Shown: positions 1 through 64,000 of the stretch, one piece after another
How positions within the stretch are numbered: the first letter of the stretch is position 1
Layout: each line of letters opens with the position of its first letter
Position numbers and translations under genes: made by a program
The notes under the pieces: generated by a model
The model's database searches: none
Told to the model about the DNA's origin: nothing
What the model saw: only the letters and a program-made list of their open reading frames with translations
Assembly (NCBI GenBank): GCA_002172485.2
Contig: NHFP02000005.1
Coordinates: forward strand, 4,402-68,401
Length of the DNA: 64,000 nucleotides
Direction: 5' to 3'
From: Crocinitomicaceae bacterium TMED114
GTDB lineage: Bacteria; Bacteroidota; Bacteroidia; Flavobacteriales_D; Sanyastnellaceae

Positions 1-518
1 TCCACAAAGTGGTAATGGTCCCCCTTGCCGAGCAGGTAGTACTGCAGCTCGGCTTCCTTGCGGTCCTTGCCAGGGGTGTCGTAGGCGTAGCTCTTGTTGC
101 GCTCGCTGTTCTTCCGGAGGTAATTGACGACGTGGCCCACCGGTTCTGGCGGCGCGCCTTTGACCACGGCCCAATAGGTCTTGGCGACTTCCCTGTGCTT
201 GAACGCTTTCATCATGCGGCTCAGGCACTTGGACGTCTTGGCGTACAGAATGACCCCGCTGACGGGGCGATCGATGCGGTGGATGGTGCCCAACCAGGCC
301 TCACCCGGCTTGTTGTACTTCACCCGGAGGTATTCGCGGATGACGTTGTCGAGGGTGCGATCGTTGGTGATGTCGCCTTGGACGATGTCGCTGGAGCGCT
401 TGTTGACCGCGATGATGTGGTTGTCCTCGTACAGGACCTCCAAATTTTCCGGGGTGCTCATCACGATGGGCACCTTGGGCTTGTGGGCAAACGGGGATCC
501 GTCGCGCTCTTTGCCCAT
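1..518 (-). CDS. RluA-family RNA pseudouridine synthase, C-terminus cut by window edge
   Basis: Converts specific uridines in rRNA or tRNA to pseudouridine in the cytoplasm. Translating the minus strand from the ATG at 518 gives about 172 residues. After a short leader comes ENLEVLYEDNHIIAVNKRSS, the usual start of an RluA catalytic domain. HRIDRPVSGV near residue 80 is the HRLDxxTSG-type motif that carries the catalytic Asp. The ATG overlaps the panB stop as TGATG, which suggests translational coupling to panB. An in-frame ATG 19 codons downstream is an alternative start. The gene runs off the left end, so its target (RluA, RluC or RluD type) cannot be told. Family call firm, specificity unknown. 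Confidence 0.88.
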   Translation of the reverse strand, partial: MGKERDGSPFAHKPKVPIVMSTPENLEVLYEDNHIIAVNKRSSDIVQGDITNDRTLDNVIREYLRVKYNKPGEAWLGTIHRIDRPVSGVILYAKTSKCLSRMMKAFKHREVAKTYWAVVKGAPPEPVGHVVNYLRKNSERNKSYAYDTPGKDRKEAELQYYLLGKGDHYHFV

Positions 519-1333
519 CAGTATTGCTCGCTTTCGTTGGGGAAGTCCTTGGAGCGCACGTCCGACACATACTGTCCGATGGCGTCGTGCATTTGTTGCC
601 CCATGTCGAGGTAGCGGCGCAGGAAGCGGGGCGAGAATTCCTGGGTGATGCCGAGCATGTCGGGCAGGACGAGCACCTGTCCGTCGCAGCCGGCACCAGC
701 GCCGATGCCGATGGTAGGCACTTGAAGGCTATCGCTGACCTCCGTCGCGAGCTTGGCCGGGACCTTTTCGAGCACGATGCTGAAGCAGCCGATCTCTTCG
801 AGCAGATTGGCATTGGCCTTCAGCTCATTGGCTTCCGCTTCTTCCTTGGCCCGAACGGTGTACGTGCCAAACTTATAGATGCTCTGGGGGGTCAGGCCCA
901 GGTGGCCCATGACGGGAATGCCGGCGGTGAGGATGCGCTCGATGCTCTCGCGGACCTCGGCACCGCCTTCAAGCTTGACCGCGTGGGCGCCGCTCTCCTT
1001 CATGATGCGGATGGCGCTCTGCAACGCCTCTTTGGAGTTGCCTTGGTACGTGCCGAACGGCAGGTCCACCACCACGAGGGCCTTCTTGGCCGCCCGCACC
1101 ACACCTTGGGCGTGGTAAATCATCTGATCGAGTGTGATCGGCAGGGTGGTCTCGTGGCCGGCCATCACATTGGAGGCGCTGTCGCCCACGAGGATGACGT
1201 CGACCCCAGCACCATCGACGATTCGGGCCATGGAGTAATCGTATGCAGTGAGCATGGCGATCTTCTCCTGATTGTGTTTCATTTCCTGCAGCACCTGTGT
1301 GGTGATGCGCTTGGCGGAGGCATGAACAGACAT
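518..1333 (-). CDS. panB: 3-methyl-2-oxobutanoate hydroxymethyltransferase
   Basis: First committed step of pantothenate (coenzyme A) synthesis: transfers a hydroxymethyl group from 5,10-methylenetetrahydrofolate to alpha-ketoisovalerate. The 271-residue product has the normal family length. It contains [19 protein letters not shown] and [20 protein letters not shown], the PanB TIM-barrel segments that hold the metal-binding Asp, and the later AVKLEGG segment. The ATG at 1333 lies 5 nt after a TAACTTG promoter-like element, so the mRNA may have almost no leader. The downstream gene (RluA type) overlaps by one base. No panC is visible nearby. Confidence 0.96.
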
Positions 1334-1337
1334 GAGG

Positions 1338-1345
1338 CCAAGTTA
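1338..1345 (-). promoter_or_regulatory. Bacteroidota -7-like element before panB
   Basis: The minus strand reads TAACTTGG, close to the Bacteroidota -7 consensus TAnnTTTG with one T missing. Only five bases (GCCTC) separate TTG-G from the panB ATG. I see no convincing -33 TTG at the right spacing, so this is a pattern match supported by the recurrence of the same arrangement at other genes in the window. Confidence 0.4.
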
Positions 1346-1394
1346 CGCAGCGCCCCCGGCCCGGCCTCGACAGGGGCACAGTTGACCAACGCGT

Positions 1395-1958
1395 TCAGCG
1401 GAAGTGGCGGAAGGTGAGGTTCAGCCGCGGCGCATCGACCCGCGTCCGCCTCGGCAGGGCGTGGTCGAAATCGGTTTGGAGGTGCTCCATCGCGAGCAGG
1501 TCGCCGTGTCCCAGCGAAACGGTCCAGCCTTCCTTGGTCTCGCGGTGCCGCACCTTGAAATCGCGGGCGGCCCCAAAGCTGACGGAGGCGATGATGGCGG
1601 GGTCGATTTCGGATTCGTTGTCCCGATGCCAGCCCATGGCGTCCTGCCCGTCTCGGTACAGGTTGCACAATACGGCGTCAAACTCTCGACAATTCAACTT
1701 TCTTGAAATGAGTTGATTAAGGGCATTAAGTTCAACTGGAATTTGGATGTTGGGCCAGTCGATGGAGCTGTATCGGTACGCCGGTCCGAACCACGCAGTG
1801 AGGCGGGGTTCGTCATAGGTCTTGCCGTAGACGGTGATGCGGTTTTGTCGCCAGTCGATGCGGTCCACCCAGTCGTCGAGGGACTCCGAAGAGAGGAGTC
1901 CGGGCCAATGCTGGCAGCGGGCGGCGCCGGCCGAGAGAACGGTCAGAGGCCCGTCCAC
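1395..1958 (-). CDS. AlkB-like 2-oxoglutarate/Fe(II) dioxygenase
   Basis: Predicted to repair alkylated bases in DNA or RNA by oxidative demethylation. Visible motifs in order: ITVYGKTYDEPRLTAWFG, the nucleotide-recognition region of small AlkB proteins; YRDGQDAMGWHRDNE, which contains the HxD iron ligands; FDHALPRRTR, with the second His ligand; and RLNLTFR at the C-terminus, with the 2-oxoglutarate-binding Arg. The open frame extends far upstream, but that part is antisense-like and overlaps the exchanger gene. The GTG at 1958 gives 187 residues, near the family norm of about 200, and a 16-base overlap with the exchanger stop. The exact start is uncertain. It probably shares an operon with the exchanger and the TatA-type gene. 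Confidence 0.85.
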   Translation of the reverse strand: MDGPLTVLSAGAARCQHWPGLLSSESLDDWVDRIDWRQNRITVYGKTYDEPRLTAWFGPAYRYSSIDWPNIQIPVELNALNQLISRKLNCREFDAVLCNLYRDGQDAMGWHRDNESEIDPAIIASVSFGAARDFKVRHRETKEGWTVSLGHGDLLAMEHLQTDFDHALPRRTRVDAPRLNLTFRHFR

Positions 1959-2920
1959 GTGGTTCCGATGTAGACCAGGTAGGCGAGGACGAAGAGGCCG
2001 CCCTGCCATCGACCGAGGCGCGGTGTCTGGAGTCCGCCGAGGAGGGCAAGGGGGATGAGGGCGGCGGCGGTGCCGAGTACCCATCCGATGTCCCAGGACA
2101 GCACTTCGGGTCCCATAGGCAAGGGCGCGATGGTGGCGGTGGTGCCGAGGACGAGGAGCAGGTTGAAGAGGTTGCTGCCGACGACGTTGCCCACAGCGAG
2201 GTCGGATTGTCCGCGCCAGGCGGCCAGTCCCGAGGCGACCAATTCCGGGACGCTTGTGCCGAAGGCGACCACGGTCAGGCCGATGACATGGTCGCTGACA
2301 CCCATGTGGAGGGCGATTCGGCTGGCCCCGTCCACAAAGGCTTCCGACCCGAAGTAGAGTCCACCGGTGCCCGCGAGAATTGCCCCAAGCAAGGCCAAAA
2401 CAGACTTCGATGCCCACCCGGCCGTACCCGCCACCTCTGCATCGTCCGGCTTGTACTGCTGTTTCGCCCGTCGGAAGAGGGAGGCGATGAACAGCCCCAT
2501 CAGCATCAAGGCGCCGAGGCCTTCGGTCCGGGTCATCTGGAGATCGGAGGCGACCGCGACGAAGAGCAGGCTGGCGAAGAGCATGAGGGGGATGTCGAGT
2601 CGGAGCGCCATGCGGTCTACGGTGACGGGCCGAATCAAGGCGGTCAAGCCGAGGATGAGGGCGAGGTTGGCCACGTTGGATCCCAGTACGTTGCCCACCG
2701 CCAGGCCTGGGTGGTCTTCCAGCGCAGCCTCCACTGAGGCGAACAGTTCGGGAGCGGAGGTGCCCATGCTGACGACGGTCAAGCCGACGATGAGCGGGGC
2801 GATGTTGGCCTTCAGTGCAAGGGCGGCTGCACCACGCACGAGCAGCTCACCGCCGCCCACGAGGAACACGAGGCCCAGGACGAGCGCCAGCAGGGCCGGG
2901 ATGTTGGCGAGGAACTCCAT
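1943..2920 (-). CDS. CaCA-family sodium/calcium exchanger-like protein (YrbG type)
   Basis: Inner-membrane cation/Ca2+ antiporter family. The 325-residue product has two homologous halves with about ten hydrophobic segments. Each half carries the alpha-repeat signature: SMGTSAPELF with GNVLGSNVANLALILG in the first, and AFGTSVPELV with GNVVGSNLFNLLLVLG in the second. These hold the ion-coordinating acidic and Asn residues. The ATG at 2920 directly abuts the TGA of the TatA-type gene (TGA-ATG), indicating co-transcription. The substrate cation cannot be deduced from sequence. Confidence 0.92.
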   Translation of the reverse strand: MEFLANIPALLALVLGLVFLVGGGELLVRGAAALALKANIAPLIVGLTVVSMGTSAPELFASVEAALEDHPGLAVGNVLGSNVANLALILGLTALIRPVTVDRMALRLDIPLMLFASLLFVAVASDLQMTRTEGLGALMLMGLFIASLFRRAKQQYKPDDAEVAGTAGWASKSVLALLGAILAGTGGLYFGSEAFVDGASRIALHMGVSDHVIGLTVVAFGTSVPELVASGLAAWRGQSDLAVGNVVGSNLFNLLLVLGTTATIAPLPMGPEVLSWDIGWVLGTAAALIPLALLGGLQTPRLGRWQGGLFVLAYLVYIGTTWTGL

Positions 2921-3310
2921 TCAGGCGTCGGACTTGGCGTCAGGGGCTGTCTCGTCCTTCGGCTCCGCACCATCACCATCAGACTCAGGCGGTACACCGT
3001 CGGCCGGGGTTCCCTCAGATGGGGGCGGGGTGGATCCGGCGGCGCCACCAGTGGAGGAGCGCGGGGTGCCTGTCGGGGCCTTCATCGCCTCTTCGAAGCC
3101 TTTGGTAGCAGCGCCGACGGGATCGCGAAAGGCGGCCGCGCCCTTGCGCAGATCGTCAGTTCCGCTGAGGATCTCGCGTTGGATGTCCTGTTGGGCGTCG
3201 CGGACTTGCCGCATGAATTTGCCCATGGATTGCGCCATGGAGGGCAACCCCTTCGTTCCGAAGAGAAGCAGGTAAATCAGCAGGATAAAGACGATTTCCG
3301 TCGTGCCCAT
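2921..3310 (-). CDS. tatA: Sec-independent (Tat) translocase subunit, TatA/TatB type
   Basis: Component of the twin-arginine translocase that exports folded proteins. The N-terminus TTEIVFILLIYLLLFGTKGLP is a single membrane helix followed by the FG hinge typical of TatA/TatB. An amphipathic helix (MAQSMGKFMRQVRDAQQDIQ) follows, then a long Pro/Ser/Thr/acidic tail, giving 129 residues. I chose the ATG at 3310 over the codon at 3319 because the promoter-like TACCTTTG at 3317-3324 overlaps the longer version. TatA and TatB are hard to separate in Bacteroidota. No tatC is seen nearby. Confidence 0.85.
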   Translation of the reverse strand: MGTTEIVFILLIYLLLFGTKGLPSMAQSMGKFMRQVRDAQQDIQREILSGTDDLRKGAAAFRDPVGAATKGFEEAMKAPTGTPRSSTGGAAGSTPPPSEGTPADGVPPESDGDGAEPKDETAPDAKSDA

Positions 3311-3316
3311 GGGACA

Positions 3317-3324
3317 CAAAGGTA
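3317..3324 (-). promoter_or_regulatory. TAnnTTTG promoter element before the tatA-type gene
   Basis: The minus strand reads TACCTTTG, an exact match to the Bacteroidota -7 consensus, followed by six bases (TGTCCC) and then ATG. If transcription starts a few bases after the element, as in other Bacteroidota, the mRNA would be nearly leaderless. Confidence 0.55.
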
Positions 3325-3356
3325 GCCGTCTTCACCCTGCTGAATGCCTCCGGTCC

Positions 3357-4592
3357 TCAGTCGCAGCGGTCGTGGGGCACGACCACGTCCAGGGTGACGC
3401 GAGCGCTGCTTCCACATCCATCGCAGCGACCGTCACAGCCGGCTTCGTCCACCACGTAGGTCGACCAGTGGCCTTGTGGGATGGCCGTCAAGCTGGCGGC
3501 CAGCGTGAAGCTGTGGGTGCCGATGGTGTGCGGCGTGCCCGACGTGAAATGGACGGTCATGCTGCCATACCCGCCTGAGAAGGTCAAGTTGACAGCGCCG
3601 TCCGCCACGGCCGGTCCTGTGGCTGCGCTGCTCAGGGCAATGCCCGTGTAGGTCAGGGGTGCGTCCAGTTCGTCGCAGGCGTAGGCACAGGGCTCAGCTG
3701 GCGTCAAGGCGTAATTCAGCGCGGCCAGATCATCGCAGTTGTCGCTGTTGTCGGCCACGTAGCCGGCGGGCTGGGTGCAGCTGGATTGGCTGTCGGAGGC
3801 GTCGCCCAAACCGTCTCCATCGGCATCCGCATACCACGTTGTGGCGTAAGTGCAGGACCCGTCGTCGCTGTTGGCAGCCGCATCGTAGTTGCAGGCGCTG
3901 TTGTCGATGCAGCCGGGGACAGAGGCTGCGCTGGCCGCGGTCACACAACGGAGAGCCACGCCGTTCTTTTTGAATTGGCTGTTGACCAAAATGTTGACGT
4001 CGTCATTCTTGAGTCGGACTTGCATGGAGCGCTGGTTGTTCCCACTGTCGACCGTCGAGGAAGCAAACCAACCCAGTATGCCTACACCGCTTGCGCCGCC
4101 CCCGTCCAAATTTCGGCCGTGGGGCAGAGCGTAGAATCCATCGGTGCCAGAAAGGCCAGGGCCGGCAGATCCGCCCCAAACGTTGCCGTCGGCTTTGAGT
4201 TGTTGCCCGGCATTGTCTCCGAGAAAGGTTGAGAGTTCATTCCAGTCATCTGCGCTGGGGACATTCCACCCCGTGGGGCAAACGGCGGTCTGAACCGCGG
4301 CGAAGTTGTACATCACCCCGTAGGTGCTGTAGTTGGCGTGGGCCATTGCGTCACTCAGGTTGGTCCCGGTGTAGCCTTGTACATAATAACGCGGACTGTT
4401 GGTACTGTGGTTGTTGTTGACCTGTGGCAGGTACCGTGAGTTCTCCGCGTACCAGCATTGGTCGCCAATTTGAACTACATCGTACGTGTGTCCCCCGAAG
4501 GTGGGGGAGGTGCAGGGCTGGGCTGCTACGTTGAAAGGCAACAGCGTGAACCACAAAAAGAGGAGGGGTGCAAGGCGCGGGATAGGATGCAT
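3357..4592 (-). CDS. Secreted FISUMP-domain protein with Cys-rich and shared C-terminal domain
   Basis: The 411-residue product starts with a signal peptide (residues 1-24, ending NVAAQ). Residues 27-217 match the Fibrobacter succinogenes major paralogous (FISUMP) domain: TFGGHTYDVVQIGDQCWYAEN, GVMYNFAAVQ, CPTGWNVPSADDWNELSTFL, and a closing GVALRCV. Residues 227-249 are the Cys-rich GCIDNSACNYDAAANSDDGS unit. Residues 250-287 are a WYADADGDGLGD-type Asp-rich repeat. Residues 290-411 form a domain also found at the C-terminus of the neighbouring SdrD-repeat protein. There is no classical T9SS tail. The start at 4592 is set by the signal peptide; the open frame continues 64 codons upstream without plausible coding sequence. 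Function unknown; a surface protein by inference. Confidence 0.85.
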   Translation of the reverse strand: MHPIPRLAPLLFLWFTLLPFNVAAQPCTSPTFGGHTYDVVQIGDQCWYAENSRYLPQVNNNHSTNSPRYYVQGYTGTNLSDAMAHANYSTYGVMYNFAAVQTAVCPTGWNVPSADDWNELSTFLGDNAGQQLKADGNVWGGSAGPGLSGTDGFYALPHGRNLDGGGASGVGILGWFASSTVDSGNNQRSMQVRLKNDDVNILVNSQFKKNGVALRCVTAASAASVPGCIDNSACNYDAAANSDDGSCTYATTWYADADGDGLGDASDSQSSCTQPAGYVADNSDNCDDLAALNYALTPAEPCAYACDELDAPLTYTGIALSSAATGPAVADGAVNLTFSGGYGSMTVHFTSGTPHTIGTHSFTLAASLTAIPQGHWSTYVVDEAGCDGRCDGCGSSARVTLDVVVPHDRCD

Positions 4593-4711
4593 GTCTAACG
4601 AACTTCGACGAAACCCCCGAAAAGTACGACTCAACCGCGAATAAACAACATTAAAACCATATATTTCTCTTTGGGTAACTTGATTTGGTCGACGAATGAG
4701 GGTGGTTGACA

Positions 4712-4744
4712 CAAAAAAGCCCCGCTTGGCGGCGGGGCTTTTCT
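4712..4744 (-). terminator. Intrinsic terminator after the SdrD-repeat gene
   Basis: Read on the minus strand, GCCCCGC and GCGGGGC form a perfect 7-bp GC stem around a short loop, followed by TTTTTT. It lies about 20 bases past the stop codon at 4765. The plus strand also has a T run, so it may work in both directions. Confidence 0.85.
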
Positions 4745-4764
4745 GAGTTGAAAGGAGGTTGGGT

Positions 4765-7587
4765 TCACTCGGGGACCTCGTCACAATGCTCGTAGGTCAC
4801 GAACAGGGTGAGGACCACGGGGGATCCGGTGGATTCCTCTTCCGTTGTGATCATCGGAGCGTCCGCGGTGCAGCCGTTGCGGTCTTGCAGGGTCACGGCC
4901 CAGGCGCCTGCCGGGACCATGTCGAGTTCAGTGTCCACGTCGAGCTCGACGCTGGCCGCTTCCTCAAACATGTCGGTCAGCACCAGGGTGTAGGGGCCTT
5001 TGGAGCCGCTATACACGATGCTCACTTCTCCATCTGCGGCATCCGGACCGGAGGGATAGGAGAGGAGTTCAATGCTTTCAAACACAAGCGGGTCTGAGAT
5101 TTCGCCACAGGTGTAGACGCAGGATTCCGTCGGGACGAAGTCGTAATTGAATGCCGTCTCGTCCGAACAATCGTCGTTGCAGTCCTCGATGCCATCTCCG
5201 TCGCTATCCGTGTCGGCGACATTACAGCCACAAACTCCGGGGTCGGTCTTGTTGGGGTCGACAGGACATGGTTCGTCACAGTTCGGTGTGCCATCGTTGT
5301 CGCTGTCCGTATCGTCCTGCCAGACACCGCAGTCCACGGTGGTGAGGTTCTGCGAACCGGACGTCATGAAGATGGTGTCCGTGTAGAGGGTCGTCTGGTC
5401 GAAATCGCTGTCTTGCGATTCGCCAACACCGCTCTTGTCCTTGAAGGTCAGCCCGCAGTTGTTGCCGCTGAGAATGACTTGAATGCGGACGCCTTGGTCG
5501 GCGGGCACATTCGGGAAGATCACTTCGCCCATGACGTCTGACGTCTGGGTGGAGATGACCGATCCGTTGAGGCGACGGAGCTTGGCCGTGATGCCTTGGA
5601 TGGAGACTTCATTGCCATTTTGCTTTCCGTTGCCGTTGGCATCCAGCCAGAAGCGGGTCGTGATGGTGCCCGGAGCGAAGAGGCCGGCATCCTGATCGGT
5701 GATCAGATGGGCGCCCTTCGTGGTGGCGAAGAAATCGGTGTAGCCGTTGTTGTTCGGATCGGCGTCACTGTCGTTGTTCTCATGGCTGTTGGCCGCATTG
5801 CTCTCCGTCAGCGCGTAGCCGTTCGGGGCAATGAATTGCATGCGGACGTTCTGTCCGGCGGGCACATTGTCTTGGAACTCCACGAGGCCATCTGCACCCG
5901 TCGTCAAGGTTTGGATGACGGAGTTGTTGCTTCGGCGCAGCTTGACCTGTACCCCAGCGATGCCCACCTCATTTCCATTGCGCTTGCCGTCTCCATTGAC
6001 ATCGTCCCAAGCGAGGGCGGTCACCGATCCGGGTGACCACTGGCCGCAGTCGATGTTGTTTTGGACATCGGCACCGCGGTCGGCCTCGAAGGTGGCCGTC
6101 AGACCGTTGTTGTCGCCATCGGCGTCGCTGTCGTTGGATTCGCTGGTGTTGGCGGCATTCAAGTGCGTGTAGGCGTGGTTGCTGTTCTTCAAGGCGAAGC
6201 TCAGCTTGTACGGCTCGTCCGCCGGGACATTGCCGGAGAAGGTGGCGATGCCATCCGGGCCGGTGCTCACCGTCTGAATGACGGAGTTGTTGGCCCGGTG
6301 CAGCTTGACTTGCACGCCTTCGATGCCCGTCTCGTTGCCGTTCTTCTTTCCATCGCCATTGATGTCATCCCAAACCAAGGCGTTCACCGTGCCGGGGGAC
6401 CACTGACCGCAGTCCTGGTTGGTGATGAGGTGCGCGCCTTGGGTGGTGCGGAAGGTGCCTGTGAAGCCGTTGTTGTCACCATCGGCATCGCTGTCGTTGT
6501 TTTCATTGGTGTTGACCGCATTCACATGGGTGTAAGCGTGGTCGTTGTTCTTGCGGGCAAAGGAGAGCTTCACGTCCTGATCGGCTGGAACCAATCCGGT
6601 GAAGATGGCGTGTCCGGTGGCATCGGTATTGGCCGTGGAGATCACAGAGCCATTGCTGCGGCGCAGCTTGACTTGTACGCCTTCAATGCCGGACTCGTTG
6701 CCGTTTTGCTTGCCGTCACCGTTGATGTCATCCCACACATAGGCGTCCACACTGCCCGGGGACCACTGTCCGCAGTCGTACATCGTGGTGGATGCACCCG
6801 GCGTGAAGATCTCGGTCTCTCCGCTGTTGCGATCCGCGTCGCTGTCCTGGCTCTCATTGACCCCCACTGCATTGGCGATGGTGAAGGCGTGGTTGTTGTT
6901 CTTCTTTTCGAAGTCCAGTTTGACGTCTTGTTCTACATTCAGGAAGGTCGCGATGCCGTTCTCGTCCGTGGTGGTGGACATGAGCTGGGATCCATTGGCC
7001 CGGCGCAGGCGCACCGTGACACCTTCAATGCCGGACTCGTTGCCATTTTGTTTGCCATTGCCATTGATGTCATCCCAGACGTAACACTGGATCACCGTCG
7101 TGGCGCAAGAGATGTACTCGCAACTGCCATCGTCGGTCTGCGCATCTGCGTCATAGTTGCAGGCTTCGGAATCCGTGCAGCCCGTGACCGCCAATGTGGT
7201 CAGCGTGGCCGTTTCTCCGTCGTGGGTCATGCTGATGGCGGACATGTCCCCATTGAATTCGAGCACCTGCGCATTGCAGGATCCTTGGGCCGAAGACAGG
7301 AGACACTGCGCTCCCGAGGCGGCGATGCTGTATTCATAGGTAGCAAGCACCGTTCCTTCCTCGTCCAGCTCGTTGATGAATCCATCCGTGCCGAAGTCGA
7401 GGGTGGTGGAGATTTCGATGCAAGACTCCCCAAATGCGGCTTCGTAGCTCAGCGTCACATGGGCTGGAGTGAGGTAGTCGCTGATGGCGTCACAGGGGTC
7501 CGTGACAGGGAGGGAAGAAGAGGCGGTCAGGGTGTTACCGAAAGCCACGAGGGTACAGACGGTAAGGGTGCAGACAATGGTGCGCAT
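4765..7587 (-). CDS. Large surface protein with five SdrD B-type repeats and a thrombospondin-3-like Asp-rich segment
   Basis: The 940-residue product begins with a signal-peptide-like stretch (RTIVCTLTVCTLVAFGNTL). Residues 136-158 hold a GCTDSEACNYDADAQTDDGS Cys-rich unit. Residues 167-758 are five tandem repeats of about 118 residues, each opening with a variant of VWDDINGDGKQNGNESGIEG and ending near DCGQWSPG. This is the SdrD B-like (prealbumin-type) fold of bacterial adhesins, with Ca2+-binding Asp/Asn loops. Residues 760-806 (DSDNDGTPNCDEPC, DTDSDGDGIEDCNDDC) resemble thrombospondin type 3 repeats. Residues 811-940 are homologous to the C-terminus of the downstream FISUMP protein. I chose ATG 7587 because of the signal peptide; an ATG at 7650 is in frame. 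A role as stalk or adhesin is inference. Confidence 0.85.
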   Translation of the reverse strand: MRTIVCTLTVCTLVAFGNTLTASSSLPVTDPCDAISDYLTPAHVTLSYEAAFGESCIEISTTLDFGTDGFINELDEEGTVLATYEYSIAASGAQCLLSSAQGSCNAQVLEFNGDMSAISMTHDGETATLTTLAVTGCTDSEACNYDADAQTDDGSCEYISCATTVIQCYVWDDINGNGKQNGNESGIEGVTVRLRRANGSQLMSTTTDENGIATFLNVEQDVKLDFEKKNNNHAFTIANAVGVNESQDSDADRNSGETEIFTPGASTTMYDCGQWSPGSVDAYVWDDINGDGKQNGNESGIEGVQVKLRRSNGSVISTANTDATGHAIFTGLVPADQDVKLSFARKNNDHAYTHVNAVNTNENNDSDADGDNNGFTGTFRTTQGAHLITNQDCGQWSPGTVNALVWDDINGDGKKNGNETGIEGVQVKLHRANNSVIQTVSTGPDGIATFSGNVPADEPYKLSFALKNSNHAYTHLNAANTSESNDSDADGDNNGLTATFEADRGADVQNNIDCGQWSPGSVTALAWDDVNGDGKRNGNEVGIAGVQVKLRRSNNSVIQTLTTGADGLVEFQDNVPAGQNVRMQFIAPNGYALTESNAANSHENNDSDADPNNNGYTDFFATTKGAHLITDQDAGLFAPGTITTRFWLDANGNGKQNGNEVSIQGITAKLRRLNGSVISTQTSDVMGEVIFPNVPADQGVRIQVILSGNNCGLTFKDKSGVGESQDSDFDQTTLYTDTIFMTSGSQNLTTVDCGVWQDDTDSDNDGTPNCDEPCPVDPNKTDPGVCGCNVADTDSDGDGIEDCNDDCSDETAFNYDFVPTESCVYTCGEISDPLVFESIELLSYPSGPDAADGEVSIVYSGSKGPYTLVLTDMFEEAASVELDVDTELDMVPAGAWAVTLQDRNGCTADAPMITTEEESTGSPVVLTLFVTYEHCDEVPE
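5314..7089 (-). repeat. Five tandem ~355-bp coding repeats (SdrD B-like)
   Basis: Five in-frame copies encode units of 113-120 residues. Repeats 2-4 are the most alike and share GDGK(Q/K/R)NGNE, GVQVKL(R/H)R and NNDSDAD blocks. The first and last copies are more diverged. Such arrays often gain or lose copies by recombination. Confidence 0.85.
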
Positions 7588-7702
7588 GACGCGATGATTT
7601 TTGGCTTTTCTAAAATACATCCGCCCTTGTGTAATGTAATGTTGGTCCATATGGTGATTTTCATCGCCCGTGCGCTTTATATGGTGAATTATATGTCGTC
7701 CA

Positions 7703-7710
7703 CAAACTTA
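7703..7710 (-). promoter_or_regulatory. Possible TAnnTTTG promoter element of the SdrD-repeat gene
   Basis: The minus strand reads TAAGTTTG, an exact match to the consensus, about 115 bases upstream of the ATG at 7587 in a non-coding AT-rich stretch. There is no clear -33 element. Unlike most others in this window it would leave a long leader. Confidence 0.3.
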
Positions 7711-7803
7711 TTTTGAGGAGGGGTGTGGGCCGGGTCGTGGAGGAGAAGCTTGGCGATTCAGCCGCGGGTGCTTCCGGCTTGGTGAATGGGGGTGTTGAAT
7801 ACG

Positions 7804-7836
7804 AAAAAGGGCCACCCCAATGGGCGGCCCTTTTTT
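7804..7836 (-). terminator. Intrinsic terminator after secDF
   Basis: On the minus strand GGGCCGCCC and GGGTGGCCC pair (one G-T) around the loop ATTG, followed by TTTTT. It starts about 24 bases past the secDF stop. Confidence 0.85.
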
Positions 7837-7859
7837 GATGAGTGTGTGCAGTGTGGACG

Positions 7860-10784
7860 TCAGGCCTTGGCGGTGTCCTTGCTCAGGTCAACCACCGTCG
7901 GGGTGGCGATGAAAATGGAGCTGTAGGTTCCGACCACGACACCGACCATCAGGGCGAAGACGAAGCCCTTGATGTTGTCACCTCCGAAGAGGAAGATGGT
8001 CAGCAGCACCACGAAGGTGGAGAGGGACGTGTTGATGGTCCGGCTCAATGTGCTGTTGAGGGCCAGATTGAACACCTCCTTGCGGTCCTTCTTGGCGCCG
8101 TAGAGGCCGAAGTACTCCCGGATGCGGTCAAACACGACCACCGTGTCGTTGATGGAGTAACCAATCACCGTCAGGATGGCGGCGATGAAGGCTTGGTCGA
8201 TCTCCATCGTGAACGGCAGGATGCCCCAGAAGATGCTGAAGAGCGAGAGCACGATCAGCACGTCGTGGACCATGGCGACCAAGGCGCCGAGTCCGTACTG
8301 CCACTTGCGGAAGCGGATGAAGATGTACAGGAAGATGACGATCAGAGAGAAGACCGTGGCGTTGGTGGCCCCGCGGCGGAAATCGTCGCTGATGGTGCCG
8401 TCGACCTTGTTGTAGCGGTCCACGGTATAGGCACCTGCGCCGGATGCCTTCAAGCCGGAGGCGAGGGCAGCTTGAATCCGCTCGTCCTGGTTCTCGGCTT
8501 CGCTGTCAATCATGAAGTTGGTCATGATGCGCACCTGCCGGTCGCTTTCCTTGGTCTGGACCAGCGGGTTGCCAGCCGTTCCGTCCTCGGTGAAGGCCAC
8601 GCTCAATGCGTCCCGGACACTCTGGACGTCGACCGGTTGCTCGAAGCTCACATCAAACGTGGAGCCTCCGGAGAATTCCACGCCGTAGTTCAAGCCCTTC
8701 GTCGAGAGGCTGGCCAGACCACTCGCGATCACGAGGGCGCTGACGACGTAAGCCATGCGGCGGCGGGCGATGAACGGAATGGCCGACTTCGTGAACCAGT
8801 CTTCGGTCACTTTGGAGGAGAAGGACATGCCCTTCTTGTTGTCCATCCGGGTGTAGAATACGAGGCGGGTCAGCACGATGGCGCTGAACAAGGAGGTGAA
8901 GATGCCCACCATCAGCGTCGTGGCGAAGCCGCGGATGGCGCCACTGCCAAAGCTGTACAGGATGATGGCCGTCAACAACGTGGTGATGTTGGCGTCAATG
9001 ATGGCGCTGTAGGCTTTGGAATAGCCCTCCTTTACAGCACCAGCGAGGCCCTTGCCTGCGCGCATTTCTTCTCGGATGCGCTCGTAGATAAGTACGTTGG
9101 CATCCACGGCCATACCGATGGTCAACACGATACCGGCGATGCCGGGCAGGGTCAAGGCCGCCCCTAAGGAGGAGAGGGCACCAATCAAGAAGAACAGGTT
9201 GGCGATGAGCGCAATGTTGCTCACCACACCCGCGCCGCGGTAGTAGAAGATCATGTAGACCAACACCACGAGGAGGGCGAAGATGAACGAGCTGAGGCCC
9301 GCCTTGATGTTTTCCTCTCCGAGCTGCGGTCCCACGGACACCTCGTCCACGATGCGGGCGGGGGCGGGGAGGGAGCCGGCCTTCAGGAGGCTGGCCAGGT
9401 CTTCGGCTTCGATGAGCTTCTGTTCGGCGGTCTGTCCAGTACCGAAGCTGATCTGGGAACGTCCGTTGAGGATGGCGCTGTTGACGTTGGGGGCGGAGAA
9501 CACGAGGTTGTCCAAGACCACGGCCACAGCGCGGTTGTTGTCGGCGGCAGCCGCCTTGGTCATCTGTCCCCAGATGCCAGCACCTTCACCGTTCATGGTC
9601 ATGTTGCAGACCACGTCACCGATCTCGTCGTAACCGACACGGGCGTCGACGATGCTCTTTCCGTCCAGCTTGGCCTTGCCCCGGCCACTCTGATCCTGAA
9701 TGGCGTAGAGGGTGGACACGTTGCCGTTGCTCTTGGCGCTCCACAACAGGCGGAGATCATTGCCAAGGGCGGCCTGGACAGCGGGCATCCGAAGAATGGT
9801 GTTCACGTCACCGGTGTCGGCTTCGACGCTGTAGCCCACGATGCTGGTGCGGGCGGTGCGCTCGGGCTGGAGAACCGCGAAAAGCGGATTCTTGGCGCGA
9901 AGTTGTTCGGTGCTCAAAGAGGTGTCCGCTGCAGCACTGTCTGCATACAAGTCGGGGCGCATGGCTTGACCGGCAGCGACGTTCGCGTCCGCGATGCGCT
10001 GGGCAACTTCCTCATTGAAGAAGGTCTCCCAGAATTCGAGGTTGGCCGTGGACTTCAGCTGCTTCCGTGCGCGGGCCGGGTCGTCGATGCCCGGAAGCTC
10101 CACGAGGATGCGGCCGCTGAAGGACAGCTTTTGCACGTTGGGTTGTGCCACACCGAGTTGGTCGATTCGCTTGCGAATGATGTTCTCGGTGTTGTTGATG
10201 GCCGTCTCCGCCTCTGCGCGAAGAATGGCGAGGATCTCGTCGTCGGTGCTCTTCTGTGGGAAGAGGTCCCGGTTTTCCATGTTGTGGAACAAGCGCCACA
10301 GCTCGACGTCTCCGCCCTGGGCGGCCCATGCTTGACCGAAGAGGGTGATGAAGTCGGCGTTGGACTCCCGGCGTGCGGCCTTGGCTTCTGCGATGGCAGC
10401 GCGGAATTCGGCGTTCGTGTTGTAATCGGCGAGGGCGATGATGAGGTCCGGGATGGACACTTCGAGGGTCACGCTCATGCCACCGCGGAGGTCGAGGCCG
10501 AGGTTCAGCTCTTGCTCCTTGGCCTCACGATAGGTCTGGCCGAAAACCGGAACAATGGCGGAATCGCCCTTGGAACGGAGGTATGCCTTGGCCTCTTTGG
10601 AGGCGGTGGCGTCGAATTCGGCTTCCGTGATGTCGCCGGATTGAAGCAGCTGCTCGGCTTCGTAGACACCCTGCGCAGCGGCTTCCTTCTCAAACTCGCT
10701 CGAGAAGTAGTTGAAGCTGAGCGTATACAGGGTGGCCAATGCGAGGAGCACCGTGAAGATCAGGACGGCACTTTTGTTCTGCAT
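7860..10784 (-). CDS. secDF: Fused protein translocase subunit SecDF
   Basis: Proton-motive-force driven accessory of the SecYEG translocon that pulls exported proteins through the inner membrane. The 974-residue protein fuses SecD and SecF, as is usual in Bacteroidota. The SecD half (about 1-620) has an N-terminal helix, LNLGLDLRGGMSVTLEV, the large periplasmic domain with RILVELPGIDDPARARK, and six C-terminal helices with DANVLIYERIREEMRAG. The SecF half (about 650-974) has LNYGVEFSGGSTFDVSF, VIGYSINDTVVVFDRIREYF and a final helix bundle. A TATCTTTG promoter element lies 23 bases upstream and a strong terminator follows. It appears monocistronic. Confidence 0.97.
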   Translation of the reverse strand: MQNKSAVLIFTVLLALATLYTLSFNYFSSEFEKEAAAQGVYEAEQLLQSGDITEAEFDATASKEAKAYLRSKGDSAIVPVFGQTYREAKEQELNLGLDLRGGMSVTLEVSIPDLIIALADYNTNAEFRAAIAEAKAARRESNADFITLFGQAWAAQGGDVELWRLFHNMENRDLFPQKSTDDEILAILRAEAETAINNTENIIRKRIDQLGVAQPNVQKLSFSGRILVELPGIDDPARARKQLKSTANLEFWETFFNEEVAQRIADANVAAGQAMRPDLYADSAAADTSLSTEQLRAKNPLFAVLQPERTARTSIVGYSVEADTGDVNTILRMPAVQAALGNDLRLLWSAKSNGNVSTLYAIQDQSGRGKAKLDGKSIVDARVGYDEIGDVVCNMTMNGEGAGIWGQMTKAAAADNNRAVAVVLDNLVFSAPNVNSAILNGRSQISFGTGQTAEQKLIEAEDLASLLKAGSLPAPARIVDEVSVGPQLGEENIKAGLSSFIFALLVVLVYMIFYYRGAGVVSNIALIANLFFLIGALSSLGAALTLPGIAGIVLTIGMAVDANVLIYERIREEMRAGKGLAGAVKEGYSKAYSAIIDANITTLLTAIILYSFGSGAIRGFATTLMVGIFTSLFSAIVLTRLVFYTRMDNKKGMSFSSKVTEDWFTKSAIPFIARRRMAYVVSALVIASGLASLSTKGLNYGVEFSGGSTFDVSFEQPVDVQSVRDALSVAFTEDGTAGNPLVQTKESDRQVRIMTNFMIDSEAENQDERIQAALASGLKASGAGAYTVDRYNKVDGTISDDFRRGATNATVFSLIVIFLYIFIRFRKWQYGLGALVAMVHDVLIVLSLFSIFWGILPFTMEIDQAFIAAILTVIGYSINDTVVVFDRIREYFGLYGAKKDRKEVFNLALNSTLSRTINTSLSTFVVLLTIFLFGGDNIKGFVFALMVGVVVGTYSSIFIATPTVVDLSKDTAKA

Positions 10785-10807
10785 GGTACAGGTGTTTTTA
10801 AGGTCCG

Positions 10808-10815
10808 CAAAGATA
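10808..10815 (-). promoter_or_regulatory. TAnnTTTG promoter element of secDF
   Basis: The minus strand reads TATCTTTG, an exact -7 consensus match, 23 bases before the secDF ATG. Confidence 0.6.
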
Positions 10816-10869
10816 GATAAAACGCGGTGTACAGGGTCTGTGGGCCTCCAAAGGCCGCGGGGTTTGAAT

Positions 10870-10877
10870 TACCTTCG
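10870..10877 (+). promoter_or_regulatory. TAnnTTTG-like element before the DUF4159 gene
   Basis: TACCTTCG, one mismatch to the consensus, is followed by five bases (TCTAC) and ATG. A TTTG lies about 8 bases upstream, too close for a standard -33 box. Confidence 0.4.
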
Positions 10878-10882
10878 TCTAC

Positions 10883-11614
10883 ATGGCGCACAGCACCACG
10901 TTGAAGGAGGGACGATTACGTCAGTTTTGCGTGCACGGTTTCGCTGTGGCGTCTGTTTATTTCGTCGGTCTCCTCCCGGTTTTGTCAGGGTGGAATTCCA
11001 CCGCAGCGCAGGAGGTGCAATTGGCTGTACTTCAATACAAAGGCGGGGGGGATTGGTACTCGAACCCGACGGCGGTTCCGAACCTGGTGGACTTCTGCAA
11101 CGCCGAGCTGAACACGGGGTTTGACGAAGCCGTGCCTTACGTGGAAGTCGGTTCACCCCAGCTGTTCAATTACCCCTTCGTGCACATGACCGGCCATGGC
11201 AACGTGGTCTTCACACCTTCCGAAGCCCGCAACCTGCGTACCTGGCTTGAAGCCGGAGGGTTCCTGCACATCAGCGACAACTACGGCATGGCGCCTTACG
11301 TCCGCAAGGAGATGGAAAAGGTGTTTCCGGAGTTGAGCTGGGTTGAATTGCCCTTTGAACATCCGGTTTACCACGCCGAATACGATTTCGAAGAAGGGTT
11401 GCCCAAAGTGCACGAGCATGACGGAGAGGCCCCGCGTGGATATGGATTGCTGCTGGACGGCCGCCTCGTGTGTTATTTCGATGAGGAATGTGACCTCGGA
11501 GACGGCTGGGAGGACTACGCCGTCCACCGCGATCCCGAACCCGTGCGCCGCCGCGCGCTGGAGATGGGGGCCAACCTCGTCAGCTTCGCGCTGTCGGGCG
11601 CCCGCGACGACTGA
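10883..11614 (+). CDS. DUF4159 family secreted protein
   Basis: The 243-residue protein has an N-terminal hydrophobic segment (about 18-36) ending near TAAQ, consistent with export. The rest matches DUF4159: LAVLQYKGGGDWYSNPTAVP, then FVHMTGHGNVVFTPSEARNL, then LRTWLEAGGFLHISDNYGM, and a C-terminal YDFEEGLPKVHEHDG region. The domain has the look of a degenerate class I glutamine-amidotransferase/ThuA-like fold; no catalytic role is established. It stands alone on the plus strand, and its stop abuts the stop of the convergent M61 gene. ATG chosen 5 nt after a promoter-like TACCTTCG. Confidence 0.85.
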   Translation: MAHSTTLKEGRLRQFCVHGFAVASVYFVGLLPVLSGWNSTAAQEVQLAVLQYKGGGDWYSNPTAVPNLVDFCNAELNTGFDEAVPYVEVGSPQLFNYPFVHMTGHGNVVFTPSEARNLRTWLEAGGFLHISDNYGMAPYVRKEMEKVFPELSWVELPFEHPVYHAEYDFEEGLPKVHEHDGEAPRGYGLLLDGRLVCYFDEECDLGDGWEDYAVHRDPEPVRRRALEMGANLVSFALSGARDD

Positions 11615-13285
11615 TCATCCCGGGAACATGCCCAAACGGGGGCGGGCGAAGTGTCCGGCACCCTCGGGCAACATCCATTGGCTTGTGGTGGCGTGGACGC
11701 TGTCGCGTTGCCATTCCACGTGGAGCTGATTTCTTTCTGTCTCCACTTGGTCCACCACATCGCCACGGCGCAGCCCAGCTTCCCACGCCGGGCTGTCGGG
11801 CCAGCAGACCTTGACTTCGGTTCGGCCCTCCCGGCCTTGGCCACAGAGGGCGCCGCACCGGGCAAGGGGGTCGGCATGGGGCTCGAGGGTGGCCTCGATG
11901 CCTTGGTGCATCATGGCGTCCACCAGTTCGGGCCAGGTATCCTCCGTGCCTTCGCAGAAATCGGCCCGGAGTTGTCGGATCTCGACGGCGCCTTCCGGAC
12001 TCCGCTTGGCGGCTCGGCGTTCCAAGGTGCTCCACCAGCGTTCTTCGGTCAGCGCCCGGGATTGGTCAGGACCGACCAATTCAGCGAGGGCATCCATCAA
12101 CCAGCCGCCGCCGGCGCGGTTCAAGGCCACATCGCAGAGAAAGGCGAGGACAGCGCCCTCCACGTAGATGTTGCCCCGCCGGTGGGGGACCCCCAGCTTG
12201 TAGCCGTCGAGCCAGGTGTCGACGCTGCTGTCGGCCACGGAAGTCTGCAGCCGCCCGGGGTTCCAAAGGTGTCGGGTGAGGAGTTTTTCGAACCGGCGCA
12301 GCCAGCCCTCCATTTCGATGACCCCCGCTTCGAGCAGGAACAGGTCGCCGAGGTAGGTTGTCACCCCTTCCGCCACATAGCCCAAGCGGCTCGGGCTGGC
12401 TTGGGAGAAATCGTAGGGCATCCATTCGGCGGGCCGCAGCCGCTTGACATTCCATGTGTGCACCAGCTCGTGGCTGGCGATGTCGATGACCTCTTCCAGT
12501 CCGGCGGATGGCTGGCCATCGCTGTGGGTCAACTGGTCGGCCGGGCCCCAGGCGATGACGGTGGAGGCCTCGTGTTCGACCCCGTGCCGGGCTTGGAAAT
12601 CGGGGAAGAGGTAGAGGAAATGGTATTGGGGAACCGGAAGCCAGCCGAACGTGGCCATTTGGCTTTCGGTGAATTTCCGGTGGGCCTCGAGGAAGGCGTC
12701 ATCGTCATAATGCCGCTGGCCCCAGACGTGGATGTGGAAGGGGTGACCCGCCACTTCGTATTGGCCGTGCCAGAGGGCATCGGCGGGTGCCGCCATCCAA
12801 GGGCTGTCCATCAACTCCTGGGTCCCCTTGGCCATCAGGTGCACGCCATCCTCGCTGTCGCCCATGTGGGGCAAGGCCGTGGCGATGTACCAATCGTGGG
12901 GGATGTCCGGAAGGTGGATGTGCACTGGAATGTCGGCGAGGTCGTCGTGGTAGGGCAGGCAGTTGACGGGGTTCACATAGAGCAACGCCTCGTCGGCCCA
13001 GGTGCTGCCCGCGTTGAGTTGGGCCGCAGTGAACTGGAACCGGACCTCGACGCTCTCGGATGGTTCCACGGTTTGCCAGCGGTGCAGTCCAACCTTTGAC
13101 AGGGGCTGCCAGCCGGTGTCCGTTCGCTGGACCATGCCACGGATATATTGCCCGAAGTCCCCCTGCTCATAACGGCCGGGTCTCCAAATGGGAAGTTGGA
13201 TGTGGTCGGTGCCCGCCGGAAAGGCGGAGGTGATGGTCAGCTCGTGGCGGCCAGCGCGCTCGATGCGGTGTCGGATTTCGGTCAT
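11615..13285 (-). CDS. M61 (glycyl aminopeptidase-like) metallopeptidase with PDZ domain
   Basis: The 556-residue protein has the M61 layout: an N-terminal beta-domain (about 1-165), a thermolysin-like catalytic domain with SHELVHTWN at about residues 271-279 (HExxH zinc motif, His272, Glu273, His276) and GYVAEGVTTYLGDLFL carrying the third zinc ligand, then a C-terminal PDZ-like domain (about 480-540, PAWEAGLRRGDVVDQVE). No signal peptide is visible, so it is predicted cytoplasmic. Its ATG overlaps the stop of the PafA-like gene (ATGA), so it is translated as the last gene of a five-gene operon. The open frame extends 88 codons upstream of this ATG, but that stretch is antisense-like low-complexity sequence over the phosphatase gene. 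Confidence 0.9.
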   Translation of the reverse strand: MTEIRHRIERAGRHELTITSAFPAGTDHIQLPIWRPGRYEQGDFGQYIRGMVQRTDTGWQPLSKVGLHRWQTVEPSESVEVRFQFTAAQLNAGSTWADEALLYVNPVNCLPYHDDLADIPVHIHLPDIPHDWYIATALPHMGDSEDGVHLMAKGTQELMDSPWMAAPADALWHGQYEVAGHPFHIHVWGQRHYDDDAFLEAHRKFTESQMATFGWLPVPQYHFLYLFPDFQARHGVEHEASTVIAWGPADQLTHSDGQPSAGLEEVIDIASHELVHTWNVKRLRPAEWMPYDFSQASPSRLGYVAEGVTTYLGDLFLLEAGVIEMEGWLRRFEKLLTRHLWNPGRLQTSVADSSVDTWLDGYKLGVPHRRGNIYVEGAVLAFLCDVALNRAGGGWLMDALAELVGPDQSRALTEERWWSTLERRAAKRSPEGAVEIRQLRADFCEGTEDTWPELVDAMMHQGIEATLEPHADPLARCGALCGQGREGRTEVKVCWPDSPAWEAGLRRGDVVDQVETERNQLHVEWQRDSVHATTSQWMLPEGAGHFARPRLGMFPG

Positions 13286-14961
13286 TCCTTGAGCAGGTCT
13301 TCGATGGGGCGGCCGGTGCAGCCGCTGGGTCGGGGGAATCCGATGAGGGCGCTCAGGGTGGGGGCAATGTCCCGGATGTAGGTCCGGCTGTAGGTGCGCC
13401 AATCCTCCGGGACGCCCGGTCCGAGAATCAGGAAGGGCACATGTGTGTCGTAGGCATATGGGCTGCCGTGGCTCGTTCCGGTGCGGCCGTATTCGAGGTA
13501 GCCCGGCTTCAGCATGACCACGACGTCGCCACTGGCTGCCGCATGCCATCCCTGCTGAACAGAGGCTTCAGGCCCTTCATTGTAACGGCCCACGCGGAGA
13601 TCGGCGGCCGTCAGGACCCGTTGGACTTCCGGCGCGGTTTCGGCGATGCCTGCGATGAAGCGGGCCACCGCGTCGGCATCCAAGCCCGCGCGAAGCAGCA
13701 GTGGGCGATCCAAAAAGAACTGGTCATTGTCGTATTTCAACACCAGGTCATCCCGACCGAAGCGGACTTGCAATGCCGTGTCCACGCGGGCCTTCATGGC
13801 TTCCGGGTTCCAATACCCCACGGGCAATCCGCGGGACTTTTCCAGGCCGGGTACAGTCACAGCACCATGATCGGCTGTGAGGAAGGCCATCCATTGGCCC
13901 ATGCCCACTTTTTCGTCGAGGGCATCGAAGAGCCGGGCCAATTGGTCGTCGAGGCGGCGGTAGGTGTCCTCCGTCTCCATGGCGTGGGCCCCGAACCGGT
14001 GTCCCACATAGTCAGTGCTGCTGAAGGAGAGGGCCAGCACGTCTGGCACGGCGTCCGCGCCCAATCCCTCCGCATCGATGGCGGTCAGGCCGAAGTCGAC
14101 CAGCAGGGCGTTGCCCATGGGCGTGGCCTTCAGGATGTCCAGTCCACCGTTCTTCTCGGCCAATGCTTCCAAATCGTAGGGGAATGTGGGCCGCTCGCCT
14201 CCCTTGAAGGTCCCTTCATACGGCGTGTTGTCCGCCATGCTGGCGCGGTAGGTTGCTGCCGCGTCGCGCAGGTCCCACCCGCCTGCGAGCAGGTTCTCTG
14301 CGGCATCGGAGGCATTGAACGTCTGTACCCAGTCCGGCAAGGCGTCCATGTAGTGGGAGCTCGTGATGAAGTCCCCGGCATTCAGCCAGTAGGCGGCATC
14401 CGCAGCGTGGCCGGCAGGGAGGATGGCGCCGCGGTCCTTCATGCTCGCCCCGATGACGGTGGGTTGGAGGCCGTCTGGAGAGGAGAAGTGCAGCTTCAGC
14501 TCGTCGGCCCAGCTACTGGCGTGCATGCGCCGCGGTGACATCTGCCCTTTGCGGCCGGGATTCGTTCCCGGCATGCCGACTGCGCGCACCGCGGTATCTT
14601 CAGCGCAATAGACCACGCGCCCTTCACTGCGGGAATACCAGTTGTTGCTGATGATGCCATGGACCGCCGGCGTGGTACCCGTGGAGATGCTGGCGTGGCC
14701 GGGTCCGGTGTACGTGGGAGCGAAGCCAAAGTGGTGCTCCATGGCGGCGAAGCCCTCATCGAACATGCGGCGGAACCCGTCTTCTCCGAACCCGCTCTCG
14801 TAACGGGTCAGATAATCGGCCCGCATCTGGTCGACGGTGATGGCCACGATGAGCCGCGGGGGCTGGTCTTTTTTGTTATAGGCCTGGGGTGTTTGGGCGG
14901 TCAGGCAGACCGAAGGGGTCAGCAGAAGCAGGGCCGCAATGGCGGAAAAGAGGCGGGACAT
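13282..14961 (-). CDS. PafA-type alkaline phosphatase family protein
   Basis: Predicted periplasmic phosphate monoesterase. The 559-residue product starts with a signal peptide (MSRLFSAIAALLLLTPSVCL, cleavage near TAQ). Catalytic landmarks: VAITVDQMRADYL with the first metal-binding Asp; APTYTGPGHASISTGTTPAV with the nucleophile Thr, followed by HGIISNNWY; SFSSTDYVGHRFG with metal-binding Asp and His; and FLTADHGAV with the second Asp-His pair. This matches the calcium-activated PafA enzymes of Bacteroidota. I chose ATG 14961 over 15018 because of the signal peptide. It sits 25 bases after crcB and overlaps the M61 gene by four bases. Confidence 0.92.
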   Translation of the reverse strand: MSRLFSAIAALLLLTPSVCLTAQTPQAYNKKDQPPRLIVAITVDQMRADYLTRYESGFGEDGFRRMFDEGFAAMEHHFGFAPTYTGPGHASISTGTTPAVHGIISNNWYSRSEGRVVYCAEDTAVRAVGMPGTNPGRKGQMSPRRMHASSWADELKLHFSSPDGLQPTVIGASMKDRGAILPAGHAADAAYWLNAGDFITSSHYMDALPDWVQTFNASDAAENLLAGGWDLRDAAATYRASMADNTPYEGTFKGGERPTFPYDLEALAEKNGGLDILKATPMGNALLVDFGLTAIDAEGLGADAVPDVLALSFSSTDYVGHRFGAHAMETEDTYRRLDDQLARLFDALDEKVGMGQWMAFLTADHGAVTVPGLEKSRGLPVGYWNPEAMKARVDTALQVRFGRDDLVLKYDNDQFFLDRPLLLRAGLDADAVARFIAGIAETAPEVQRVLTAADLRVGRYNEGPEASVQQGWHAAASGDVVVMLKPGYLEYGRTGTSHGSPYAYDTHVPFLILGPGVPEDWRTYSRTYIRDIAPTLSALIGFPRPSGCTGRPIEDLLKE

Positions 14962-14986
14962 GGTCGGTTGTGAATCGACCGGAAAG

Positions 14987-15367
14987 TTAACGCCGGAGGG
15001 TCCCCGCCACGAGCGCAAAAACGGCCATGCACCCGAGAACGCTCAGCGCGATGTTGAGCGTGCCCCACATCCAGTGCCCTCCGGCAAAGAGGCGGTGGGT
15101 GTCGGCACTGAACGTACTGAAGGTGCTGAACCCGCCGCAGAGCCCGATGGCCAAGGCAGCGGGAAGAACATGTCCGTCGGGGAACCGCTCCGCAATCCGG
15201 AAACTGACGAAGGCGAGCAGGGCGGTGGCGAGGAGGTTGGCGGCCAAGGTGCCCATCGGCATCAGGTGACGTTGGTTGAGCCAGACGCCGAGGATGTGTC
15301 GCAGGACCGATCCGGTCCCACCGCCGAAGAAAATGCCGATTAGAAAGGGGAGGGAGAGGGCATTCAT
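14987..15367 (-). CDS. crcB: Fluoride ion channel CrcB/FluC
   Basis: Exports fluoride passively through a dual-topology dimer in the inner membrane. The 126-residue protein has four hydrophobic segments and the diagnostic motifs: GGGTGSVLRH at the N-terminus, GTLAANLLA (the Asn of the pore), and GLCGGFSTFSTFSADT with the paired Phe residues of the fluoride track. The start at 15367 overlaps the PAP2 stop as ATGA; the longer open frame is antisense-like. Being inside an operon of phosphatases it has no room for its own fluoride riboswitch. Confidence 0.95.
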   Translation of the reverse strand: MNALSLPFLIGIFFGGGTGSVLRHILGVWLNQRHLMPMGTLAANLLATALLAFVSFRIAERFPDGHVLPAALAIGLCGGFSTFSTFSADTHRLFAGGHWMWGTLNIALSVLGCMAVFALVAGTLRR

Positions 15368-15954
15368 GGGATGGTTGCAGAGGGTGGATTCAGCCGTTGG
15401 AACCGGCTGAACAGGGTGAAGAGGGCGCTGGCCCAACCTGCGCCAAGCAACGCGCCAAACAGAATGTCGCCCGGATAATGCACACCGAGATAGATTCTGG
15501 TCCAACTCACCAAGGCGGCAAATCCGAAGAGCCAACGCCAGCGTCCTCCCCCAAACAGGAGGACGGCCAGGGTGGCGAGCCCAAAGGTGTTGGCGGCATG
15601 CGAGGACACGAACCCGAACCGGCCTCCCCGGTACACGCTGCCATCGGCATGCTCATGCAAATGCAGTTGCCCGGACAGTTGGGGGTGATGGCTCGGCCGC
15701 AGTCGCTCAAAGCCCGGTTTCATCAGCCGGCTGGAGATGGCATCGGTGCCTCCCACGCAGGCGGCGAACATGGCCAGGCCCAACAGGCCTTTTTTCCAAG
15801 AGCGGCGGGCAAACAGCTGGATCAAAAGCAAGACGACCACGGGCAGGGTGGCCCACTTCGAGGTGAGCCACCACGCGACCGGGGCCAACCAAGAGGGCTG
15901 GCCGTTGAGCAGCAGGAGCAGGGCTTCGTCCCAGGCCTGCAGCGTGTCCAGCAT
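15364..15954 (-). CDS. PAP2-superfamily membrane phosphatase
   Basis: The 196-residue protein has about five membrane helices and the three phosphatase motifs: KPGFERLRP (KxxxxxxRP), GFVSSHAANTFG (PSGH-like, with SSH), and SWTRIYLGVHYPGD (SRxxxGxHxxxD-like, Thr in place of Ser). Likely substrates are lipid pyrophosphates or phosphatidic acid at the membrane, but specificity is not visible. Its ATG shares one base with the stop of the acyl-CoA synthetase gene (TGATG), and its own stop overlaps crcB by four bases. Confidence 0.92.
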   Translation of the reverse strand: MLDTLQAWDEALLLLLNGQPSWLAPVAWWLTSKWATLPVVVLLLIQLFARRSWKKGLLGLAMFAACVGGTDAISSRLMKPGFERLRPSHHPQLSGQLHLHEHADGSVYRGGRFGFVSSHAANTFGLATLAVLLFGGGRWRWLFGFAALVSWTRIYLGVHYPGDILFGALLGAGWASALFTLFSRFQRLNPPSATIP

Positions 15955-17735
15955 CAGGCGTAGATGGCCTCGATGAGGTCGCCGTATTTGGCGAGGATGG
16001 GCTTGCGCTTCAGCTTGAGGGTCGGGGTCAGTTCCCCACCTTCAATGCTGAATTGGGCCGGCAGCACCTGGATTTTCTTGACGCGCTCCCATGCGGCGAA
16101 GGGCTCCATGAGCCCATCGATGTCCTGCTGGATGCGGGCGCAAACTTCAGCATCCTTGGGGACGTCCGCCGCAGCGGGACAATCCCGGTTGTGGCGCTTG
16201 CACCATTCCTCCAGGACCAACATGTCCGGGACGACCAGTGCGGCCGTGTGCTTCCGCCCCTCGCCGATGACCATGACCTGTTCCACGAAACGGGAGGCCT
16301 TGATCGCATTTTCCAGCAGTTGGGGCGCCACATACTTTCCGCCGGAGGTCTTGAACATCTCCTTCTTGCGGTCGGTGATGCGCAGGAATCCGTCTTCGAG
16401 AACACCAATGTCGCCGGTGTGGAACCAGCCATCCTTCAGGACTTCCGCTGTCTTCTCCTCGTCCTTGTAGTAGCCAATCATGGTCTGGTGTCCCTTGACC
16501 AGGATTTCGCCGTCCTCGGCAATCTGCACTTCGGTCTCCCCAATGAGTTTGCCGACGGTGCCGACGCGCAACATGTTGGGTTGGTTGAAGGTGTTCACGG
16601 ACACCACCGGGCTGGTTTCTGTCAAGCCGTAGCCTTCGTAGACCGGAATCCCGGCGCCGTTGAAGAAGCGGGCGAGTCGGGGTGCCAAGGCGGCCGAGCC
16701 GCAGGCCACCGCCATGATCTGGGTCAGGCCGAGGGCCTCCTTGACCTTGTCGAAGACGAGCTTGCGGGCGATGCCCAGCTTCCACTCGTAGAATCCACCG
16801 TTCTGGCCGTCCGGTTCCCATTCGAGGGCGAGCCCCACGGCCCAGTTGAAGATGGCGGATTTCACACCTCCTGCTTCGCGGCCTTTGGCGACGATGGCGT
16901 CGTGGAACTTCTCCAGCAAACGGGGCACCGCGGTAAACATGTGTGGCTTGGCGGCGGCGAGGTCGTCCTTGACGGTTTCGAGGCTCTCACCGAAGTGGAT
17001 CATCGCCCCTTCGTGCATGTAGAGGTAATGCAGCATCCGCTCGAAAATGTGGCAGACCGGCAAGAAGCTCAGCACGCGGTAGTCTGTGCCCGCCTCGCGT
17101 TCCGGCAAGCGCGGAATGCTGTTGATGGCGTTCTGCGCGATGTTGCGGTGGGTGAGCATCACACCCTTGGGCTTGCCCGTGGTGCCGCTCGTGTAAATGA
17201 TGGTCGCCATGTCCGTGTCGGCGACGGCGTCGCGTCGGGCCTGCAGGGTGGCTTCGTGCTCTCCGGCTTCGCGCCCGGCTTCTACGACTTCGCTCCAGTG
17301 CCGCGCTCCGTCGACCTGTTCGAAGGTGAAGACGGCTTCGAGCGACGGGACCTGATCCTGGATGGACTGGACCTTTTCGAAGAGTTCCGCATTGGACACG
17401 AAGCAGAACCGGCTTTCGCTGTGGTTGAGGATGTAGATGTAGTCCTCTGGCGTCATCGTCGGATAGATCGGCACATCCATGCCGCCGGCCTGCAGTGTGC
17501 CGTGGTCGAGCAGGTTCCACTCGCACCGGTTGTTGTGCGAAATCAAGGCGACGTGGTCGCCAGCCTGCAGTCCCATGGAAATCAAACCGCGCGAGACGCG
17601 GTCCATCTCGTCGACGAATTCGGAGGTAGAGTAAGAGACCGGGTTGCCGCCGTTGGGCATGGTCATCATCATGTCCAGCGGGCTGTTGGCGAGCTGGTAA
17701 CGGGGGAAATCAAAAAGCCGGGTGGGGTTGTCCAT
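15954..17735 (-). CDS. Long-chain fatty acid--CoA ligase (AMP-forming)
   Basis: Activates fatty acids to acyl-CoA with ATP at the cytoplasmic face. The 593-residue product contains the P-loop-like AMP-binding motif IIYTSGTTGKPKGVMLTH, the GYGLTETSPVVS segment, and the hinge region GWFHTGDIGVLEDGFLRITD followed by RKKEMFKTSGGKYVAP. This is the bacterial FadD15/AAS-like branch. ATG 17735 was chosen since upstream codons run into the divergent gene's promoter region. It heads the minus-strand operon with PAP2, crcB, a PafA-like phosphatase and an M61 peptidase. Confidence 0.95.
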   Translation of the reverse strand: MDNPTRLFDFPRYQLANSPLDMMMTMPNGGNPVSYSTSEFVDEMDRVSRGLISMGLQAGDHVALISHNNRCEWNLLDHGTLQAGGMDVPIYPTMTPEDYIYILNHSESRFCFVSNAELFEKVQSIQDQVPSLEAVFTFEQVDGARHWSEVVEAGREAGEHEATLQARRDAVADTDMATIIYTSGTTGKPKGVMLTHRNIAQNAINSIPRLPEREAGTDYRVLSFLPVCHIFERMLHYLYMHEGAMIHFGESLETVKDDLAAAKPHMFTAVPRLLEKFHDAIVAKGREAGGVKSAIFNWAVGLALEWEPDGQNGGFYEWKLGIARKLVFDKVKEALGLTQIMAVACGSAALAPRLARFFNGAGIPVYEGYGLTETSPVVSVNTFNQPNMLRVGTVGKLIGETEVQIAEDGEILVKGHQTMIGYYKDEEKTAEVLKDGWFHTGDIGVLEDGFLRITDRKKEMFKTSGGKYVAPQLLENAIKASRFVEQVMVIGEGRKHTAALVVPDMLVLEEWCKRHNRDCPAAADVPKDAEVCARIQQDIDGLMEPFAAWERVKKIQVLPAQFSIEGGELTPTLKLKRKPILAKYGDLIEAIYA

Positions 17736-17790
17736 CAGGTTCAGAATCGGAGGGCACCAATGTAGTGCGCTCCCGTTGCACTTTCGCAGA

Positions 17791-18267
17791 ATGGAATCCA
17801 AGCCGCTCTCCGATCCGCGCGATGCGTGGCCTGCGCTGCCGCTTTCTTCCGCGCAGGTTCAGGTGGACCTGCGCGACGGCCGGTGGCGGATTTGGTGTGC
17901 AGTTCGTGCCAAGTGGGTGTTGCTGGAACCCGAGGAATGGGTGCGGCAACATGTGGTGCAGGCCTTGGTGCAGTCAGGGTGGCCTGTGGCCCGGATGCAA
18001 TTGGAACTGCCGGTGCGATTTGGCGCCGTCGATGGCAGGGTGGACATCGCCTGTTTTGATCGGTCGGGGAACGTGGCGCTGGCGGCGGAAGTCAAGGCCC
18101 CTGATGTGCCGCTGGACCAGCGGGTGGCCGATCAGTTGGCCCGCTACGACCTGGCCTTGGCATGTCCTTGGTTGCTGATGAGCAATGGGTTGCGCACCGC
18201 TGCGTGGCGGCGCGAAGGGGATGGCCTTCGGGTGCCGCATCGGGGGTGGCCCACTTCAGAGGGCTGA
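17791..18267 (+). CDS. Stand-alone HsdR N-terminal (HSDR_N_2-type) nuclease-like protein
   Basis: The 158-residue protein consists only of the domain found at the N-terminus of type I restriction R subunits. WVRQHVVQALVQSGWP is the helix that opens this family. DGRVDIACFDRSGNVALAAE followed by VKAP gives the D...ExK nuclease-like core, and QRVADQLARYDLAL is the conserved following helix. No helicase, HsdM or HsdS genes are nearby, so it is not a restriction system. Single-domain proteins of this kind lie near holA in other Bacteroidota; holA is 1.5 kb downstream on the same strand. The role is unknown. ATG 17791 was chosen; the frame runs open upstream. Confidence 0.8.
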   Translation: MESKPLSDPRDAWPALPLSSAQVQVDLRDGRWRIWCAVRAKWVLLEPEEWVRQHVVQALVQSGWPVARMQLELPVRFGAVDGRVDIACFDRSGNVALAAEVKAPDVPLDQRVADQLARYDLALACPWLLMSNGLRTAAWRREGDGLRVPHRGWPTSEG

Positions 18268-18363
18268 TGTGCAGGAGGACAGCTTGTGCATAACGTGGAC
18301 TTTCTGTTGGAAAGCCGCGGAATTCGATGGCCTGCGCAAGCCGGCCCGGCTGGGGCCTTGAGG

Positions 18364-18370
18364 TACTTTG
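18364..18370 (+). promoter_or_regulatory. Promoter-like element before the DUF5606 operon
   Basis: TACTTTG (TAnnTTG form) is followed by four bases (CAGC) and the ATG at 18375. If it is the -7 box, the operon transcript starts at or next to the first codon. Confidence 0.4.
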
Positions 18371-18374
18371 CAGC

Positions 18375-18842
18375 ATGGAACCGAAGGACATCCTCGCCAT
18401 TTCCGGAAAGCCGGGCTTGTACAAAGTGCTGAACACGACCCACCGCAACATTGTGGTGGAGCCCCTTGGAGAGGGGAAGCGAACGGCTGTGCCCGCCACA
18501 GCGCGGGTCTCGAGTTTTGAGGACATCAGCATCTTCACTTATGAGGAGGATTTGCCCCTGGCCGAGGTGCTCAACCGGATCCACGACCACCTCAAGGGGG
18601 AGTCTGCTCCGGATGCCAAAACGTCCCACGCAGAACTCCGGGAATTCGTCACCTCCGTCTTGCCAGACCTCGATCAGGAGCGCGTCTACCACAGTGACCT
18701 GAAGAAGCTGTGCACGTGGTACAATGTGTTGAATGGCTTCTCCATGCTTCCGTTTGGAGCGGGATCCGACGACGATGTCGCTGAAGAGGTTGAGGCCGAA
18801 GCCGACACCGCGGAAGCATCCAACGAGGCGGAGCAGGCATGA
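18375..18842 (+). CDS. DUF5606 family protein
   Basis: The 155-residue protein opens with KDILAISGKPGLYKVLNTT, the signature of DUF5606, a small cytoplasmic family known mainly from Bacteroidota. Next come a small beta domain (HRNIVVEPLGEGKRTAVPA), helices, and an acidic Ala/Glu-rich tail (about 130-155) likely to be disordered. No catalytic motif is visible. Its stop overlaps the next gene's start as ATGA, so it heads the operon with the dehydrogenase, holA and hemE. Function unknown. Confidence 0.85.
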   Translation: MEPKDILAISGKPGLYKVLNTTHRNIVVEPLGEGKRTAVPATARVSSFEDISIFTYEEDLPLAEVLNRIHDHLKGESAPDAKTSHAELREFVTSVLPDLDQERVYHSDLKKLCTWYNVLNGFSMLPFGAGSDDDVAEEVEAEADTAEASNEAEQA

Positions 18843-19738
18843 GTGAAGCGATGAAGCGCGTTGCCGTCATCGGCGCCGGAACGATGGGCAACGGCATTGC
18901 CCACGTATTTGCCCAAAGTGGGCACACCGTGACGTTGGTGGACGTCCAAGCGGCCGCCTTGGAGCGGGCCCAAGCCACCATTGATCGCAACCTCGACCGC
19001 CTCGTCGCCAAAGAGCGGATTTCCGCCGAGGACAAAGCGGCCACCTTGGACCGTCTCTCCACCTCAACCGAGATGCATGGGGCCGTTGCTGACGCGGACC
19101 TTGTCGTGGAGGCGGCCACCGAGCGCCTCGACCTCAAGCTGAAGATTTTTGAGCAGCTCGACGCTGCGGCGCCGGAGCACTGCATCCTGGCGACCAACAC
19201 CTCCAGCATTTCCATCACCAAGATCGCGGCGGCCACGAAGCGGCCAGCCCAGGTGATCGGCATGCACTTCATGAACCCCGTGCCGATCATGAAGCTCGTG
19301 GAGGTCATCCGCGGTTACGACACCAGTGATGCGACCACCGCAACGACGGTGGCCCTCTCGAAGCAGTTGGGCAAGGTGCCGGTGGAAGTCAACGACTATC
19401 CCGGGTTTGTCGCCAACCGTATTCTCATGCCCATGATCAACGAGGCCATTTGCAGCCTGCACGAAGGCGTGGCCGGTGTGGCGGAGATCGATGAGGTGAT
19501 GAAGCTCGGCATGGCCCACCCCATGGGACCCCTGCACCTCGCGGACTTCATCGGCCTGGACGTCTGCCTGAGCATCCTGCGCGTGCTGCACGACGGCTTC
19601 GGCCAACCGAAGTATGCCCCGTGCCCGTTGCTGGTCAACATGGTCACTGCGGGCAAGCTCGGTGTCAAGTCGGGTGAAGGCTTCTACGTCCACACCAAGG
19701 GCAGCAAAGACATCCAGGTCGCCCCCGCATTCTCTTGA
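18839..19738 (+). CDS. hbd: 3-hydroxybutyryl/3-hydroxyacyl-CoA dehydrogenase
   Basis: NAD-dependent oxidation of 3-hydroxyacyl-CoA, in fatty acid oxidation or butyrate-type metabolism. The 299-residue protein has the Rossmann start RVAVIGAGTMGNGIAHVFAQ, an Asp after the second strand (TLVDV) that favours NAD, and the catalytic segment ATNTSSISITKIAAATKRP then GMHFMNPVPIMKLVE (His-Glu pair, Asn). The C-terminal dimer domain (GFVANRILMPMINEA, MGPLHLADFIGLD) is complete. It overlaps DUF5606 by four bases and precedes holA by two bases. Confidence 0.95.
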   Translation: MSEAMKRVAVIGAGTMGNGIAHVFAQSGHTVTLVDVQAAALERAQATIDRNLDRLVAKERISAEDKAATLDRLSTSTEMHGAVADADLVVEAATERLDLKLKIFEQLDAAAPEHCILATNTSSISITKIAAATKRPAQVIGMHFMNPVPIMKLVEVIRGYDTSDATTATTVALSKQLGKVPVEVNDYPGFVANRILMPMINEAICSLHEGVAGVAEIDEVMKLGMAHPMGPLHLADFIGLDVCLSILRVLHDGFGQPKYAPCPLLVNMVTAGKLGVKSGEGFYVHTKGSKDIQVAPAFS

Positions 19739-19740
19739 CC

Positions 19741-20760
19741 ATGAAGGGGATGAGGGACCTCCTCGGCGCCATTCAGTCGCGCCAATTTGCCCCGCTTTAC
19801 CTGCTGGGAGGGGAGGAGCCCTATCACCTCGACGTGCTGTCCGATGCCATCGAGGCCCATGCGATGGAGGAATACGAGCGCGACTTCAATCAGACCATTC
19901 TGTACGGGCGGGACAGCGACCTCGATCAGGTGCTCGCGGCTGCCCGGCAGTTTCCCATGATGGCCGAGCGCCGGCTGGTGCTGGTCAAGGAGGCCCAGGA
20001 CCTGCGCGAGTGGAAATCCAAGGACAAGTTGGAGAAACTGGCCGCGTATGCCGACAACCCGGTAGCCTCCACCGTGCTGGTGCTGGTCCACCGCAACAAG
20101 ATGCCGGACAAGCGGCTCTCCGCGGTCAAGCGCATTCAAAAGGCCGGTGTGGTGTTTCAATCCGACAAGGTGCGGGATTACAAGCTGGCCGAGTGGATCG
20201 AAGGCTACGTGTCGTCGCGCAAGCGGCAGATACACCCCCGCACCGCCCAATTGCTGGCGGAATACCTCGGCAACGACCTCAAAAAAATCGCCGGGGAAAT
20301 GGAGAAGTTGTTCATCGCCTTGCCGGAAGGGGGAGAAGTCAGCGACAGCCTGATCGAGCAGCACATCGGCATTTCCAAGGAGTACAACATCTTCGAGCTG
20401 ACCAATGCGCTCGCCGACAAGGACATTGGTAGGGTGTCCCGCATCGTTCAATACATGCGGGCCAACGAGAAGAACCATCCGGTGCCGCGCATCCTTCCGA
20501 CGCTCACCAATTATTTCGCCCGGGTGTTGACATTCCACCACCTGCCGAACCACGATCCTTCTGCCGTCGCGTCGGCCCTTCGCGTGCACCCTTATGCCGC
20601 CAAGGAGTATGCGCGGGCAGCCCGGAATTACCCGGCCCGCAAAGTGTCTCGCATCTTCGGTTACCTCCGGGAGTGCGATGCGCGCTCCAAGGGCATCGAC
20701 AACGCCACCGTGGCGCCGTATGACTTACTCGAGGAAGCGCTGTTCAAGACCCTGCATTGA
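19741..20760 (+). CDS. holA: DNA polymerase III subunit delta
   Basis: Clamp-loader subunit that opens the beta sliding clamp. The 339-residue protein matches HolA: PLYLLGGEEPYHLDVLSDAI at the N-terminus, LDQVLAAARQFPMMAERRLV (the beta-clamp interaction region), a lid domain (AEYLGNDLKKIAGEMEKL) and the C-terminal collar helices (YNIFELTNALADKD, YAAKEYARAARNYPARKVSR). The ATG at 19741 was preferred over the in-frame TTG at 19735, which overlaps the upstream stop. It follows the dehydrogenase with a 2-base gap. Confidence 0.93.
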   Translation: MKGMRDLLGAIQSRQFAPLYLLGGEEPYHLDVLSDAIEAHAMEEYERDFNQTILYGRDSDLDQVLAAARQFPMMAERRLVLVKEAQDLREWKSKDKLEKLAAYADNPVASTVLVLVHRNKMPDKRLSAVKRIQKAGVVFQSDKVRDYKLAEWIEGYVSSRKRQIHPRTAQLLAEYLGNDLKKIAGEMEKLFIALPEGGEVSDSLIEQHIGISKEYNIFELTNALADKDIGRVSRIVQYMRANEKNHPVPRILPTLTNYFARVLTFHHLPNHDPSAVASALRVHPYAAKEYARAARNYPARKVSRIFGYLRECDARSKGIDNATVAPYDLLEEALFKTLH

Positions 20761-20801
20761 GCAGGCTCGAACCCGCGCCGCAGCGAATTGTTGACCCGAC
20801 C

Positions 20802-21830
20802 ATGACCCTCCAGAACGACCTCCTTCTTCGGGCCTTGAATGGCGAGATGACCGACCGGCCTCCGGTGTGGCTGATGCGCCAGGCCGGACGCATCCTGCCG
20901 GAATACCGGGCAATCCGCAGTCGTTTGTCTGGGTTCAAGGAACTGGTGGAGACCCCGGAGCTCGCTTGTGAGGTGACCATCCAACCCGTGGACTTGCTGG
21001 GCGTAGATGCCGCCATCCTGTTCAGCGACATCCTCGTGGTGCCGGAGGCCATGGGCTTGCCGTACGAGCTCATCGAAAAGGTGGGCCCCCGGTTTCCCGA
21101 GACCATCAGCTCCGCTGCTGATTTGAGGCGCTTGCATCCTGTCGAACCGGAGGAGCACCTCCGCTATGTCCTCGACGCGGTGCGGATGACGCGGCGGGAA
21201 TTGGAGGGTCGGGTGCCGCTCATCGGATTTGCGGGAGCGCCGTGGACCATTTTCTGCTATATGGTGGAAGGCGGTGGCAGCAAGGAGTGGAGCCGGGCCC
21301 GTCGAATGTTGCGCGAAGCGTCCGAGTTGGCCGAGGACCTGCTCGACCGCATCACCGATGCCACCATCGCTTACCTCAACGCCAAGATTGCAGCCGGCGT
21401 TCAGGCTGTTCAGATTTTTGACAGTTGGGCTGGGGCATTGGACCGCTCTTTGTTTGAGCGTTACAGCATGCCCCGACTGCGGCGCATCTGTGAGGAGGTG
21501 CACGGCGCCCCCAAAATCGTGTTCGCCAAAGGAGCCGGCTGGCAGTTGGATCGGTTGGCGACCTTGCGATGTGAAGCCCTTGGTGTGGACTGGCACACCC
21601 CGGTCGCAGAGGCCCGGAAGCGCGCCCCGCAGCATGTCTTGCAGGGCAACCTTGACCCCTCCGTTCTGTACGGGACGGAAGCCGAGGTCAGGGCAGCTAC
21701 CCAACAGATGTTGGCCGATTTTGGACGCGGTAGGCACGTGGCTAACTTGGGCCACGGAGTGTACCCGGATATCGATCCCGACCGCGTTCGCGTTTTCATC
21801 GATGAAATCCAACGCAGCGGAGAGCGCTGA
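20802..21830 (+). CDS. hemE: Uroporphyrinogen decarboxylase
   Basis: Converts uroporphyrinogen III to coproporphyrinogen III in heme synthesis. The 342-residue protein has the normal length. Motifs: RPPVWLMRQAGRILPEYR with the substrate-carboxylate Arg residues; AILFSDILVVPEAMGL with the catalytic Asp; GFAGAPWTIFCYMVEGGGS, the second family signature; and NLGHGVYPDIDPDRV near the C-terminus. The ATG at 20802 was chosen over a TTG at 20757 that overlaps the holA stop. It is part of the operon that begins with DUF5606; no other heme genes are in the window. Confidence 0.96.
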   Translation: MTLQNDLLLRALNGEMTDRPPVWLMRQAGRILPEYRAIRSRLSGFKELVETPELACEVTIQPVDLLGVDAAILFSDILVVPEAMGLPYELIEKVGPRFPETISSAADLRRLHPVEPEEHLRYVLDAVRMTRRELEGRVPLIGFAGAPWTIFCYMVEGGGSKEWSRARRMLREASELAEDLLDRITDATIAYLNAKIAAGVQAVQIFDSWAGALDRSLFERYSMPRLRRICEEVHGAPKIVFAKGAGWQLDRLATLRCEALGVDWHTPVAEARKRAPQHVLQGNLDPSVLYGTEAEVRAATQQMLADFGRGRHVANLGHGVYPDIDPDRVRVFIDEIQRSGER

Positions 21831-21855
21831 CCACATTGCCTGAGTATTGAACACC

Positions 21856-23016
21856 ATGCGGAATCTGATCCCCACTTGCGCGCTCGCCGCGCTTCTTTTG
21901 CCCATTGAGGCCCCACTTCATGCCCAGGACGACAACCTTGTCCCGAACGGCAGTTTCGAGACCGGCGACGTCAAGCGCCTCAAGAACTACGGCCAGCTCG
22001 AGGAGATCACCACCGATTGGTTCTCCTATACGGATGCGCCGCTCGACCTGTTCAGCACGGACGTGAAGAGCGAGAAGGTCCTCATTCCGGGCAATGTCTA
22101 CGGCTATGAGGACCCCAGCGACGGCAATCGTTATGCTGGATTCCGAGCCCACACTAAAAGCCCAAAGCTGGCCCGCACCTATTACGAAGTGCGATTGAGC
22201 GAGAACCTCGAGGCCAACCAGATGTACTGCGTGAGCTTCGACATCAGCCTCAGCGACTTGTCCAAATACGCCGTCAACGGCATTGGCGCCTACTTCTCCG
22301 ACCGAAAGGAGACCCAGCCCAATCTTGGCATTGTGGCCCGCGACCCCCAAGTGAGGCACCGCGTGGACAAAGTGATGCAGCTTATGGAAGGGTGGGAGAC
22401 CGTGTGCGGTACCGTACTCGGAACCGGCACAGAAGAATACATGACCATTGGGGGCTTCAATGGATCCCGTGACATCGAGGAGATCAAGGTGAAGAAGCCG
22501 CGGAGCATGACCGGCGCCCAACAGCTGCACGCCTACTACTACCTGGACAACGTGAGCATTGTGCCCATCGATGCCAAGAGCCAATGCAACTGCTCCAAGA
22601 GCACGAGCACGGCGCCGGACCTCGTGTATGGCGGTGCTCCGATTCCGAGTGACTTGTCGGACCGCGATGCGGTGGTCCGGACGGCCGTTTACTACGCGTT
22701 TGTGAAGCGCACCTTCACGGAGGATGGCAAAGCCGCTCTGAACCGCTTGGCGGGCATCTTGAAGGCCCACGCCGACTGGAAGGTGGAGGTCGTCGGTCAC
22801 TGTGACAACGACGAAGTGGCCGAGGGCAAAATCAACCCCCGCTTTGCGGATACCGGCCGCAAGCGCGCTGAACAGGTCAAGCGGTACCTGACCTCTCAGG
22901 GTGTGGGTGAAGGCCAGTTGATTGTCACTGGCGTGGAAAACGCAGATCCGGCATCCACCAAGGGTTCCGACCTCGCGCGTGCCAAGAACCGCCGCGTCAC
23001 GTTCCGCATTCAATAA
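21856..23016 (+). CDS. Secreted OmpA-family protein, first of a tandem pair
   Basis: The 386-residue protein has a signal peptide (about 1-24, ending PLHAQ). An N-terminal beta-rich domain (NLVPNGSFETGDVKRLKNYG at its start) resembles the jelly-roll domains common in Bacteroidota surface proteins. The C-terminal OmpA-like peptidoglycan-binding domain (about 280-386) contains WKVEVVGHCDNDE, the GHTD-type Asp, and RKRAEQVKRYLTSQGV with the conserved Arg, ending AKNRRVTFRIQ. Likely anchored between the outer membrane and cell wall. It is followed four bases later by a paralogue of the same layout. Confidence 0.85.
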   Translation: MRNLIPTCALAALLLPIEAPLHAQDDNLVPNGSFETGDVKRLKNYGQLEEITTDWFSYTDAPLDLFSTDVKSEKVLIPGNVYGYEDPSDGNRYAGFRAHTKSPKLARTYYEVRLSENLEANQMYCVSFDISLSDLSKYAVNGIGAYFSDRKETQPNLGIVARDPQVRHRVDKVMQLMEGWETVCGTVLGTGTEEYMTIGGFNGSRDIEEIKVKKPRSMTGAQQLHAYYYLDNVSIVPIDAKSQCNCSKSTSTAPDLVYGGAPIPSDLSDRDAVVRTAVYYAFVKRTFTEDGKAALNRLAGILKAHADWKVEVVGHCDNDEVAEGKINPRFADTGRKRAEQVKRYLTSQGVGEGQLIVTGVENADPASTKGSDLARAKNRRVTFRIQ

Positions 23017-23020
23017 GCCG

Positions 23021-24175
23021 ATGCGGCGGCTCCAGTGGGCCGCGTGTTGTGCGGTGATGGGACTTGCCCTTGGAGCAGGTGCCCAGACTGCGGGTGTGCT
23101 CGATCCTGCCTCCCTGGTCCGGGACGGTGGATTTGAAGACCGCAAATTCTGCCCCACCGATTACAACCAGCAGCGTCTGCGAACGCTGAATCACTGGGTG
23201 CAGCCCACCGAAGGGACCCCGGATCACTTCGCCGCCTGCAGTGGCATGGCGGGTGTTCCTGAGAATCGGTTTGGCGATGCCCCAGCATTGGAAGGGAAGG
23301 CCTACGGTGGGCTCGTGCTGTTCAGCCGCTCCAAATGGCGGTACCGGGAGTATTTGACCACGGAGCTTCAACGCGACCTCACCCCAGGCGAATGGGTGTG
23401 CATCTCAGTATGGTACACCGCGGCGGAAAAGGCGGGCATCGTTGCCGATGGGTTCGGTGCTTGGCTGTCTCCCGACAAGCCGCGCGGAGAGCGGGATTTC
23501 ATCCTCGATGCTGAGCCTCAGTTGTCTGCCCCTGCAGGACATTTCATGGAGGCCACGGACGGGTGGGTGAACCTGTCGGATGCCGTGCAGGCCCAAGGTG
23601 GTGAGCGCTGGCTGACGCTGGGCAATTTTGATCCCAAGGGACAGACCCGGTTGGCGTTGTCGAGTTCTGCTCCCAAGGATGCCACGGATTGGGCGTACGT
23701 CTATGTCGATGGAATCGAAGTGGTGCCCGTGGACAAGCCGGAGGACTGTGCTTGCTTGGTGCGTCAAATCGCAGCGGAAATGCAGGATCCGCCCGAACCG
23801 ATGACCCGGGTGACCGAGCTCGAGCGCGATACCCTTCATTTCGACTTTGATGAGGCCGTGCTCCAGCCCGAGGACCAAGCCAAATTGGACCGTTGGGGGC
23901 GCTTGCTGCGGCGCAATCGCTTTTTGCGCCTCGAAGTCCATGGCCACACCGATGCGGTGGGGCCGGAGGGGTACAACGCAGCGCTCTCTGAGCGCCGGGC
24001 TGCGTCGGCCTTCGATTACCTCATGGACCAAGGTGTGGCACCCGACCGGATGCGCACCGCGGCCCACGGCAGCTTGCAACCGGCAGCCTCCAATGCGAGC
24101 GGATCCGGCCGTGCGCGCAACCGCAGGGTGGAATTTCGCCTCGTGGAGCAGGCGTTCGTGGAGGTGGAGGAGTGA
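23021..24175 (+). CDS. Secreted OmpA-family protein, second of a tandem pair
   Basis: The 384-residue protein has a signal peptide (RLQWAACCAVMGLALGAGAQ). Its jelly-roll-like domain opens with SLVRDGGFEDRKFCP, a counterpart of NLVPNGSFETGD in its upstream neighbour. The OmpA domain is more canonical: LHFDFDEAVLQPEDQAKLDR, RLEVHGHTDAVGPEGYNAAL, SERRAASAFDYLMDQGV, and ARNRRVEFRL. It probably arose by duplication with the upstream gene and is co-transcribed. ATG 23021 gives the proper signal peptide; the open frame continues 33 codons upstream inside the previous gene. Converges on the MFS gene. Confidence 0.87.
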   Translation: MRRLQWAACCAVMGLALGAGAQTAGVLDPASLVRDGGFEDRKFCPTDYNQQRLRTLNHWVQPTEGTPDHFAACSGMAGVPENRFGDAPALEGKAYGGLVLFSRSKWRYREYLTTELQRDLTPGEWVCISVWYTAAEKAGIVADGFGAWLSPDKPRGERDFILDAEPQLSAPAGHFMEATDGWVNLSDAVQAQGGERWLTLGNFDPKGQTRLALSSSAPKDATDWAYVYVDGIEVVPVDKPEDCACLVRQIAAEMQDPPEPMTRVTELERDTLHFDFDEAVLQPEDQAKLDRWGRLLRRNRFLRLEVHGHTDAVGPEGYNAALSERRAASAFDYLMDQGVAPDRMRTAAHGSLQPAASNASGSGRARNRRVEFRLVEQAFVEVEE

Positions 24176-24180
24176 CCGGC

Positions 24181-25488
24181 TCAGGCGAGCTGGGCGTCAC
24201 CGCGTTCCTTAGGGATGGCGATGAGCAGGGCCAAGGCGGCCGCGAAGAACACAATGAGCACCAGGATGGAATTCCGCATGCTGCCTGTCAGGCCCTCGAT
24301 GTAGCCCCAGCTGAACATGCCGATGACCACGCCGAGCTTTTCCAGCACCTCGTAGAAGCTGAAGTACGACGCTGTGTCATCGGTGTCAGGCAGCATCTTG
24401 GTGTAGGTCGATCGATTGAGGCTCTGTGTGCCCCCCATCATGAAGCCGATCATGCCGGCGGCGATGAAGAACATGGTCGATTCGTTGACGAGCGAGTAGG
24501 CAAAGGCGCAGGTGGCTCCCCAGAGGAATGTGGCCACGATGAGGACGGGCACGTTGCCATACCGCCCGCTGAGCCGGCTAAACAGGAAGGAGCCGGGGAT
24601 GGCGACAATCTGCACGAGGATGATGGCGACAATGAGTTGGTCTTCAGGCAGGTGGATTTCCTTGATGCCAAAAGAGGAGGCCATGAGCATGATGGTCTGG
24701 ATGGCCATGCTCATCACGAAAAAGCTCAGGAGGTAGCGGATGACCCGGGTCTTGCCCTTGAGGTCGAGAGCGACGCCTTTCAGCTCGCGAAAGCCTTGCC
24801 AGAGGAGGTTGCCGTCAGGCCGGTCTTTGACCTGCACGGGCATGCGGCGGAAGGTGACCTGCGCCCATCCGGCCCACCAGAGGCCAACGAAAATGAAGGC
24901 CCACCGCGTGAGGTGGGCACCCACACCCATGATGAGCGCGAGGCAGAGCAGCAGGATGATGATGGAGCCGAAGAACCCCCAGGAATAGCCTTTGGCCGAC
25001 AGCAGGTCATGGTCTTCGGCCGGCGCGATTTCCGGCAGGAAGGCATTGTAGAAGCCGAGGCTGCCCCACGCTCCGACGTTGGCCAGGAACAGGGCGGTCA
25101 TGCTCCATTCAAGGTGTTGCGGGTCGAACCAGAACAGGCCAATGCACCCCGAAGCGCCCATGTAGCAGAAGACCTTGAGAAACGTCAGTTTTCGTCCCAG
25201 ATAGTCCGCCATGCCCGCCAGCAGGGGCGAAGCGAGGATGACGATCAAGAAGGAGGCGCCGAGGACGTAGCTGTAGAGCTGGGTGTTGATGAATTCAACC
25301 CCGAGAAAGGTCACGGTATCACTGACGGACCCGTCGGCCCCTTCTGTGGTGGTGATGGCATTGTAGAAGATGGGGAAGATGGCAGTGGTGATCACGAGGA
25401 AGTAGGCGCCATTGGCCCAATCGTACATCATCCACCCCATGCGGATGGCCTTGTCCGTGTACTCCTTGCGAATGCGCTTCAACCCCAT
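24181..25488 (-). CDS. MFS transporter, Atg22/UMF1-like
   Basis: Inner-membrane transporter of 435 residues with about twelve hydrophobic helices. The N-terminus MGWMMYDWANGAYFLVITTA is the YDWANSAY-type signature of the UMF1/Atg22-like branch, and GGTQSLNRSTYTKMLP is the conserved central loop. Substrates of this branch in bacteria are unknown; yeast Atg22 exports amino acids from the vacuole. A TATCTTG element lies seven bases before the ATG. It follows lhgO on the same strand but appears to have its own promoter. Confidence 0.9.
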   Translation of the reverse strand: MGLKRIRKEYTDKAIRMGWMMYDWANGAYFLVITTAIFPIFYNAITTTEGADGSVSDTVTFLGVEFINTQLYSYVLGASFLIVILASPLLAGMADYLGRKLTFLKVFCYMGASGCIGLFWFDPQHLEWSMTALFLANVGAWGSLGFYNAFLPEIAPAEDHDLLSAKGYSWGFFGSIIILLLCLALIMGVGAHLTRWAFIFVGLWWAGWAQVTFRRMPVQVKDRPDGNLLWQGFRELKGVALDLKGKTRVIRYLLSFFVMSMAIQTIMLMASSFGIKEIHLPEDQLIVAIILVQIVAIPGSFLFSRLSGRYGNVPVLIVATFLWGATCAFAYSLVNESTMFFIAAGMIGFMMGGTQSLNRSTYTKMLPDTDDTASYFSFYEVLEKLGVVIGMFSWGYIEGLTGSMRNSILVLIVFFAAALALLIAIPKERGDAQLA

Positions 25489-25495
25489 GTCCGCT

Positions 25496-25502
25496 CAAGA
25501 TA
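25496..25502 (-). promoter_or_regulatory. Promoter-like element before the MFS gene
   Basis: TATCTTG (TAnnTTG form) is followed by seven bases (AGCGGAC) and the ATG at 25488, in the short gap after lhgO. Confidence 0.4.
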
Positions 25503-25533
25503 GGGGGTGGGATGTCCGCAGGCGGAGCCGGGA

Positions 25534-26757
25534 TTAGGACAGGAGTCCCTGCTTTTCCACGGCGTTAGCGATGTGGTCGCCAATGGCCAAGGAGGCCGTG
25601 GCGGCCGGGGAGGGGGCGTTCAACACGTGGACGCTGCGGCCCTGGCTGATGATGCGGAAATCGTCCTTGGTGTCGCCGTCGGGGCGCAGGAGCAGGGCGC
25701 GGACACCGCTGCGGCCGACGCGCAGGTCGTCCATCTCGAGGGAGGGGACGAGGCGCTGGAGCGTCTTGAGGAAGAGCCGCTTGGAAAAGGCGCGGCGGTA
25801 TTCGTTGATCCCGAAGGACATGTTTTTGAAGAACAGCTTCCACGTGCCGCCATACCCCAGGGCCTCTGTCGTATCGCGTAGACTGAAGTCGGTCTTGCCG
25901 TAGCCCTCGCGCTTGAAGGTGAAGACGGCGTTGGGGCCGCATTCGATGTCGCCGTTGGTCATCCGCGTGAAGTGGACGCCCAGGAAGGGAAAATCGGGAT
26001 TGGGAACGGGGTAAATGAGGTTGCGGACCTTGTGCTTGGCGTGGTCCTCGAGTTCGTAGTAATCGCCGCGGAAGCCCACCACCCGCTCGGGCAACGACAC
26101 GCCATCCTTGCGGGCGAGGCGGTCGGCTTGAAGGCCAGCACAAACGACCATGCCCTTCGCGGCAAAGTCGCCCTGCTTGGTGTGCACGGTGACGCCGTTG
26201 TTCTCCTGAGTGAAGCCGGTCGCTTCGACGCCGGTGAACACGCGGCTTTGCGGCTGTTGGCCCAAGGCCACCTCGGCCATCTTGGCCGTCGCACCCCGGA
26301 AATCGATGATGCCGGTGCACGGCACCCAAAGGCCGGCGACCGCCTTGCAGTGTGGCTCGATTTCCCGGACCCGGTCGCCGTCGATGCGCTCCAGTCCTTC
26401 GATCTCGTTTTGCATGCCGATGCCATGGATCTTCTCGAGCATGGGCAGCTCGTCCGCAGTGGCTGCCGCGACGACCTTGCCGCACACGTCGTGGTCCACG
26501 CCGTACTCCTTGGCGAAGGCGACCAGTTCATGGCGGCCCTTTACACAGTTGGTGGCCTTGAGCGATCCTGGCGGGTAGTAGAGGCCACTGTGGATGACAC
26601 CACTGTTGTGGCCGGTCTGGTGGTCGCTGAGGATGTCCTCCTTTTCGAGCAGGCCAATGCGGGCCTCCGGGTGGCGGCGTTGCAGCTTGTAGAACGCGGC
26701 GGCACCAACGATGCCGCCTCCGACGACGATGAGATCGAATGTGTTGCGGGATTCCAT
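25534..26757 (-). CDS. lhgO: L-2-hydroxyglutarate oxidase
   Basis: FAD-dependent enzyme that oxidises L-2-hydroxyglutarate to 2-oxoglutarate, feeding electrons to the quinone pool. The 407-residue protein has the dinucleotide-binding start FDLIVVGGGIVGAAAFYKL, then GHNSGVIHSGLYYPPGSLKA, the strongly conserved LhgO/L2HGDH segment, PCTGIIDFRGATAKMAEVA, and a C-terminal GRSVHVLNAPSPAATASLAI. ATG 26757 gives the correct length; the open frame has 12 extra codons that overlap the promoter-like TATCTTCG. Confidence 0.94.
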   Translation of the reverse strand: MESRNTFDLIVVGGGIVGAAAFYKLQRRHPEARIGLLEKEDILSDHQTGHNSGVIHSGLYYPPGSLKATNCVKGRHELVAFAKEYGVDHDVCGKVVAAATADELPMLEKIHGIGMQNEIEGLERIDGDRVREIEPHCKAVAGLWVPCTGIIDFRGATAKMAEVALGQQPQSRVFTGVEATGFTQENNGVTVHTKQGDFAAKGMVVCAGLQADRLARKDGVSLPERVVGFRGDYYELEDHAKHKVRNLIYPVPNPDFPFLGVHFTRMTNGDIECGPNAVFTFKREGYGKTDFSLRDTTEALGYGGTWKLFFKNMSFGINEYRRAFSKRLFLKTLQRLVPSLEMDDLRVGRSGVRALLLRPDGDTKDDFRIISQGRSVHVLNAPSPAATASLAIGDHIANAVEKQGLLS

Positions 26758-26766
26758 GCGGGTCCG

Positions 26767-26774
26767 CGAAGATA
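26767..26774 (-). promoter_or_regulatory. TAnnTTTG-like element before lhgO
   Basis: TATCTTCG on the minus strand, one mismatch to the consensus, nine bases before the lhgO ATG. Confidence 0.4.
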
Positions 26775-26808
26775 GTCGGGCCTCCCGGCCCACGGATGGA
26801 CAGGGGCT

Positions 26809-29409
26809 TCAGCGGAGAATGTGCACGTGGCCGCGCCGTTCCTCGATGACGGGAATGCCGGTTTCGGTGTACTTCCAGAAAATCCGGTAGCCATACACCC
26901 CGTCGGGGATGAAGTGCTGTCCCTCCATGGCCTTGCCCGCCTCCGATTGGCCCATCCACGGCTGCTCGGGGTCGAGTGTTTCCCACACCAATTCGCCCCA
27001 ACGGTCGAACACTTGGAATTGGAATTCATCGAGTTCAGAACAATTGGATTCGACGCGGAACCCGTCGTTGATCCCGTCGTTGTCCGGCGTGAAGGCGGTG
27101 GGTACCCACATGTCGCAACCGCAGTATTCCTGGGTGACTTCCACGGTGGTGACGTCTGCACCACACGCGTTCTCCGCGGTCAGCAGGTAGGTGCCTGCGG
27201 GAACGGTCGGTTGGAGCCCTTCCACAGACGGGTCGGACCACTCTAAGGTGTAGGGGATCTCCTCGAGGTTGGTCCCCTCCAGCGCCCGCAATTCCGCGAA
27301 CACCTCGGTCTCTTCCCCCCAGCAGATCAGGCCGAGCAGGGGCACGGCTTCCACATCCAGTGTCGGCCAGACGTCCACGACTACATGGGCGGTGTCCTCG
27401 CACCCGGTCATGCTGTCGAAGATGCGGACGGTGAAATCGCCCTCCGTTTCCCAAGCGGGGCCGTTGGGAATGACCTCGTCGTTCACGGTCCAGACCCACC
27501 ACCCCAGGGGTGGTTCCGCCTGAGTGGGCCACGTCCACTCCACGGGTGGGGCGGTCACGCAATGGACGACGGTGTCCTGCAACGGGCCGATGACCGGGAC
27601 GGGCCACCAGTCGAGTGAGGCGCTTTCGGATGCGCTGCAATTTCCCAGGGATACGGTCACCGTGAAAGGACCGGGCCCGTCGGCCGCTGTCAGGAGAAGC
27701 TGGTTGCCCGCGTCGCCGGTGGACCAAACGGCATTGTCGTGGTTCCCGCTGACTTCCAAGGCGACGGGTTCGTTGTTGCAAGCGCCGAGCGGAGCGTCCA
27801 GGGTGAAGTCGATGGGGGGCAGCTCCGTCAGCGAGAGGGATGCGGTTGAAGTGCAACCGTCGGCGCTTTCGAGCTGGGCGATGTACAGCCCGGGTCCGGC
27901 TTGGTTGGGGGCGTTCGTGCCAGAGGGCAGCGTCCAGCCGGTGATGGTGGAACCGGCGTTGGGAAACGCACTCACGAGTCCGGTGGCGCCGAAGCAGAGT
28001 TCCTCGGGAATGGCCGATACCTCAGCGGAGGGGAGGGGAAGGACCTCGATGTCGAGGGTCACGGTGTTGCCCGGACAGCCACCGGTTTCCGCGGTCGCCT
28101 GCACCAGTCCGACTTCGGAGACCTCGATCGTCGGCTCCGGAGTGCTCAACCCGTTGACGGACCATGAAATGTTGGCGGCTTGGTCGGTGCTGGCGGTGAC
28201 CTGAATCACGTCGCCTTCGCACAGCGATACATCCGGCCCGGGTGCGACCGTCACGGTGGGGGAAGTTTGGACATTCACCGTGACATCGAGCGATTCGGTG
28301 CAGGTGGCAAGGGTGCCCACCACGGTGTAAACACCTCCGGCGGACACGGCCAGTGTGGCTTGTCCCGTGCCGTCCCAGTCGAGGGCGGCGCCAGGGTCGG
28401 CGGTGGCGGTCAATACGGTGGGGGTACCCTCGCAAATGGTGATCGCATCAGTGGCCACGGCCAGGTTGGGAGCTGGCAGGGCCTCGACTTCCACCCATTG
28501 GTACTGAGGACAACCGTTGACGTCGGCCTCCAAGAGGTATTCGCCCGCTGTGGCCTCGAGGGTGGCGGAATTCAGGCCCTCCCAGCTCACGGTCAGTCCG
28601 GGGGCCGATGCTGTGATCGTCCCGATTTCTCCGGGGCACAACGCATAAGGCGGAGCCGGCGAGAGGGCGAGGTCCGGAATGCCAATAGGGTTGCTGAAGT
28701 CGACGAGACAAAAGGATTGCGCGTTGTTGGCGCCACCGGTGCTTCCGGTGAATCCCCACCAGACTTCGCTGTCTCCGGCAAACACGTCACCCACCAAATC
28801 CACCGTGACACTGAACCGCTCGTCTCCATCGAATTCCATGCGGAAATTCTGGGTGGCAGGGTCCCACTGGATGAGGACGTCGTGGTCCTGGCCGTCTTCA
28901 ATGTTGCCGCTGGTGGCGCTGGCTGGGATGGTGTTGGGGGGGGCACCCGCGAGGCAATTCGGGCTGTTGTGGTTGTGGGTTCCGTCGCGCTGGAGGGCCA
29001 CGTGGTCTTCAAATGGGTCGCCCACATTGCCGTTGATCCACGTGTCAAATTCGATGACGAGGGAAGGGTCGAAGACCGGTTCGATGAACCCGCTGGCGCC
29101 ATAGAAGTTGCCGTATCCCATGTTGCCGCCATTGCTCGAAGTCAGGGCGCCGGGACCGATTTGCTGCATCACCCAGGCGATGCCGTCGGCTCCGCCGTCG
29201 TTGGAGCCCAAGTTCACGGTCAGTTCGAGCGTGAAGGGATGGGCGACGTCGAGGGTGCAGTCGTGCCATGCCGCGCCGCGTTGGGAATTCATGGCCGCGG
29301 TCAGTTGGACGCAGTCGGAAGACAGTTCGGTCGCATTTTCCACCACCGAGAATTGGGCGGAAACCGGACAGCTGAACAAAAGAAACAGGGCCAGACAACA
29401 GCGGGGCAT
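26809..29409 (-). CDS. Secreted lectin-domain protein with gliding-motility-type C-terminal (CHU_C-like) domain
   Basis: The 866-residue protein has a signal peptide (PRCCLALFLLFSCPVSAQ). Residues 20-230 form an L-type (legume) lectin-like domain: NSQRGAAWHDCTLDVAHPF, GGADGIAWVMQQIG, PSLVIEFDTWING, DHDVLIQWDPATQNFRMEF, and WWGFTGSTGG. A middle region contains several Ig/PKD-like beta-sandwich segments of roughly 80 residues. The last ~95 residues (VPTAFTPDNDGINDGFRVES, FQVFDRWGELVWET, DGVYGYRIFWKY) are the gliding-motility-associated C-terminal domain, a T9SS signal type. Predicted secreted, possibly an adhesin binding glycans. It is upstream of lhgO on the same strand. Confidence 0.9.
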   Translation of the reverse strand: MPRCCLALFLLFSCPVSAQFSVVENATELSSDCVQLTAAMNSQRGAAWHDCTLDVAHPFTLELTVNLGSNDGGADGIAWVMQQIGPGALTSSNGGNMGYGNFYGASGFIEPVFDPSLVIEFDTWINGNVGDPFEDHVALQRDGTHNHNSPNCLAGAPPNTIPASATSGNIEDGQDHDVLIQWDPATQNFRMEFDGDERFSVTVDLVGDVFAGDSEVWWGFTGSTGGANNAQSFCLVDFSNPIGIPDLALSPAPPYALCPGEIGTITASAPGLTVSWEGLNSATLEATAGEYLLEADVNGCPQYQWVEVEALPAPNLAVATDAITICEGTPTVLTATADPGAALDWDGTGQATLAVSAGGVYTVVGTLATCTESLDVTVNVQTSPTVTVAPGPDVSLCEGDVIQVTASTDQAANISWSVNGLSTPEPTIEVSEVGLVQATAETGGCPGNTVTLDIEVLPLPSAEVSAIPEELCFGATGLVSAFPNAGSTITGWTLPSGTNAPNQAGPGLYIAQLESADGCTSTASLSLTELPPIDFTLDAPLGACNNEPVALEVSGNHDNAVWSTGDAGNQLLLTAADGPGPFTVTVSLGNCSASESASLDWWPVPVIGPLQDTVVHCVTAPPVEWTWPTQAEPPLGWWVWTVNDEVIPNGPAWETEGDFTVRIFDSMTGCEDTAHVVVDVWPTLDVEAVPLLGLICWGEETEVFAELRALEGTNLEEIPYTLEWSDPSVEGLQPTVPAGTYLLTAENACGADVTTVEVTQEYCGCDMWVPTAFTPDNDGINDGFRVESNCSELDEFQFQVFDRWGELVWETLDPEQPWMGQSEAGKAMEGQHFIPDGVYGYRIFWKYTETGIPVIEERRGHVHILR

Positions 29410-29419
29410 GGCACAAAAT

Positions 29420-29449
29420 AAGAAGGCCCGCTCGAGGCGGGCCTTTCTT
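29420..29449 (-). terminator. Intrinsic terminator after the small Cys/Lys-rich gene
   Basis: GGCCCGC and GCGGGCC form a perfect stem around CTCGA, flanked by AAGAA and TTCTT that extend it, then TTATTTTG on the minus strand. It lies just past the stop at 29468 and just before the lectin gene start. Confidence 0.75.
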
Positions 29450-29467
29450 GAGTGCGGGATGCTGGAT

Positions 29468-29788
29468 TCAGCTGTCCTTGGCGGGGCTGAGTTCGGCTTT
29501 CTTGTCTGCCTTGGCGGCCTTCTCCTCCGTGCGGGTCATGGCCATTTGGGGCTTGCCTTGATCCTTGCCGGCCTTCTTGGCCTTCCTGGCCTTCTTGCCT
29601 TTCTTCTTGGAGTCGGTGCAAGAAGACTTGGCGGAGCAGCAGCTCTTGCCAGCGTCTGCCTTGCCCTTGCAGCAGGAGCTCATGGACTTGGAGCACTCGG
29701 TCTTGGCTTTGTCGCCACCGGTGTAGCTTTGTGCGGATGCTGTGGCGCCGAAAAGGAAGAGGGCGCCGAGGAGGAGAATGTGCTTCAT
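29468..29788 (-). CDS. Small secreted Cys- and Lys-rich protein
   Basis: The 106-residue product has a signal peptide (HILLLGALFLFGATASAQ). The mature part has a Cys cluster (SSCCKGKADAGKSCCSAKSS) and then a Lys/Ala-rich basic stretch (KKKGKKARKAKKAGKDQGK). It matches no family that I recognise. The Cys pairs could bind metal or form disulfides; the basic tail could bind polyanions. It has its own terminator and is divergent from a TonB-like gene 78 bases away. Confidence 0.7.
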   Translation of the reverse strand: MKHILLLGALFLFGATASAQSYTGGDKAKTECSKSMSSCCKGKADAGKSCCSAKSSCTDSKKKGKKARKAKKAGKDQGKPQMAMTRTEEKAAKADKKAELSPAKDS

Positions 29789-29866
29789 GATCTAAGTATT
29801 CAACGTTAAAGATAAGTATTCCTGCACGCAACGGCCGATGCACCGCGTTATTTTGTGGTCGCAGCG

Positions 29867-30622
29867 ATGAATTCTTCCCTCGAACGCAAACCCATGGATC
29901 GGCGCGAGCGCACCGTTTGGCAAGCCGCCATCGCGGCGTTGCTGGTGCACGCGGTCGCACTGGGTGTCCTCGAGCAATGGGGGCGCCTTCCGGCTCCCGA
30001 GCGACAGGCCTTTGCCGAGGTGAATTTTGTGGATTTCCAGGTAACGGAGACGCGAACCATGGAGGAGGCGGTCCGCGAGCAGATGGAGGCCCGCATGGCC
30101 GCCATCCGCAATGCAGCTGCAGACCGTCAAGCTGCGCGGTCGGACGAGGTGCGCAGCAGCCGCGCAGAAGAAGCCCGCATGGCGGCGGAGGTGGAAGCGG
30201 AACTTCGCGCCCTGGAGCGCCAAACTTTTGACGCATTGGCCGACGGTCGGGAAGCCCCCGAGTCGGCCGGAACGAGACGTCCGGACGAGAACCGTCCCCT
30301 CGAAGATTACGAGGGCTGGGACGCCCGCTATGACGGACAGGTCACGGCCGAATATGACCTTTCCGGACGGAAGGCCTTGCAGCTGGACATTCCAGGCTAC
30401 CGCTGCCGGGGTGGGGGCGTTGTGGTCTTGTCCATCGCGGTGTCGCCGGGAGGGGAAGTCCTGGATGTGGCCGTGCAGCAGGCCGAGGCATTGGGAGAAG
30501 GTGTGGTGGAGTGTCTTCGCAGCGAAGCCCTTCGAAGCGCCGGACGCTGCCGGTTTGCCTCCCGTTCCGATGCGCCGCGCCGGCAGATGGGAACCTTGAC
30601 CTACCGGTTCATCGCCCAGTAA
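29867..30622 (+). CDS. TonB-like energy-transducer family protein
   Basis: The 251-residue protein has one N-terminal membrane helix (TVWQAAIAALLVHAVALGVL), a long charged coiled-coil-like linker (about 45-110, rich in Glu, Arg and Ala) instead of the usual Pro-rich spacer, and a C-terminal domain with GGGVVVLSIAVSPGGEVLDV and then a Cys-containing helix. This resembles the TonB C-terminal fold, but the usual YP motif is absent. ATG 29867 was chosen over the GTG at 29855. Its 3' end overlaps the convergent saccharopine-dehydrogenase-like gene by 14 bases. The family call is moderate. Confidence 0.65.
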   Translation: MNSSLERKPMDRRERTVWQAAIAALLVHAVALGVLEQWGRLPAPERQAFAEVNFVDFQVTETRTMEEAVREQMEARMAAIRNAAADRQAARSDEVRSSRAEEARMAAEVEAELRALERQTFDALADGREAPESAGTRRPDENRPLEDYEGWDARYDGQVTAEYDLSGRKALQLDIPGYRCRGGGVVVLSIAVSPGGEVLDVAVQQAEALGEGVVECLRSEALRSAGRCRFASRSDAPRRQMGTLTYRFIAQ

Positions 30623-31823
30623 GGCCCGCGTATTCGGACAGGTACTCGAAGGCGGGGGTCAACGTGCCCTCCAGCGTCGTTTCAGAAGCGCCCTTCAAAA
30701 TGCCTTGGCTGTCTCCTTCCACAACGAGGGGGATGATGTGCTCCACGAGCGTGGCACCGAAATCCGCACTCGCATCCCGCGGAAGTTCGCAAGGCAGATT
30801 GTCCACCGCCATCACGCCCACGCTGCCTGGTGTCCCGAAGGGCACTCGCTTTTCTGCAATGGGATCGTACCCGTACATCGGGTCTGCAATCGTGCTTGGC
30901 TCGAGGGTGGTGGCCACAGGGCCGTCGATGTCGCAGCTGATGTCGGCCACCACGGAGATGCGCCAGTCGTCATCGCGGACATCCTCCCGGGCAAACAGGA
31001 AGGGCGACCCCTCGGCCCAGTAATGGCCAGCGATGAACAGGTCGGTAGAGCGGGCGAAGGCCATGAAGGTGCTCTCGTATCCGATGGGGTCTTCGCAGAA
31101 TTCATCGAAGTCGAACCCGCCGTCTCCAGCGCGGCGATTGTAGTCTTCGAGGTCGAGGTGGGTGAAGACGGGCTCCCCGAAATCTTCCCGGAGATAGTCC
31201 ACCGGATGGACCTCCCTGACTTTCATGGCTTCCAGGATTTCCCGGGCGCCATTGCCCACCCGGCCGTGGCCGGTCAAAGCGATTTTGGTGGTCGGGTCGA
31301 GCTTCACCTTGGAGAGGTGGCCCTCCATTTCCTTCCGGTCGGCGCAGTCAATGGCGCGCGGGAGGTCATAGGTGCCGCGTTGTGCGCCATAGGTGCGGAA
31401 GGCGTTGTACGTCCCCACGATGCCGGCGTAGCGGCCAAACCCGATGATGCGCCGTCCACCCGGACGCTTGAGCAGTTCGTAGTCAATCAGCCGGATGCGC
31501 TTGTCCAGGCAGGCCCGCAGCAGCTTGGCGTTGTATGGCTGCAATTTGAAGGTGTGCGAAAAGAAGAAGTAGGTCTTGTCGGGGATCAATTGGTCCACCG
31601 GAACCTCCTTCACGCCAAACAGAACGTCGCAGTCTTCGAGGTGGTCACTGAGTTCGACCCCCGCTTCCGTGTATTCGGCATCTGCAATCCGGCGAACCTC
31701 ACTGGGCTGGACGACCAACTCGATGTAGGGGAACCGCTCCAGCACTTCCGCACACTGCGCCGGCGTCAAGGGGACCCGTTGGTCCGGTGGCGTCTTTCCT
31801 TCTCTGATGATTCCGATCCGCAT
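30609..31823 (-). CDS. Saccharopine dehydrogenase-like / alanine-dehydrogenase-N family oxidoreductase
   Basis: The 404-residue protein begins MRIGIIREGKTPPDQRVPLT, the start of the alanine dehydrogenase/transhydrogenase N-terminal domain. The NAD-binding part has KIALTGHGRVGNGAREILEA (GxGxxG-like). PVATTLEPSTIADPMYGYDP is typical of lysine-forming saccharopine dehydrogenase relatives. Bacterial substrates of this group are mostly untested. ATG 31823 fits the conserved start; the open frame reaches 31907 without coding character. Confidence 0.85.
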   Translation of the reverse strand: MRIGIIREGKTPPDQRVPLTPAQCAEVLERFPYIELVVQPSEVRRIADAEYTEAGVELSDHLEDCDVLFGVKEVPVDQLIPDKTYFFFSHTFKLQPYNAKLLRACLDKRIRLIDYELLKRPGGRRIIGFGRYAGIVGTYNAFRTYGAQRGTYDLPRAIDCADRKEMEGHLSKVKLDPTTKIALTGHGRVGNGAREILEAMKVREVHPVDYLREDFGEPVFTHLDLEDYNRRAGDGGFDFDEFCEDPIGYESTFMAFARSTDLFIAGHYWAEGSPFLFAREDVRDDDWRISVVADISCDIDGPVATTLEPSTIADPMYGYDPIAEKRVPFGTPGSVGVMAVDNLPCELPRDASADFGATLVEHIIPLVVEGDSQGILKGASETTLEGTLTPAFEYLSEYAGLTGR

Positions 31824-31994
31824 GGCAAAACAACTGCTCTGCAAGTAACGGGGTTGCGCCCCGGTCTGCACGCCCGCTCGCATGGGTTTGCTTACGTTGT
31901 CCACCACCGCCCTTGGGGATAACCTAAAGAGGGACGTAGCCCCGTTTTTGCGAGCAGCGCCGGGCGACCATCAATGTGGCGCAACTTTGACGAC

Positions 31995-33038
31995 GTGAAG
32001 CGCGCCCTGTTTTTGCTTTGTTCCATGGCCCTTTTGGCGTCCAGTTGCCAGCGGTATTCCTCCGTGGTGGAGACGGGATTGCACGTGGAGCGCATCGCCG
32101 ACCGGTTGGAGCCGATTCCGGCGCCACCGAATTACGCTGACGAGACCGATTGGGCGGCGTTGCCGTGGACAGAGGATCCAGCGGACCTGTTTCCCAAAGG
32201 GCGCGCCGTTTCGGAAGGCCCGGGTACGGCCGACATTTTCTATTTACATCCCACCATTTTCGAGGAGGGTCCAGCGTGGAATGCGCCCGTCGACAGTGCC
32301 GCCCTCAATGCCGCTGTCGACACGTGGCCGGTGCGCCATCAGGCGTCCGTTTTCAATGGGGCTGGTCGGGTCTTTGCCCCGCGCTACCGCCAAGCGCACA
32401 TCCGCGTCTTTTCGGTGGGCGACAGCTTGAGTCTCGGTGCACTGCAATTGGCCTACGCCGACATCCGCGCCGCGTTCCAGCATTATCTCGACCACTGGGA
32501 TGAAGGCCGTCCGCTGGTCATCGCCGCCCACAGCCAAGGGAGCTGGCATGCCCGGTGGTTGCTGCAGGAGTTCTTCGACGGCACGCCGCTCCAAGACCGT
32601 CTCGTGGCCGCCTACATCCCGGGGATGGACATCTATCCGTCGGACTTCCAGTCCATCTCGCCTTGCACAGCGGCCACCGACCAGCATTGCTACTGCACGT
32701 GGATGAGTTACGGGGCGGGATACTTGCCTCCGTGGTTGGCTGCCAAGCCGGCGCCGCCGAGTGTCATTCATCCGATCACCTGGACCACGGTGGTGGGGGA
32801 GACCAATGACAAGAAGGTGCACCGTGGTGCCGTCCGGGAGTCCTTCCGCAACAAGAATCCGGGCAGCATCACCGCCCGGGTGACGGAGGACGGTGTGCTT
32901 TGGGTGGACCGGCCGCACATCTTCCTGGTCGGTGGATGGCTTCACCGCAACAATTGGCACGTGGGCGACTTCAACCTCTTCTGGGACAACATTCGCCAGA
33001 ATGTCCACGACCGTGTGAGGGCCGCGAAGGGTTCGTGA
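31995..33038 (+). CDS. DUF3089 family alpha/beta-hydrolase lipoprotein
   Basis: The product (347 residues from the GTG at 31995) starts KRALFLLCSMALLASSC, a lipoprotein signal with the lipid Cys at the end. The catalytic core follows DUF3089: TADIFYLHPTIF, APRYRQAHIRVFS, LVIAAHSQGSWHARWLL with the nucleophile-type Ser, YIPGMDIYPSDF, and C-terminal WLHRNNWHVGDFNLFW. The GTG was preferred over the ATG at 31974 because it gives a normal signal peptide and sits five bases after CAACTTTG, as in other genes here. An esterase or lipase role is likely; substrate unknown. Confidence 0.82.
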   Translation: MKRALFLLCSMALLASSCQRYSSVVETGLHVERIADRLEPIPAPPNYADETDWAALPWTEDPADLFPKGRAVSEGPGTADIFYLHPTIFEEGPAWNAPVDSAALNAAVDTWPVRHQASVFNGAGRVFAPRYRQAHIRVFSVGDSLSLGALQLAYADIRAAFQHYLDHWDEGRPLVIAAHSQGSWHARWLLQEFFDGTPLQDRLVAAYIPGMDIYPSDFQSISPCTAATDQHCYCTWMSYGAGYLPPWLAAKPAPPSVIHPITWTTVVGETNDKKVHRGAVRESFRNKNPGSITARVTEDGVLWVDRPHIFLVGGWLHRNNWHVGDFNLFWDNIRQNVHDRVRAAKGS

Positions 33039-33058
33039 ATTGTGTCGTAACTAGCACC

Positions 33059-34360
33059 ATGCTCTTTGAACGTCATGGAGCCCTTCTCGCAGGGGCTTTT
33101 TTTGTATTCAATTTTTCGCTCGCTACTGCACAGGTGAGCCTGCCCATCGACTTCGAGTCGGGCACCACTGTCGAGGCCTTCACCGACTTTGACGGCGGAA
33201 CGGCTGCAGTGGTGGCGAATCCGGCACCGGACGATGTTAACGCCAGCGCCACGGTGGGGCAGATTGTCCGCGATGGCGGCGCTGCCTGGGCGGGATCGCT
33301 TATCACGTTGGATGCGCCCCTTGATTTCTCAGATGCCACGTCCATCCGCATGAAGGTGTGGTCCCCCCGGGCTGGGGTTCGCATCAAGCTCAAGCTCGAG
33401 GGGCCGCCGGAGTTGTCCTATGAGCTCGACCAGTGGAACACCACGCAGGGCGGTTGGGAAGAGATGCATTGGAACTTCACCAATGCGCTGTCCATGACGT
33501 TCGACAAGCTGGTCTTCATGTTTGACTTTGAGGCCACCGGCGATGGCACGGACCAGTCCACCTTCTATTTCGACGACATCGAGCAGGTCGACGCCAGCAA
33601 TGGTCTCGCGCAGATCGATTTGCCCTGCACCTTCGAGGACGAGACGCTCGACCCGACCACCTATGATTTTTGGGGCGTAGCCTCGCAGATCGTGGAAGAC
33701 CCGACCAACCCCGACAACCAGGTCGTGGAGGTGGTCAAGATGGAGACGGCCGTCAGTTGGGCCGGTACCATGATCGGCACCATTAAAGGATTTGCCAATC
33801 CCATTCCCTTCACGGAGGAGGAAAAGACGATCAGCATTCGCGTCTGGACGCCCGCGGCCGGCACGCCCATTCTGCTCAAGGCGGAGATGATCGGGGGCAA
33901 TCCGTTTTACCCCGAGACCATCCAGTACACCAGCCAGTCCGGTTGGGAGACGCTCGAATGGAATTTCGGCAACGAGCTGCCCGGCACGCCGGAGCTTGAG
34001 CTCGGTTTCCCGCACCATTTGCTCGTCATCTTCTTCGGCTTTGGCGAAGAGGGCGTCGAAGGCGGCACCACGTACTACTTTGACAACGTCTACTTCGGCG
34101 AAGGCCCGGTGGTCGGTGTGGAGGATGTCGCCGTTGCTGAGCCGGTGCTCTTCCCGAATCCGCTCCGCCAAGGCCAGCCGCTGATGGGCGCCGGCTTTGG
34201 TCAGCAAACCGATGCGCTCATCCTCGACGCCATGGGCCGCACGGCCTGGCAGGAGACGATCGACCGCAACGGCACCGATCTCGGCCTCGAGCGCGGCGCC
34301 TACACGGTGGTCTTCCAAGGGGCGCAGGGCCTCGAGCGCCAACGTTTGCTCATTCAGTAA
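33059..34360 (+). CDS. T9SS substrate with two tandem carbohydrate-binding-like beta-sandwich domains
   Basis: The 433-residue protein has a signal peptide (about 1-23, ending SLATAQ). Two related domains follow: about 24-180, opening LPIDFESGTTVEAFTDFDGG, and about 185-350, opening IDLPCTFEDETLDPTTYDFW. Each contains a WAG(S/T) strand and a closing STFYFDDIEQVD or TTYYFDNVYFGE. They resemble CBM-like modules of secreted Bacteroidota proteins. Residues 360-433 are a type A T9SS sorting domain (VLFPNPLRQGQP, LERGAYTVVFQG). No catalytic domain. Possibly glycan binding. Confidence 0.85.
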   Translation: MLFERHGALLAGAFFVFNFSLATAQVSLPIDFESGTTVEAFTDFDGGTAAVVANPAPDDVNASATVGQIVRDGGAAWAGSLITLDAPLDFSDATSIRMKVWSPRAGVRIKLKLEGPPELSYELDQWNTTQGGWEEMHWNFTNALSMTFDKLVFMFDFEATGDGTDQSTFYFDDIEQVDASNGLAQIDLPCTFEDETLDPTTYDFWGVASQIVEDPTNPDNQVVEVVKMETAVSWAGTMIGTIKGFANPIPFTEEEKTISIRVWTPAAGTPILLKAEMIGGNPFYPETIQYTSQSGWETLEWNFGNELPGTPELELGFPHHLLVIFFGFGEEGVEGGTTYYFDNVYFGEGPVVGVEDVAVAEPVLFPNPLRQGQPLMGAGFGQQTDALILDAMGRTAWQETIDRNGTDLGLERGAYTVVFQGAQGLERQRLLIQ

Positions 34361-34380
34361 CTCCGGGGCTTGCCGTTCCG

Positions 34381-34388
34381 TATCTTCG
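34381..34388 (+). promoter_or_regulatory. Possible promoter element of ssrA
   Basis: TATCTTCG (one mismatch to TAnnTTTG) lies about 95 bases upstream of the mature tmRNA 5' end. A precursor leader would be removed by RNase P. No clear -33 box. Confidence 0.3.
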
Positions 34389-34482
34389 CCGACCGCTCCG
34401 TCCTCGACGGAGTGGCTCCGCGGACTGCCGCGTTGTTCCTTGACGTCCCGACCCAAGAAGTGGAAAACAACAACCAATACAT

Positions 34483-34882
34483 GGGGCCGATTTTGGATTT
34501 GACAGCAAGTCTGAACGTCGCGGTCAGCATGCCGAGTGCGTAGGGTGGCTACTCGTTAATCAAGAAACCCAAGCCATAACTGGCAACACTTCCTACGCGC
34601 TCGCGGCCTAATCCTCTCGGAGGATTCGCCTAATTCTAGCCACAGATTGGCAGAACGAGCTGTCCCGTCTCGTCGTTCGGATCCTATCCGCGAGGCAATG
34701 GGGCATCAGGAGAATGGATCTAGCGAAAGGGGCGTCTTGACCCTGTAGCGAAATTTTACAAGGCTAAGTCAGAGATGGGCCGTCCACGGTCAGCCTCTGG
34801 TCGAAAATCAATCGTGGACTGAGCATGGAGAACGCTGCAGGCGTTGCTTGTTTGGACCCGGGTTCGACTCCCGGCGGCTCCA
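34483..34882 (+). ncRNA. ssrA: Transfer-messenger RNA (tmRNA)
   Basis: Rescues ribosomes stalled on broken mRNA and tags the nascent peptide for degradation. The 5' end GGGGCCGATTTTGGATTTGA has the standard tmRNA opening. The 3' end has the tRNA-like T arm (GGGTTCGACTCCC) and CGGCTCC, which pairs with the first seven bases GGGGCCG with one G-U. The discriminator A is followed by CA, so the CCA end is not fully encoded. The length of about 400 nt is in the usual range. An internal frame ends in TACGCGCTCGCGGCCTAA (YALAA-stop), the tmRNA tag hallmark. A strong terminator follows. Confidence 0.95.
34582..34611 (+). other. tmRNA proteolysis-tag reading frame (GNTSYALAA)
   Basis: Inside ssrA, GGC AAC ACT TCC TAC GCG CTC GCG GCC TAA encodes GNTSYALAA. 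The length and YALAA end match known tags; from memory, Bacteroides tags such as GETNYALAA start with Gly too. GGC as the resume codon is inferred from this similarity. Confidence 0.8.
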
Positions 34883-34896
34883 CATTTTCAGTGTGT

Positions 34897-34933
34897 AAAA
34901 AAGCCCGCTTCCTTAATGGAGGCTGGCTTTTTT
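34897..34933 (+). terminator. Intrinsic terminator of ssrA
   Basis: AAAAAAGCCCGCTTCC pairs with GGAGGCTGGCTTTTTT around TTAAT, giving a long stem with one mismatch and a T-run. It starts 15 bases after the mature tmRNA end. Confidence 0.85.
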
Positions 34934-35079
34934 GTGCCCAGAATTGCAGAAGAATTAGGGGAGGTTGCACTGGCGCCATCTGCAGCATTTCCGTCATCTT
35001 CCGAGGTGGTCAGCTCATGAATAGGGACCATGAAGGGATCACTTTGTTTCAAGAAACGGGACAGCAAAAGAGAAGTAGG

Positions 35080-35493
35080 TCAGTCAACAGCCTTGTTCCA
35101 TCCGTACAAGGCTAGACCTGCTTGGATGAACAAAAGGACACCAATGAATGGTGGCGGTCCTCCTCCCTGAAACAAATGATTGTACAAGGCGACGAGAAAC
35201 ACACACCCCAGGAATGCCGAGAAGGCTGCAAAAATTTTGCGATTGACCGAATTCTCAAGTCGAAATGATTTTAAAACAAGCAATAGAAGTCCTACACCAA
35301 TCATGTGCATGGCTGTGACGTCAATCACGCCTTGAGCAAAGAAAATGAGCTCAGCCCCCGATTCGGATTCCAAGTCGCCTTGAAAGAACGGTGCCATAAA
35401 ACCGACAGGGTCCATAAAAATGCCGAGTAGAAGTCCAATACCATTAAGGAACTGTATGACAATGAGGAGAAGGTAAATCAGTGAGGATTTCAT
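35080..35493 (-). CDS. Hypothetical four-helix integral membrane protein
   Basis: The 137-residue protein is mostly hydrophobic with four predicted membrane segments (SSLIYLLLIVIQFLNGIGLL, AMHMIGVGLLLLVLKSF, FAAFSAFLGCVFLVALY, FIGVLLFIQAGLALYGW). It lies next to an AraC-type regulator in an AT-rich region after ssrA. The layout is reminiscent of small DoxX-like or DUF4345-like membrane proteins, but I cannot assign it to a family. ATG 35493 was chosen; upstream codons lack coding character. Confidence 0.75.
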   Translation of the reverse strand: MKSSLIYLLLIVIQFLNGIGLLLGIFMDPVGFMAPFFQGDLESESGAELIFFAQGVIDVTAMHMIGVGLLLLVLKSFRLENSVNRKIFAAFSAFLGCVFLVALYNHLFQGGGPPPFIGVLLFIQAGLALYGWNKAVD

Positions 35494-35555
35494 AATTGAT
35501 TGTGTTTGCCCAGCAAAGAACAGCCAAATCGACATCAACTAATTGTACCAATTGC

Positions 35556-36395
35556 TCATTCGATCATTACAAATTCAGGTATCACGCCCTTGTGAGAATT
35601 TTGATATTCTTTTGGTGTCATTCCCGCGAAGCGCTTAAATGTGCGAGTAAAATGAGCTTGGTCATAAAATCCAAGGTCAAATGCGATTTCGGAAAGTGAC
35701 TGATTCTTATGGCTTATGGCATACATGGCATGGCGAAATCTTTTGTGCAGCTCGTATTCCCTGTAAGTCACACCGAGCCAGTCTTTGCATATTCGATTGA
35801 AATGAGACGTAGAATAGAAGATGTGGTCGAAGCTCAATTGTGTTTCATTGAAAGCTGAATGTGGGTCCGAGTAGAGCGTTTGAAGGTTGCGTATTTTTTC
35901 TAGTGCTCGATTGTACCCTCCCAATGCCGCCAGTCTTTGAAGCAAATAATTTTCGAGACATCGGGCTCGTTGTTGGAACGTCGTCAAGGTGTTCAATGAA
36001 TCCTGAATACCATTGAGATTGTCCAATGTTGTGGGTTCAAAGTGAATGTCTTTGGCTTCCCAAGCCGGAACTCCCAGAATGGCCATGGCCGCAATTGGGT
36101 TCATTACCGCAAGCATGGCATTTAGTCGTTTGAACTTGGCGTCCACAGGCTGGGTTTGACTCGAAAATGCCATAACGTATTGATCGGAGTCGTTCGGCAG
36201 GAAACCACTCTTGTCAGAATCAATGTAAAAGTGGTCGAATTCACTTCCTTCCAAAAGGAACATGATTTCCACTTTGGAGTTTGGCAACGCCCTGAAATGT
36301 GAAGGAATTTGAGATTGATGCTGAACTATGATGTCAACAAAGCCCGCCAAAGCGTGTGGAACGTAAATCGAAATCTCAGACTCGTTCTCTAACAT
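35556..36395 (-). CDS. AraC-family transcriptional regulator
   Basis: The protein (279 residues from the ATG at 36395; a TTG at 36431 would add 12) has a unique N-terminal region with DUF6597-like features (SQIPSHFRALPNSKVEIMFL) and a C-terminal AraC DNA-binding domain with two helix-turn-helix units (DHIFYSTSHFNRICKDWLGV, and SLSEIAFDLGFYDQAHFTRT then FKRFAGMTPKEYQ). The ligand is unknown. It may control the adjacent membrane protein gene 62 bases downstream. Codon use is clearly more AT-rich than in flanking genes. Confidence 0.9.
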   Translation of the reverse strand: MLENESEISIYVPHALAGFVDIIVQHQSQIPSHFRALPNSKVEIMFLLEGSEFDHFYIDSDKSGFLPNDSDQYVMAFSSQTQPVDAKFKRLNAMLAVMNPIAAMAILGVPAWEAKDIHFEPTTLDNLNGIQDSLNTLTTFQQRARCLENYLLQRLAALGGYNRALEKIRNLQTLYSDPHSAFNETQLSFDHIFYSTSHFNRICKDWLGVTYREYELHKRFRHAMYAISHKNQSLSEIAFDLGFYDQAHFTRTFKRFAGMTPKEYQNSHKGVIPEFVMIE

Positions 36396-36936
36396 GCCAG
36401 CAAAGAAAGATGTGGGTTGAAGGGGCTCCAAATTTTATGTTGCTGAGCCATGACCACTTCACTCTTTTCAAGAGCCACTTGAGTGCACCAAGGCCACCTC
36501 GATCAGGGAGGAGGTCACCAACAGTGTCCAGGATGTGAGGTGCTTTGCGCTTGATCCGGGTCCCCAGGGTTGTATTCCTGATGGGCTTCTGTGATTGATT
36601 CACAGCGCCAAGATCTCCAGGATGCGGTGCTCAGAGGGTTACATTCAGCAACAACATGAAACCTAGCTCCGGTGTTGACAAGTAAGAGGTGCGAAACGAG
36701 GTGCGAAGAATGAGGAGAGAGCTGAATACCCAGTTATTGCTGAGCATCACAAGGGGATGCTGATTGCCCCCGACTCTACTGATAATGTGACGTCTCGGAT
36801 GGCGTGCCTATGAGCTCTTGGTTCTGCCCAAATGCGACGAGAAGATTGGAACTTGAGTGTAGTTCACTAGCGCTCAATGTGATGAACAGGATTTATGATT
36901 TGTGACCTGTTCTACCGGCAAAAGGAAATGACGGGT
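36396..36936 (-). other. Intergenic stretch of about 540 bp with no supported gene
   Basis: Open frames here are short and lack family features. A 10-base direct repeat, GAGGTGCGAA, occurs twice close together near 36690-36710. I see no terminator, RNA gene or mobile-element end. It may hold the AraC promoter and decayed island sequence. Confidence 0.4.
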
Positions 36937-37119
36937 TTACTTGTCGTCGGAAGGAAACCGAGAGAAGTTTTCCATGCCATCCATGACGAGGTTGTCAGGT
37001 TCGTAATCCAACTGATTTGCATCGTCCTCTGATTTGTGGCCATTGTAAATGTTCCAAATCAAAAATGCCATGTAAACGGAAAAGATGACGAACCCCGTGA
37101 TGAACATGTATATGCTCAT
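36937..37119 (-). CDS. Tiny single-helix membrane protein (cassette copy A, second gene)
   Basis: The 60-residue protein has one membrane helix (IYMFITGFVIFSVYMAFLIW) followed by a polar acidic tail with NGHKSEDDANQ and FSRFPSD. Its ATG overlaps the stop of the preceding small gene (ATGA). A close homologue is encoded at 39608-39793. It matches no family I know; the shape recalls small accessory subunits of transporters or respiratory enzymes, but that is a guess. Confidence 0.65.
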   Translation of the reverse strand: MSIYMFITGFVIFSVYMAFLIWNIYNGHKSEDDANQLDYEPDNLVMDGMENFSRFPSDDK

Positions 37120-37301
37120 GACTGCGTGGTTCTGCGTTGCCGAATGGCGATGGAAAAGAGAAGGATGGTGCCGGCCCAATGCGCAGAGTACAAAGCTTCA
37201 TCGGTATGACCCAACAAGCCTAAGCCCACGGAGTAGAAAAGGCAAACGAAGGCAAGCAGTACTGCATACCATTGCCTCAGGAATTGAACGTAGGTCTTCA
37301 T
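37116..37301 (-). CDS. Tiny two-helix membrane protein (cassette copy A, first gene)
   Basis: The 61-residue protein has two hydrophobic segments (WYAVLLAFVCLFYSVGLGLL and YSAHWAGTILLFSIAI) joined by GHTDEA, and a basic C-terminus RQRRTTQS. The copy at 39790-39975 is almost identical after the first five residues. It is translationally coupled to the next gene by ATGA. Start at ATG 37301 rather than 37331 because similarity between the copies begins there. Function unknown. Confidence 0.7.
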   Translation of the reverse strand: MKTYVQFLRQWYAVLLAFVCLFYSVGLGLLGHTDEALYSAHWAGTILLFSIAIRQRRTTQS

Positions 37302-37436
37302 GATGGGGTGGATTGATCTGTTGTAGAACAAAGAATGAAGCGTTCTGGAGAGTAAAATGTGTTGGCACAGCAGCTTATTCCGAATGGCATTCGCTTGTTT
37401 TTTGACAGAGGATTTTTTTTCTTTGAAAAAAAAATC

Positions 37437-37718
37437 ATGCAGGATATGTTAGTTGTCGGAATGCTCAAGGAAGGGCAGTTCCAAAAGTTCATGGGTTTTA
37501 TGCAATCTGATGCGGGCATTGCCGAAAGAAAAAAGGTGGCCGACTTGAGCAAAACCATTGGCACCGTTTCGCCTGATCACAGCAAGGTCATGTTCAAGAT
37601 TGCAGTGCACGATCTGGATGCATTGCGCGCTTTTCTAGACGGTTCAAATCCAGTTTCGAAGCCCGTTTTTGATGAAGTGATGGAATCGTACGAGATCTAT
37701 GAGCTTGAACAGATTTGA
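37437..37718 (+). CDS. Small hypothetical protein, possible dimeric alpha/beta-barrel type
   Basis: The 93-residue protein (QDMLVVGMLKEGQFQKFMGF and VMFKIAVHDLDALRAFLDG) has a strand-helix-strand pattern with a C-terminal YEIYELEQI strand, as in small ferredoxin-like dimers such as DUF3764. The match is by shape only. The ATG at 37437 follows an A-rich stretch. It is flanked downstream by a bidirectional terminator. Confidence 0.55.
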   Translation: MQDMLVVGMLKEGQFQKFMGFMQSDAGIAERKKVADLSKTIGTVSPDHSKVMFKIAVHDLDALRAFLDGSNPVSKPVFDEVMESYEIYELEQI

Positions 37719-37825
37719 GTCCCCAAGGGCTCGAGTTGTGGCTCAATGATCTGTGAAGCGTTTTAGTGGCTCGAATGAGCGCTGGTTTTGGTGTTGACAA
37801 CATCAGGCTTAGCTTGGTTATGACG

Positions 37826-37854
37826 AAAAAAAAGGGGCTCAAGCCCCTTTTTTG
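37826..37854. terminator. Bidirectional intrinsic terminator
   Basis: AAAAAAAAGGGGCT and AGCCCCTTTTTT form a symmetric hairpin between two convergent genes (37437-37718 plus, 37873-38412 minus). T-runs are present on both strands. Confidence 0.85.
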
Positions 37855-37872
37855 ATTTGAATGGAATGGTGG

Positions 37873-38412
37873 TCAAAATGTCCAGCCAACGCCCACATTG
37901 GGATGGGGCCAAACGGAGAATCCGTCCGTAACATCGTCCCCATCGAATTGAATGACTTGGTCACCCATGTTCAGACCAATGCCCAAATCAACAACCAAGC
38001 CGAAGTCAAACTTGAATTGGTAGCCCGTCTCTACACCGACTCCGATACCTCGGACGACCTCACGCCAGGCACTGGTGCCCTCAGGAATTTCATTGATCGC
38101 GCCCTTGAACAGGCGAGGTCCGATGTAAAATCCTTTTGTGGCCTCTCCAAGTTTTTGAATTGGATACAACCGGTAAGACAACACTCCCAAGGTGGCATGG
38201 AGAGAGTCTCCTTCGAATGCCATTGCGCGCATGCTGATTGAGGTGCGGTCATTGAGGGAAGTTTCAAACCGGAAATCGGGGATGCCACCGCTCACCGAAA
38301 ACAGGTCAAGCGTGGCGACGTAGGACCGTTGATTTGTTTCTTCCGTCGCCTCTTGGGCTGTGCTGGAGAGGCCCAATGCGAGGACTGCTGCTGTTAGAAA
38401 TAAGTATTTCAT
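37873..38412 (-). CDS. Secreted outer-membrane beta-barrel-like protein
   Basis: The 179-residue protein has a signal peptide (KYLFLTAAVLALGLSSTAQ) and alternating strands typical of small porins, ending in VGVGWTF with a C-terminal Phe, an outer-membrane insertion signal. Phrases such as SYRLYPIQKLGEATKGFYIG and VGVETGYQFKFDFGLVVDLG resemble DUF3575-like barrels. Function unknown. It shares the fold type with the gene at 51468, but I see no close sequence match. Confidence 0.7.
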   Translation of the reverse strand: MKYLFLTAAVLALGLSSTAQEATEETNQRSYVATLDLFSVSGGIPDFRFETSLNDRTSISMRAMAFEGDSLHATLGVLSYRLYPIQKLGEATKGFYIGPRLFKGAINEIPEGTSAWREVVRGIGVGVETGYQFKFDFGLVVDLGIGLNMGDQVIQFDGDDVTDGFSVWPHPNVGVGWTF

Positions 38413-38789
38413 GTGGAATGTTATGAATTTTCGCCCGCAAGCTCAATGCTCGCCTCAGGATTTTTGGCTTGACCCAGGGTTCTTCCTAACACCTCCTTGT
38501 GAGTCGTTGAGTTGGAATTGTACGACCAATTTCAGCCCTTAGGACGAGCGTTGGTTTCAAGCTCGCTTGGAAACAGTGACCTAGGGTCAGACAACGTCAC
38601 AGAGTCAATGCGCCCATGGATGAGGGAGTCCATGCGGCTTGTAAATCCGGAAAATGACTTTCCTGGGCGCATGCAAGACTTGCAACACTGACCGAGCTTT
38701 AGCGTGCTTGAGTCACCATTGTGTTAAGGTTCTTGAAGTTGGCCTTCCCCTGAGGCATCTGGGCCCTATCCTCGCGAAAATCTTTATCG
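38413..38789 (+). other. Intergenic stretch of about 380 bp
   Basis: Lies between divergent genes (37873-38412 minus and 38790-39494 plus). No supported open frame, RNA or hairpin was seen. It should hold the promoters of both flanking genes, but no clean TAnnTTTG was recognised. Confidence 0.4.
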
Positions 38790-39494
38790 ATGAAACACCT
38801 TTTTACACTCGGTTTCTTGGCCTTCATTGGCCTGACCCTCAACGCCCAGACTTGGGTCAACTTCGACTTTACAGTCCCCATGGAAAAAGCGGAGGCGTTC
38901 AACACCAACTGGGAAGAATTCATGAACTCGGAGACAGGCAAAGCGCTTCCAATGTGCTTCATGAGCCAGCATGAAATGGGCGCAGCGACGCACAACACCT
39001 CCATTTCGTTTGTCTCGGACGATGTCAATGACATGGCGCCACTTTTCGATTATCAGGCCATTTTCCAGAATCCAGACTGGATGAAAATGTGGGCATGGTT
39101 CGGCATGAATGTCGAGCCCGCTCGCCAACAAACCGGCGTTCGCTTGATGGGTTCGACTGCGAAAGAAGGGAACTACTACCAAGCATTCTGGGGCATTGAA
39201 GTTGCAGATCCAATGACCACGGCAGCGGCTTTTGAGCAACTCATCAAAGACAGCCAAGCCGACCTGGACAAGTACAATGTCGAAATCGCTTTGCATCAGG
39301 CGATGGCAGGTCAAGAGGGTGCGATTTCTCACTACATCTCGGCCGATTTCAAGGATTACGTGACCTTCATGACTGCGTCACAGGCCATGTACCAGTCGGA
39401 AGGCTTTGGGAAATTTGCGCAAGCCACTGCGGCAAACAGCAACCCCTTAACATGGACCCGCACGGTCATGGGAGCCTACAACACCGGCGAATAA
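38790..39494 (+). CDS. Secreted hypothetical protein with two ferredoxin-like halves
   Basis: The 234-residue protein has a signal peptide (KHLFTLGFLAFIGLTLNAQ). The mature part has two parts of about 100 residues, one opening TWVNFDFTVPMEKAEAFNTN and the other EGAISHYISADFKDYVTFMT, which recall dimeric alpha/beta-barrel folds. Met and Trp are frequent. I do not recognise the family. A strong terminator follows 26 bases after the stop. It lies between the two cassette copies in the AT-rich region. Confidence 0.7.
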   Translation: MKHLFTLGFLAFIGLTLNAQTWVNFDFTVPMEKAEAFNTNWEEFMNSETGKALPMCFMSQHEMGAATHNTSISFVSDDVNDMAPLFDYQAIFQNPDWMKMWAWFGMNVEPARQQTGVRLMGSTAKEGNYYQAFWGIEVADPMTTAAAFEQLIKDSQADLDKYNVEIALHQAMAGQEGAISHYISADFKDYVTFMTASQAMYQSEGFGKFAQATAANSNPLTWTRTVMGAYNTGE

Positions 39495-39520
39495 TTCAAA
39501 CAAGCATTTGCTCGTCACAA

Positions 39521-39548
39521 AAGCCCGGCCAAAAGCCGGGCTTTTTTT
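39521..39548 (+). terminator. Intrinsic terminator after 38790-39494
   Basis: AGCCCGGC and GCCGGGCT form an 8-bp stem around CAAAA, followed by TTTTTT. Confidence 0.88.
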
Positions 39549-39607
39549 CTGCTTCGATGAATGCTGCTGGAAGCCCGGCCCGAACGGGGAAAGGACAGGG
39601 CAATGGA

Positions 39608-39793
39608 TTATTTTGTGCTGTCGGAAGGAAACCGAGAAAAATTTCCCATACCATCTGCGTCGAGGTTGTCGGGTTCGTGATCCAAATGATTTGGGGCGTC
39701 GTCCGATTTGTGGCCATTCAAAATATTCCAAATCAAAAATGTCATGTAAATGGAGAAGATGACGAACCCTGTGATGAACATGGATGTGCTCAT
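39608..39793 (-). CDS. Tiny single-helix membrane protein (cassette copy B, second gene)
   Basis: The 61-residue protein has the helix MFITGFVIFSIYMTFLIWNI and a polar tail (NGHKSDDAPNHLD, FSRFPSD). It is the paralogue of the product at 36937-37119, with substitutions spread mainly through the tail. Coupled to the preceding gene by ATGA. Function unknown. Confidence 0.65.
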   Translation of the reverse strand: MSTSMFITGFVIFSIYMTFLIWNILNGHKSDDAPNHLDHEPDNLDADGMGNFSRFPSDSTK

Positions 39794-39975
39794 GACTGCG
39801 TGGTTCTGCGTTGCCGAATGGCGATGGAGAAAAGGAGGATTGTACCCGCCCAATGCGCCGAGTACAAAGCTTCATCGGTATGACCCAACAAGCCTAAGCC
39901 CACCGAGTAAAAGAGGCAAACGAAGGCAAGCAGGACTGCATACCATTGCCTCAGAAATTGAACGACGGTTATCAT
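39790..39975 (-). CDS. Tiny two-helix membrane protein (cassette copy B, first gene)
   Basis: The 61-residue protein is identical to its copy-A counterpart from VQFLRQWYAVLLAF to the end, differing only in the first few residues (MITV versus MKTY). Such conservation, beside greater change in the partner gene, suggests constraint or recent conversion. Two membrane helices, basic C-terminus. Function unknown. Confidence 0.7.
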   Translation of the reverse strand: MITVVQFLRQWYAVLLAFVCLFYSVGLGLLGHTDEALYSAHWAGTILLFSIAIRQRRTTQS

Positions 39976-40068
39976 GATGGGGTCAGTTGAACTGTGAATA
40001 AACAAAGAATCAAGCGTGCCGAACAGGAAATTGTTTTGGCCTAGCTGCGAATTCCGAAAGACAGGGTC

Positions 40069-40290
40069 CTATTTGTGGGGATTGGAACTCCGTTTCTTTG
40101 AAACCCAACCTTGCGCCTGCCCCCATTGGACCATTCGGCGAACCAGAAATTCCTGTCCCAAGGACATGCAAAGCGAGATGCTCAGAATCCCGGGCCATGC
40201 CATGTCCCCGTCAAAAAGAACGGTGTACGAGTACCAGAATCCGGTGAAGACCAGAAATCCCACCACCAGACGAATGCTGTTTTGTTTCAT
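40069..40290 (-). CDS. Small membrane protein upstream of cassette copy B
   Basis: The 73-residue protein has two hydrophobic segments (IRLVVGFLVFTGFWYSYTVL and GILSISLCMSLGQEFL) and a basic end (KKRSSNPHK). It is 93 bases upstream of cassette copy B on the same strand and may be co-transcribed. No counterpart lies beside copy A. No family recognised. ATG 40290 fits better than the upstream 40302. Confidence 0.55.
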   Translation of the reverse strand: MKQNSIRLVVGFLVFTGFWYSYTVLFDGDMAWPGILSISLCMSLGQEFLVRRMVQWGQAQGWVSKKRSSNPHK

Positions 40291-40449
40291 GCTAGGCTCC
40301 ATGCACGGAGAATAGTGAGGCGTGCGAGATTCTGCAACGGGTGGGTTTGGGGTGATTTGGACCTCGACGAAACGCAGAGTTTGTGTTGGCTTAACACATA
40401 GAAATTATAGGGGTGTCCTGCAGGAAAAGGGAGTGGCGTTCCTTACGCG

Positions 40450-41295
40450 ATGACTCTCCCTGATTCTTTCGCCAAGCGGTCCGTTGAAGTGGCCGTGATT
40501 TCGGACCTGCACCTTGGGATGCGCGGTTGCCGCGCCAAGGAGGTCTTGAACTATTTGACGTCCATTGACCCGGACATCCTCGTGTTAAACGGGGACATCA
40601 TCGATGTCTGGCAATTCAAGAAGTCGTATTTCCCCGCGGCCCATTTGCAGGTGGTGCGCGAATTGCTCGGGATGATCGCGCGTGGCAAAACGATTTACTA
40701 CGTCACGGGCAACCACGACGAGGTGTTCCGCAGGTTCGTGGGCTTTGAGACCAACAACTTCAGGATCGTCAACAAAGTGGTATTGCCATTGGACGGCAAA
40801 AAGGCGTGGTTCTTCCACGGCGACGTCTTCGATGTGACGATGCAGTACTCCAAATGGCTGGCTATGCTGGGGGGCAAGGGGTACGATGCCTTGATCTGGT
40901 TCAATCACGTGATCAACCGGGTGTCCATGGCGATGGGGCGCGGGCGCATTTCCCTGTCCCAAAAAGTGAAGGAAAGTGTCAAGGGCGCGGTCAAATTCAT
41001 CAGCCATTTCGAAGACACAGCGGCCGACATCGCCATCCGCAATGGCTACGACATGGTGGTCTGCGGGCACATCCACCAGCCCGCCCACCGGGTGGTGCAC
41101 ACAGAGGCGGGGGAGGTCCTGTACCTCAACAGTGGCGACTGGGTGGAGAATGGGACGGCGCTGGAATACAACGAGGGCGAATGGCAGCTGCATTGGCAGG
41201 AGGACGCCTTGGGCCGCGGCGCCAAAACCGAGGCGGACGTGAAGAGCACCAAGGAATTGTTCGAAGCGCTGCTGACTGAATTCTCGCTCGCTTGA
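40450..41295 (+). CDS. lpxH: UDP-2,3-diacylglucosamine diphosphatase-like metallophosphatase (LpxH type)
   Basis: Predicted lipid A pathway enzyme that cleaves UDP-2,3-diacylglucosamine to lipid X. The 281-residue protein has the calcineurin-like metal motifs in order: VAVISDLHLG (D-x-H), LNGDIIDVW (GD), YVTGNHDE (GNHD), WFFHGDVFDV (HGD) and VCGHIHQPA (GHxH). The length is close to the LpxH/LpxH2 group of Bacteroidota. Alone on the plus strand; it marks the return to high-GC sequence after the island. Specificity not proven. Confidence 0.85.
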   Translation: MTLPDSFAKRSVEVAVISDLHLGMRGCRAKEVLNYLTSIDPDILVLNGDIIDVWQFKKSYFPAAHLQVVRELLGMIARGKTIYYVTGNHDEVFRRFVGFETNNFRIVNKVVLPLDGKKAWFFHGDVFDVTMQYSKWLAMLGGKGYDALIWFNHVINRVSMAMGRGRISLSQKVKESVKGAVKFISHFEDTAADIAIRNGYDMVVCGHIHQPAHRVVHTEAGEVLYLNSGDWVENGTALEYNEGEWQLHWQEDALGRGAKTEADVKSTKELFEALLTEFSLA

Positions 41296-41382
41296 CCCCC
41301 TGATGGCGCATACAGATGCAAACGGGTGCGCTCGGTTGGCCTCCTTAACACAGGGGAAATCTGGGGAGGTCAACTTGCGCGC

Positions 41383-42204
41383 ATGAACCGTTGTGCTTTC
41401 CAACTCTGGTCCTTGGTTTTGTGCTTGGGATGGGGTGTCTCGTCTTCTGCCCAGCAACACATTCACCTGCTTGGCACCATGCCAACACTGGATGTCGGGA
41501 TGTCCCTCGGTGAGGACTGGTACGTCGAGACCTATTCCTTTGCGTGCATTCTGCCGTTTGAGCAGTCGCGCCCCTCGTTTGCCGATGCGGCGGTGATGGA
41601 GAATTACGGGCCGGGCAATCAGCCGGGCGAGTCCCGTGGCATTCGCGCACTGGTCTTTGCCTACACGGAATGGGATGTCACCCGCACGCTCAATGAGGCC
41701 TGGTCGTTGACCGGCAGTTACACCCACGAGTGGGTGCCGTCCAATGCCAGCGTCTGGGGTGAAGACCGGTACACCCGCGATGAGCACCGTGTGTGGCTGC
41801 AATCCAAATACCAAGGGGACCTCGGTTCGGCGCGGTGGTGGTGGCGCATGCGGTGGGACCAACGGTGGATCGAGTCGGACCCGTATGTCGAAGGCGATCG
41901 GTGGATGTCCCGGCCGCGTTTGCGCGAGCAGCTGGGGTGCACGCTGCCCCTCGGAGACGGCACGCTGTCGGCGAGCACTGAAGTCTTCATCGAGGCGTGG
42001 AAAGGCGCCAATGCCACCCAAGGCCTCGACCGGTTCCGCGAAGCGTGGACGACCCTGCAGTTTGGCAAGTCGGTCAACGACAACCTCCGCTGGGAGGCAG
42101 GGCCACTCGTGGTCAGCTGGAAGCAGATGGGGGAGGCGGGCAGCCTCGGCTGGGCGCATTACTGGTACCTGCAGGCCACGGCCTTCGTCAACCTCACCCG
42201 CTGA
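41383..42204 (+). CDS. DUF2490 outer-membrane beta-barrel protein
   Basis: The 273-residue protein has a signal peptide (about 1-23, ending SSSAQ). Alternating aromatic strands such as SLTGSYTHEWVPSNAS, WWWRMRWDQRWIESDP and LREQLGCTLPLGDGTLSAST are typical of DUF2490 barrels, small putative porins in Bacteroidota. ATG 41383 was chosen because of the signal peptide. Function unknown. It lies 117 bases upstream of the GH144-type gene on the same strand, so a role in glucan handling is possible but unproven. Confidence 0.8.
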   Translation: MNRCAFQLWSLVLCLGWGVSSSAQQHIHLLGTMPTLDVGMSLGEDWYVETYSFACILPFEQSRPSFADAAVMENYGPGNQPGESRGIRALVFAYTEWDVTRTLNEAWSLTGSYTHEWVPSNASVWGEDRYTRDEHRVWLQSKYQGDLGSARWWWRMRWDQRWIESDPYVEGDRWMSRPRLREQLGCTLPLGDGTLSASTEVFIEAWKGANATQGLDRFREAWTTLQFGKSVNDNLRWEAGPLVVSWKQMGEAGSLGWAHYWYLQATAFVNLTR

Positions 42205-42320
42205 GCGGGCCCTGAGTAGGTGGCGGGGATTGGGAAACCGCTGTCCGCGAAGAGAAGGACGCTTCCGGTCCCTTTTGATTATCTTCTGTGAGCTGCCATC
42301 GAGGCGAGCGCAGTTCATCC

Positions 42321-43886
42321 ATGATCAAACCCGTCTGGACAGGCCGAGTGGCCGCAGTGCGATGGGCTCGGGCCAGCATGCTCGTGCTTGCGATCGGGTT
42401 GGGTTCTGGAGCGGCATCCGCCCAGTTGACCGATGCCCAGTTGATGGACAGTGTGCAAGTCCACGCGTTGAAGTACTTCTGGGACCACGCCCACCCGACG
42501 TCGAAGCTGTCCCGAGAGCGGATTCATTTGGACAACCTCGCCTGGGATGAAAACACCATCGCAATTGGCGGCACTGGATTCGGTTTCCTGAACGTGATCG
42601 TGGGCATCGAGAATGGGCACATCTCCGCCACGGAGGGGGTGACGCACCTGAACACGGCCTTGGATTTCCTCTGGAATGCCGACCGCTTTCATGGCGCCTG
42701 GCCGCACTGGATGGAGGGGAACACCGGCGCAGTCATTCCATTCAGCACCTTTGATGATGGGGGTGACTTGGTGGAAACGGCGCTGCTGTGTCAAGCGCTC
42801 ATTTGTGTGCGGGAATATTTCAAGGACGGCAATGCTGCGGAGCAGGTCGTGGCCAACAAGGCCGATGTGCTGTGGAAGGGCGTGGAATGGAGCTGGTACA
42901 CGCAAGGGGAGGACGTGTTGTATTGGCATTGGTCCCCCAACCACGACTGGCAGATGAACTTCCAAATCCGGGGGTACAACGAAGCCTTGATGACGTATGT
43001 GCTCGCGGCCGCTTCGCCCACGTTTCCCATCTCCAGCAGCGTCTACCACGAAGGGTGGGCGAGAGGGGGCGACATCGTGTCGTCCGCCAGCCAATACGGT
43101 CTCCCGGTCGTCCTGGGCCACAACGGAGCGCCGGGCACGGTGGGGCCATTGTTCTGGGCGCATTATGCCTACCTGGGCCTCGACCCTCATGGGCTCTCGG
43201 ACAATTACGCCGACTACTGGGAGGTGGTCACGAACCACACGGACATCGTCTTTGAGCATTGCGTCCAAAACCCCAATGGATTTGCTGGGTATGGCGACAA
43301 CTGCTGGGGGTTGACGGCGAGCTACACCCGCAACCCGGACGGCAGCACCGGGTACGCGGCCCACCAGCCCAACTGCGACACGGGGGTCATCACGCCGACG
43401 GCCGCGCTGTCGTCCATGCCCTACGCCCCGGGCCCCTCGATGGACTTCCTGCGTAATCTCTACGAGGACGCTGACGGGCAGTACCTCGGTGCCGATGCCC
43501 AATACGTCGGTGCGTTGGGCCCGTTTGATGCTTTCTCACCCCATTACGATTGGACGACGCCTCGCCACCTCGCCATCGATCAAGGCACCATCGGGCCGAT
43601 GATCGAAAACCAGAAGACCCACCTGTTCTGGGACCTGTTCATGGGCGCCCCGGAGATCGCGCAGGGGCTCACCCAGCTCGGCTTCGTGTCCACCGCGCAC
43701 GACTTGAGCAGCACGTGCGATGTGACCGCCTGTCCGGGGGCGGACTACTGCGGCCCCGGCACCGCATGGGACCCGGTCGCGTCCGCCTGTGTCGTCGCCA
43801 ACCCCGCCGACATCAACCTCGATGCCTGCGTCAATGTCAGCGACCTGCTCCACGTGCTGTCCGTGTTCGGACAGTGCTTCGACTGA
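42321..43886 (+). CDS. Glucoamylase-like family protein, probable GH144 beta-1,2-glucanase, with C-terminal dockerin-like segment
   Basis: The 521-residue protein has a signal peptide (about 1-34, ending AASAQ). Residues 40-455 form an (alpha/alpha)6-type domain: ALKYFWDHAHPTSKLSRER, AIGGTGFGFLNVIVGIENGH, CWGLTASYTRNPDG, PGPSMDFLRNLYEDADGQYL and DQGTIGPMIENQKTHLFWDL. This is the PF10091/GH144 pattern; characterised members hydrolyse beta-1,2-glucan, but activity here is inferred. A Cys-rich linker (CDVTACPGADYCGPG) follows. Residues 496-521 read ADINLDACVNVSDLLHVLSV then FGQCF, an EF-hand/dockerin-like unit like that in the GH3 and GH5 proteins. No T9SS tail. Confidence 0.85.
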   Translation: MIKPVWTGRVAAVRWARASMLVLAIGLGSGAASAQLTDAQLMDSVQVHALKYFWDHAHPTSKLSRERIHLDNLAWDENTIAIGGTGFGFLNVIVGIENGHISATEGVTHLNTALDFLWNADRFHGAWPHWMEGNTGAVIPFSTFDDGGDLVETALLCQALICVREYFKDGNAAEQVVANKADVLWKGVEWSWYTQGEDVLYWHWSPNHDWQMNFQIRGYNEALMTYVLAAASPTFPISSSVYHEGWARGGDIVSSASQYGLPVVLGHNGAPGTVGPLFWAHYAYLGLDPHGLSDNYADYWEVVTNHTDIVFEHCVQNPNGFAGYGDNCWGLTASYTRNPDGSTGYAAHQPNCDTGVITPTAALSSMPYAPGPSMDFLRNLYEDADGQYLGADAQYVGALGPFDAFSPHYDWTTPRHLAIDQGTIGPMIENQKTHLFWDLFMGAPEIAQGLTQLGFVSTAHDLSSTCDVTACPGADYCGPGTAWDPVASACVVANPADINLDACVNVSDLLHVLSVFGQCFD

Positions 43887-44133
43887 CGCTGGCACGCTGC
43901 GGCGTTTGATCACAGCACGACTTCCGATGCCGACTGCCAGACCATCCGCGACTGGTGCGCCACCCTGAATCTTGGGGGGAGTGAAGCAGTGCAAGCCTGC
44001 TCCTTGGTCACCTCCCTCAGGCCCAACTTTTGGATGCCGGACCAACTTTTTGGGTGTCGGTCGGTTTTCTACCTGAACGCCAATTCTGTTGGGGAGGGTT
44101 TTCCTCTTCGACGAAAGGCGGGCCCGGTTGACC

Positions 44134-44298
44134 ATGAGCAAAACCAAAGTGTGCGCGAACTGCAACGGCGAGGAATCCCTGATGTTCCGCGTCCAATACA
44201 AACCCGGAAAGACGTGGTGCTTTCTGTGCAAGCCGTGCGTAAATGAGGTCAAACCGGACAACCCGCACTACCGCTACGGCGGCACGTGGAAGGGGTAG
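44134..44298 (+). CDS. 54-residue zinc-ribbon-like protein
   Basis: The product has CANC at residues 7-10 and CFLCKPC at 29-35, a CxxC-x18-CxxC(xxC) arrangement that should bind zinc. The rest is polar (PDNPHYRYGGTWKG at the end). Its size and motif suggest a small nucleic-acid or ribosome-associated zinc ribbon, but no specific family is recognised. ATG 44134 puts the motif at the N-terminus; the frame stays open 15 codons upstream. Confidence 0.65.
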   Translation: MSKTKVCANCNGEESLMFRVQYKPGKTWCFLCKPCVNEVKPDNPHYRYGGTWKG

Positions 44299-44370
44299 TG
44301 CCATCAAGGTGGGCACGACAGGGCAGCGCAATTGGGGGGCGCAATTCCGCAGCGGAACGCCTCCCCTCGA

Positions 44371-45021
44371 TCAGAGGGAGAGGATGCGGCGGCGGTCGAT
44401 GATGTGGCCGTCGAGGGTCGTCGTCACGACGTAGACGCCGGGCGTCAGGTTGTCGATGACGGTGAGCTGAGCGCTTGTCATGCGGAGTTCACGAACGGTG
44501 GCGCCAGCTTGGTCTTGCAACACGACCGTGGCGCCCGCGGGGATGCCCTCGAGCTGAAGTTGACCCACACAGGGGACGGGGAAGGCTTGAATGCCGGTGG
44601 CCTGCTCGGTGTCGAGACCGGAGACGGCGTCAATCGTGGCGTACCAGGTAACGGTGTCCAGGGCGGCTCCATTGGTGGTCAATTGCATGCGCAGGATGCC
44701 CTCTCCAGCGATGCCGTTGGGGTAGACGTGGCCGTTCAGGTACTGCTCACTGCCGGCGGGGAACTCCGCATTGGCCTCCACCACACCGATGGGGTGGCAG
44801 TTGGGGAAGCAGAAGGAATACTCCCAGCCCTCGGGGACGTCGGCTTCCACGATGGCCCACTCGACCTGAACTGCGTCGATGGCGTTGTAGTAGGTGTTGA
44901 TGTTGATGTCGAGGTCCTCGACCGTGCCGGACATGAAGAGCTCGTGCTCGTCGATGGAGTGCGATTGCCCAAAGGCGAGGATGGGCATCAGGCCGAGCAG
45001 GAGTGAGAGAAGAAGGCGCAT
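44371..45021 (-). CDS. Secreted protein with T9SS type A sorting domain
   Basis: The 216-residue protein has a signal peptide (LLLSLLLGLMPILAFGQ). A small beta domain with two Cys (YSFCFPNCHPIGVVEAN) covers about residues 20-135. Residues 140-216 form a T9SS tail (AFPVPCVGQLQLEGIPAGAT, NLTPGVYVVTTTLDG, and ending RRRILSL). Function of the mature domain unknown. It lies 56 bases after a GNAT gene on the same strand. Confidence 0.8.
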   Translation of the reverse strand: MRLLLSLLLGLMPILAFGQSHSIDEHELFMSGTVEDLDININTYYNAIDAVQVEWAIVEADVPEGWEYSFCFPNCHPIGVVEANAEFPAGSEQYLNGHVYPNGIAGEGILRMQLTTNGAALDTVTWYATIDAVSGLDTEQATGIQAFPVPCVGQLQLEGIPAGATVVLQDQAGATVRELRMTSAQLTVIDNLTPGVYVVTTTLDGHIIDRRRILSL

Positions 45022-45077
45022 GGGTCGAGGGCTTGAAGACCCGCAAGATAAGGATAAATGCAAAGGGGATGCGAAGG

Positions 45078-45539
45078 TCAAAGGGCCAATGCCATTCGGA
45101 TGTCAGCGCGGTCGTAGACGCAGTTGTCGGGGAGGGGGATGACCTCGAATCCGAATTTGCGGTAGAGGTGAAGGGCGCTGGCGAGGGAGGTGTGCGAATA
45201 CAGTTCGAGGGTGTGCACGCCCCGCTGGCGGCAGAGGCCGATGAGGTATTCCATCATCTGGTGGCCGTACCCGCGCGACCGGTGTGATGCCTTGACGGCC
45301 ATCTTGTTGAGCTCCAGCGTACCCTCTGCGCGGGGGGTCAGCGCAAACGTGGCGATCGCTTCTCTGTCAAGCAGCCCAAAATGGACCTCGCCGCCGGGCT
45401 GGAGTACCATCGTCTCAGGGTCGGAGAGGACCTGGATGTCGTAGGGTTCGAGCAAGAAATAAGCCTCCAACCACGCCTTGTTGAGGTCGAAGAAGGCCGT
45501 GCGGTAGGCCGGATCGTAGGGGATGAAGGTCAGGGCCAT
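45078..45539 (-). CDS. GNAT-family N-acetyltransferase
   Basis: The 153-residue protein has the GNAT core: LELNKMAVKASHRSRGYGHQ contains the acetyl-CoA pyrophosphate loop (RSRGYG), and LYSHTSLASALHLYRKFGFE is the closing helix and strand. The N-terminus FIPYDPAYRTAFFDLNKAWL is shared with a Bacteroidota subgroup. Substrate unknown. ATG 45539 is divergent from the DUF457-type gene 97 bases away. Confidence 0.9.
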   Translation of the reverse strand: MALTFIPYDPAYRTAFFDLNKAWLEAYFLLEPYDIQVLSDPETMVLQPGGEVHFGLLDREAIATFALTPRAEGTLELNKMAVKASHRSRGYGHQMMEYLIGLCRQRGVHTLELYSHTSLASALHLYRKFGFEVIPLPDNCVYDRADIRMALAL

Positions 45540-45636
45540 GTGGAGGATGCCCTGAAATTAAGGCGAGGAGTGATGAGGGGGAATTCCTTGTGAATTCGGG
45601 CGGTGGCAGTGGCCGGACAAGTCGGACCTTTGCGGC

Positions 45637-46866
45637 ATGGATTCACTGTCGCAGATCGTGTTGGGGGCCGCTGTGGGGGAGGCGGTGCTCGGGCGCCGCA
45701 TCGGCAACCGGGCCATGGTTTGGGGCGCAGTGGCTGGCACCATTCCCGACATGGATGTGATGGGCAAATACTTCCTCAGCGAGCTCGACAACCTGGCCTT
45801 CCACCGCGGCATCAGCCATTCGTTGCTGTTTTGCGTGGTCGGGGCGTTCGCCTTTGGCTGGGTGACGGACCGCCTGTACCGCAGTCCGCATCACGCCCGC
45901 ATCGCGATGGCGACGAAGGCTGCGGCAGCCGTGCTGGTGGGCTTTGTGGTGAATTTCCTGACGCAGATCGTCGCCCCGGGCGGCTGGGTTCCGCTGGTGC
46001 TGTACATCCCGCTCGTCGGGCTCTGGTGGTGGCGCCACGGACAAAAGCGGTATTTCAGCGGCAACTGGACCGAGCCGAACGCCGACCTCAAAGGGTGGGT
46101 GCTGTTGTTTTTCTGGGGGTTCCTGACCCACACCCTGCTCGACTGCTTCACCACCTATGGCACCCAGCTGTATGCGCCGTTCTCGGACACTCGCGTGGCG
46201 TGGGGCACCATTGCGGTGGCCGATCCGCTGTGGACCTTCCCCTTTCTGGCTTGCCTGCTGGTGGCGGCGCGATTTGCCCGCGAGGAGCGGAAGCGCGCGC
46301 GTTGGAATGCCGCGGGCCTCGCGTGGTGTTGCTTCTACCTCGCCCTGACGGTCGTCAACCACCACAACGTCAAGCGGGCCTTCGAAGCGGCACTCGGGGC
46401 GCAGGGGAAACCCGCAGGGACGCTGTTCATCACGCCCACCATCTTCAACAACCTCCTCTGGAACGCGGTGGTGGACGATGGGGACGGCTACCTGCTCGCG
46501 CAGCACTCCATCTTCGATGAGGTGCCCATCGCGTTTCACCGCGTCGACAAAGGTTGGGACCTGCTGCACAACTTAGACACCGACGAGACGCTCCGGGTGC
46601 TGCGGTGGTTCAGTGCGGGCAAGTTCAATGCGGTCCTGCGGCAAGACGGCAGTGTGCAGCTCAACGACCTGCGCTTTGGCACCTTCTCCGGACGCGGCAC
46701 CGACGCCGACGACTACATCTTCCGCTTCAAGCTGATTGACCGTGGTCCCGACGAGACCTACGGGTTCGAGCGCGCCCAAGGCGGCCCTCCCGACCGGAAG
46801 GGCGAGGAGATGATGCGCGACCTGTTTCAACGGGCGCGAGGGCTGAAGCCCAAGGAGCCATCCTGA
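45637..46866 (+). CDS. YdjM/DUF457-like membrane-bound metal-dependent hydrolase
   Basis: The 409-residue protein has the N-terminal motif DSLSQIVLGAAVGEAVLGRR, then AGTIPDMDV and FHRGISHSL, whose Asp and His residues form the metal site of this family (LexA-binding, inner-membrane hydrolase). About five hydrophobic helices follow. The C-terminal third is soluble and less conserved. Substrate unknown. It stands alone and converges on the rimK-type gene with a two-base gap. Confidence 0.88.
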   Translation: MDSLSQIVLGAAVGEAVLGRRIGNRAMVWGAVAGTIPDMDVMGKYFLSELDNLAFHRGISHSLLFCVVGAFAFGWVTDRLYRSPHHARIAMATKAAAAVLVGFVVNFLTQIVAPGGWVPLVLYIPLVGLWWWRHGQKRYFSGNWTEPNADLKGWVLLFFWGFLTHTLLDCFTTYGTQLYAPFSDTRVAWGTIAVADPLWTFPFLACLLVAARFAREERKRARWNAAGLAWCCFYLALTVVNHHNVKRAFEAALGAQGKPAGTLFITPTIFNNLLWNAVVDDGDGYLLAQHSIFDEVPIAFHRVDKGWDLLHNLDTDETLRVLRWFSAGKFNAVLRQDGSVQLNDLRFGTFSGRGTDADDYIFRFKLIDRGPDETYGFERAQGGPPDRKGEEMMRDLFQRARGLKPKEPS

Positions 46867-46868
46867 GC

Positions 46869-48230
46869 TCAGACGTTGAATTTGAGCTTGCGCTCAATGG
46901 CTTGGATCATCGCGTTGGCGATGTCGATGCCGGTCGCGCGCTCGATGCCTTCCAACCCCGGGGAAGAGTTGACCTCGAGCAGCAGCGGTCCCTTGTTGGA
47001 CCGGATGATGTCGACGCCGGCCACGGCGAGGTTGAGGGCCTTGGTGGCCTTCAACGCGAGCTTGCGCTCCTCGGAGGTGATGCGGATGACGGAGGCGGTG
47101 CCGCCTTGGTGGACGTTGGCCCGGAATTCGCCTTTGGCGGCCTGCCGCTGCATGGAAGCCACAACCTTGCCGTTGACCACGAAGCACCGGATGTCCTGGC
47201 CATTGGCCTCCTTGATGAACTCCTGCACGAGGATGTTGGTCTTCACGGATTTGAAGGCGTTGATGACGCTTTCCGCGGCCTTGTTGGTCTCGGCCAGTAC
47301 GACGCCGCGCCCCTGGGTGGACTCGAGGAGCTTGATGATGAGCGGGGCCCCGTTGACCATTCGGATGAGGTCCTTGGTGTCCTGCGGGGACTTGGCGAAT
47401 CCGGTGATGGGGATGTTGATGTCGTGCTCCGAAAACAGGAGGGAGGCATAGAGCTTGTCCCGCGAATGGGTGATGGCGTCGGCTGAATTCTGGCAGTAGA
47501 CCCCGAGGTGCTTGAACTGGCGGAGGATGGCGCACCCGTAGAACGTCACCGCCGGCTTGATGCGCGGCACGATGGCGTCGAACTGGTTGAGGATGTTGCC
47601 GCCCCGGTACCGGATCTCCGGCGAGTGCACGTCGAGCTTCATGTACGAGTGCTCGACGTTGAGGAAGACCATCTCGTGGCCGCGGGCCGCACCGGCTTCC
47701 ATGATGCGCTTGTTGCTGTAGAGCTTGGGGTTGGAGGCGAGGACGCCAATCCGCAGTCCGGTCTTCTCCTCGTCAAATGCCTTGTAGAGGGATGCGATCT
47801 CGGCGTCCGAAATGTCGCCTTGCACAAATTCCTGGGCCACGTCCACGAGGAAGCCGTTCACGAAGGCGTCGCGGCCGAGAAGCATGCGGAACTCCATGGC
47901 GTCGCGGTTGGCAAGCGTCAGGTCCACGGTCAGCGTGTGCTCGCCGAGCGTCATGGTGGTCTGGATGACGAGGCGCTCCTCGGTGATGCCCGACGTGTTC
48001 TTGACCGCTTTTCGGCCGGTCACGCGCGCCTCACACGGGATGGTGATGCTCCGGTTGTCCTGTATGGGATTGACGTCAAACTTGACCCATTCCTGACCGT
48101 CCTTGGTGAAGAGTTGGATGCGGTCGGCTTGGAGGGTGGAGGTCTTGGCCCCGGAGTCGACCCGGGCTTTCACGGCGGGCACTCCCAGCTTGGGGAACCG
48201 GCACCACTCGATACTTCCAATCACGTTCAT
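46869..48230 (-). CDS. rimK: Fusion of RimB-like aspartic protease domain and RimK ATP-grasp glutamate ligase
   Basis: The 453-residue protein joins two domains. Residues 1-140 ([20 protein letters not shown] then DSGAKTSTL) are a retropepsin-like ATP-dependent zinc protease/RimB domain with the DSGAxTS motif. Residues 155-453 are RimK, an ATP-grasp ligase that adds glutamates to the C-terminus of ribosomal protein S6 or similar substrates: [59 protein letters not shown] and [18 protein letters not shown] 48230 lies 26 bases after TATCTTTG. In proteobacteria the two activities are separate genes; fused forms also exist elsewhere. Confidence 0.9.
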
Positions 48231-48256
48231 GGCAGCGGATGTTTTGAAAAGGCGCG

Positions 48257-48264
48257 CAAAGATA
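48257..48264 (-). promoter_or_regulatory. TAnnTTTG promoter element of the rimK-type gene
   Basis: TATCTTTG on the minus strand is an exact consensus match, 26 bases before the ATG. Confidence 0.55.
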
Positions 48265-48326
48265 GGTTCTAACAAGACCGGTTTGAGCCTGCTTTTCGTG
48301 TTACCATTTCGTGAAGATGGACCGGG

Positions 48327-49259
48327 TCAGAAGGTCATCCCGAGGCGAAGGCGCATCTGGTTGATGGGGTCGATGACATCGGCGCCATCTGCCACCCATT
48401 GGTTGACTTCGGCTCCGCTGACGAAGACGCTGGACCACGACAGGCCCACGACGACAGGCCCGACGCGGTAGGTGCCGCCGATGGCGGCCGAGGTGGGGGC
48501 TTTGGCGACCGAGGTGGGAGAAAGGGTGGCGCCCACCTCGTTCTCGGGGAGGAGTCCTTGGCTGCCGAAAAAGGCGGAGGATCGGGATTGGATCTCACGG
48601 TCGAGGCCGACTGTGGTGCCGAGGCTGGCTGTCCACCCGAAGCCGTGGGCGAGCTCTTGCTGCAGCACGACTTCGACGCGCCAGCCGGTGATGCCCTCGG
48701 TGAATTCGGCGAGGTTCTGGTAGCGCCACTGGTCGCCGTTGTAGAGGTCGTCGTAGTAGAGGTATTGGTCCACGAAGTCCCCGAAGCGGACTTGGTTCCA
48801 GCTGGCGACCACAGACTCGCCGTCGGCACGCGTGCAATTCACATACGCCGGGGTCCAGGCGCGACCGAGCTGCAGGCCGGCGGACACCCCCTTCCAGACT
48901 TGGCGGGAGGCGCCGATGCGCACCGCTGCTGGGAGATAGCGGCTCTGGTAGTCGACGGCGTTGTTGAATCCGGACGAGCCCATGCGGTTCAGGGCGGCCG
49001 TGAGTTCGCTGTCGCTCCACTCGGGGTGGCCGAGGGTGGCGGCGCGGCGGATGTGGTTGTCGGACCCGTATTCGAACTGCTCAATGGTGCCCGCGTCGAG
49101 CTCCAGCCAGACGTTCCAGGTGCCGGCCTCGCCGGATGCCCAATTCCATTCGCGCGGGGTGCGGTCTTGGGCCTGTTCCAGCAGGCTGTCGTCGAGGGTC
49201 TGACCGTGCAGCGATCCGCAGCAGAATGCAAGGCCTGCGGCCCAGAGGAGGTGCTTCAT
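48327..49259 (-). CDS. Outer-membrane beta-barrel protein, OmpP1/FadL-like by appearance
   Basis: The 310-residue protein has a signal peptide (KHLLWAAGLAFCCGSLHGQ) and many amphipathic strands (YLPAAVRIGASRQVWKGVSA, GWRVEVVLQQELAHGFGW, GPVVVGLSWSSVFVSG), ending RLRLGMTF with a terminal Phe. The pattern fits a barrel of about 14 strands. No specific transporter signature is seen. It follows a lipoprotein gene by eight bases, so the two are probably co-expressed. Confidence 0.7.
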   Translation of the reverse strand: MKHLLWAAGLAFCCGSLHGQTLDDSLLEQAQDRTPREWNWASGEAGTWNVWLELDAGTIEQFEYGSDNHIRRAATLGHPEWSDSELTAALNRMGSSGFNNAVDYQSRYLPAAVRIGASRQVWKGVSAGLQLGRAWTPAYVNCTRADGESVVASWNQVRFGDFVDQYLYYDDLYNGDQWRYQNLAEFTEGITGWRVEVVLQQELAHGFGWTASLGTTVGLDREIQSRSSAFFGSQGLLPENEVGATLSPTSVAKAPTSAAIGGTYRVGPVVVGLSWSSVFVSGAEVNQWVADGADVIDPINQMRLRLGMTF

Positions 49260-49267
49260 AGTGGGGC

Positions 49268-49699
49268 TCAGTCTTCGGGTTGGTCAAAGACGAGGTGGCC
49301 GCCATAGCCCGCCACCTGAACGGTCACGGTGCGGACAAAGGGGCGGCGCTTGGTTTGCACGATGTACTTCGGGTTGACCATGACGTCGAAGTCGGTGTCT
49401 TTCAGCGCCTTGTGGACGGCAGCGCGCCGCTCGCGCATGGCCGGTCCGAGGCGGAAGACCATGCCAGGATACTGCGCGAAATCCCGGTCGCCGGACCGGA
49501 AGAACCCGAGGACGGTGCGCGTCTGGGAGACGGCTTGCAGTGTCCGGGTGGTGTCGACGATGCAGCGGGCCTTGACGGGCTCGATGTCGAGGAGGGCCAC
49601 GCCTTCAGCGAGTTGGGTGCTCCGCGTCGTGGTGGTGGTGCAGCCGGTCGCCGTGAAAAGGAGGGCGCAGGCCATGGCCGCAAAACAGGTCTTGCTCAT
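49268..49699 (-). CDS. Small lipoprotein
   Basis: The 143-residue product begins SKTCFAAMACALLFTATGCT, a lipoprotein signal with the lipid Cys at residue 20. The mature part starts with a Thr-rich stretch and has no recognised domain (RTLQAVSQTRTVLGFFRSGD, NPKYIVQTKRRPFVRTVTVQ). ATG 49699 is five bases after TACTTTCG; the ATG at 49750 would lengthen the n-region beyond normal. It is followed by the barrel gene in the same operon. Confidence 0.75.
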   Translation of the reverse strand: MSKTCFAAMACALLFTATGCTTTTTRSTQLAEGVALLDIEPVKARCIVDTTRTLQAVSQTRTVLGFFRSGDRDFAQYPGMVFRLGPAMRERRAAVHKALKDTDFDVMVNPKYIVQTKRRPFVRTVTVQVAGYGGHLVFDQPED

Positions 49700-49704
49700 G
49701 GCCC

Positions 49705-49712
49705 CGAAAGTA
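49705..49712 (-). promoter_or_regulatory. TAnnTTTG-like element before the lipoprotein gene
   Basis: TACTTTCG on the minus strand is followed by five bases (GGGCC) and the ATG at 49699. One mismatch to the consensus. Confidence 0.4.
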
Positions 49713-49827
49713 CTTCCGATGCTTTCGGAATTCCGTCTGAGTATGGTCATTTTCGGTTGGGGTTGCTCTGATTTGAGGCAACGGCGAACCGCCGGGTGTA
49801 ATTTGGGCGCTGCATCAAACGACCATC

Positions 49828-51309
49828 ATGCTTCGATTCACCTTGCCCCTTGTTCTCGTCCTTGCCCAGGCTTCCTGCGGGACCCAGCCCGCTCCGCAGG
49901 AGTCTTCCGTGGCGGTTTCCCCTGCCGCGGCGCCCGTTTCAGATTCGGATTTGACGTTGGCGAAGGTGTATGCCACGGCGGAAAACACGGACAAGCGGCT
50001 GTCGTTTGAGGGCGAGCTCGAATTCGACGCGGCCCGTCAACCGTTGGAAACGGAGGTGGCCATTTTCGTGAATCCCAACAAGAAGTTCCAGACGTTCCTC
50101 GGCATTGGCGGGGCGATCACCGACGCGTCGGCAGAGGTGTTTTCGCAGATGAGCCCGGCCAACCAGGACGCGCTGCTCGAGGCCTACTTCGGCGAGAACG
50201 GCATCGGGTACACCATCATCCGGACGAGCATCCATTCGTGCGATTTCGGCCTCGGGAGCCACACCTACATCGAGGAGGGGGATGCGGAGCTGGCGACGTT
50301 TTCCATCGCGGCGGACACGGTGAAGCGGATTCCGATGATCCAGCGCGCCGCGGAGCTGGTGGGCGAGGACCTCGTCTTCTACGCCAGCCCGTGGAGCCCG
50401 CCGGCGTTCATGAAGACCAACGAAAACATGCTCTACGGCGGTTCGCTGTTGCCCGAATACCGGGACGCGTGGGCGCAGTACTTCGTGAAGTTCATCGAGG
50501 CTTATGAGGCAGAGGGCTTGCCGGTGTGGGGGGTGACCATCCAGAACGAGCCCATGGCGGTGCAGCGTTGGGAGTCGTGCATCTACACGGCCGAGGAGGA
50601 GCGTGATTTCCTGAAATACCACCTCGGGCCGGCGATGGAGGCCGCCGGGTATGGCGACAAGAACATCGTCGTCTGGGACCACAACCGCGACCTCATCACG
50701 CACCGCGCCAACACGATTTTCGAGGATTCCGTCGCCGCGTCCTACGCGTGGGGCACCGGGTTCCATTGGTACGAGACCTGGACCGGCGGCTTGCCGAAAT
50801 ATGACAATCTCAAGCTAATCGAGGAGTCCTTCCCGGACAAGAAGCTGCTGTTCACCGAAGGGTGCCAGGAGGGCTTTGACAGCGCCCACTACGAGCGCTG
50901 GTCCAACGCCGAACGCTACGGCAACAGCATGATCAACGACTTCAACAGCGGCACGGTCGGCTGGACGGATTGGAACATCTTCCTCGACGAGCGGGGCGGT
51001 CCGAATCACGTTGAGAACTTCTGCTTCGCGCCGGTCCACGGCGACACGCAGACGGACGAGCTGATTTTCACGCCGACGTACTACTACATCGGCCACTTTT
51101 CGAAGTTCGTTCGCCAAGGCGCACGCCGAGTCAGCACGGCCGCCAGCCGCAGCACGTTGGAGAGCACGACGTGGGAGAATCCTTCCGGGGAGCGCGTGAC
51201 GGTGGTGATGAACCGGACGGACGAGCCGATGGACTACGCCCTGATCGTGGGCGATCAGCAGGTGAAGGCGAGCATCTTGCCGCACGCCATGCAAACGCTC
51301 GTCTACTGA
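49828..51309 (+). CDS. GH30 glycoside hydrolase (glucosylceramidase/beta-1,6-glucanase family) lipoprotein
   Basis: The 493-residue protein starts LPLVLVLAQASC, a lipoprotein signal with lipid Cys17, so it is probably tethered to the membrane. The GH30 domain runs from about 80 to 430 with a C-terminal beta domain: QTFLGIGGAITDASAEVFSQ at the start, GVTIQNEPMAVQRWESC with acid/base Glu241, and LFTEGCQEGF with nucleophile Glu344. GH30 members act on glucosylceramide, beta-1,6-glucan or xylan; in a beta-glucan setting the beta-1,6 side chains of laminarin are a plausible target. Divergent from the lipoprotein gene. Confidence 0.92.
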   Translation: MLRFTLPLVLVLAQASCGTQPAPQESSVAVSPAAAPVSDSDLTLAKVYATAENTDKRLSFEGELEFDAARQPLETEVAIFVNPNKKFQTFLGIGGAITDASAEVFSQMSPANQDALLEAYFGENGIGYTIIRTSIHSCDFGLGSHTYIEEGDAELATFSIAADTVKRIPMIQRAAELVGEDLVFYASPWSPPAFMKTNENMLYGGSLLPEYRDAWAQYFVKFIEAYEAEGLPVWGVTIQNEPMAVQRWESCIYTAEEERDFLKYHLGPAMEAAGYGDKNIVVWDHNRDLITHRANTIFEDSVAASYAWGTGFHWYETWTGGLPKYDNLKLIEESFPDKKLLFTEGCQEGFDSAHYERWSNAERYGNSMINDFNSGTVGWTDWNIFLDERGGPNHVENFCFAPVHGDTQTDELIFTPTYYYIGHFSKFVRQGARRVSTAASRSTLESTTWENPSGERVTVVMNRTDEPMDYALIVGDQQVKASILPHAMQTLVY

Positions 51310-51330
51310 GCGCGATTCCAAGTTCGGGCG

Positions 51331-51462
51331 TCAGCGGACGATGAGCGGCTTGCGCCAGTCCCATTCGGCGACCTCGACGATGTAGAGGCCGCTCGGCAGG
51401 CCGCTGAGGTCGAGGGTCACGAACTTGGCGCGGAGATTGTATTCAAGGAGGGCAGAAACCCA
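51331..51462 (-). pseudogene. Remnant of a T9SS sorting domain
   Basis: The minus strand is open for 43 codons and reads ...VTLDLSGLPSGLYIVEVAEW then DWRKPLIVR and stop. LxGLPxGxYxVEV...KPLIVR is the closing segment of a type A T9SS C-terminal domain. No start codon, signal peptide or mature domain belongs to it: upstream there is a stop and then the plus-strand gene at 51468. It looks like the tail of a deleted or disrupted secreted-protein gene, left between the GH30 gene and the barrel gene. Confidence 0.7.
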
Positions 51463-51467
51463 TTTTC

Positions 51468-52064
51468 ATGTTCAAGTCACGTTCGATTCTCCTCGCCTTT
51501 CTGTGCGCATTGACCTGGCACGCTTCGGCGCAGAACGGCCCCATCGTCCGGACCAACCTGACTGACCTCGTGGTCGGTCGCTACTCCCTTGGTGCCGAGG
51601 TTCCGGTTCGTCCCCACCTTTCGGTTGGCCTCGATGTCGACTACATCGCCCGCGATGTGTTCGTGGGATCGGGTCATCCGTGGTACCCAGGGGGTGACAC
51701 GAAGAAGCGCGGCATCATCCTCGAGCCGCAGGTGCGCTGGTATCCCGGTGCGGAGGCTGCTCACGGCACGTACACCGCCCTGTCCGGATTCTTCGGGTAT
51801 GCCCGGTACAACCGGTTGGATGAGGCGTCTTGGGGTGTGGGGCCTCCAGAGTGGATGGTCGGGGGCGCCTCCCTGCATGTGGGGCATCAATTGATTCTCG
51901 GCCGGTTCCTGCTCGACGGATACCTCGGGGGAACGTGGACGTCGGAAGACGACATGGGCATCTTCTACGAGGACCTTCCGCTGTTTCCGCAGGCGTCCGG
52001 ACTTCGCGTGTCTGGCGGCCTTCGTTTGGGAATCAGGCCTTGCGACCGAGGCGGCCGGCAATGA
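51468..52064 (+). CDS. DUF3575-like outer-membrane beta-barrel protein
   Basis: The 198-residue protein has a signal peptide (FKSRSILLAFLCALTWHASAQ). Barrel strands include HLSVGLDVDYIARDV, GIILEPQVRWYPG, and LHVGHQLILGRFLLDGYLGG, as in DUF3575 proteins. The end (GIRPCDRGGRQ) lacks the usual terminal aromatic residue and overlaps the convergent flavoprotein gene by 32 bases, so the natural 3' end may have been altered. Function unknown. Confidence 0.75.
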   Translation: MFKSRSILLAFLCALTWHASAQNGPIVRTNLTDLVVGRYSLGAEVPVRPHLSVGLDVDYIARDVFVGSGHPWYPGGDTKKRGIILEPQVRWYPGAEAAHGTYTALSGFFGYARYNRLDEASWGVGPPEWMVGGASLHVGHQLILGRFLLDGYLGGTWTSEDDMGIFYEDLPLFPQASGLRVSGGLRLGIRPCDRGGRQ

Positions 52065-53250
52065 AGCCGGTGGTCCAGGCGGCCTGAAAATTGAAGCCGC
52101 CAGTGATGCCGTCCACATCGAGGATCTCGCCGGCGAAGTGCAGGCCGCGCACGACCCGGCTCTCCATCGTGTGGAAGTCGACCTCGCTGAGGGTCACGCC
52201 TCCGCAGGTCACGAACTCCTCCTTGAAGGTGGTTTTACCAGCGACCGTGTAGGTGTCGTTGAGCAGGCCGTTGATGAGCCGGTTGCGCGGTTTCTTGCCA
52301 AGCTCCGCCCACGGGGTGTCGGGGTCGATGCCAGCCTTCTCCAGTGCGTGGATCCAGAAGTTCTTGGGCAGATCAAAGGGGCAGGCGTTGGCCATCTTCT
52401 TCTTCAGCATGCCCGGGAGGGCCTCCTGCAATTCGGCCAGGACCTCGGCCTCGTTGGTCACGCCGATCCAGTTGACTTGAATGGTGAATCCGTAGTCGCG
52501 CTCGGCCAGTTCGCGGGCGCCCCATGCGGAGAGTTTGAGGACGGCCGGACCGCTCATGCCCCAGTGGGTGATGAGCACCGGCCCCTCGTGGGACAACTTG
52601 GTGCCTTGGATGCGGATGATGGCGTTTTTCACGACCAGCCCCATGCGCTCGGTGATGGTCTCGCCTGGCATGTTGAAGGTAAACAGCGACGGCACCGGGG
52701 CGCTGATGGTGTGGCCGAGGGCGACCAGCCAGTCGAATCCGGTGGCCTTGGGGCTGCCGCCGGTGGCGACGATGACCCGGTCGAACGGTTCGCCGTGGAG
52801 GTCGAACCCGCCGCCGTCCAGCGGTTGGATGGACTGGATGGGGGCCTTCATCCGGATGTCGATGCCGGCCGAGCGTGCCTCGCCGAGCAGGCAATCGATG
52901 ACGGCTTGGGAGGTGTTCGCGACGGGGAACATGCGGCCGTCGTCCTCGGTTTTGAGCGGGACGCCGCGCTCGGTGAACCAGTCGATGGTGTCCTTGGCGC
53001 TGAAGGTGCCGAATGCCTTTTTGAGTTGGCGTCCTCCGCGGGGGTAATGCTTCGGGAAGGCGCTGGGGGAGAAGCAGGCGTGGGTGACATTGCAGCGTCC
53101 GCCGCCGGAGACCTTGACCTTGGACAGGAGCTTGCCGGTCTTTTCGAAGAGGACCACGCTGGTTTCAGGGTGATGATGGGCGGCCGAGAGGGCCGCAAAG
53201 AAGCCCGCCGCTCCGCCTCCGATCACCGCCACCTTGCCGACTGCGTCCAT
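52033..53250 (-). CDS. NAD(P)/FAD-dependent oxidoreductase, BaiN/HI0933 family
   Basis: The 405-residue flavoprotein has the FAD-binding start KVAVIGGGAAGFFAALSAA, then KVKVSGGGRCNVTHACFSP, the diagnostic motif of the HI0933/YhiN/BaiN family, RVIVATGGSPKATGFDWL, and the C-terminal LHFAGEILDVDGITGGFNFQ. Cytoplasmic; the physiological substrate is unknown for most members. ATG 53250 starts exactly at the conserved N-terminus; the open frame reaches further upstream without similarity. Divergent from the GH3 gene. Confidence 0.92.
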   Translation of the reverse strand: MDAVGKVAVIGGGAAGFFAALSAAHHHPETSVVLFEKTGKLLSKVKVSGGGRCNVTHACFSPSAFPKHYPRGGRQLKKAFGTFSAKDTIDWFTERGVPLKTEDDGRMFPVANTSQAVIDCLLGEARSAGIDIRMKAPIQSIQPLDGGGFDLHGEPFDRVIVATGGSPKATGFDWLVALGHTISAPVPSLFTFNMPGETITERMGLVVKNAIIRIQGTKLSHEGPVLITHWGMSGPAVLKLSAWGARELAERDYGFTIQVNWIGVTNEAEVLAELQEALPGMLKKKMANACPFDLPKNFWIHALEKAGIDPDTPWAELGKKPRNRLINGLLNDTYTVAGKTTFKEEFVTCGGVTLSEVDFHTMESRVVRGLHFAGEILDVDGITGGFNFQAAWTTGFIAGRLGRKA

Positions 53251-53315
53251 GCCGGAAAGGTACGGGGTCAGGCTCCTGATTCGTGGAGGAAAGCCTGGGG
53301 GCAAAAGGGGCATCG

Positions 53316-53322
53316 TAACTTG
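53316..53322 (+). promoter_or_regulatory. Promoter-like element before the GH3 gene
   Basis: TAACTTG is followed by five bases (GGGGC) and the ATG at 53328. TAnnTTG form of the -7 element; same geometry as at panB. Confidence 0.4.
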
Positions 53323-53327
53323 GGGGC

Positions 53328-56300
53328 ATGCACCGAAACTGCTCTGCCAACGCAGGCTTCTCGTCCATTGGACAGGGCCTGAACCGACTTGGGTTCCTCT
53401 GCCTGTTGTCCGCCATGGGACTGTGGCTCCGGGCCCAGCCGCACGCTGTCACCTTCCGGGTGCAGATGCCCGATCCGGCCATGGAAGCCGTGGTGGAAGT
53501 GGAGGGGCAGGTCCACGCGATGGAGACGGGTCCGTGGGGGGCTCGAGAAGCGACGGTGCTCGTGGACGGCAGCGTCGACTACCGATTCGGAACGCCGGCA
53601 GGGCCGCTGGGTATGGCTTGGGAATCGGCACCGTCCAGCTGTACGGAGGGCGGAATCCGCCATGCAGACGTGACCGCTGATGCCGCGTTGGCCGTGGTCT
53701 GCTTCAACGACTGTGATCCCTGCGAGGGATGCGCCGACCCGTTTTCGCCCAACTACGCCCCGCTCGCCGCACCCAATTCTCCGGCACACTTCTGCCTCGA
53801 TGCCGGACAGGGGGGCTGCACCTATGTCGCCGCGTCGAATTTCATGGCCGAGGCCCAATGGGACGACGGCTCCTGCGAATTCGCCGGACAGGCATCGGAT
53901 TGTCCGGACCACGATGGTGACGGTCTGGTCGACGTGGGGGACATGCTCATTCTCCTGTCCGCCTTCGGGCAGGCCTGCACCACCGCGTCCGCATCGGATG
54001 AGAATCCATTGGAAATCCTGATTCAGCAGCAGATCGATCAGCTGTCCTGGTCGGAGAAGATTGCCCAGATCCACCGCAACACGTTCTGGACGACGCCGGA
54101 CAACTCGACCCCGCCCATTCCGGGGTTCACCATGTCGGATGGACCGCACGGTGTGCGGTTTGTGCCGTCGACGTCTTTCCCGGTGGGCATCGGCCTCGCA
54201 GCGTCTTGGAACCGTCAGCTCGCCCATGACGTCGGCTACGCGATGGGCACCGAATTCCACGCCTACGGCAAGCACCAGCAGCTCGGTCCGGCCGTGGACC
54301 TGTGCCGTGATCCTCGCAATGGCCGGAGCCCGGAGACGGGTGGGGAGGACCCCTTTCTGACGGCGCACATGAACGTCGAAGTGGTGCGCGGCATCCAGAG
54401 CCAGCCGGTCATCGCTACGGTCAAACACTTCAATGCGGTGAACCAGCAGGTGGACCGGCACAATGTCAACCACATCATGACGCAGCGCCAGCTGATGGAG
54501 CACTACGGCTACAACTTCCGTCGGGTCATCCAGGACGCAGGCGCCTTGTCGGTGATGAACGCCTACAACAAGGTCAACGGAGACAAGGCCGCGGAAAACG
54601 CCGACCTGCTCAACGGCATTTTGAAGGACCGATGGGGCTTCCCGTTTTACGTAGTTTCCGACTGGGGTTCGGTGTGGGACGCCAGCAAGGCGCTCAAGGC
54701 CGGGTGCGATCTCGAAATGGATGTGGACGTATCGGCCTTCGAGGAGCAGCTGACCGCCGATTACGTGAATGGCATCATCAACGATGCCGACCTCGACCGC
54801 GCGGTCCGGCGCGTCCTGCGGGTCAAATACCTGACGGGCATGATGGACAACCTGCCACAGGGCAATCCCATCACAGGGGCCAACACGCCCGAGCACCAGG
54901 CGTTGTGTCTCGATGCCGGCCGAGAGGCCATTGTCCTGCTCAAGAATGAGGCGGACATCCTGCCGTTGAACATGGAACAGACGATCGCCATGGTCGGCCC
55001 GAGTGCCGCGGTCGCCCAGCTGGACGGCTTCGGCTCGAGCTGGGTGGACCCGCCCTACGCCATCACCCCGCTGCAGGGCGTGCTGAACAAGATTTCGTCC
55101 AGCCAGGTAGAGTTCGCGCCAGGCTGCGCCATCAACAGCACGGACACCACGGGTTTTGCGGCCGCCCGCGCTGCAGCAATGGCCTCGGACATCGTGGTCT
55201 TCGTCGGTGGACTCGACCAAACGCAGGAGGGGGAGAACTACTACCCCGGCCCCGTGGACCGCACGAGCGGAAGCGTCGAATTGCCGGGTGTCCAGCAGTT
55301 GCTCATCCAGGAGCTTGCCGAGGTCAACCCCAACGTTGTGGTCGTCCTGAAGAGCGGGGGCATCTGCTCCGCGCCGGAGGCCATCGACGACATGCAGGGC
55401 TTCCTCTACGCGTTTTACCCGGGTATGGAAGGGGGCAACGCGATTGCAGATGTCCTGTTTGGCGACGTCAACCCGAGCGGCAAGCTGCCGGTGACCATGC
55501 CCGTGGACGATGCGCAGATGCCGGAATGGAATTCGGACTTCAGCGACGATTACAACACGGGCTACCGGTACTACGACGAGCTCGACATCACGCCGCAGTT
55601 TCCGTTCGGGTTCGGCCTGAGTTACACGGACTTTGCCATCAGTGCCCTGCAGTTGGACGCCACGACCGTGTCGCAGGGTATGCCCATCACGGCCACGGTG
55701 GAGGTGACCAACACGGGCGATGTGGCCGGGGCGGAAGTGGTCCAATTGTACCTCGACAACCAGGCGGCCCCGGTGTGGATGCCGGAGAAGGAATTGAAGG
55801 GCTTCGAAAAGGTATTCCTCGCTCCGGGGGAGTCCGCCACGGTGTCGTTCTCGCTGGGGGCCAACGAGCTGTTCTATTTCGATGAGGCTCTTGACCGTTA
55901 CGAGGTGGCGGTGGGAGACTACACCCTCTACGCCGGCGCGAGCTCCGACGCCCTCGCAACGTCAGCCTCCTTTTCGGTCACGGCGGGACAGCCAACGCCG
56001 GACTTCGAGGTCACCCGCGTGTACAGCGTACCCCGGTATCCGGTGGAGGGCGACTCGCTCATCCTGTGCGCGCTGGTCAAGAACCCCGGCACCCAAACCG
56101 TCCTCATGGACGAGGCACTGGAGGTGTCGTTCTCGGTGGCGGGGCAGGAGGTCGCGGCCACGCAAACCTTGCTCGATACGTTGAACATCGCGGGGTCGAC
56201 CCTGCTGTGCGCGAGCACAGGCCAGTGGACCGTGACGGGCGAGGACGACATGGAGGTGCTCGCCACGGTGGACCCCGCCGGAGATTGGGCGGAATTGGTC

Positions 56301-56999
56301 GAGGACAACAACACGATCACCCACACCGTGGATGTCCAAGCGGGCTCTGAAGTCGTCCCGAACCTGTGTTACCTCAAGCCCGCTACGGCGACGTCTCAAG
56401 AGGCGGGGGACCTCGGTGCGGACCAAGCGGTCGACGGGGACTTCTCAACCCGTTGGAGTTCCGATTTCTCCGACCCCCAGACCATCACGGTTGACCTGCT
56501 GAACGTCTACACCCTCAATGAGATCGCGCTGGCCTGGGAGACGGCCTACAGCAGCGAATACAAGCTCAAGGTGTCCTTGGACGGTTCGATCTACACGACG
56601 CTGGTGCATGAGACGGACGGGGACGGCGGGTACGACCTGTTCTATCCGGACGTGGATGCGCGCTACATCCAGGTCGAGGGGCTGCAGCGTGCCACGGCGT
56701 GGGGCCACTCCCTGTGGGAGATCCAGGCCTTTGGCCAATTGGTGGTCGGGGTGCCCGAGGCCCCGATGGCCGAGGTGCAGTTGATGCCCAATCCGGCCCA
56801 CGAATCAATCCGCTTCGAAGGGTTGCCGGGCGAAGCCGACATGGAGTTGTTCAGCATGACCGGGCAGCGCCTATGGGCGGGTTCGGTGCGGAACGGTGAC
56901 CCGGTGGCCCTGCCGCGTCTGCGGATGCCGGCGGGCACGTACGTGGTGCGCCTGGAGTCCGGGGACATTCAGTCCTCGTTCAACCTCGTCGTCGACTGA
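53328..56999 (+). CDS. Multidomain GH3 beta-glucosidase with N-terminal dockerin-like module and T9SS tail
   Basis: The 1,223-residue protein has a signal peptide (1-36). Residues 37-217 are a module shared with the GH5 protein at 63037: a beta part (VTFRVQMPDPAMEAVVEVEG), a Cys-rich part with GCADPFSPNY and DDGSCEF, and CPDHDGDGLVDVGDMLILLS then AFGQAC (191-217). GH3 follows (about 228-770): MSDGPHGVRF, IATVKHFNAV, YVVSDWGSVW with nucleophile Asp445, and VLFGDVNPSGKLPVTMP. Then an Fn3-like domain (780-880), a CARDB-like domain (890-1003), a discoidin-like domain (1010-1140) and a type A T9SS tail (1150-1223). Probably a surface or secreted beta-glucosidase acting on glucan oligosaccharides. 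Confidence 0.93.
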   Translation: MHRNCSANAGFSSIGQGLNRLGFLCLLSAMGLWLRAQPHAVTFRVQMPDPAMEAVVEVEGQVHAMETGPWGAREATVLVDGSVDYRFGTPAGPLGMAWESAPSSCTEGGIRHADVTADAALAVVCFNDCDPCEGCADPFSPNYAPLAAPNSPAHFCLDAGQGGCTYVAASNFMAEAQWDDGSCEFAGQASDCPDHDGDGLVDVGDMLILLSAFGQACTTASASDENPLEILIQQQIDQLSWSEKIAQIHRNTFWTTPDNSTPPIPGFTMSDGPHGVRFVPSTSFPVGIGLAASWNRQLAHDVGYAMGTEFHAYGKHQQLGPAVDLCRDPRNGRSPETGGEDPFLTAHMNVEVVRGIQSQPVIATVKHFNAVNQQVDRHNVNHIMTQRQLMEHYGYNFRRVIQDAGALSVMNAYNKVNGDKAAENADLLNGILKDRWGFPFYVVSDWGSVWDASKALKAGCDLEMDVDVSAFEEQLTADYVNGIINDADLDRAVRRVLRVKYLTGMMDNLPQGNPITGANTPEHQALCLDAGREAIVLLKNEADILPLNMEQTIAMVGPSAAVAQLDGFGSSWVDPPYAITPLQGVLNKISSSQVEFAPGCAINSTDTTGFAAARAAAMASDIVVFVGGLDQTQEGENYYPGPVDRTSGSVELPGVQQLLIQELAEVNPNVVVVLKSGGICSAPEAIDDMQGFLYAFYPGMEGGNAIADVLFGDVNPSGKLPVTMPVDDAQMPEWNSDFSDDYNTGYRYYDELDITPQFPFGFGLSYTDFAISALQLDATTVSQGMPITATVEVTNTGDVAGAEVVQLYLDNQAAPVWMPEKELKGFEKVFLAPGESATVSFSLGANELFYFDEALDRYEVAVGDYTLYAGASSDALATSASFSVTAGQPTPDFEVTRVYSVPRYPVEGDSLILCALVKNPGTQTVLMDEALEVSFSVAGQEVAATQTLLDTLNIAGSTLLCASTGQWTVTGEDDMEVLATVDPAGDWAELVEDNNTITHTVDVQAGSEVVPNLCYLKPATATSQEAGDLGADQAVDGDFSTRWSSDFSDPQTITVDLLNVYTLNEIALAWETAYSSEYKLKVSLDGSIYTTLVHETDGDGGYDLFYPDVDARYIQVEGLQRATAWGHSLWEIQAFGQLVVGVPEAPMAEVQLMPNPAHESIRFEGLPGEADMELFSMTGQRLWAGSVRNGDPVALPRLRMPAGTYVVRLESGDIQSSFNLVVD

Positions 57000-58232
57000 T
57001 CAACGGCGCATGGGCTGGGCGGTCCAATAGGTCGCTGTGCGCCACAGCCATTCGAAAGGACCGAAGCGGAAGCGCTTCATCCACCAAGAGGACCATGCGA
57101 TCTGCAGCCCCCAAATGGGCAGGATGACGAGCCACAATTCGGCGCGGCCCATCGTGGCGAACCACCCGAAGCCGTGGCCATACATGACCGTGGTGGCCAG
57201 CATCGTCTGCGTGAGGTAGTTGGTCAGTGCCATCCTGCCCACCGGTGCCAGGCGACGTTCCATCCAGGCGCCCATGCGGCCTTCGCACAGCCAGAGGACG
57301 GCCCCAATGTATCCGAGCACCATCGGCACCATGCCGAGGGTCCGGAACTGGCCGCCTTGGAAGAAGCTGTACTCAACGGTCCAACCGGCGAGCTCGTTTT
57401 GCCAGACGCCGAAGCCGCTGATCAGCGTACCGAGGGCCAGACCGATCAGGGCGAGGCGCCCATTCCACCGGCGGTCCCGCTGCCCGGTGAGCACGCCGGC
57501 CTTGTAGAGCGCCATGCCGAGCAGCATCATGCCCGTGGCGCGGGGGGCGGTGAAGGGCATCAGCTCCGTCTGGAAGGCCAGGGAATTCGGAATGCGTTCG
57601 GACATCTGCTCCCACCACGATCCGCGGAAGGCGGTGACTTCCCGGGCAATGCTCTCGGCGTCGGGGGTCCAGAAGGCGCGGAGTCCGTCGACATCCCTGG
57701 GCGCCCAGTACGGTATGGACAGTCCGAAGAAGACGTTGGTCGCCATCAGCAGCCCGAGGAACGTGCCCGCCGCGATGAGCAGCCCTCGGACGGACCACCC
57801 GCGGAAGAAGAAGAGCCAGAGCGAGCAGACGGCATAGGTCACCAGGATGTCCCCGCTCCAGAGCAAGTAGGCGTGGGCGAGGCCGAACAGCAGCAGCCAA
57901 AGGTTCCGGCGGTAATGCCAGGCGGCTTCGGATTTCCCCTTGCTCCGGACGCGGTCGGTGAACAGCACCACTCCGGCGCCGAAGAGGACCGAGAACAGGC
58001 CCATGAATTTCTCGCTGGCGAAGACCTCGGAGAAGAGGAACGCGATGTGGTCCAGCCCTTCCAGCGGGCCTTCGGCCGTGGGGTTGAGGTAATGGACTCC
58101 GGGCAGGCCAAAGGAGATCATGTTCATGATCAGGATGCCGAGCAGGGCCACACCGCGGAGGACGTCGAGTTGGTGGATGCGCTCAGCTGTGGCGCTCAAA
58201 GACGGCGCTTTCGCGGTGGGAGAAGGGGGCAT
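57000..58232 (-). CDS. DUF418 (YeiB-like) membrane protein
   Basis: The 410-residue protein has about ten membrane helices. It starts RIHQLDVLRGVALLGILIMN, the R-x-x-x-LDxLRG-x-A-x-x-GIL signature of DUF418, and ends with ALTNYLTQTMLATTVMYGHG and PFEWLWRTATYW, the conserved C-terminal region. These proteins are related to acyltransferase-3 membrane enzymes; function is not settled. ATG 58232 was chosen; the frame is open upstream. Its stop is immediately next to the GH3 stop (convergent), and it is divergent from the TonB receptor. Confidence 0.92.
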   Translation of the reverse strand: MPPSPTAKAPSLSATAERIHQLDVLRGVALLGILIMNMISFGLPGVHYLNPTAEGPLEGLDHIAFLFSEVFASEKFMGLFSVLFGAGVVLFTDRVRSKGKSEAAWHYRRNLWLLLFGLAHAYLLWSGDILVTYAVCSLWLFFFRGWSVRGLLIAAGTFLGLLMATNVFFGLSIPYWAPRDVDGLRAFWTPDAESIAREVTAFRGSWWEQMSERIPNSLAFQTELMPFTAPRATGMMLLGMALYKAGVLTGQRDRRWNGRLALIGLALGTLISGFGVWQNELAGWTVEYSFFQGGQFRTLGMVPMVLGYIGAVLWLCEGRMGAWMERRLAPVGRMALTNYLTQTMLATTVMYGHGFGWFATMGRAELWLVILPIWGLQIAWSSWWMKRFRFGPFEWLWRTATYWTAQPMRR

Positions 58233-58337
58233 ACACGTTCGACTCAACAAGTTTAGGCATTCAGGTTGGCGAATCCAATGCCCGGTATCACAACCGTTAA
58301 AGTGGTGCGGAGGTCGTCCGGGAGAAGGGAGGCGGGC

Positions 58338-58345
58338 TAGCTTTG
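58338..58345 (+). promoter_or_regulatory. TAnnTTTG promoter element before the TonB-dependent receptor
   Basis: TAGCTTTG, an exact consensus match, is followed by five bases (GCGTC) and the ATG at 58351. Predicted transcript is leaderless or nearly so. Confidence 0.55.
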
Positions 58346-58350
58346 GCGTC

Positions 58351-60726
58351 ATGCTCTGGCGATGTTCGGTGTTGGTCTGCTTGCTCGTTCACACGATGTT
58401 CCTCCAGGCCCAATCGGTTCAGCTCAACGGCTACGTTCAGGATGCGGCCAGTGGTGAAATGCTGCCCGGGGCCACCCTGTGGTGCGCTGCGGAGGCCGTC
58501 GGGGCAGGGACCAATGCCTTTGGGTTTTATTCCCTCGCCCTGCCGCCGGGCAAGCAGACGCTGACCGTATCGTACATCGGATACACCGCCCAGACACTGG
58601 AGGTGGATCTGACCACCGATACCCGACTCGACGTCTCCCTCCAGTCCGGCGTGGCCCTGCAGGAGGCGGTGGTGCGCAGTGATGGGGAGCGCATCGAGGA
58701 CGCGGTCCAGATGTCGCGGGTCGAAATTCCGATGGAGCAGGTGCGCAAGCTGCCGGCCATCGGCGGGGAAGTGGACTTGCTCAAGACGCTCCAGCTCATG
58801 CCCGGTGTGCAGTCCGGTGGGGAAGGCACCTCCGGTTTGTACGTCCGGGGTGGCAGTCCCGACCAGAACTTGATTGTGCTTGATGGAGTGCCGCTGTACA
58901 GCGTGAGCCACCTGTTCGGTTTCTTCTCGGTGTTCAATGCGGATGCGGTCAAGAAGATGTCGATCACCAAGGGCGGCTTCCCGGCCCGGTTTGGTGGGCG
59001 CCTCTCCTCCGTGGTGGAGGTGCAGATGAAGGACGGCAACCTGCGCGAAACCCACGGTACGGTCAACGTCTCCCTGCTGGCTTCCAAGCTCATGATCGAG
59101 GGGCCCATTGTCAAGGACAAGGCGTCCTTCATGATCAGTGGGCGTCGCACCTACCTCGACCTCCTGACCCGCCCCATCATCAACGCCGCCAACAAGCAGG
59201 ACCCCAGCATCCAGACCAAGCCGCGGTATTTCTTCCACGACCTCAACGGCAAGCTCAATTGGCGCATCGGCGAGCGGGACCGGGTGTACCTCAGCTTGTT
59301 TGACGGCACGGACGACTTCGGATTCGAGTCCACTGAGAACCTCGGAGCCAGCAACTCGTTCATCGACTTCGGTCTCGATTGGCGCAACCGGGTGGCCGCC
59401 TTGCGTTGGAACCACGAGTGGGGACCGAAGTTGTTTTCCAACGTTACCCTCACCCGGAGCCAATACGAGTTCAACACGGGCGTGGAGTTCCGCGAGTCGT
59501 TTGAGGCCATCGGCGACACCAACACCTCCCGGCTGGCGAGCCTCTACCAGAGCGGCATCGTAGACCTCGGGGCGCGGATGGATTTCCTCTACGCGCTCAA
59601 CAACCGCCACAGCCTGCGCTTTGGGGCCAACGTTACGCTGCACACCTTCAACCCTGGGGCCACCACCTTTCAGGCGGAGTTCGAGGGCAACCTCAGCGCC
59701 ATCGATACGACCATCGGGTCGGAGGAGGTGGGGTCTGACGAGCATTTCCTCTTCATCGAGGACGAGATGCGGTTGCACCCCAATCTCAAGGCCAACGTGG
59801 GATTGCATGCGGCTTTGCTCCGCGTCAACGGAACGGACTTCGCCTCGCTACAGCCGCGGGCCTCCTTGAATTACCGCCTGCCCGACGGCAGCGCCATCAA
59901 GGCGTCCTATGCGCGGATGAACCAGTTCGTCCACCTCTTGACCAACGAAGGATTGGCGCTTCCGACCGACCTCTGGGTCCCGGCCACCGACCGGGTCACG
60001 CCGCAGACCAGCCAGCAGTGGGCCCTCGGTTGGGCCAAAACGTACGGGGGCGTCGAGTGCAGCATCGAGGCCTACCACAAGGCCATGACGGGCCTGCTCA
60101 GCTACCGGGAGGGGGCCAGTTTTGCCAACACATTCAACGCGTCGTGGGAAGACCAAGTGACGCAAGGGGTGGGGGATGCCTACGGGTTTGAATTTCTCCT
60201 CCAGAAGAAGCAGGGCCAGACCACGGGTTGGCTGGGATACACGCTCAGCTGGGCCACCCGTCAATTCGACGAGATCAACAGCGGCAACCCGTTTCCGTAT
60301 ACCTATGACCGCCGCCACGACGCCTCGGTGGTTGTGATGCACACGTTCTCGGACCGGGTGGACCTGTCGGCCACGTGGGTCTACGGAACCGGACGGGCCC
60401 TGACCCTGCCCGAATCGGTGTTCCGGACCTTTGCACCGGTCGATTTCACGGGCACCAACCCCGAGCTCAACGGCACCACGGTCGAGGTTCCGGGCGAGAA
60501 GAACAGCTACCGCCAAAGCCCGTATCACCGGGCGGATGTGGCACTCACGATTCGAAAGCAGAAGCAACGCTACCTGCGCTCCACCATCATCAGCGTCTAC
60601 AACGTCTACAACAACATGAACCCATTCTTTTCCTTGGTGGAACAGAACGTGGATGGCTCTAGGGTCATTCGCGAGTACGGCATTTTCCCCATCATTCCCT
60701 CCATCGCATGGCGCATCGAATTCTGA
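58351..60726 (+). CDS. TonB-dependent receptor with carboxypeptidase-regulatory-like N-terminal domain
   Basis: Outer-membrane active transporter of 791 residues. After the signal peptide (WRCSVLVCLLVHTMFLQAQ) comes a CarboxypepD-regulatory-like domain (about 22-105, VQDAASGEMLPGATLWC and YIGYTAQTLEVDL), then the plug domain (about 130-240, GTSGLYVRGGSPDQNLIVLD and GVPLYSVSHLFGFFSVFN), then the barrel. It is shorter than typical SusC (about 1,000) and has no SusD neighbour; the next gene is a DUF4249 lipoprotein overlapping by 19 bases. Receptors of this DUF4249-linked type are common in Bacteroidota, with unknown ligands. The surrounding glycosidases suggest an oligosaccharide, but this is inference. 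Confidence 0.92.
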   Translation: MLWRCSVLVCLLVHTMFLQAQSVQLNGYVQDAASGEMLPGATLWCAAEAVGAGTNAFGFYSLALPPGKQTLTVSYIGYTAQTLEVDLTTDTRLDVSLQSGVALQEAVVRSDGERIEDAVQMSRVEIPMEQVRKLPAIGGEVDLLKTLQLMPGVQSGGEGTSGLYVRGGSPDQNLIVLDGVPLYSVSHLFGFFSVFNADAVKKMSITKGGFPARFGGRLSSVVEVQMKDGNLRETHGTVNVSLLASKLMIEGPIVKDKASFMISGRRTYLDLLTRPIINAANKQDPSIQTKPRYFFHDLNGKLNWRIGERDRVYLSLFDGTDDFGFESTENLGASNSFIDFGLDWRNRVAALRWNHEWGPKLFSNVTLTRSQYEFNTGVEFRESFEAIGDTNTSRLASLYQSGIVDLGARMDFLYALNNRHSLRFGANVTLHTFNPGATTFQAEFEGNLSAIDTTIGSEEVGSDEHFLFIEDEMRLHPNLKANVGLHAALLRVNGTDFASLQPRASLNYRLPDGSAIKASYARMNQFVHLLTNEGLALPTDLWVPATDRVTPQTSQQWALGWAKTYGGVECSIEAYHKAMTGLLSYREGASFANTFNASWEDQVTQGVGDAYGFEFLLQKKQGQTTGWLGYTLSWATRQFDEINSGNPFPYTYDRRHDASVVVMHTFSDRVDLSATWVYGTGRALTLPESVFRTFAPVDFTGTNPELNGTTVEVPGEKNSYRQSPYHRADVALTIRKQKQRYLRSTIISVYNVYNNMNPFFSLVEQNVDGSRVIREYGIFPIIPSIAWRIEF

Positions 60727-61679
60727 ACGTGTTCCGTCCCATTGGCCTCGGCTGTGCGGTGCTGGTCTCCCTGGTCGGGTGTGAGAAGCTGTCCGAAGGA
60801 GTGGTCCGGGAAATCCAGTTCCCTGAGCACACGCCGGAGCTGGCGGTGACCTTCCTCGCCCGGCCGCAAGCGGACTCCCTGGTGGCCCGAACCCATGCTT
60901 CAGCAGGGATTCTCGATTCCACTGGAAGCCAGAAGATCAAGGAAGCCGAGTACACGCTGACCCACATGTCCGGCACCACAGTGTCCTGGGGCGGACAGGA
61001 CGATTGGGTGCAGCACCGGGGCCACGCCCTGATTGATGTGGACCTGGAGTTGGGAACGTGGACCCTCACGGTGGAGGCGCCAGGCTACGAGACGGCCACC
61101 GCCGTTCAAACCTTTCCGCCGGTCATCGATTCTGTGGGCAGCTATGCATACGCTGCAGAGTGGTTTGTGGTGGATTCGACCTTCTCGTGGGACCCCTACT
61201 GGAACTATGGATTCCGGTCGTTTGAATTCAACTTGACCCTGCCGGACCGGGTGGGTGTCGATGACTTCTTTTTGCTGCGGTCGGCCCAGAGGGATTTCGA
61301 CGATGAGGAGTCCTGGGAATCGGGCCAGGTCATCTGGTTGGAATCGCTCATTGAAGACGATCCCCGGATGGAGTGGAACGAATCGCTCAACGGTTTTCTT
61401 ATCCAGGATGTGCCGGGGGCGCAGGCCTTGGAATCCTTGCCGTTCGAAGTGCAGCAGGAGATTTGGGGAGAGGACCTGGAGGAAGCCCTGGAGTCAGCCC
61501 CACGCCTGGAGCTGGTGGCCTTGTCGCCGGAGATGGTACTCTTTTACCGCCGGCTGGATGAGATCCGCAATGGCGAGGGCGGCTTGTTCTTTTCAGAACC
61601 GATTTTGGCCTACAGCAATGTGAGCAGCGGGTACGGCTGTTTCGGGCTGTATACCTCCACGGCGATCGACTTGGATTGA
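60708..61679 (+). CDS. DUF4249 family lipoprotein
   Basis: The 323-residue protein has a lipoprotein signal (about 11-25, LGCAVLVSLVGC). The N-terminal Ig-like part (PELAVTFLARPQADSLVART, KIKEAEYTLTHMSGTTVSW) and the middle SFEFNLTLPDRVGVDDFFLL follow the DUF4249 pattern. These lipoproteins regularly accompany TonB-dependent receptors and may act as surface partners in place of SusD. The start overlaps the receptor gene by 19 bases, so the two are co-transcribed. Confidence 0.85.
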   Translation: MAHRILNVFRPIGLGCAVLVSLVGCEKLSEGVVREIQFPEHTPELAVTFLARPQADSLVARTHASAGILDSTGSQKIKEAEYTLTHMSGTTVSWGGQDDWVQHRGHALIDVDLELGTWTLTVEAPGYETATAVQTFPPVIDSVGSYAYAAEWFVVDSTFSWDPYWNYGFRSFEFNLTLPDRVGVDDFFLLRSAQRDFDDEESWESGQVIWLESLIEDDPRMEWNESLNGFLIQDVPGAQALESLPFEVQQEIWGEDLEEALESAPRLELVALSPEMVLFYRRLDEIRNGEGGLFFSEPILAYSNVSSGYGCFGLYTSTAIDLD

Positions 61680-61698
61680 GGACCGCGTCCCCTGGGGC

Positions 61699-62895
61699 TC
61701 ATTGGAACACGCGGACATAGTCCACGGCCATGAACTGCGGGAACGCGGTGGTGGCGTCGGGGTAGCCGGGCCACTGTCCGCCCACCGCGATGTTCAGGAT
61801 GAAGAAGAAGGGGTTGTCGAAGGGGTAGGGTTGGCTTCCGGTCACGGCGTTGTCGACCGAGTAGAAAGGCTGGTCGTCGAGCAGCCAGGTGATGCCGCTC
61901 GGGGTCCAATCGATGGAGAAGACGTGGAACTCGTCGGAGAAGGTCTCGGTCCACGGAATGCTCGTGCCACCACCGGTGTAGTTGTGTTGGGTCCAATCCG
62001 CTCCATAGTGGACGGTGCCGTGGACGGTGTTCGGTGAGCTGCCGATGAGCTCCATGATGTCCATCTCGCCGCAGGCGGGCCACCCGGAGGTGGGGAAGTT
62101 GGCGCCGAGCATCCATATGGCCGGCCAGATGCCCTGTCCCTTAGGCAGAATGGCGCGGACGTCGATGCGCCCGTATTGGAATTCCTGGAGCCCGATGGAT
62201 TTCATGCGGGCAGAGGTGTAGTGGGTGCCTTCATCGCGGGCGACGATGAACAGGTGCCCGTCGTCGACGTAGGAGTTCTCGCTGTTGCTGGTGTAATTCT
62301 GCAATTCCTGATTGCCCCACCCGTTGGCCCCGAGGTCGTAGGTCCAGTTGGACAGGTCGATGGAGCCGGCGTCGAACTCGTCCGACCAGACCAGCGTCTT
62401 GCCCGGGTAGCTTGAGGCGGACATGTAGCCACCGCCAGAGATGGGGAAGAGGGAGTCGTCGTTGCGGATGGTGCTAATGGCTTCCTGGATGCCCCCGGCG
62501 AAGGTGGCGTTGGACGACCCCGTGAGGACCACGCGGAACTCCTCGTCCTCCTCCATGTAGTCGTCCACCACGATGTCCACGAAAATGGAGGCGGTTGCGG
62601 TGCCGGCCGGAATCACCAAGGAATCGGCCACCGGGATGTAGTCCTCGCCTTCGAGTGCGGTGAGTTCCCGTGTCTCGTAGTGTACCATGATGTCCCGACT
62701 GGTGCTCTGGTTGAGCACAATGGGGAATTCGAAGGTGCTGTTGGCTTCGGTTTCATCCTTGCTGATGTCGATGGGGAATCGGATTTCCGGCACCACGTGA
62801 GGGTCTTCCTCCGGGCGACATTGGGTGGACAAGATGACCAGGGCACTCATGAACAGGAGCGTGGGCATCGGCTTGAGAACAGGCAGGCAAGGCAT
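61699..62895 (-). CDS. GH16 endo-beta-glucanase (laminarinase-like) lipoprotein with Calx-beta domain
   Basis: The 398-residue protein has a lipoprotein signal (TLLFMSALVILSTQC, lipid Cys26). Residues 35-147 form a Calx-beta-like domain (EGEDYIPVADSLVIPAGTAT, EEDEEFRVVLTG). Residues 160-398 are GH16: LVWSDEFDAGSIDLSNWTYD, GRIDVRAILPKGQGIWPAIW, and ACGEMDIMELIG with the ExDxxE catalytic motif (Glu277 nucleophile, Glu282 acid/base), then HVFSIDWTPSGITWLLD. This is the bacterial beta-1,3(4)-glucanase subgroup, typical for laminarin. ATG 62895 was chosen because of the lipobox. Confidence 0.93.
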   Translation of the reverse strand: MPCLPVLKPMPTLLFMSALVILSTQCRPEEDPHVVPEIRFPIDISKDETEANSTFEFPIVLNQSTSRDIMVHYETRELTALEGEDYIPVADSLVIPAGTATASIFVDIVVDDYMEEDEEFRVVLTGSSNATFAGGIQEAISTIRNDDSLFPISGGGYMSASSYPGKTLVWSDEFDAGSIDLSNWTYDLGANGWGNQELQNYTSNSENSYVDDGHLFIVARDEGTHYTSARMKSIGLQEFQYGRIDVRAILPKGQGIWPAIWMLGANFPTSGWPACGEMDIMELIGSSPNTVHGTVHYGADWTQHNYTGGGTSIPWTETFSDEFHVFSIDWTPSGITWLLDDQPFYSVDNAVTGSQPYPFDNPFFFILNIAVGGQWPGYPDATTAFPQFMAVDYVRVFQ

Positions 62896-63023
62896 GGCGT
62901 GAAAATACGCGACCTGAAGCGGCTTTGAGGGCGCTCTCCGCGCCCCATCCCCCTTGATGCGCGGTCCGAACTGACCACCGCGTTTCACCGGACGCTTCAC
63001 GACCGCTGAGCCGAGGGATGGTG

Positions 63024-63030
63024 TATTTTG
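63024..63030 (+). promoter_or_regulatory. Promoter-like element before the GH5-type gene
   Basis: TATTTTG (TAnnTTG form) is followed by six bases (CACACC) and the ATG at 63037. Confidence 0.4.
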
Positions 63031-63036
63031 CACACC

Positions 63037-64000
63037 ATGTGCCATAATGAACTGCGTGGGGTCCGTGCTGGACTCCTGTTTCTCGCCTTGCTTGCCGGCT
63101 GGATTCCTGTTGAAGCCCATCTGGTGACGTTCCGGGTTCTCATGCCCGATCCGGCGATGGAGGCCGTGGTGGAAGTCAACGGCGAGGTCCACGCCATGGA
63201 CAACGGCCGTTGGGGCGCCAAGGTCGCCACGGTCTGGGTCGAGGAGGCCACAGCCGAGTTCCGGTTTGGGACCCCTGCGGGACCGCAGGGCACGGCATGG
63301 GAGAATGCGGCCAGCGACTGCTTTGACAACGGCCTGCGCACGACAGAGGTGGAGGGCAATACCGCGCTGGATGCAGTCTGCTTTGATGCTTGCGCCCGGT
63401 GCGCAGGGTGCGCCGATCCGCTGTCTCCGAACTACAACCCGCTGGCCGATCCAGCCTCGCCGTCCGCCTTGTGTGCGGTGGCCCCCGGCGCCGGCTGCAC
63501 CTACCCGGAAGCGGTGAACTTCAGCTCAGTTGCACGTTGGGAAGATGGGAGCTGCACCTTTGAATTGGCCGATCTGAGTTGCCCGGACCACGATGGAGAC
63601 GGCCTGATCGGGGTGGGGGACATGTTGGTCCAATTGGCCGCCTTTGGTCAGGCGTGCTCACCACCGCCGCCGCCCTTTGCCAACGGCCCGCGCCTGTCCA
63701 CCAGCGGTGGCAGCATCGTCAACGAGAGCGGTGAAAACGTCCTGCTCCGCGGCATGGGCCTCGGCGGATGGATGGTCCAGGAGGGCTACATGCTCCAGAC
63801 GGCCGGTTTTGCCAATCCCCAGCACGAGATCCGCGCCATCATCACTCAGCTCATCGGCGAGGAGGCCACGCAGGACTTTTACGACGCCTGGTTGCAGAAC
63901 CATTGCACCAAGGCCGACATCGATGCGATGAAGGAGATGGGCTTCAATTCGGTTCGCTTGCCCATGCACTACAACCTGTTCACCCTGCCCATCGAGGAGG
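63037..64000 (+). CDS. Secreted GH5-like glycosidase with N-terminal dockerin-like module, cut by window end
   Basis: The readable part is 321 residues, with a signal peptide (about 1-27, VRAGLLFLALLAGWIPVEA). Residues 28-207 are the module shared with the GH3 protein: VTFRVLMPDPAMEAVVEVNG, then GCADPLSPNYNPLA with GCTYPEAVNF and EDGSCTF, then SCPDHDGDGLIGVGDMLVQL and AAFGQAC. A Pro-rich linker (SPPPPPF) leads to the catalytic domain, which starts VLLRGMGLGGWMVQEGYML, the GH5 opening, and later has MKEMGFNSVRLPMHYNLF with the conserved Arg. The acid/base and nucleophile Glu lie beyond the window, so the GH5 subfamily is open. Confidence 0.85.
   Translation, partial: MCHNELRGVRAGLLFLALLAGWIPVEAHLVTFRVLMPDPAMEAVVEVNGEVHAMDNGRWGAKVATVWVEEATAEFRFGTPAGPQGTAWENAASDCFDNGLRTTEVEGNTALDAVCFDACARCAGCADPLSPNYNPLADPASPSALCAVAPGAGCTYPEAVNFSSVARWEDGSCTFELADLSCPDHDGDGLIGVGDMLVQLAAFGQACSPPPPPFANGPRLSTSGGSIVNESGENVLLRGMGLGGWMVQEGYMLQTAGFANPQHEIRAIITQLIGEEATQDFYDAWLQNHCTKADIDAMKEMGFNSVRLPMHYNLFTLPIEE

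Follow-up and report, generated by a model that had tools for sequence, protein, structure and literature searches.

SdrD_B stalks, FISUMP domains and SprB-like repeats are typical parts of surface proteins. In genomes that carry the type IX secretion system (T9SS), such proteins can be compared with three types of C-terminal sorting domain. The type A domain is an Ig-like sandwich in published structures, and a type C (ChiA-type) domain has also been described, both in PMC10202324. The locus discussed here lies in a 64,000-nucleotide stretch of contig NHFP02000005.1 (hereafter, the window) and encodes two neighbouring proteins, one with a FISUMP domain and one with SdrD_B repeats, whose C-terminal ends resemble each other.

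The two genes and their shared C-terminal end

The window comes from an assembly of 1.73 Mb that is 67.6% complete. Both genes, and the features within them given below, are on the minus strand, flanked by a TatA-like gene (PF02416) and secDF. The gene for the FISUMP protein (3357..4592) has its likely start at the ATG at 4592, in an ORF that is open to 4784. The FISUMP (Fib_succ_major) domain spans 3942..4475, or residues 104-281 of the 475-aa ORF, and passes the PF09603 cut-off with 78.3 bits vs 33.9. It is followed by the first copy of the shared domain (128 aa, 3360..3743), which is made up of a degenerate Cys/Asn repeat and an SprB-like core without a second repeat. The neighbouring gene (4765..7587; likely start ATG 7587, ORF open to 7650) encodes the SdrD-repeat protein, and the second copy of the domain (136 aa, 4768..5175) forms its end. 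At its other end, this protein has an N-terminal domain of about 105 residues (7183..7527) that also occurs in six other fetched ORFs with the C-terminal module (BLASTP E 4.9e-25 to 1.1e-12) and that is not covered by the best stretch of any Pfam or NCBIfam family listed at E<=1. The SdrD-repeat protein is thus one of a family whose members are alike at both ends and differ in the middle, which here consists of five SdrD_B repeats (5280..7083, an approximate range with the lower limit set by eye) in copies 342-363 nt apart. These five stretches pass the PF17210 cut-off with 264 bits vs 29.7. A regulatory scan found promoter-like and terminator-like sites in numbers not above those of shuffled sequences (1 vs 0.9 and 5 vs 4.9, respectively). 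By eye, a GC-rich stem followed by T's is visible at about 4738-4713, downstream of the stop of the SdrD-protein gene, and is missing from the list that the scan produced.

The last 128 aa of the FISUMP protein and the last 136 aa of the SdrD-repeat protein align from end to end with a Smith-Waterman score of 180, compared with a mean of 29.9 and a maximum of 58 in 1000 shuffles. When the repeat-like first 24 aa are removed, the ends still score 111 against a shuffle maximum of 47, and whole-protein BLASTP of one against the other gives E 1e-17. It could be argued that the likeness arose by chance or by convergence through a Cys/Asp-rich composition, as Asp/Cys-rich repeats like these occur widely across the family and yield many short matches. 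However, none of the 1000 shuffles reaches the real score, with or without the repeat-like start, and the alignment covers all 128-136 residues, which makes this explanation very improbable. Homology of the two ends, as claimed in the first-pass annotation, is confirmed. The motifs quoted there are present in the sequence, an Asp/Cys-rich stretch is seen upstream of the shared end in each, and the signal peptides proposed for both proteins look right by a hydrophobicity heuristic. What that annotation did not contain is the SprB-like core, and that the window copies are short versions of a longer module. When the whole proteins are scanned, none of the best stretches listed for Pfam and NCBIfam families at E<=1 covers the shared end, and the lists for both proteins contain no T9SS tail model.

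Other features of the window and its genus can be mentioned briefly. After a tmRNA gene at 34483-34885, which encodes the tag GNTSYALAA, the GC content is lower for about 5.5 kb (0.47-0.51 in 2-kb windows between 34 and 40 kb, vs about 0.62). This stretch has few long ORFs, including one for an AraC-type regulator at 35556-36431, and three other ORFs scanned there had no Pfam match. The region 34483-40400 looks like an island beside the tmRNA gene. Within it, two pairs of similar short predicted ORFs (71 aa; 80 and 81 aa) at 36937-37331 and 39608-40005, about 2.67 kb apart, point by eye to a duplicated segment. A diversity-generating retroelement acting on FISUMP was also considered. RVT_1 occurs in 6 of the 17 genus genomes, the window's own (67.6% complete) not among them; by-eye comparison placed no copy of the domain on any of the six RVT_1 contigs.

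Range, anatomy and predicted fold of the module

Used as a query, the SdrD copy has matches in 68 of 150 genomes (its own included), most of them weak. A profile of 18 rows (A1; 16 relatives plus the window pair) identifies 35 copies in 14 of the 17 genomes of one uncultured Flavobacteriales genus, counted after removal of L010, which is the window's own FISUMP gene fetched twice. Of these copies, 32 cover the core and three are partial (one in L153, L159, and L160). In 97 further genomes of the family, the best A1 match has an E value of 4.2e-11 and covers part of the profile only; as the family search scored 28 candidates per genome, absence outside the genus is tentative. A single-protein search of genome_contigs gave no match, a search with sub-alignment A2 reached at least 23 named loci, and a search of viral_contigs gave no match. 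The strong named relatives, among the matches listed, are uncultured Flavobacteriales assemblies, and we read the genus as marine from the assembly titles. One partial alignment match (L182) is on a contig titled Gammaproteobacteria (MED690) that may be a misbinned Flavobacteriales contig.

The module opens with a Cys/Asp-rich repeat, which leads into a core predicted to be a beta-sandwich; most relatives then have another Cys/Asp repeat. In the A1 alignment, the first repeat has the consensus D.D.DG.CD..D.C.D..A.NY.DPAN..C and the core APvF.gI...(DG.v.L....G)...tL.LtG.NG..d....lP....ipaG.Y.a.V.DaeGC. The stretch between the core and the second repeat reads GGttfGQp.v...lI..Y..CC.GCG, and the second repeat itself D.DTDGICDd.DNC.DrtA.N..DPAN.PC. 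This second repeat is missing from both window copies, whose chains stop just past the Y..C position. In an alignment of 11 rows, the Cys columns flanking the core do not vary. Repeats resembling those that flank the domain also occur in a 3716-residue open frame at L177 (CALLLH010000036.1), and an equally long frame in G006:C36 (3716 residues) has at least 18 profile matches, so that the flanking repeats also build long internal arrays.

The core appears to be a diverged relative of the SprB repeat with a predicted Ig/FN3-type beta-sandwich. Aligned with hhalign, the core matches SprB repeats at 97% over 65 columns, a value biased in favour of the match since the nine SprB repeats compared came from loci matching the domain itself, two of them checked against Pfam. 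When the copies are scanned alone, window copy 2 has 14.3 bits with Pfam SprB (PF13573), vs a cut-off of 28, and copy 1 has no match. Against type A tails, the core gives 68% over 19 columns, which is background for such sandwiches, as SprB repeats themselves give 66% over 32 columns; against type B tails the value is 1%. Intermediates are known from four loci of other genera (L161, L163, L164, and L188), whose proteins have a GCTD repeat, one or more SprB-like repeats and, judged by eye, a tail resembling type A. AlphaFold predicts a sandwich of six to eight strands, with mean pLDDT values of 78 for the window copy and 75 for a relative (L166), and the ten-residue core blocks of the best models average about 82-95. 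Of five models made for the window copy, two are poor (mean pLDDT 53 and 42). The closest solved chains are mostly FN3 domains, the best having a Z score of 5.4 over 80 residues at an rmsd of 2.8. Values of Z below 8 can result from a common sandwich alone, and the score is too low for any claim beyond the fold class. With Foldseek, there was no match at E<=0.001 (best E 0.017). Galactose oxidases make up 14 of the 15 PDB sequences that profile A5 matched at E<=1 (best E 0.0013), and the result was set aside as a generic sandwich match.

Position in the protein, secretion context and probable function

The position of the domain is known for 34 of the 35 copies, of which 25 are terminal and 9 internal. 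The terminal group comprises 23 relatives with 0-3 residues past the profile end plus the window pair, and L090, cut by a contig end, is counted in neither group. Leaving out the partial copies, which are terminal in L153 and internal in L159 and L160, gives 24 terminal, 7 internal (7/31) and 1 cut. A FISUMP domain comes after the module in seven of the nine internal copies (L091, L092, L097, L155, L159, L160, and L080, the last in a 1106-residue frame). Two of these reach a contig end (L092 and L160), two are partial (L159 and L160), and in the L091 frame the FISUMP similarity seems to be lost near its end. In the remaining two internal copies, other sequence comes after the module, 232 residues long in one, with a weak DUF4394 match, and 571 residues long in the other. 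The cleanest counter-example to a terminal rule is L155, which consists of a likely signal peptide, the domain, FISUMP and a stop. FISUMP is thus found in 8 of 35 tails, namely the seven internal cases and the window's own protein, in which the order is the opposite, with FISUMP before the module. Hits are therefore not always C-terminal, which the first-pass annotation had proposed as a check.

In a tree of the 32 fuller copies, the terminal and internal ones are intermingled. Three changes are needed to account for the four rows with FISUMP after the module and two for the three rows labelled mid, with at least two changes for each forced by well-supported branches; the mid label includes the longer L080 protein, though FISUMP comes after its module. 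These repeated changes, together with the internal copies, are not the behaviour expected of an obligate C-terminal signal. Both window modules group together (100/98) on long branches, which make their sister grouping less sure than this support suggests. The grouping would fit a duplication from neighbour to neighbour followed by divergence.

All 35 protein ends, each of at most 350 residues, were scanned against NCBIfam at E<=1. At this threshold, no end matches type A (TIGR04183; 0/35) or type B (TIGR04131; 0/35), in agreement with the absence of such tails noted earlier for the window pair. The ends of 32 of the 35 are fully readable, and L090, L092, and L160 run off their contigs. With five tail-bearing proteins added as controls, type A is matched four times and type B once, so the scan works. 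No type C (ChiA) name appears among the hits, the presence of its model in the library being uncertain. In the window's own genome, 31 tails pass the type A cut-off and 13 the type B cut-off, and its SprB repeats lie within a protein that has a distinct type B tail. SprA is found in 15 of the 17 genus genomes. It was not found in the window's own genome or in G013, likely owing to incomplete assembly, since both are less than 70% complete and the 15 others have it. The PorP/SprF family, with whose genes type B domains are usually clustered, is present in 17/17 genus genomes, and no copy of the domain (0/35) shares a contig with any of the 112 listed matches, a weak result because many contigs are short. 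By the hydrophobicity heuristic, 18 of the 22 ORFs with an upstream stop inside the fetched stretch score at least 2.0 for a signal peptide (L084 being doubtful among the 18), and L148, L097, L153, and L160 fall below. These results point to large, probably secreted proteins without a type A or B tail in a T9SS-bearing genus.

The suggestion of a new anchoring or sorting domain holds in that the end is shared, is matched by no type A or B model and is terminal in most copies, but the sorting role itself is not supported, given the internal copies, the interleaved tree and the SprB-like core. Of the two outcomes named in advance as counting against it, a position in mid-protein was found in 9 of 34 copies and a match to type A or B in 0 of 35 ends. 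A new obligate sorting domain is unlikely. We also consider it unlikely that the shared end represents a new class of T9SS tail for sorting or anchoring, confined to one genus and replacing types A, B and C; in that case, following Sec export, the translocon or a shuttle would have to read an SprB-like sandwich. Such a tail would account for the terminal position behind several different upstream architectures and for the lack of type A or B matches, which is what would be expected had the module replaced such a tail; the SprA genes and the many type A and B tails of the genus fit as well, and type A tails are also Ig-like sandwiches (PMC10202324). Against this stand the internal copies, seven of them before FISUMP, above all L155, in which the likely signal peptide leads directly into the domain and FISUMP is last. 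Terminal and internal copies mix in the tree, PorP/SprF genes share no contig with the domain (a weak point, as noted), and the window copies do not have the second repeat that closes their terminal relatives. Quite unlikely, too, is a genus-specific sorting or anchoring class derived from an SprB-like repeat that provides export and retention without a type A, B or C tail, with the variants that have FISUMP behind the module relying on FISUMP or on a module read internally. Alternatively, the proteins may not be T9SS cargo at all and may be periplasmic or use another route, the terminal bias reflecting shared ancestry of a few families. The terminal copies do represent few families, judged by their upstream domains and the tree, and the FISUMP-after-module proteins also have no type A or B tail where the end is readable. 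We regard this alternative as doubtful, given that surface proteins are where SdrD_B stalks, FISUMP domains and SprB-like repeats typically occur.

The shared end is probably a genus-restricted, SprB-like modular extracytoplasmic binding domain that is often but not always C-terminal, and probably not an export signal itself. One observation against this reading is the strong terminal bias (25/34 copies). Likely signal peptides would take both proteins over the inner membrane by the Sec route. The Cys/Asp-rich repeat would bind calcium and be stapled by disulfides ahead of the Ig/FN3-type sandwich, so that the module is probably stiffened by both, judging from the families involved, and in most relatives a second repeat of this kind closes the chain. 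In this form, the binding module could serve as a compact tip or joint next to ligand-binding parts, namely the FISUMP domain in one window protein and the five-SdrD_B stalk in the other. The families involved also suggest a role in adhesion. Literature searches for a new, atypical, non-canonical or type D T9SS C-terminal domain found none, and the domain may be described elsewhere. To the surface proteins of an uncultured marine genus, the analysis adds a domain family reached over cut-off by no Pfam or NCBIfam model in these scans, and one that joins FISUMP to an SprB-like module in both domain orders.

Comparison with known systems

Of the known families at this locus, FISUMP (PF09603) and SdrD_B (PF17210) are matched over cut-off by the window proteins, but the shared C-terminal domain lies outside the stretches that either model matches. 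The flanking D.D.DG.CD..D.C stretches resemble the thrombospondin type 3 repeat (PF02412 / PF18884), from which they differ by an added A.NY.DPAN..C stretch afterwards. In six copies scanned for PF02412, L166 has 14.6 bits vs a cut-off of 25 and the other five have no match. Among 40 tails scanned, PF02412 appears in three (best E 0.027) and PF18884 in one (best E 0.004), and a literature search did not find this repeat together with type IX secretion.

Like the type A domain (TIGR04183 / PF18962), the module is a predicted sandwich with a short G.Y.v motif (19 columns) and is often C-terminal, but it differs in the failure of its ends to match the type A model and in its internal copies. With type B (TIGR04131 / PF13585) and type C (ChiA-type), it shares a C-terminal place on multi-domain secreted proteins; it differs from type B in both the tail scan and the hhalign comparison. 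The closest likeness is to the SprB repeat (PF13573). Unlike that repeat, the domain falls below the Pfam cut-off, is framed by Cys/Asp repeats and is mostly at the protein end, and none of its 35 scanned protein ends matches a type A or B tail. The two share the core motif order DG.v.l..sGg then aG.Y...V.D..GC along with the 65-column profile match, and relatives have SprB-like repeats after their GCTD repeats. The shared end, with no library model of its own in these scans, is best described as one genus's own version of a familiar type of adhesion module.

Follow-up and report, generated by a model that had tools for sequence, protein, structure and literature searches.

A C-Terminal Repeat and EF-Hand Composite at the N-Terminus of Two Glycoside Hydrolases in a Flavobacteriales Family

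Here we analyzed a stretch of 64,000 nucleotides (hereafter the window) from contig NHFP02000005.1 of Crocinitomicaceae bacterium TMED114. The GH3 and GH5 proteins encoded in it share an N-terminal module. In one Flavobacteriales family, the repeat and EF-hand tail of this module is normally found at the very C-terminal end of secreted proteins. The best explanation, to which we assign a probability of about 45%, is that an old copy of a C-terminal composite was relocated to the N-terminus, where it would act as a docking or anchoring module stabilized by calcium and disulfides. In the composite, a domain of the CBM20/48 fold is followed by a pair of disulfide-rich repeats and by one dockerin-like EF-hand predicted to bind calcium. 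The composite is not a named family; of its parts, the CBM20/48 fold and the half of a GC-type dockerin were already known. An earlier reading, made from the window alone, had missed a third copy of the module on a GH16 enzyme, the T9SS domains that end the GH3 and GH5 proteins, and the home position of the module, which is at the very C-terminal end, where a T9SS sorting domain would otherwise stand.

Anatomy and Age of the Shared Module

The GH5 module (residues 28-207, positions 63118-63657) and the GH3 module (residues 37-217, positions 53436-53978) aligned over 183 columns with one gap (E = 3e-77). This alignment bears out the coordinates and motifs given for the shared stretch in the original prediction, as well as its claim that one N-terminal module is common to two proteins with unrelated catalytic domains (Table 1). 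Between the two copies and the stop codon lie 900 and 1006 aa, and both proteins have a C-terminal T9SS sorting domain of type A (TIGR04183). The surrounding cluster (49828-64000 of the window) comprises GH30, GH3, a TonB-type receptor, a putative lipoprotein, GH16 with Calx-beta and GH5, and it looks like a utilisation locus for a putative beta-glucan (laminarin-type) substrate.

Table 1. Positions of the features of the GH3 and GH5 proteins in the window.
Feature	Position	Strand	Basis or remark
GH3 N-terminal signal peptide region	53328..53435	+	Hydrophobic stretch, end ..LRAQPH
GH3 module part 1, divergent CBM20/48-fold beta-sandwich	53436..53726	+	Alignment to GH5 module
GH3 module part 2, two Cys-rich Asx-type repeats	53727..53876	+	Alignment
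GH3 module part 3, single EF-hand dockerin-like repeat CPDHDGDGLVDVGDMLILLSAFGQAC	53901..53978	+	Alignment, EF loop
GH3 catalytic domains, Fn3-like, CARDB, F5/8 type C	54090..56999	+	Pfam and NCBIfam
GH3 T9SS type A sorting domain	56787-56993	+	TIGR04183 (NCBIfam)
GH5 alternative start, TTG	63028	+	ORF list; residues counted from ATG at 63037
GH5 signal peptide MCHNELRGVRAGLLFLALLAGWIPVEA	63037..63117	+	Hydrophobic stretch, cleavage-like end right before module
GH5 module part 1, divergent CBM20/48-fold beta-sandwich	63118..63405	+	AlphaFold, PDB fold match, profile match
GH5 module part 2, two Cys-rich Asx-type repeats	63406..63555	+	GCADP..NY..LAD..C and GCTYPEAVNF..A..EDGSC
GH5 module part 3, single EF-hand dockerin-like repeat CPDHDGDGLIGVGDMLVQLAAFGQAC	63580..63657	+	12-residue loop 63586-63621
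GH5 linker and start of catalytic domain	63658..64000	+	Gene continues beyond window, ends G000:C4:70758
GH5 protein, downstream domains			PF00150 (GH5), PF03422 (CBM6), TIGR04183 at C-terminus

The two copies had been described as nearly identical, which is too strong for a protein identity of 59% (roughly 60%) over about 180 aa. High DNA similarity and a recent shuffling had also been proposed, and neither stood: 63% of the module DNA was identical, with 42% at codon position 3, and the proportion of identical codons among identical residues (0.49) equalled the 0.49 predicted from codon usage alone. Because codon identity is no higher than codon usage predicts, the duplication of the module is old, its synonymous sites having been randomised, and selection has preserved the protein sequence since then. 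A recent duplication is ruled out by this synonymous-site saturation.

A Starch-Binding-Type Fold in the First Part

AlphaFold modelled residues 1-90 of part 1 with a pLDDT of 84-96. The best PDB match of this model was the CBM20 of STBD1 (Z 9.7, 86 residues, rmsd 2.3); AMPK beta1 was matched at Z 8.0-8.1, and residues 1-93 matched CBM20, CBM41 and AMPK chains at Z 8-9.7. In addition, a profile of part 1 matched canonical CBM copies of the same bacterial family with a probability of 96.4. Part 1 therefore shares with the CBM20/CBM48/AMPK glycogen-binding domain both the fold and, through these canonical copies, a remote sequence homology. It differs from that domain in its extra cysteines, in the lack of a Pfam match (no family at E up to 10 for the window copies), and in the deletion of the G(S/D)F(Q/N)GW segment of the canonical copies, which was missing from every module copy on the GH3 and GH5 proteins and on the GH16 proteins of the genus. 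In AMPK, this loop carries a glycogen-binding Trp. Part 1 is a divergent starch-binding-type (CBM20/48 fold) sandwich without the usual glucan-binding loop.

The third full copy in the window's own genome lies at the C-terminus of a 730-aa GH16 glucanase ending ...CPDNNGDGLIGVGDVLILLSAFGNFCD and is 53-58% identical to the window copies, so that the three full copies of this genome sit on GH3, GH5 and GH16 enzymes. In the 730-aa protein, three sandwich domains follow one another, the third being part 1 of the module, and two stretches of the protein match AMPK1_CBM and CBM48 in Pfam, the protein scoring above the cut-off with the best match in the first domain. Since these two stretches lie in the same protein, since part 1 has the CBM20/48 fold and since all three full copies are on glycoside hydrolases, the module could instead be a substrate-binding appendage, in which a CBM20/48-type module and a linker bring the GH3, GH5 and GH16 enzymes to glucan. 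However, the missing Pfam match and the lost G(S/D)F(Q/N)GW segment of the window copies speak against such binding, and the repeat and EF-hand also end proteins with no obvious glycan role (ASST, choice-of-anchor I and FG-GAP). We regard this explanation as rather unlikely.

Cysteine-Rich Repeats in the Second Part

Part 2 shows the pattern GC..D/Y..N-Y/F..A..D/N-G-S-C twice, and ten cysteines were invariant in an alignment of 30 modules. The repeats matched no named model in Pfam, and a literature search for the DDGSC motif returned no paper whose title or abstract dealt with the repeat. The Asx repeat did align with a disulfide-rich segment of MPEG1 (perforin-2; PDB 6u2j residues 329-355, i-Evalue 4e-4), which closely resembles the bacterial repeat but occurs as a single copy in an animal pore-forming protein, and the alignment covers only 27 residues.

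For parts 2 and 3, the pLDDT was mostly <50 within the full module and averaged 48.6 when they were modelled alone; with confidence this low, we make no claim on their fold and used that model for no fold search. Structure prediction, which had been suggested for the whole module, was thus informative for part 1, which matches the CBM20/48 fold, and gave too low a pLDDT for the other two. Likewise, the possibility that the module is an already named family applies to part 1 (CBM20/48 fold) and to part 3 (half of a GC-type dockerin), but not to the middle repeats, which have no Pfam name, nor to the composite. Elsewhere on the contig, beyond the window, a 4472-aa open frame (L147, G000:C4, ~158800-171600) contains tens of tandem Cys-rich Asx repeats and ends in a degenerate EF-like tail, ...CWDFDFSGSVGIQDLLDLLLLFNLECGAE.

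The Composite at the C-Terminus Across the Family

When 150 relatives were searched with the module, 77 were matched, and every one of these belongs to the same family. In the proteins fetched from these relatives, the composite of a CBM-like domain, two Cys-rich repeats and the EF-hand nearly always made up the last 180-190 residues, and the EF part lay mostly 0-2 residues from the stop, the exceptions being the GH3 and GH5 proteins of the genus. The window's own genome (10 contigs totalling 1.73 Mb, with a completeness of 67.6%) was surveyed over the stretches around search matches, where 24 proteins had an EF tail 0-9 aa from the stop and only the GH3 and GH5 proteins carried the EF part N-terminally; the N-terminal position is indeed unusual, as had been supposed. 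A Sec-type hydrophobic leader was seen in most of the N-termini read from tailed proteins and was unclear in a few. The bodies of these proteins are unrelated (GH81, GH16, arylsulfotransferase (ASST), choice-of-anchor I, G8/CEMIP, FG-GAP and Kazal), the tailed GH16 and GH81 enzymes lying outside the window cluster.

Among 249 genomes of the order, a profile of the repeat and EF parts (E 1e-10) matched 84 that belong to the window's family and a single further one; among 296 drawn from the phylum, it matched none outside the family. Tails were almost absent from the genera g4 and g20. The original prediction had looked to a profile search for many matches on diverse secreted enzymes within one clade, and many matches on diverse secreted proteins of one clade were found. 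A restriction of the module to the GH3/GH5 pair is contradicted by the third copy in GH16 and by the many proteins of the family with the tail. A locus search with a 12-row alignment returned 11 named loci, with Flavobacteriales bacterium Bacter3, UBA1995, UBA4474 and Crocinitomicaceae bacterium SP3009 as close records. Additionally, the same tail-protein C-terminus appeared on two contigs with identical search scores (L141, G000:C1:153000-157477; L142, G000:C2:21000-28500), and the likely cause is either that the assembly duplicated the end of a contig or that the gene was copied recently.

A Tail in Place of the T9SS Sorting Domain

TIGR04183 gave 40 matches in the own genome at E 0.01, 31 of which were over the cut-off, and among the proteins compared the EF-tail set and the TIGR04183 set shared only GH3 and GH5. 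When the ends of choice-of-anchor I proteins were classed by eye, 10 of 17 inside the family carried the EF tail at their end and the other 7 a T9SS-type domain, whereas 21 of 22 readable ends outside the family were T9SS-type, the remaining frame (G122) stopping early within the body. The seven T9SS-type ends in the family belonged to one species of the same genus and to three tail-poor genera. The Fisher test (p 4e-5) is descriptive only, the rows being related by descent. All five T9SS-type ends that were scanned passed the TIGR04183 cut-off; among five scanned tails, four matched only the dockerin model, the fifth matched nothing, and none matched TIGR04183. Furthermore, a diverged GH5 copy in a member of the genus (L298, G011:C119:6500-9200) ended in the repeat and EF tail and not in a T9SS-type domain, which was the type of end seen wherever the end of another GH5 orthologue could be read. 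On orthologous bodies, the tail thus stands where the T9SS sorting domain would be, a swap documented in numbers for one body family (choice-of-anchor I) and also for one GH5 paralogue.

Given this slot, the tail in its home position most likely sorts proteins or tethers them at the cell surface. About two dozen secreted proteins per genome in the family, without a recognised T9SS domain, end in the tail instead, which makes the tail a concrete candidate for the means by which these proteins are sorted or retained. The C-terminal signals known for T9SS are of types A, B and C (PMC10202324). The tail resembles them in taking the same C-terminal slot on orthologues, most with Sec-type leaders, and differs from them in being a short EF-hand sequence, with a putative export role suggested by position only. 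It is possible, although somewhat doubtful, that the Cys-rich repeats and half-dockerin form a further, family-restricted sorting or anchoring signal of the Bacteroidota C-terminus, interchangeable with T9SS domains; the GH3/GH5 module would then be a natural N-terminal relocation that separates anchoring from sorting.

The position of the tail also bears on the idea that the module is a rigid spacer or stability cap, built on disulfides and calcium and with no specific partner. Such a role would agree with the invariant cysteines, with the conserved residues of the calcium loop and with the very long arrays that Asx repeats form in giant proteins. Yet a pure spacer needs no place 0-2 residues from the stop in nearly all proteins, and it has no reason to replace the T9SS domain on orthologues, and we consider it unlikely.

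Origin of the N-Terminal Copies

In GH5 orthologues from eight other members of the genus and from other genera, the signal peptide ran straight into RLSTEG..IVNE.GE.VLLRGMGLGG at the catalytic domain, while the window genome and one sister genome had the 180-aa module and a proline linker between the two. By this comparison, the GH5 module is a late, clean insertion behind the signal peptide, in a protein line with a T9SS domain. In the tree, the GH5 modules grouped with the GH3 modules that come from these two genomes (support 94/89), and the N-terminal modules formed one clade with the GH16 modules of the genus (100/100). Neither a single N-terminal clade (p 0.46) nor a GH3 clade without GH5 (p 0.40) was rejected. 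A grouping of the family's GH16 modules into a single clade was rejected (p 0.008), so the history of the GH16 copies across genera is not simple. The distribution, C-terminal across the family and N-terminal only in the genus, points to a relocation from the C- to the N-terminus; the direction from GH16 to GH3 rests on this distribution and not on the tree, and GH3 orthologues were compared within the genus.

We propose that a copy of the composite was placed behind the GH3 signal peptide in the genus and, in the lineage of the window genome, behind the GH5 signal peptide too. The T9SS domain at the other end of these proteins would do the sorting, and the module would be left as a docking element braced by calcium and disulfides, which may hold GH3 and GH5 to the same partner as the C-terminally tailed GH16 and possibly GH81. 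An adaptor or anchor role, as first suggested, is the best reading of the module. The GH3 and GH5 proteins are a natural experiment, with the same module at the other end alongside a normal T9SS domain. One point against the relocation of a sorting or tethering tail comes from the N-terminal copies themselves, in which the module is present but does not serve as a signal at the terminus.

The EF-Hand and Its Relation to Dockerins

In the family's sequences, positions 1, 3, 5 and 12 of the EF loop were conserved as D, N/D, D and D, and the ligands were retained even in the N-terminal copies; part 3 is predicted to bind calcium. Its best PDB match was a dockerin. The GH3, GH5 and GH16 copies have one EF repeat, compared with two in dockerin type I (PF00404). 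In relatives, part 3 matched half of the GC-type dockerin model of NCBIfam (NF041540), which the window copies did not match. Against the full model, whose curated cut-off is 29 bits, two-repeat tails of the own genome scored 34.7 and 31.0 bits and others 17-25 bits. A literature search for the GC-type dockerin found no paper naming the domain. The tails are like NF041540 in their C-terminal calcium-loop repeats with flanking cysteines; the window copies are unlike it in having one repeat, with Cys-rich Asx repeats replacing the first, and in their N-terminal position.

The matches of the EF part to PDB dockerins, and those of two-repeat relatives to the GC-type model, would accord with a classical dockerin-cohesin assembly, in which the enzymes plug into a cellulosome-like cohesin scaffold. 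However, the window copies have a single EF repeat where dockerins have two. In addition, no cohesin was detected in the own genome (67.6% complete) and none exceeded the Pfam cut-off in 17 genomes of the genus, a search that divergent cohesins may escape, and tail-rich genomes such as G021, G027 and G046 had no cohesin either. Because the genus has no cohesin over the cut-off, a classical cellulosome is unlikely here, and we give the scaffold assembly very little credence. For freshwater Planctomycetes, a cohesin/dockerin complex called the "planctosome" was proposed (PMC6461901), whose dockerin modules would keep extracellular hydrolases at the surface outside cellulosomes, much as a docking or anchoring module would do here; unlike the present case, the planctosome model needs cohesins, which the genus lacks at the Pfam cut-off. 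Cohesin-like domains were scattered in the order (G091:C61, G111, G122, G045, G025, G031, G024 and G093) and did not track the number of tails. Among the tails of the own genome, several had two EF repeats joined by FGC..C and others one EF after Asx repeats, so that one terminal tag occurs in two forms within the genome.
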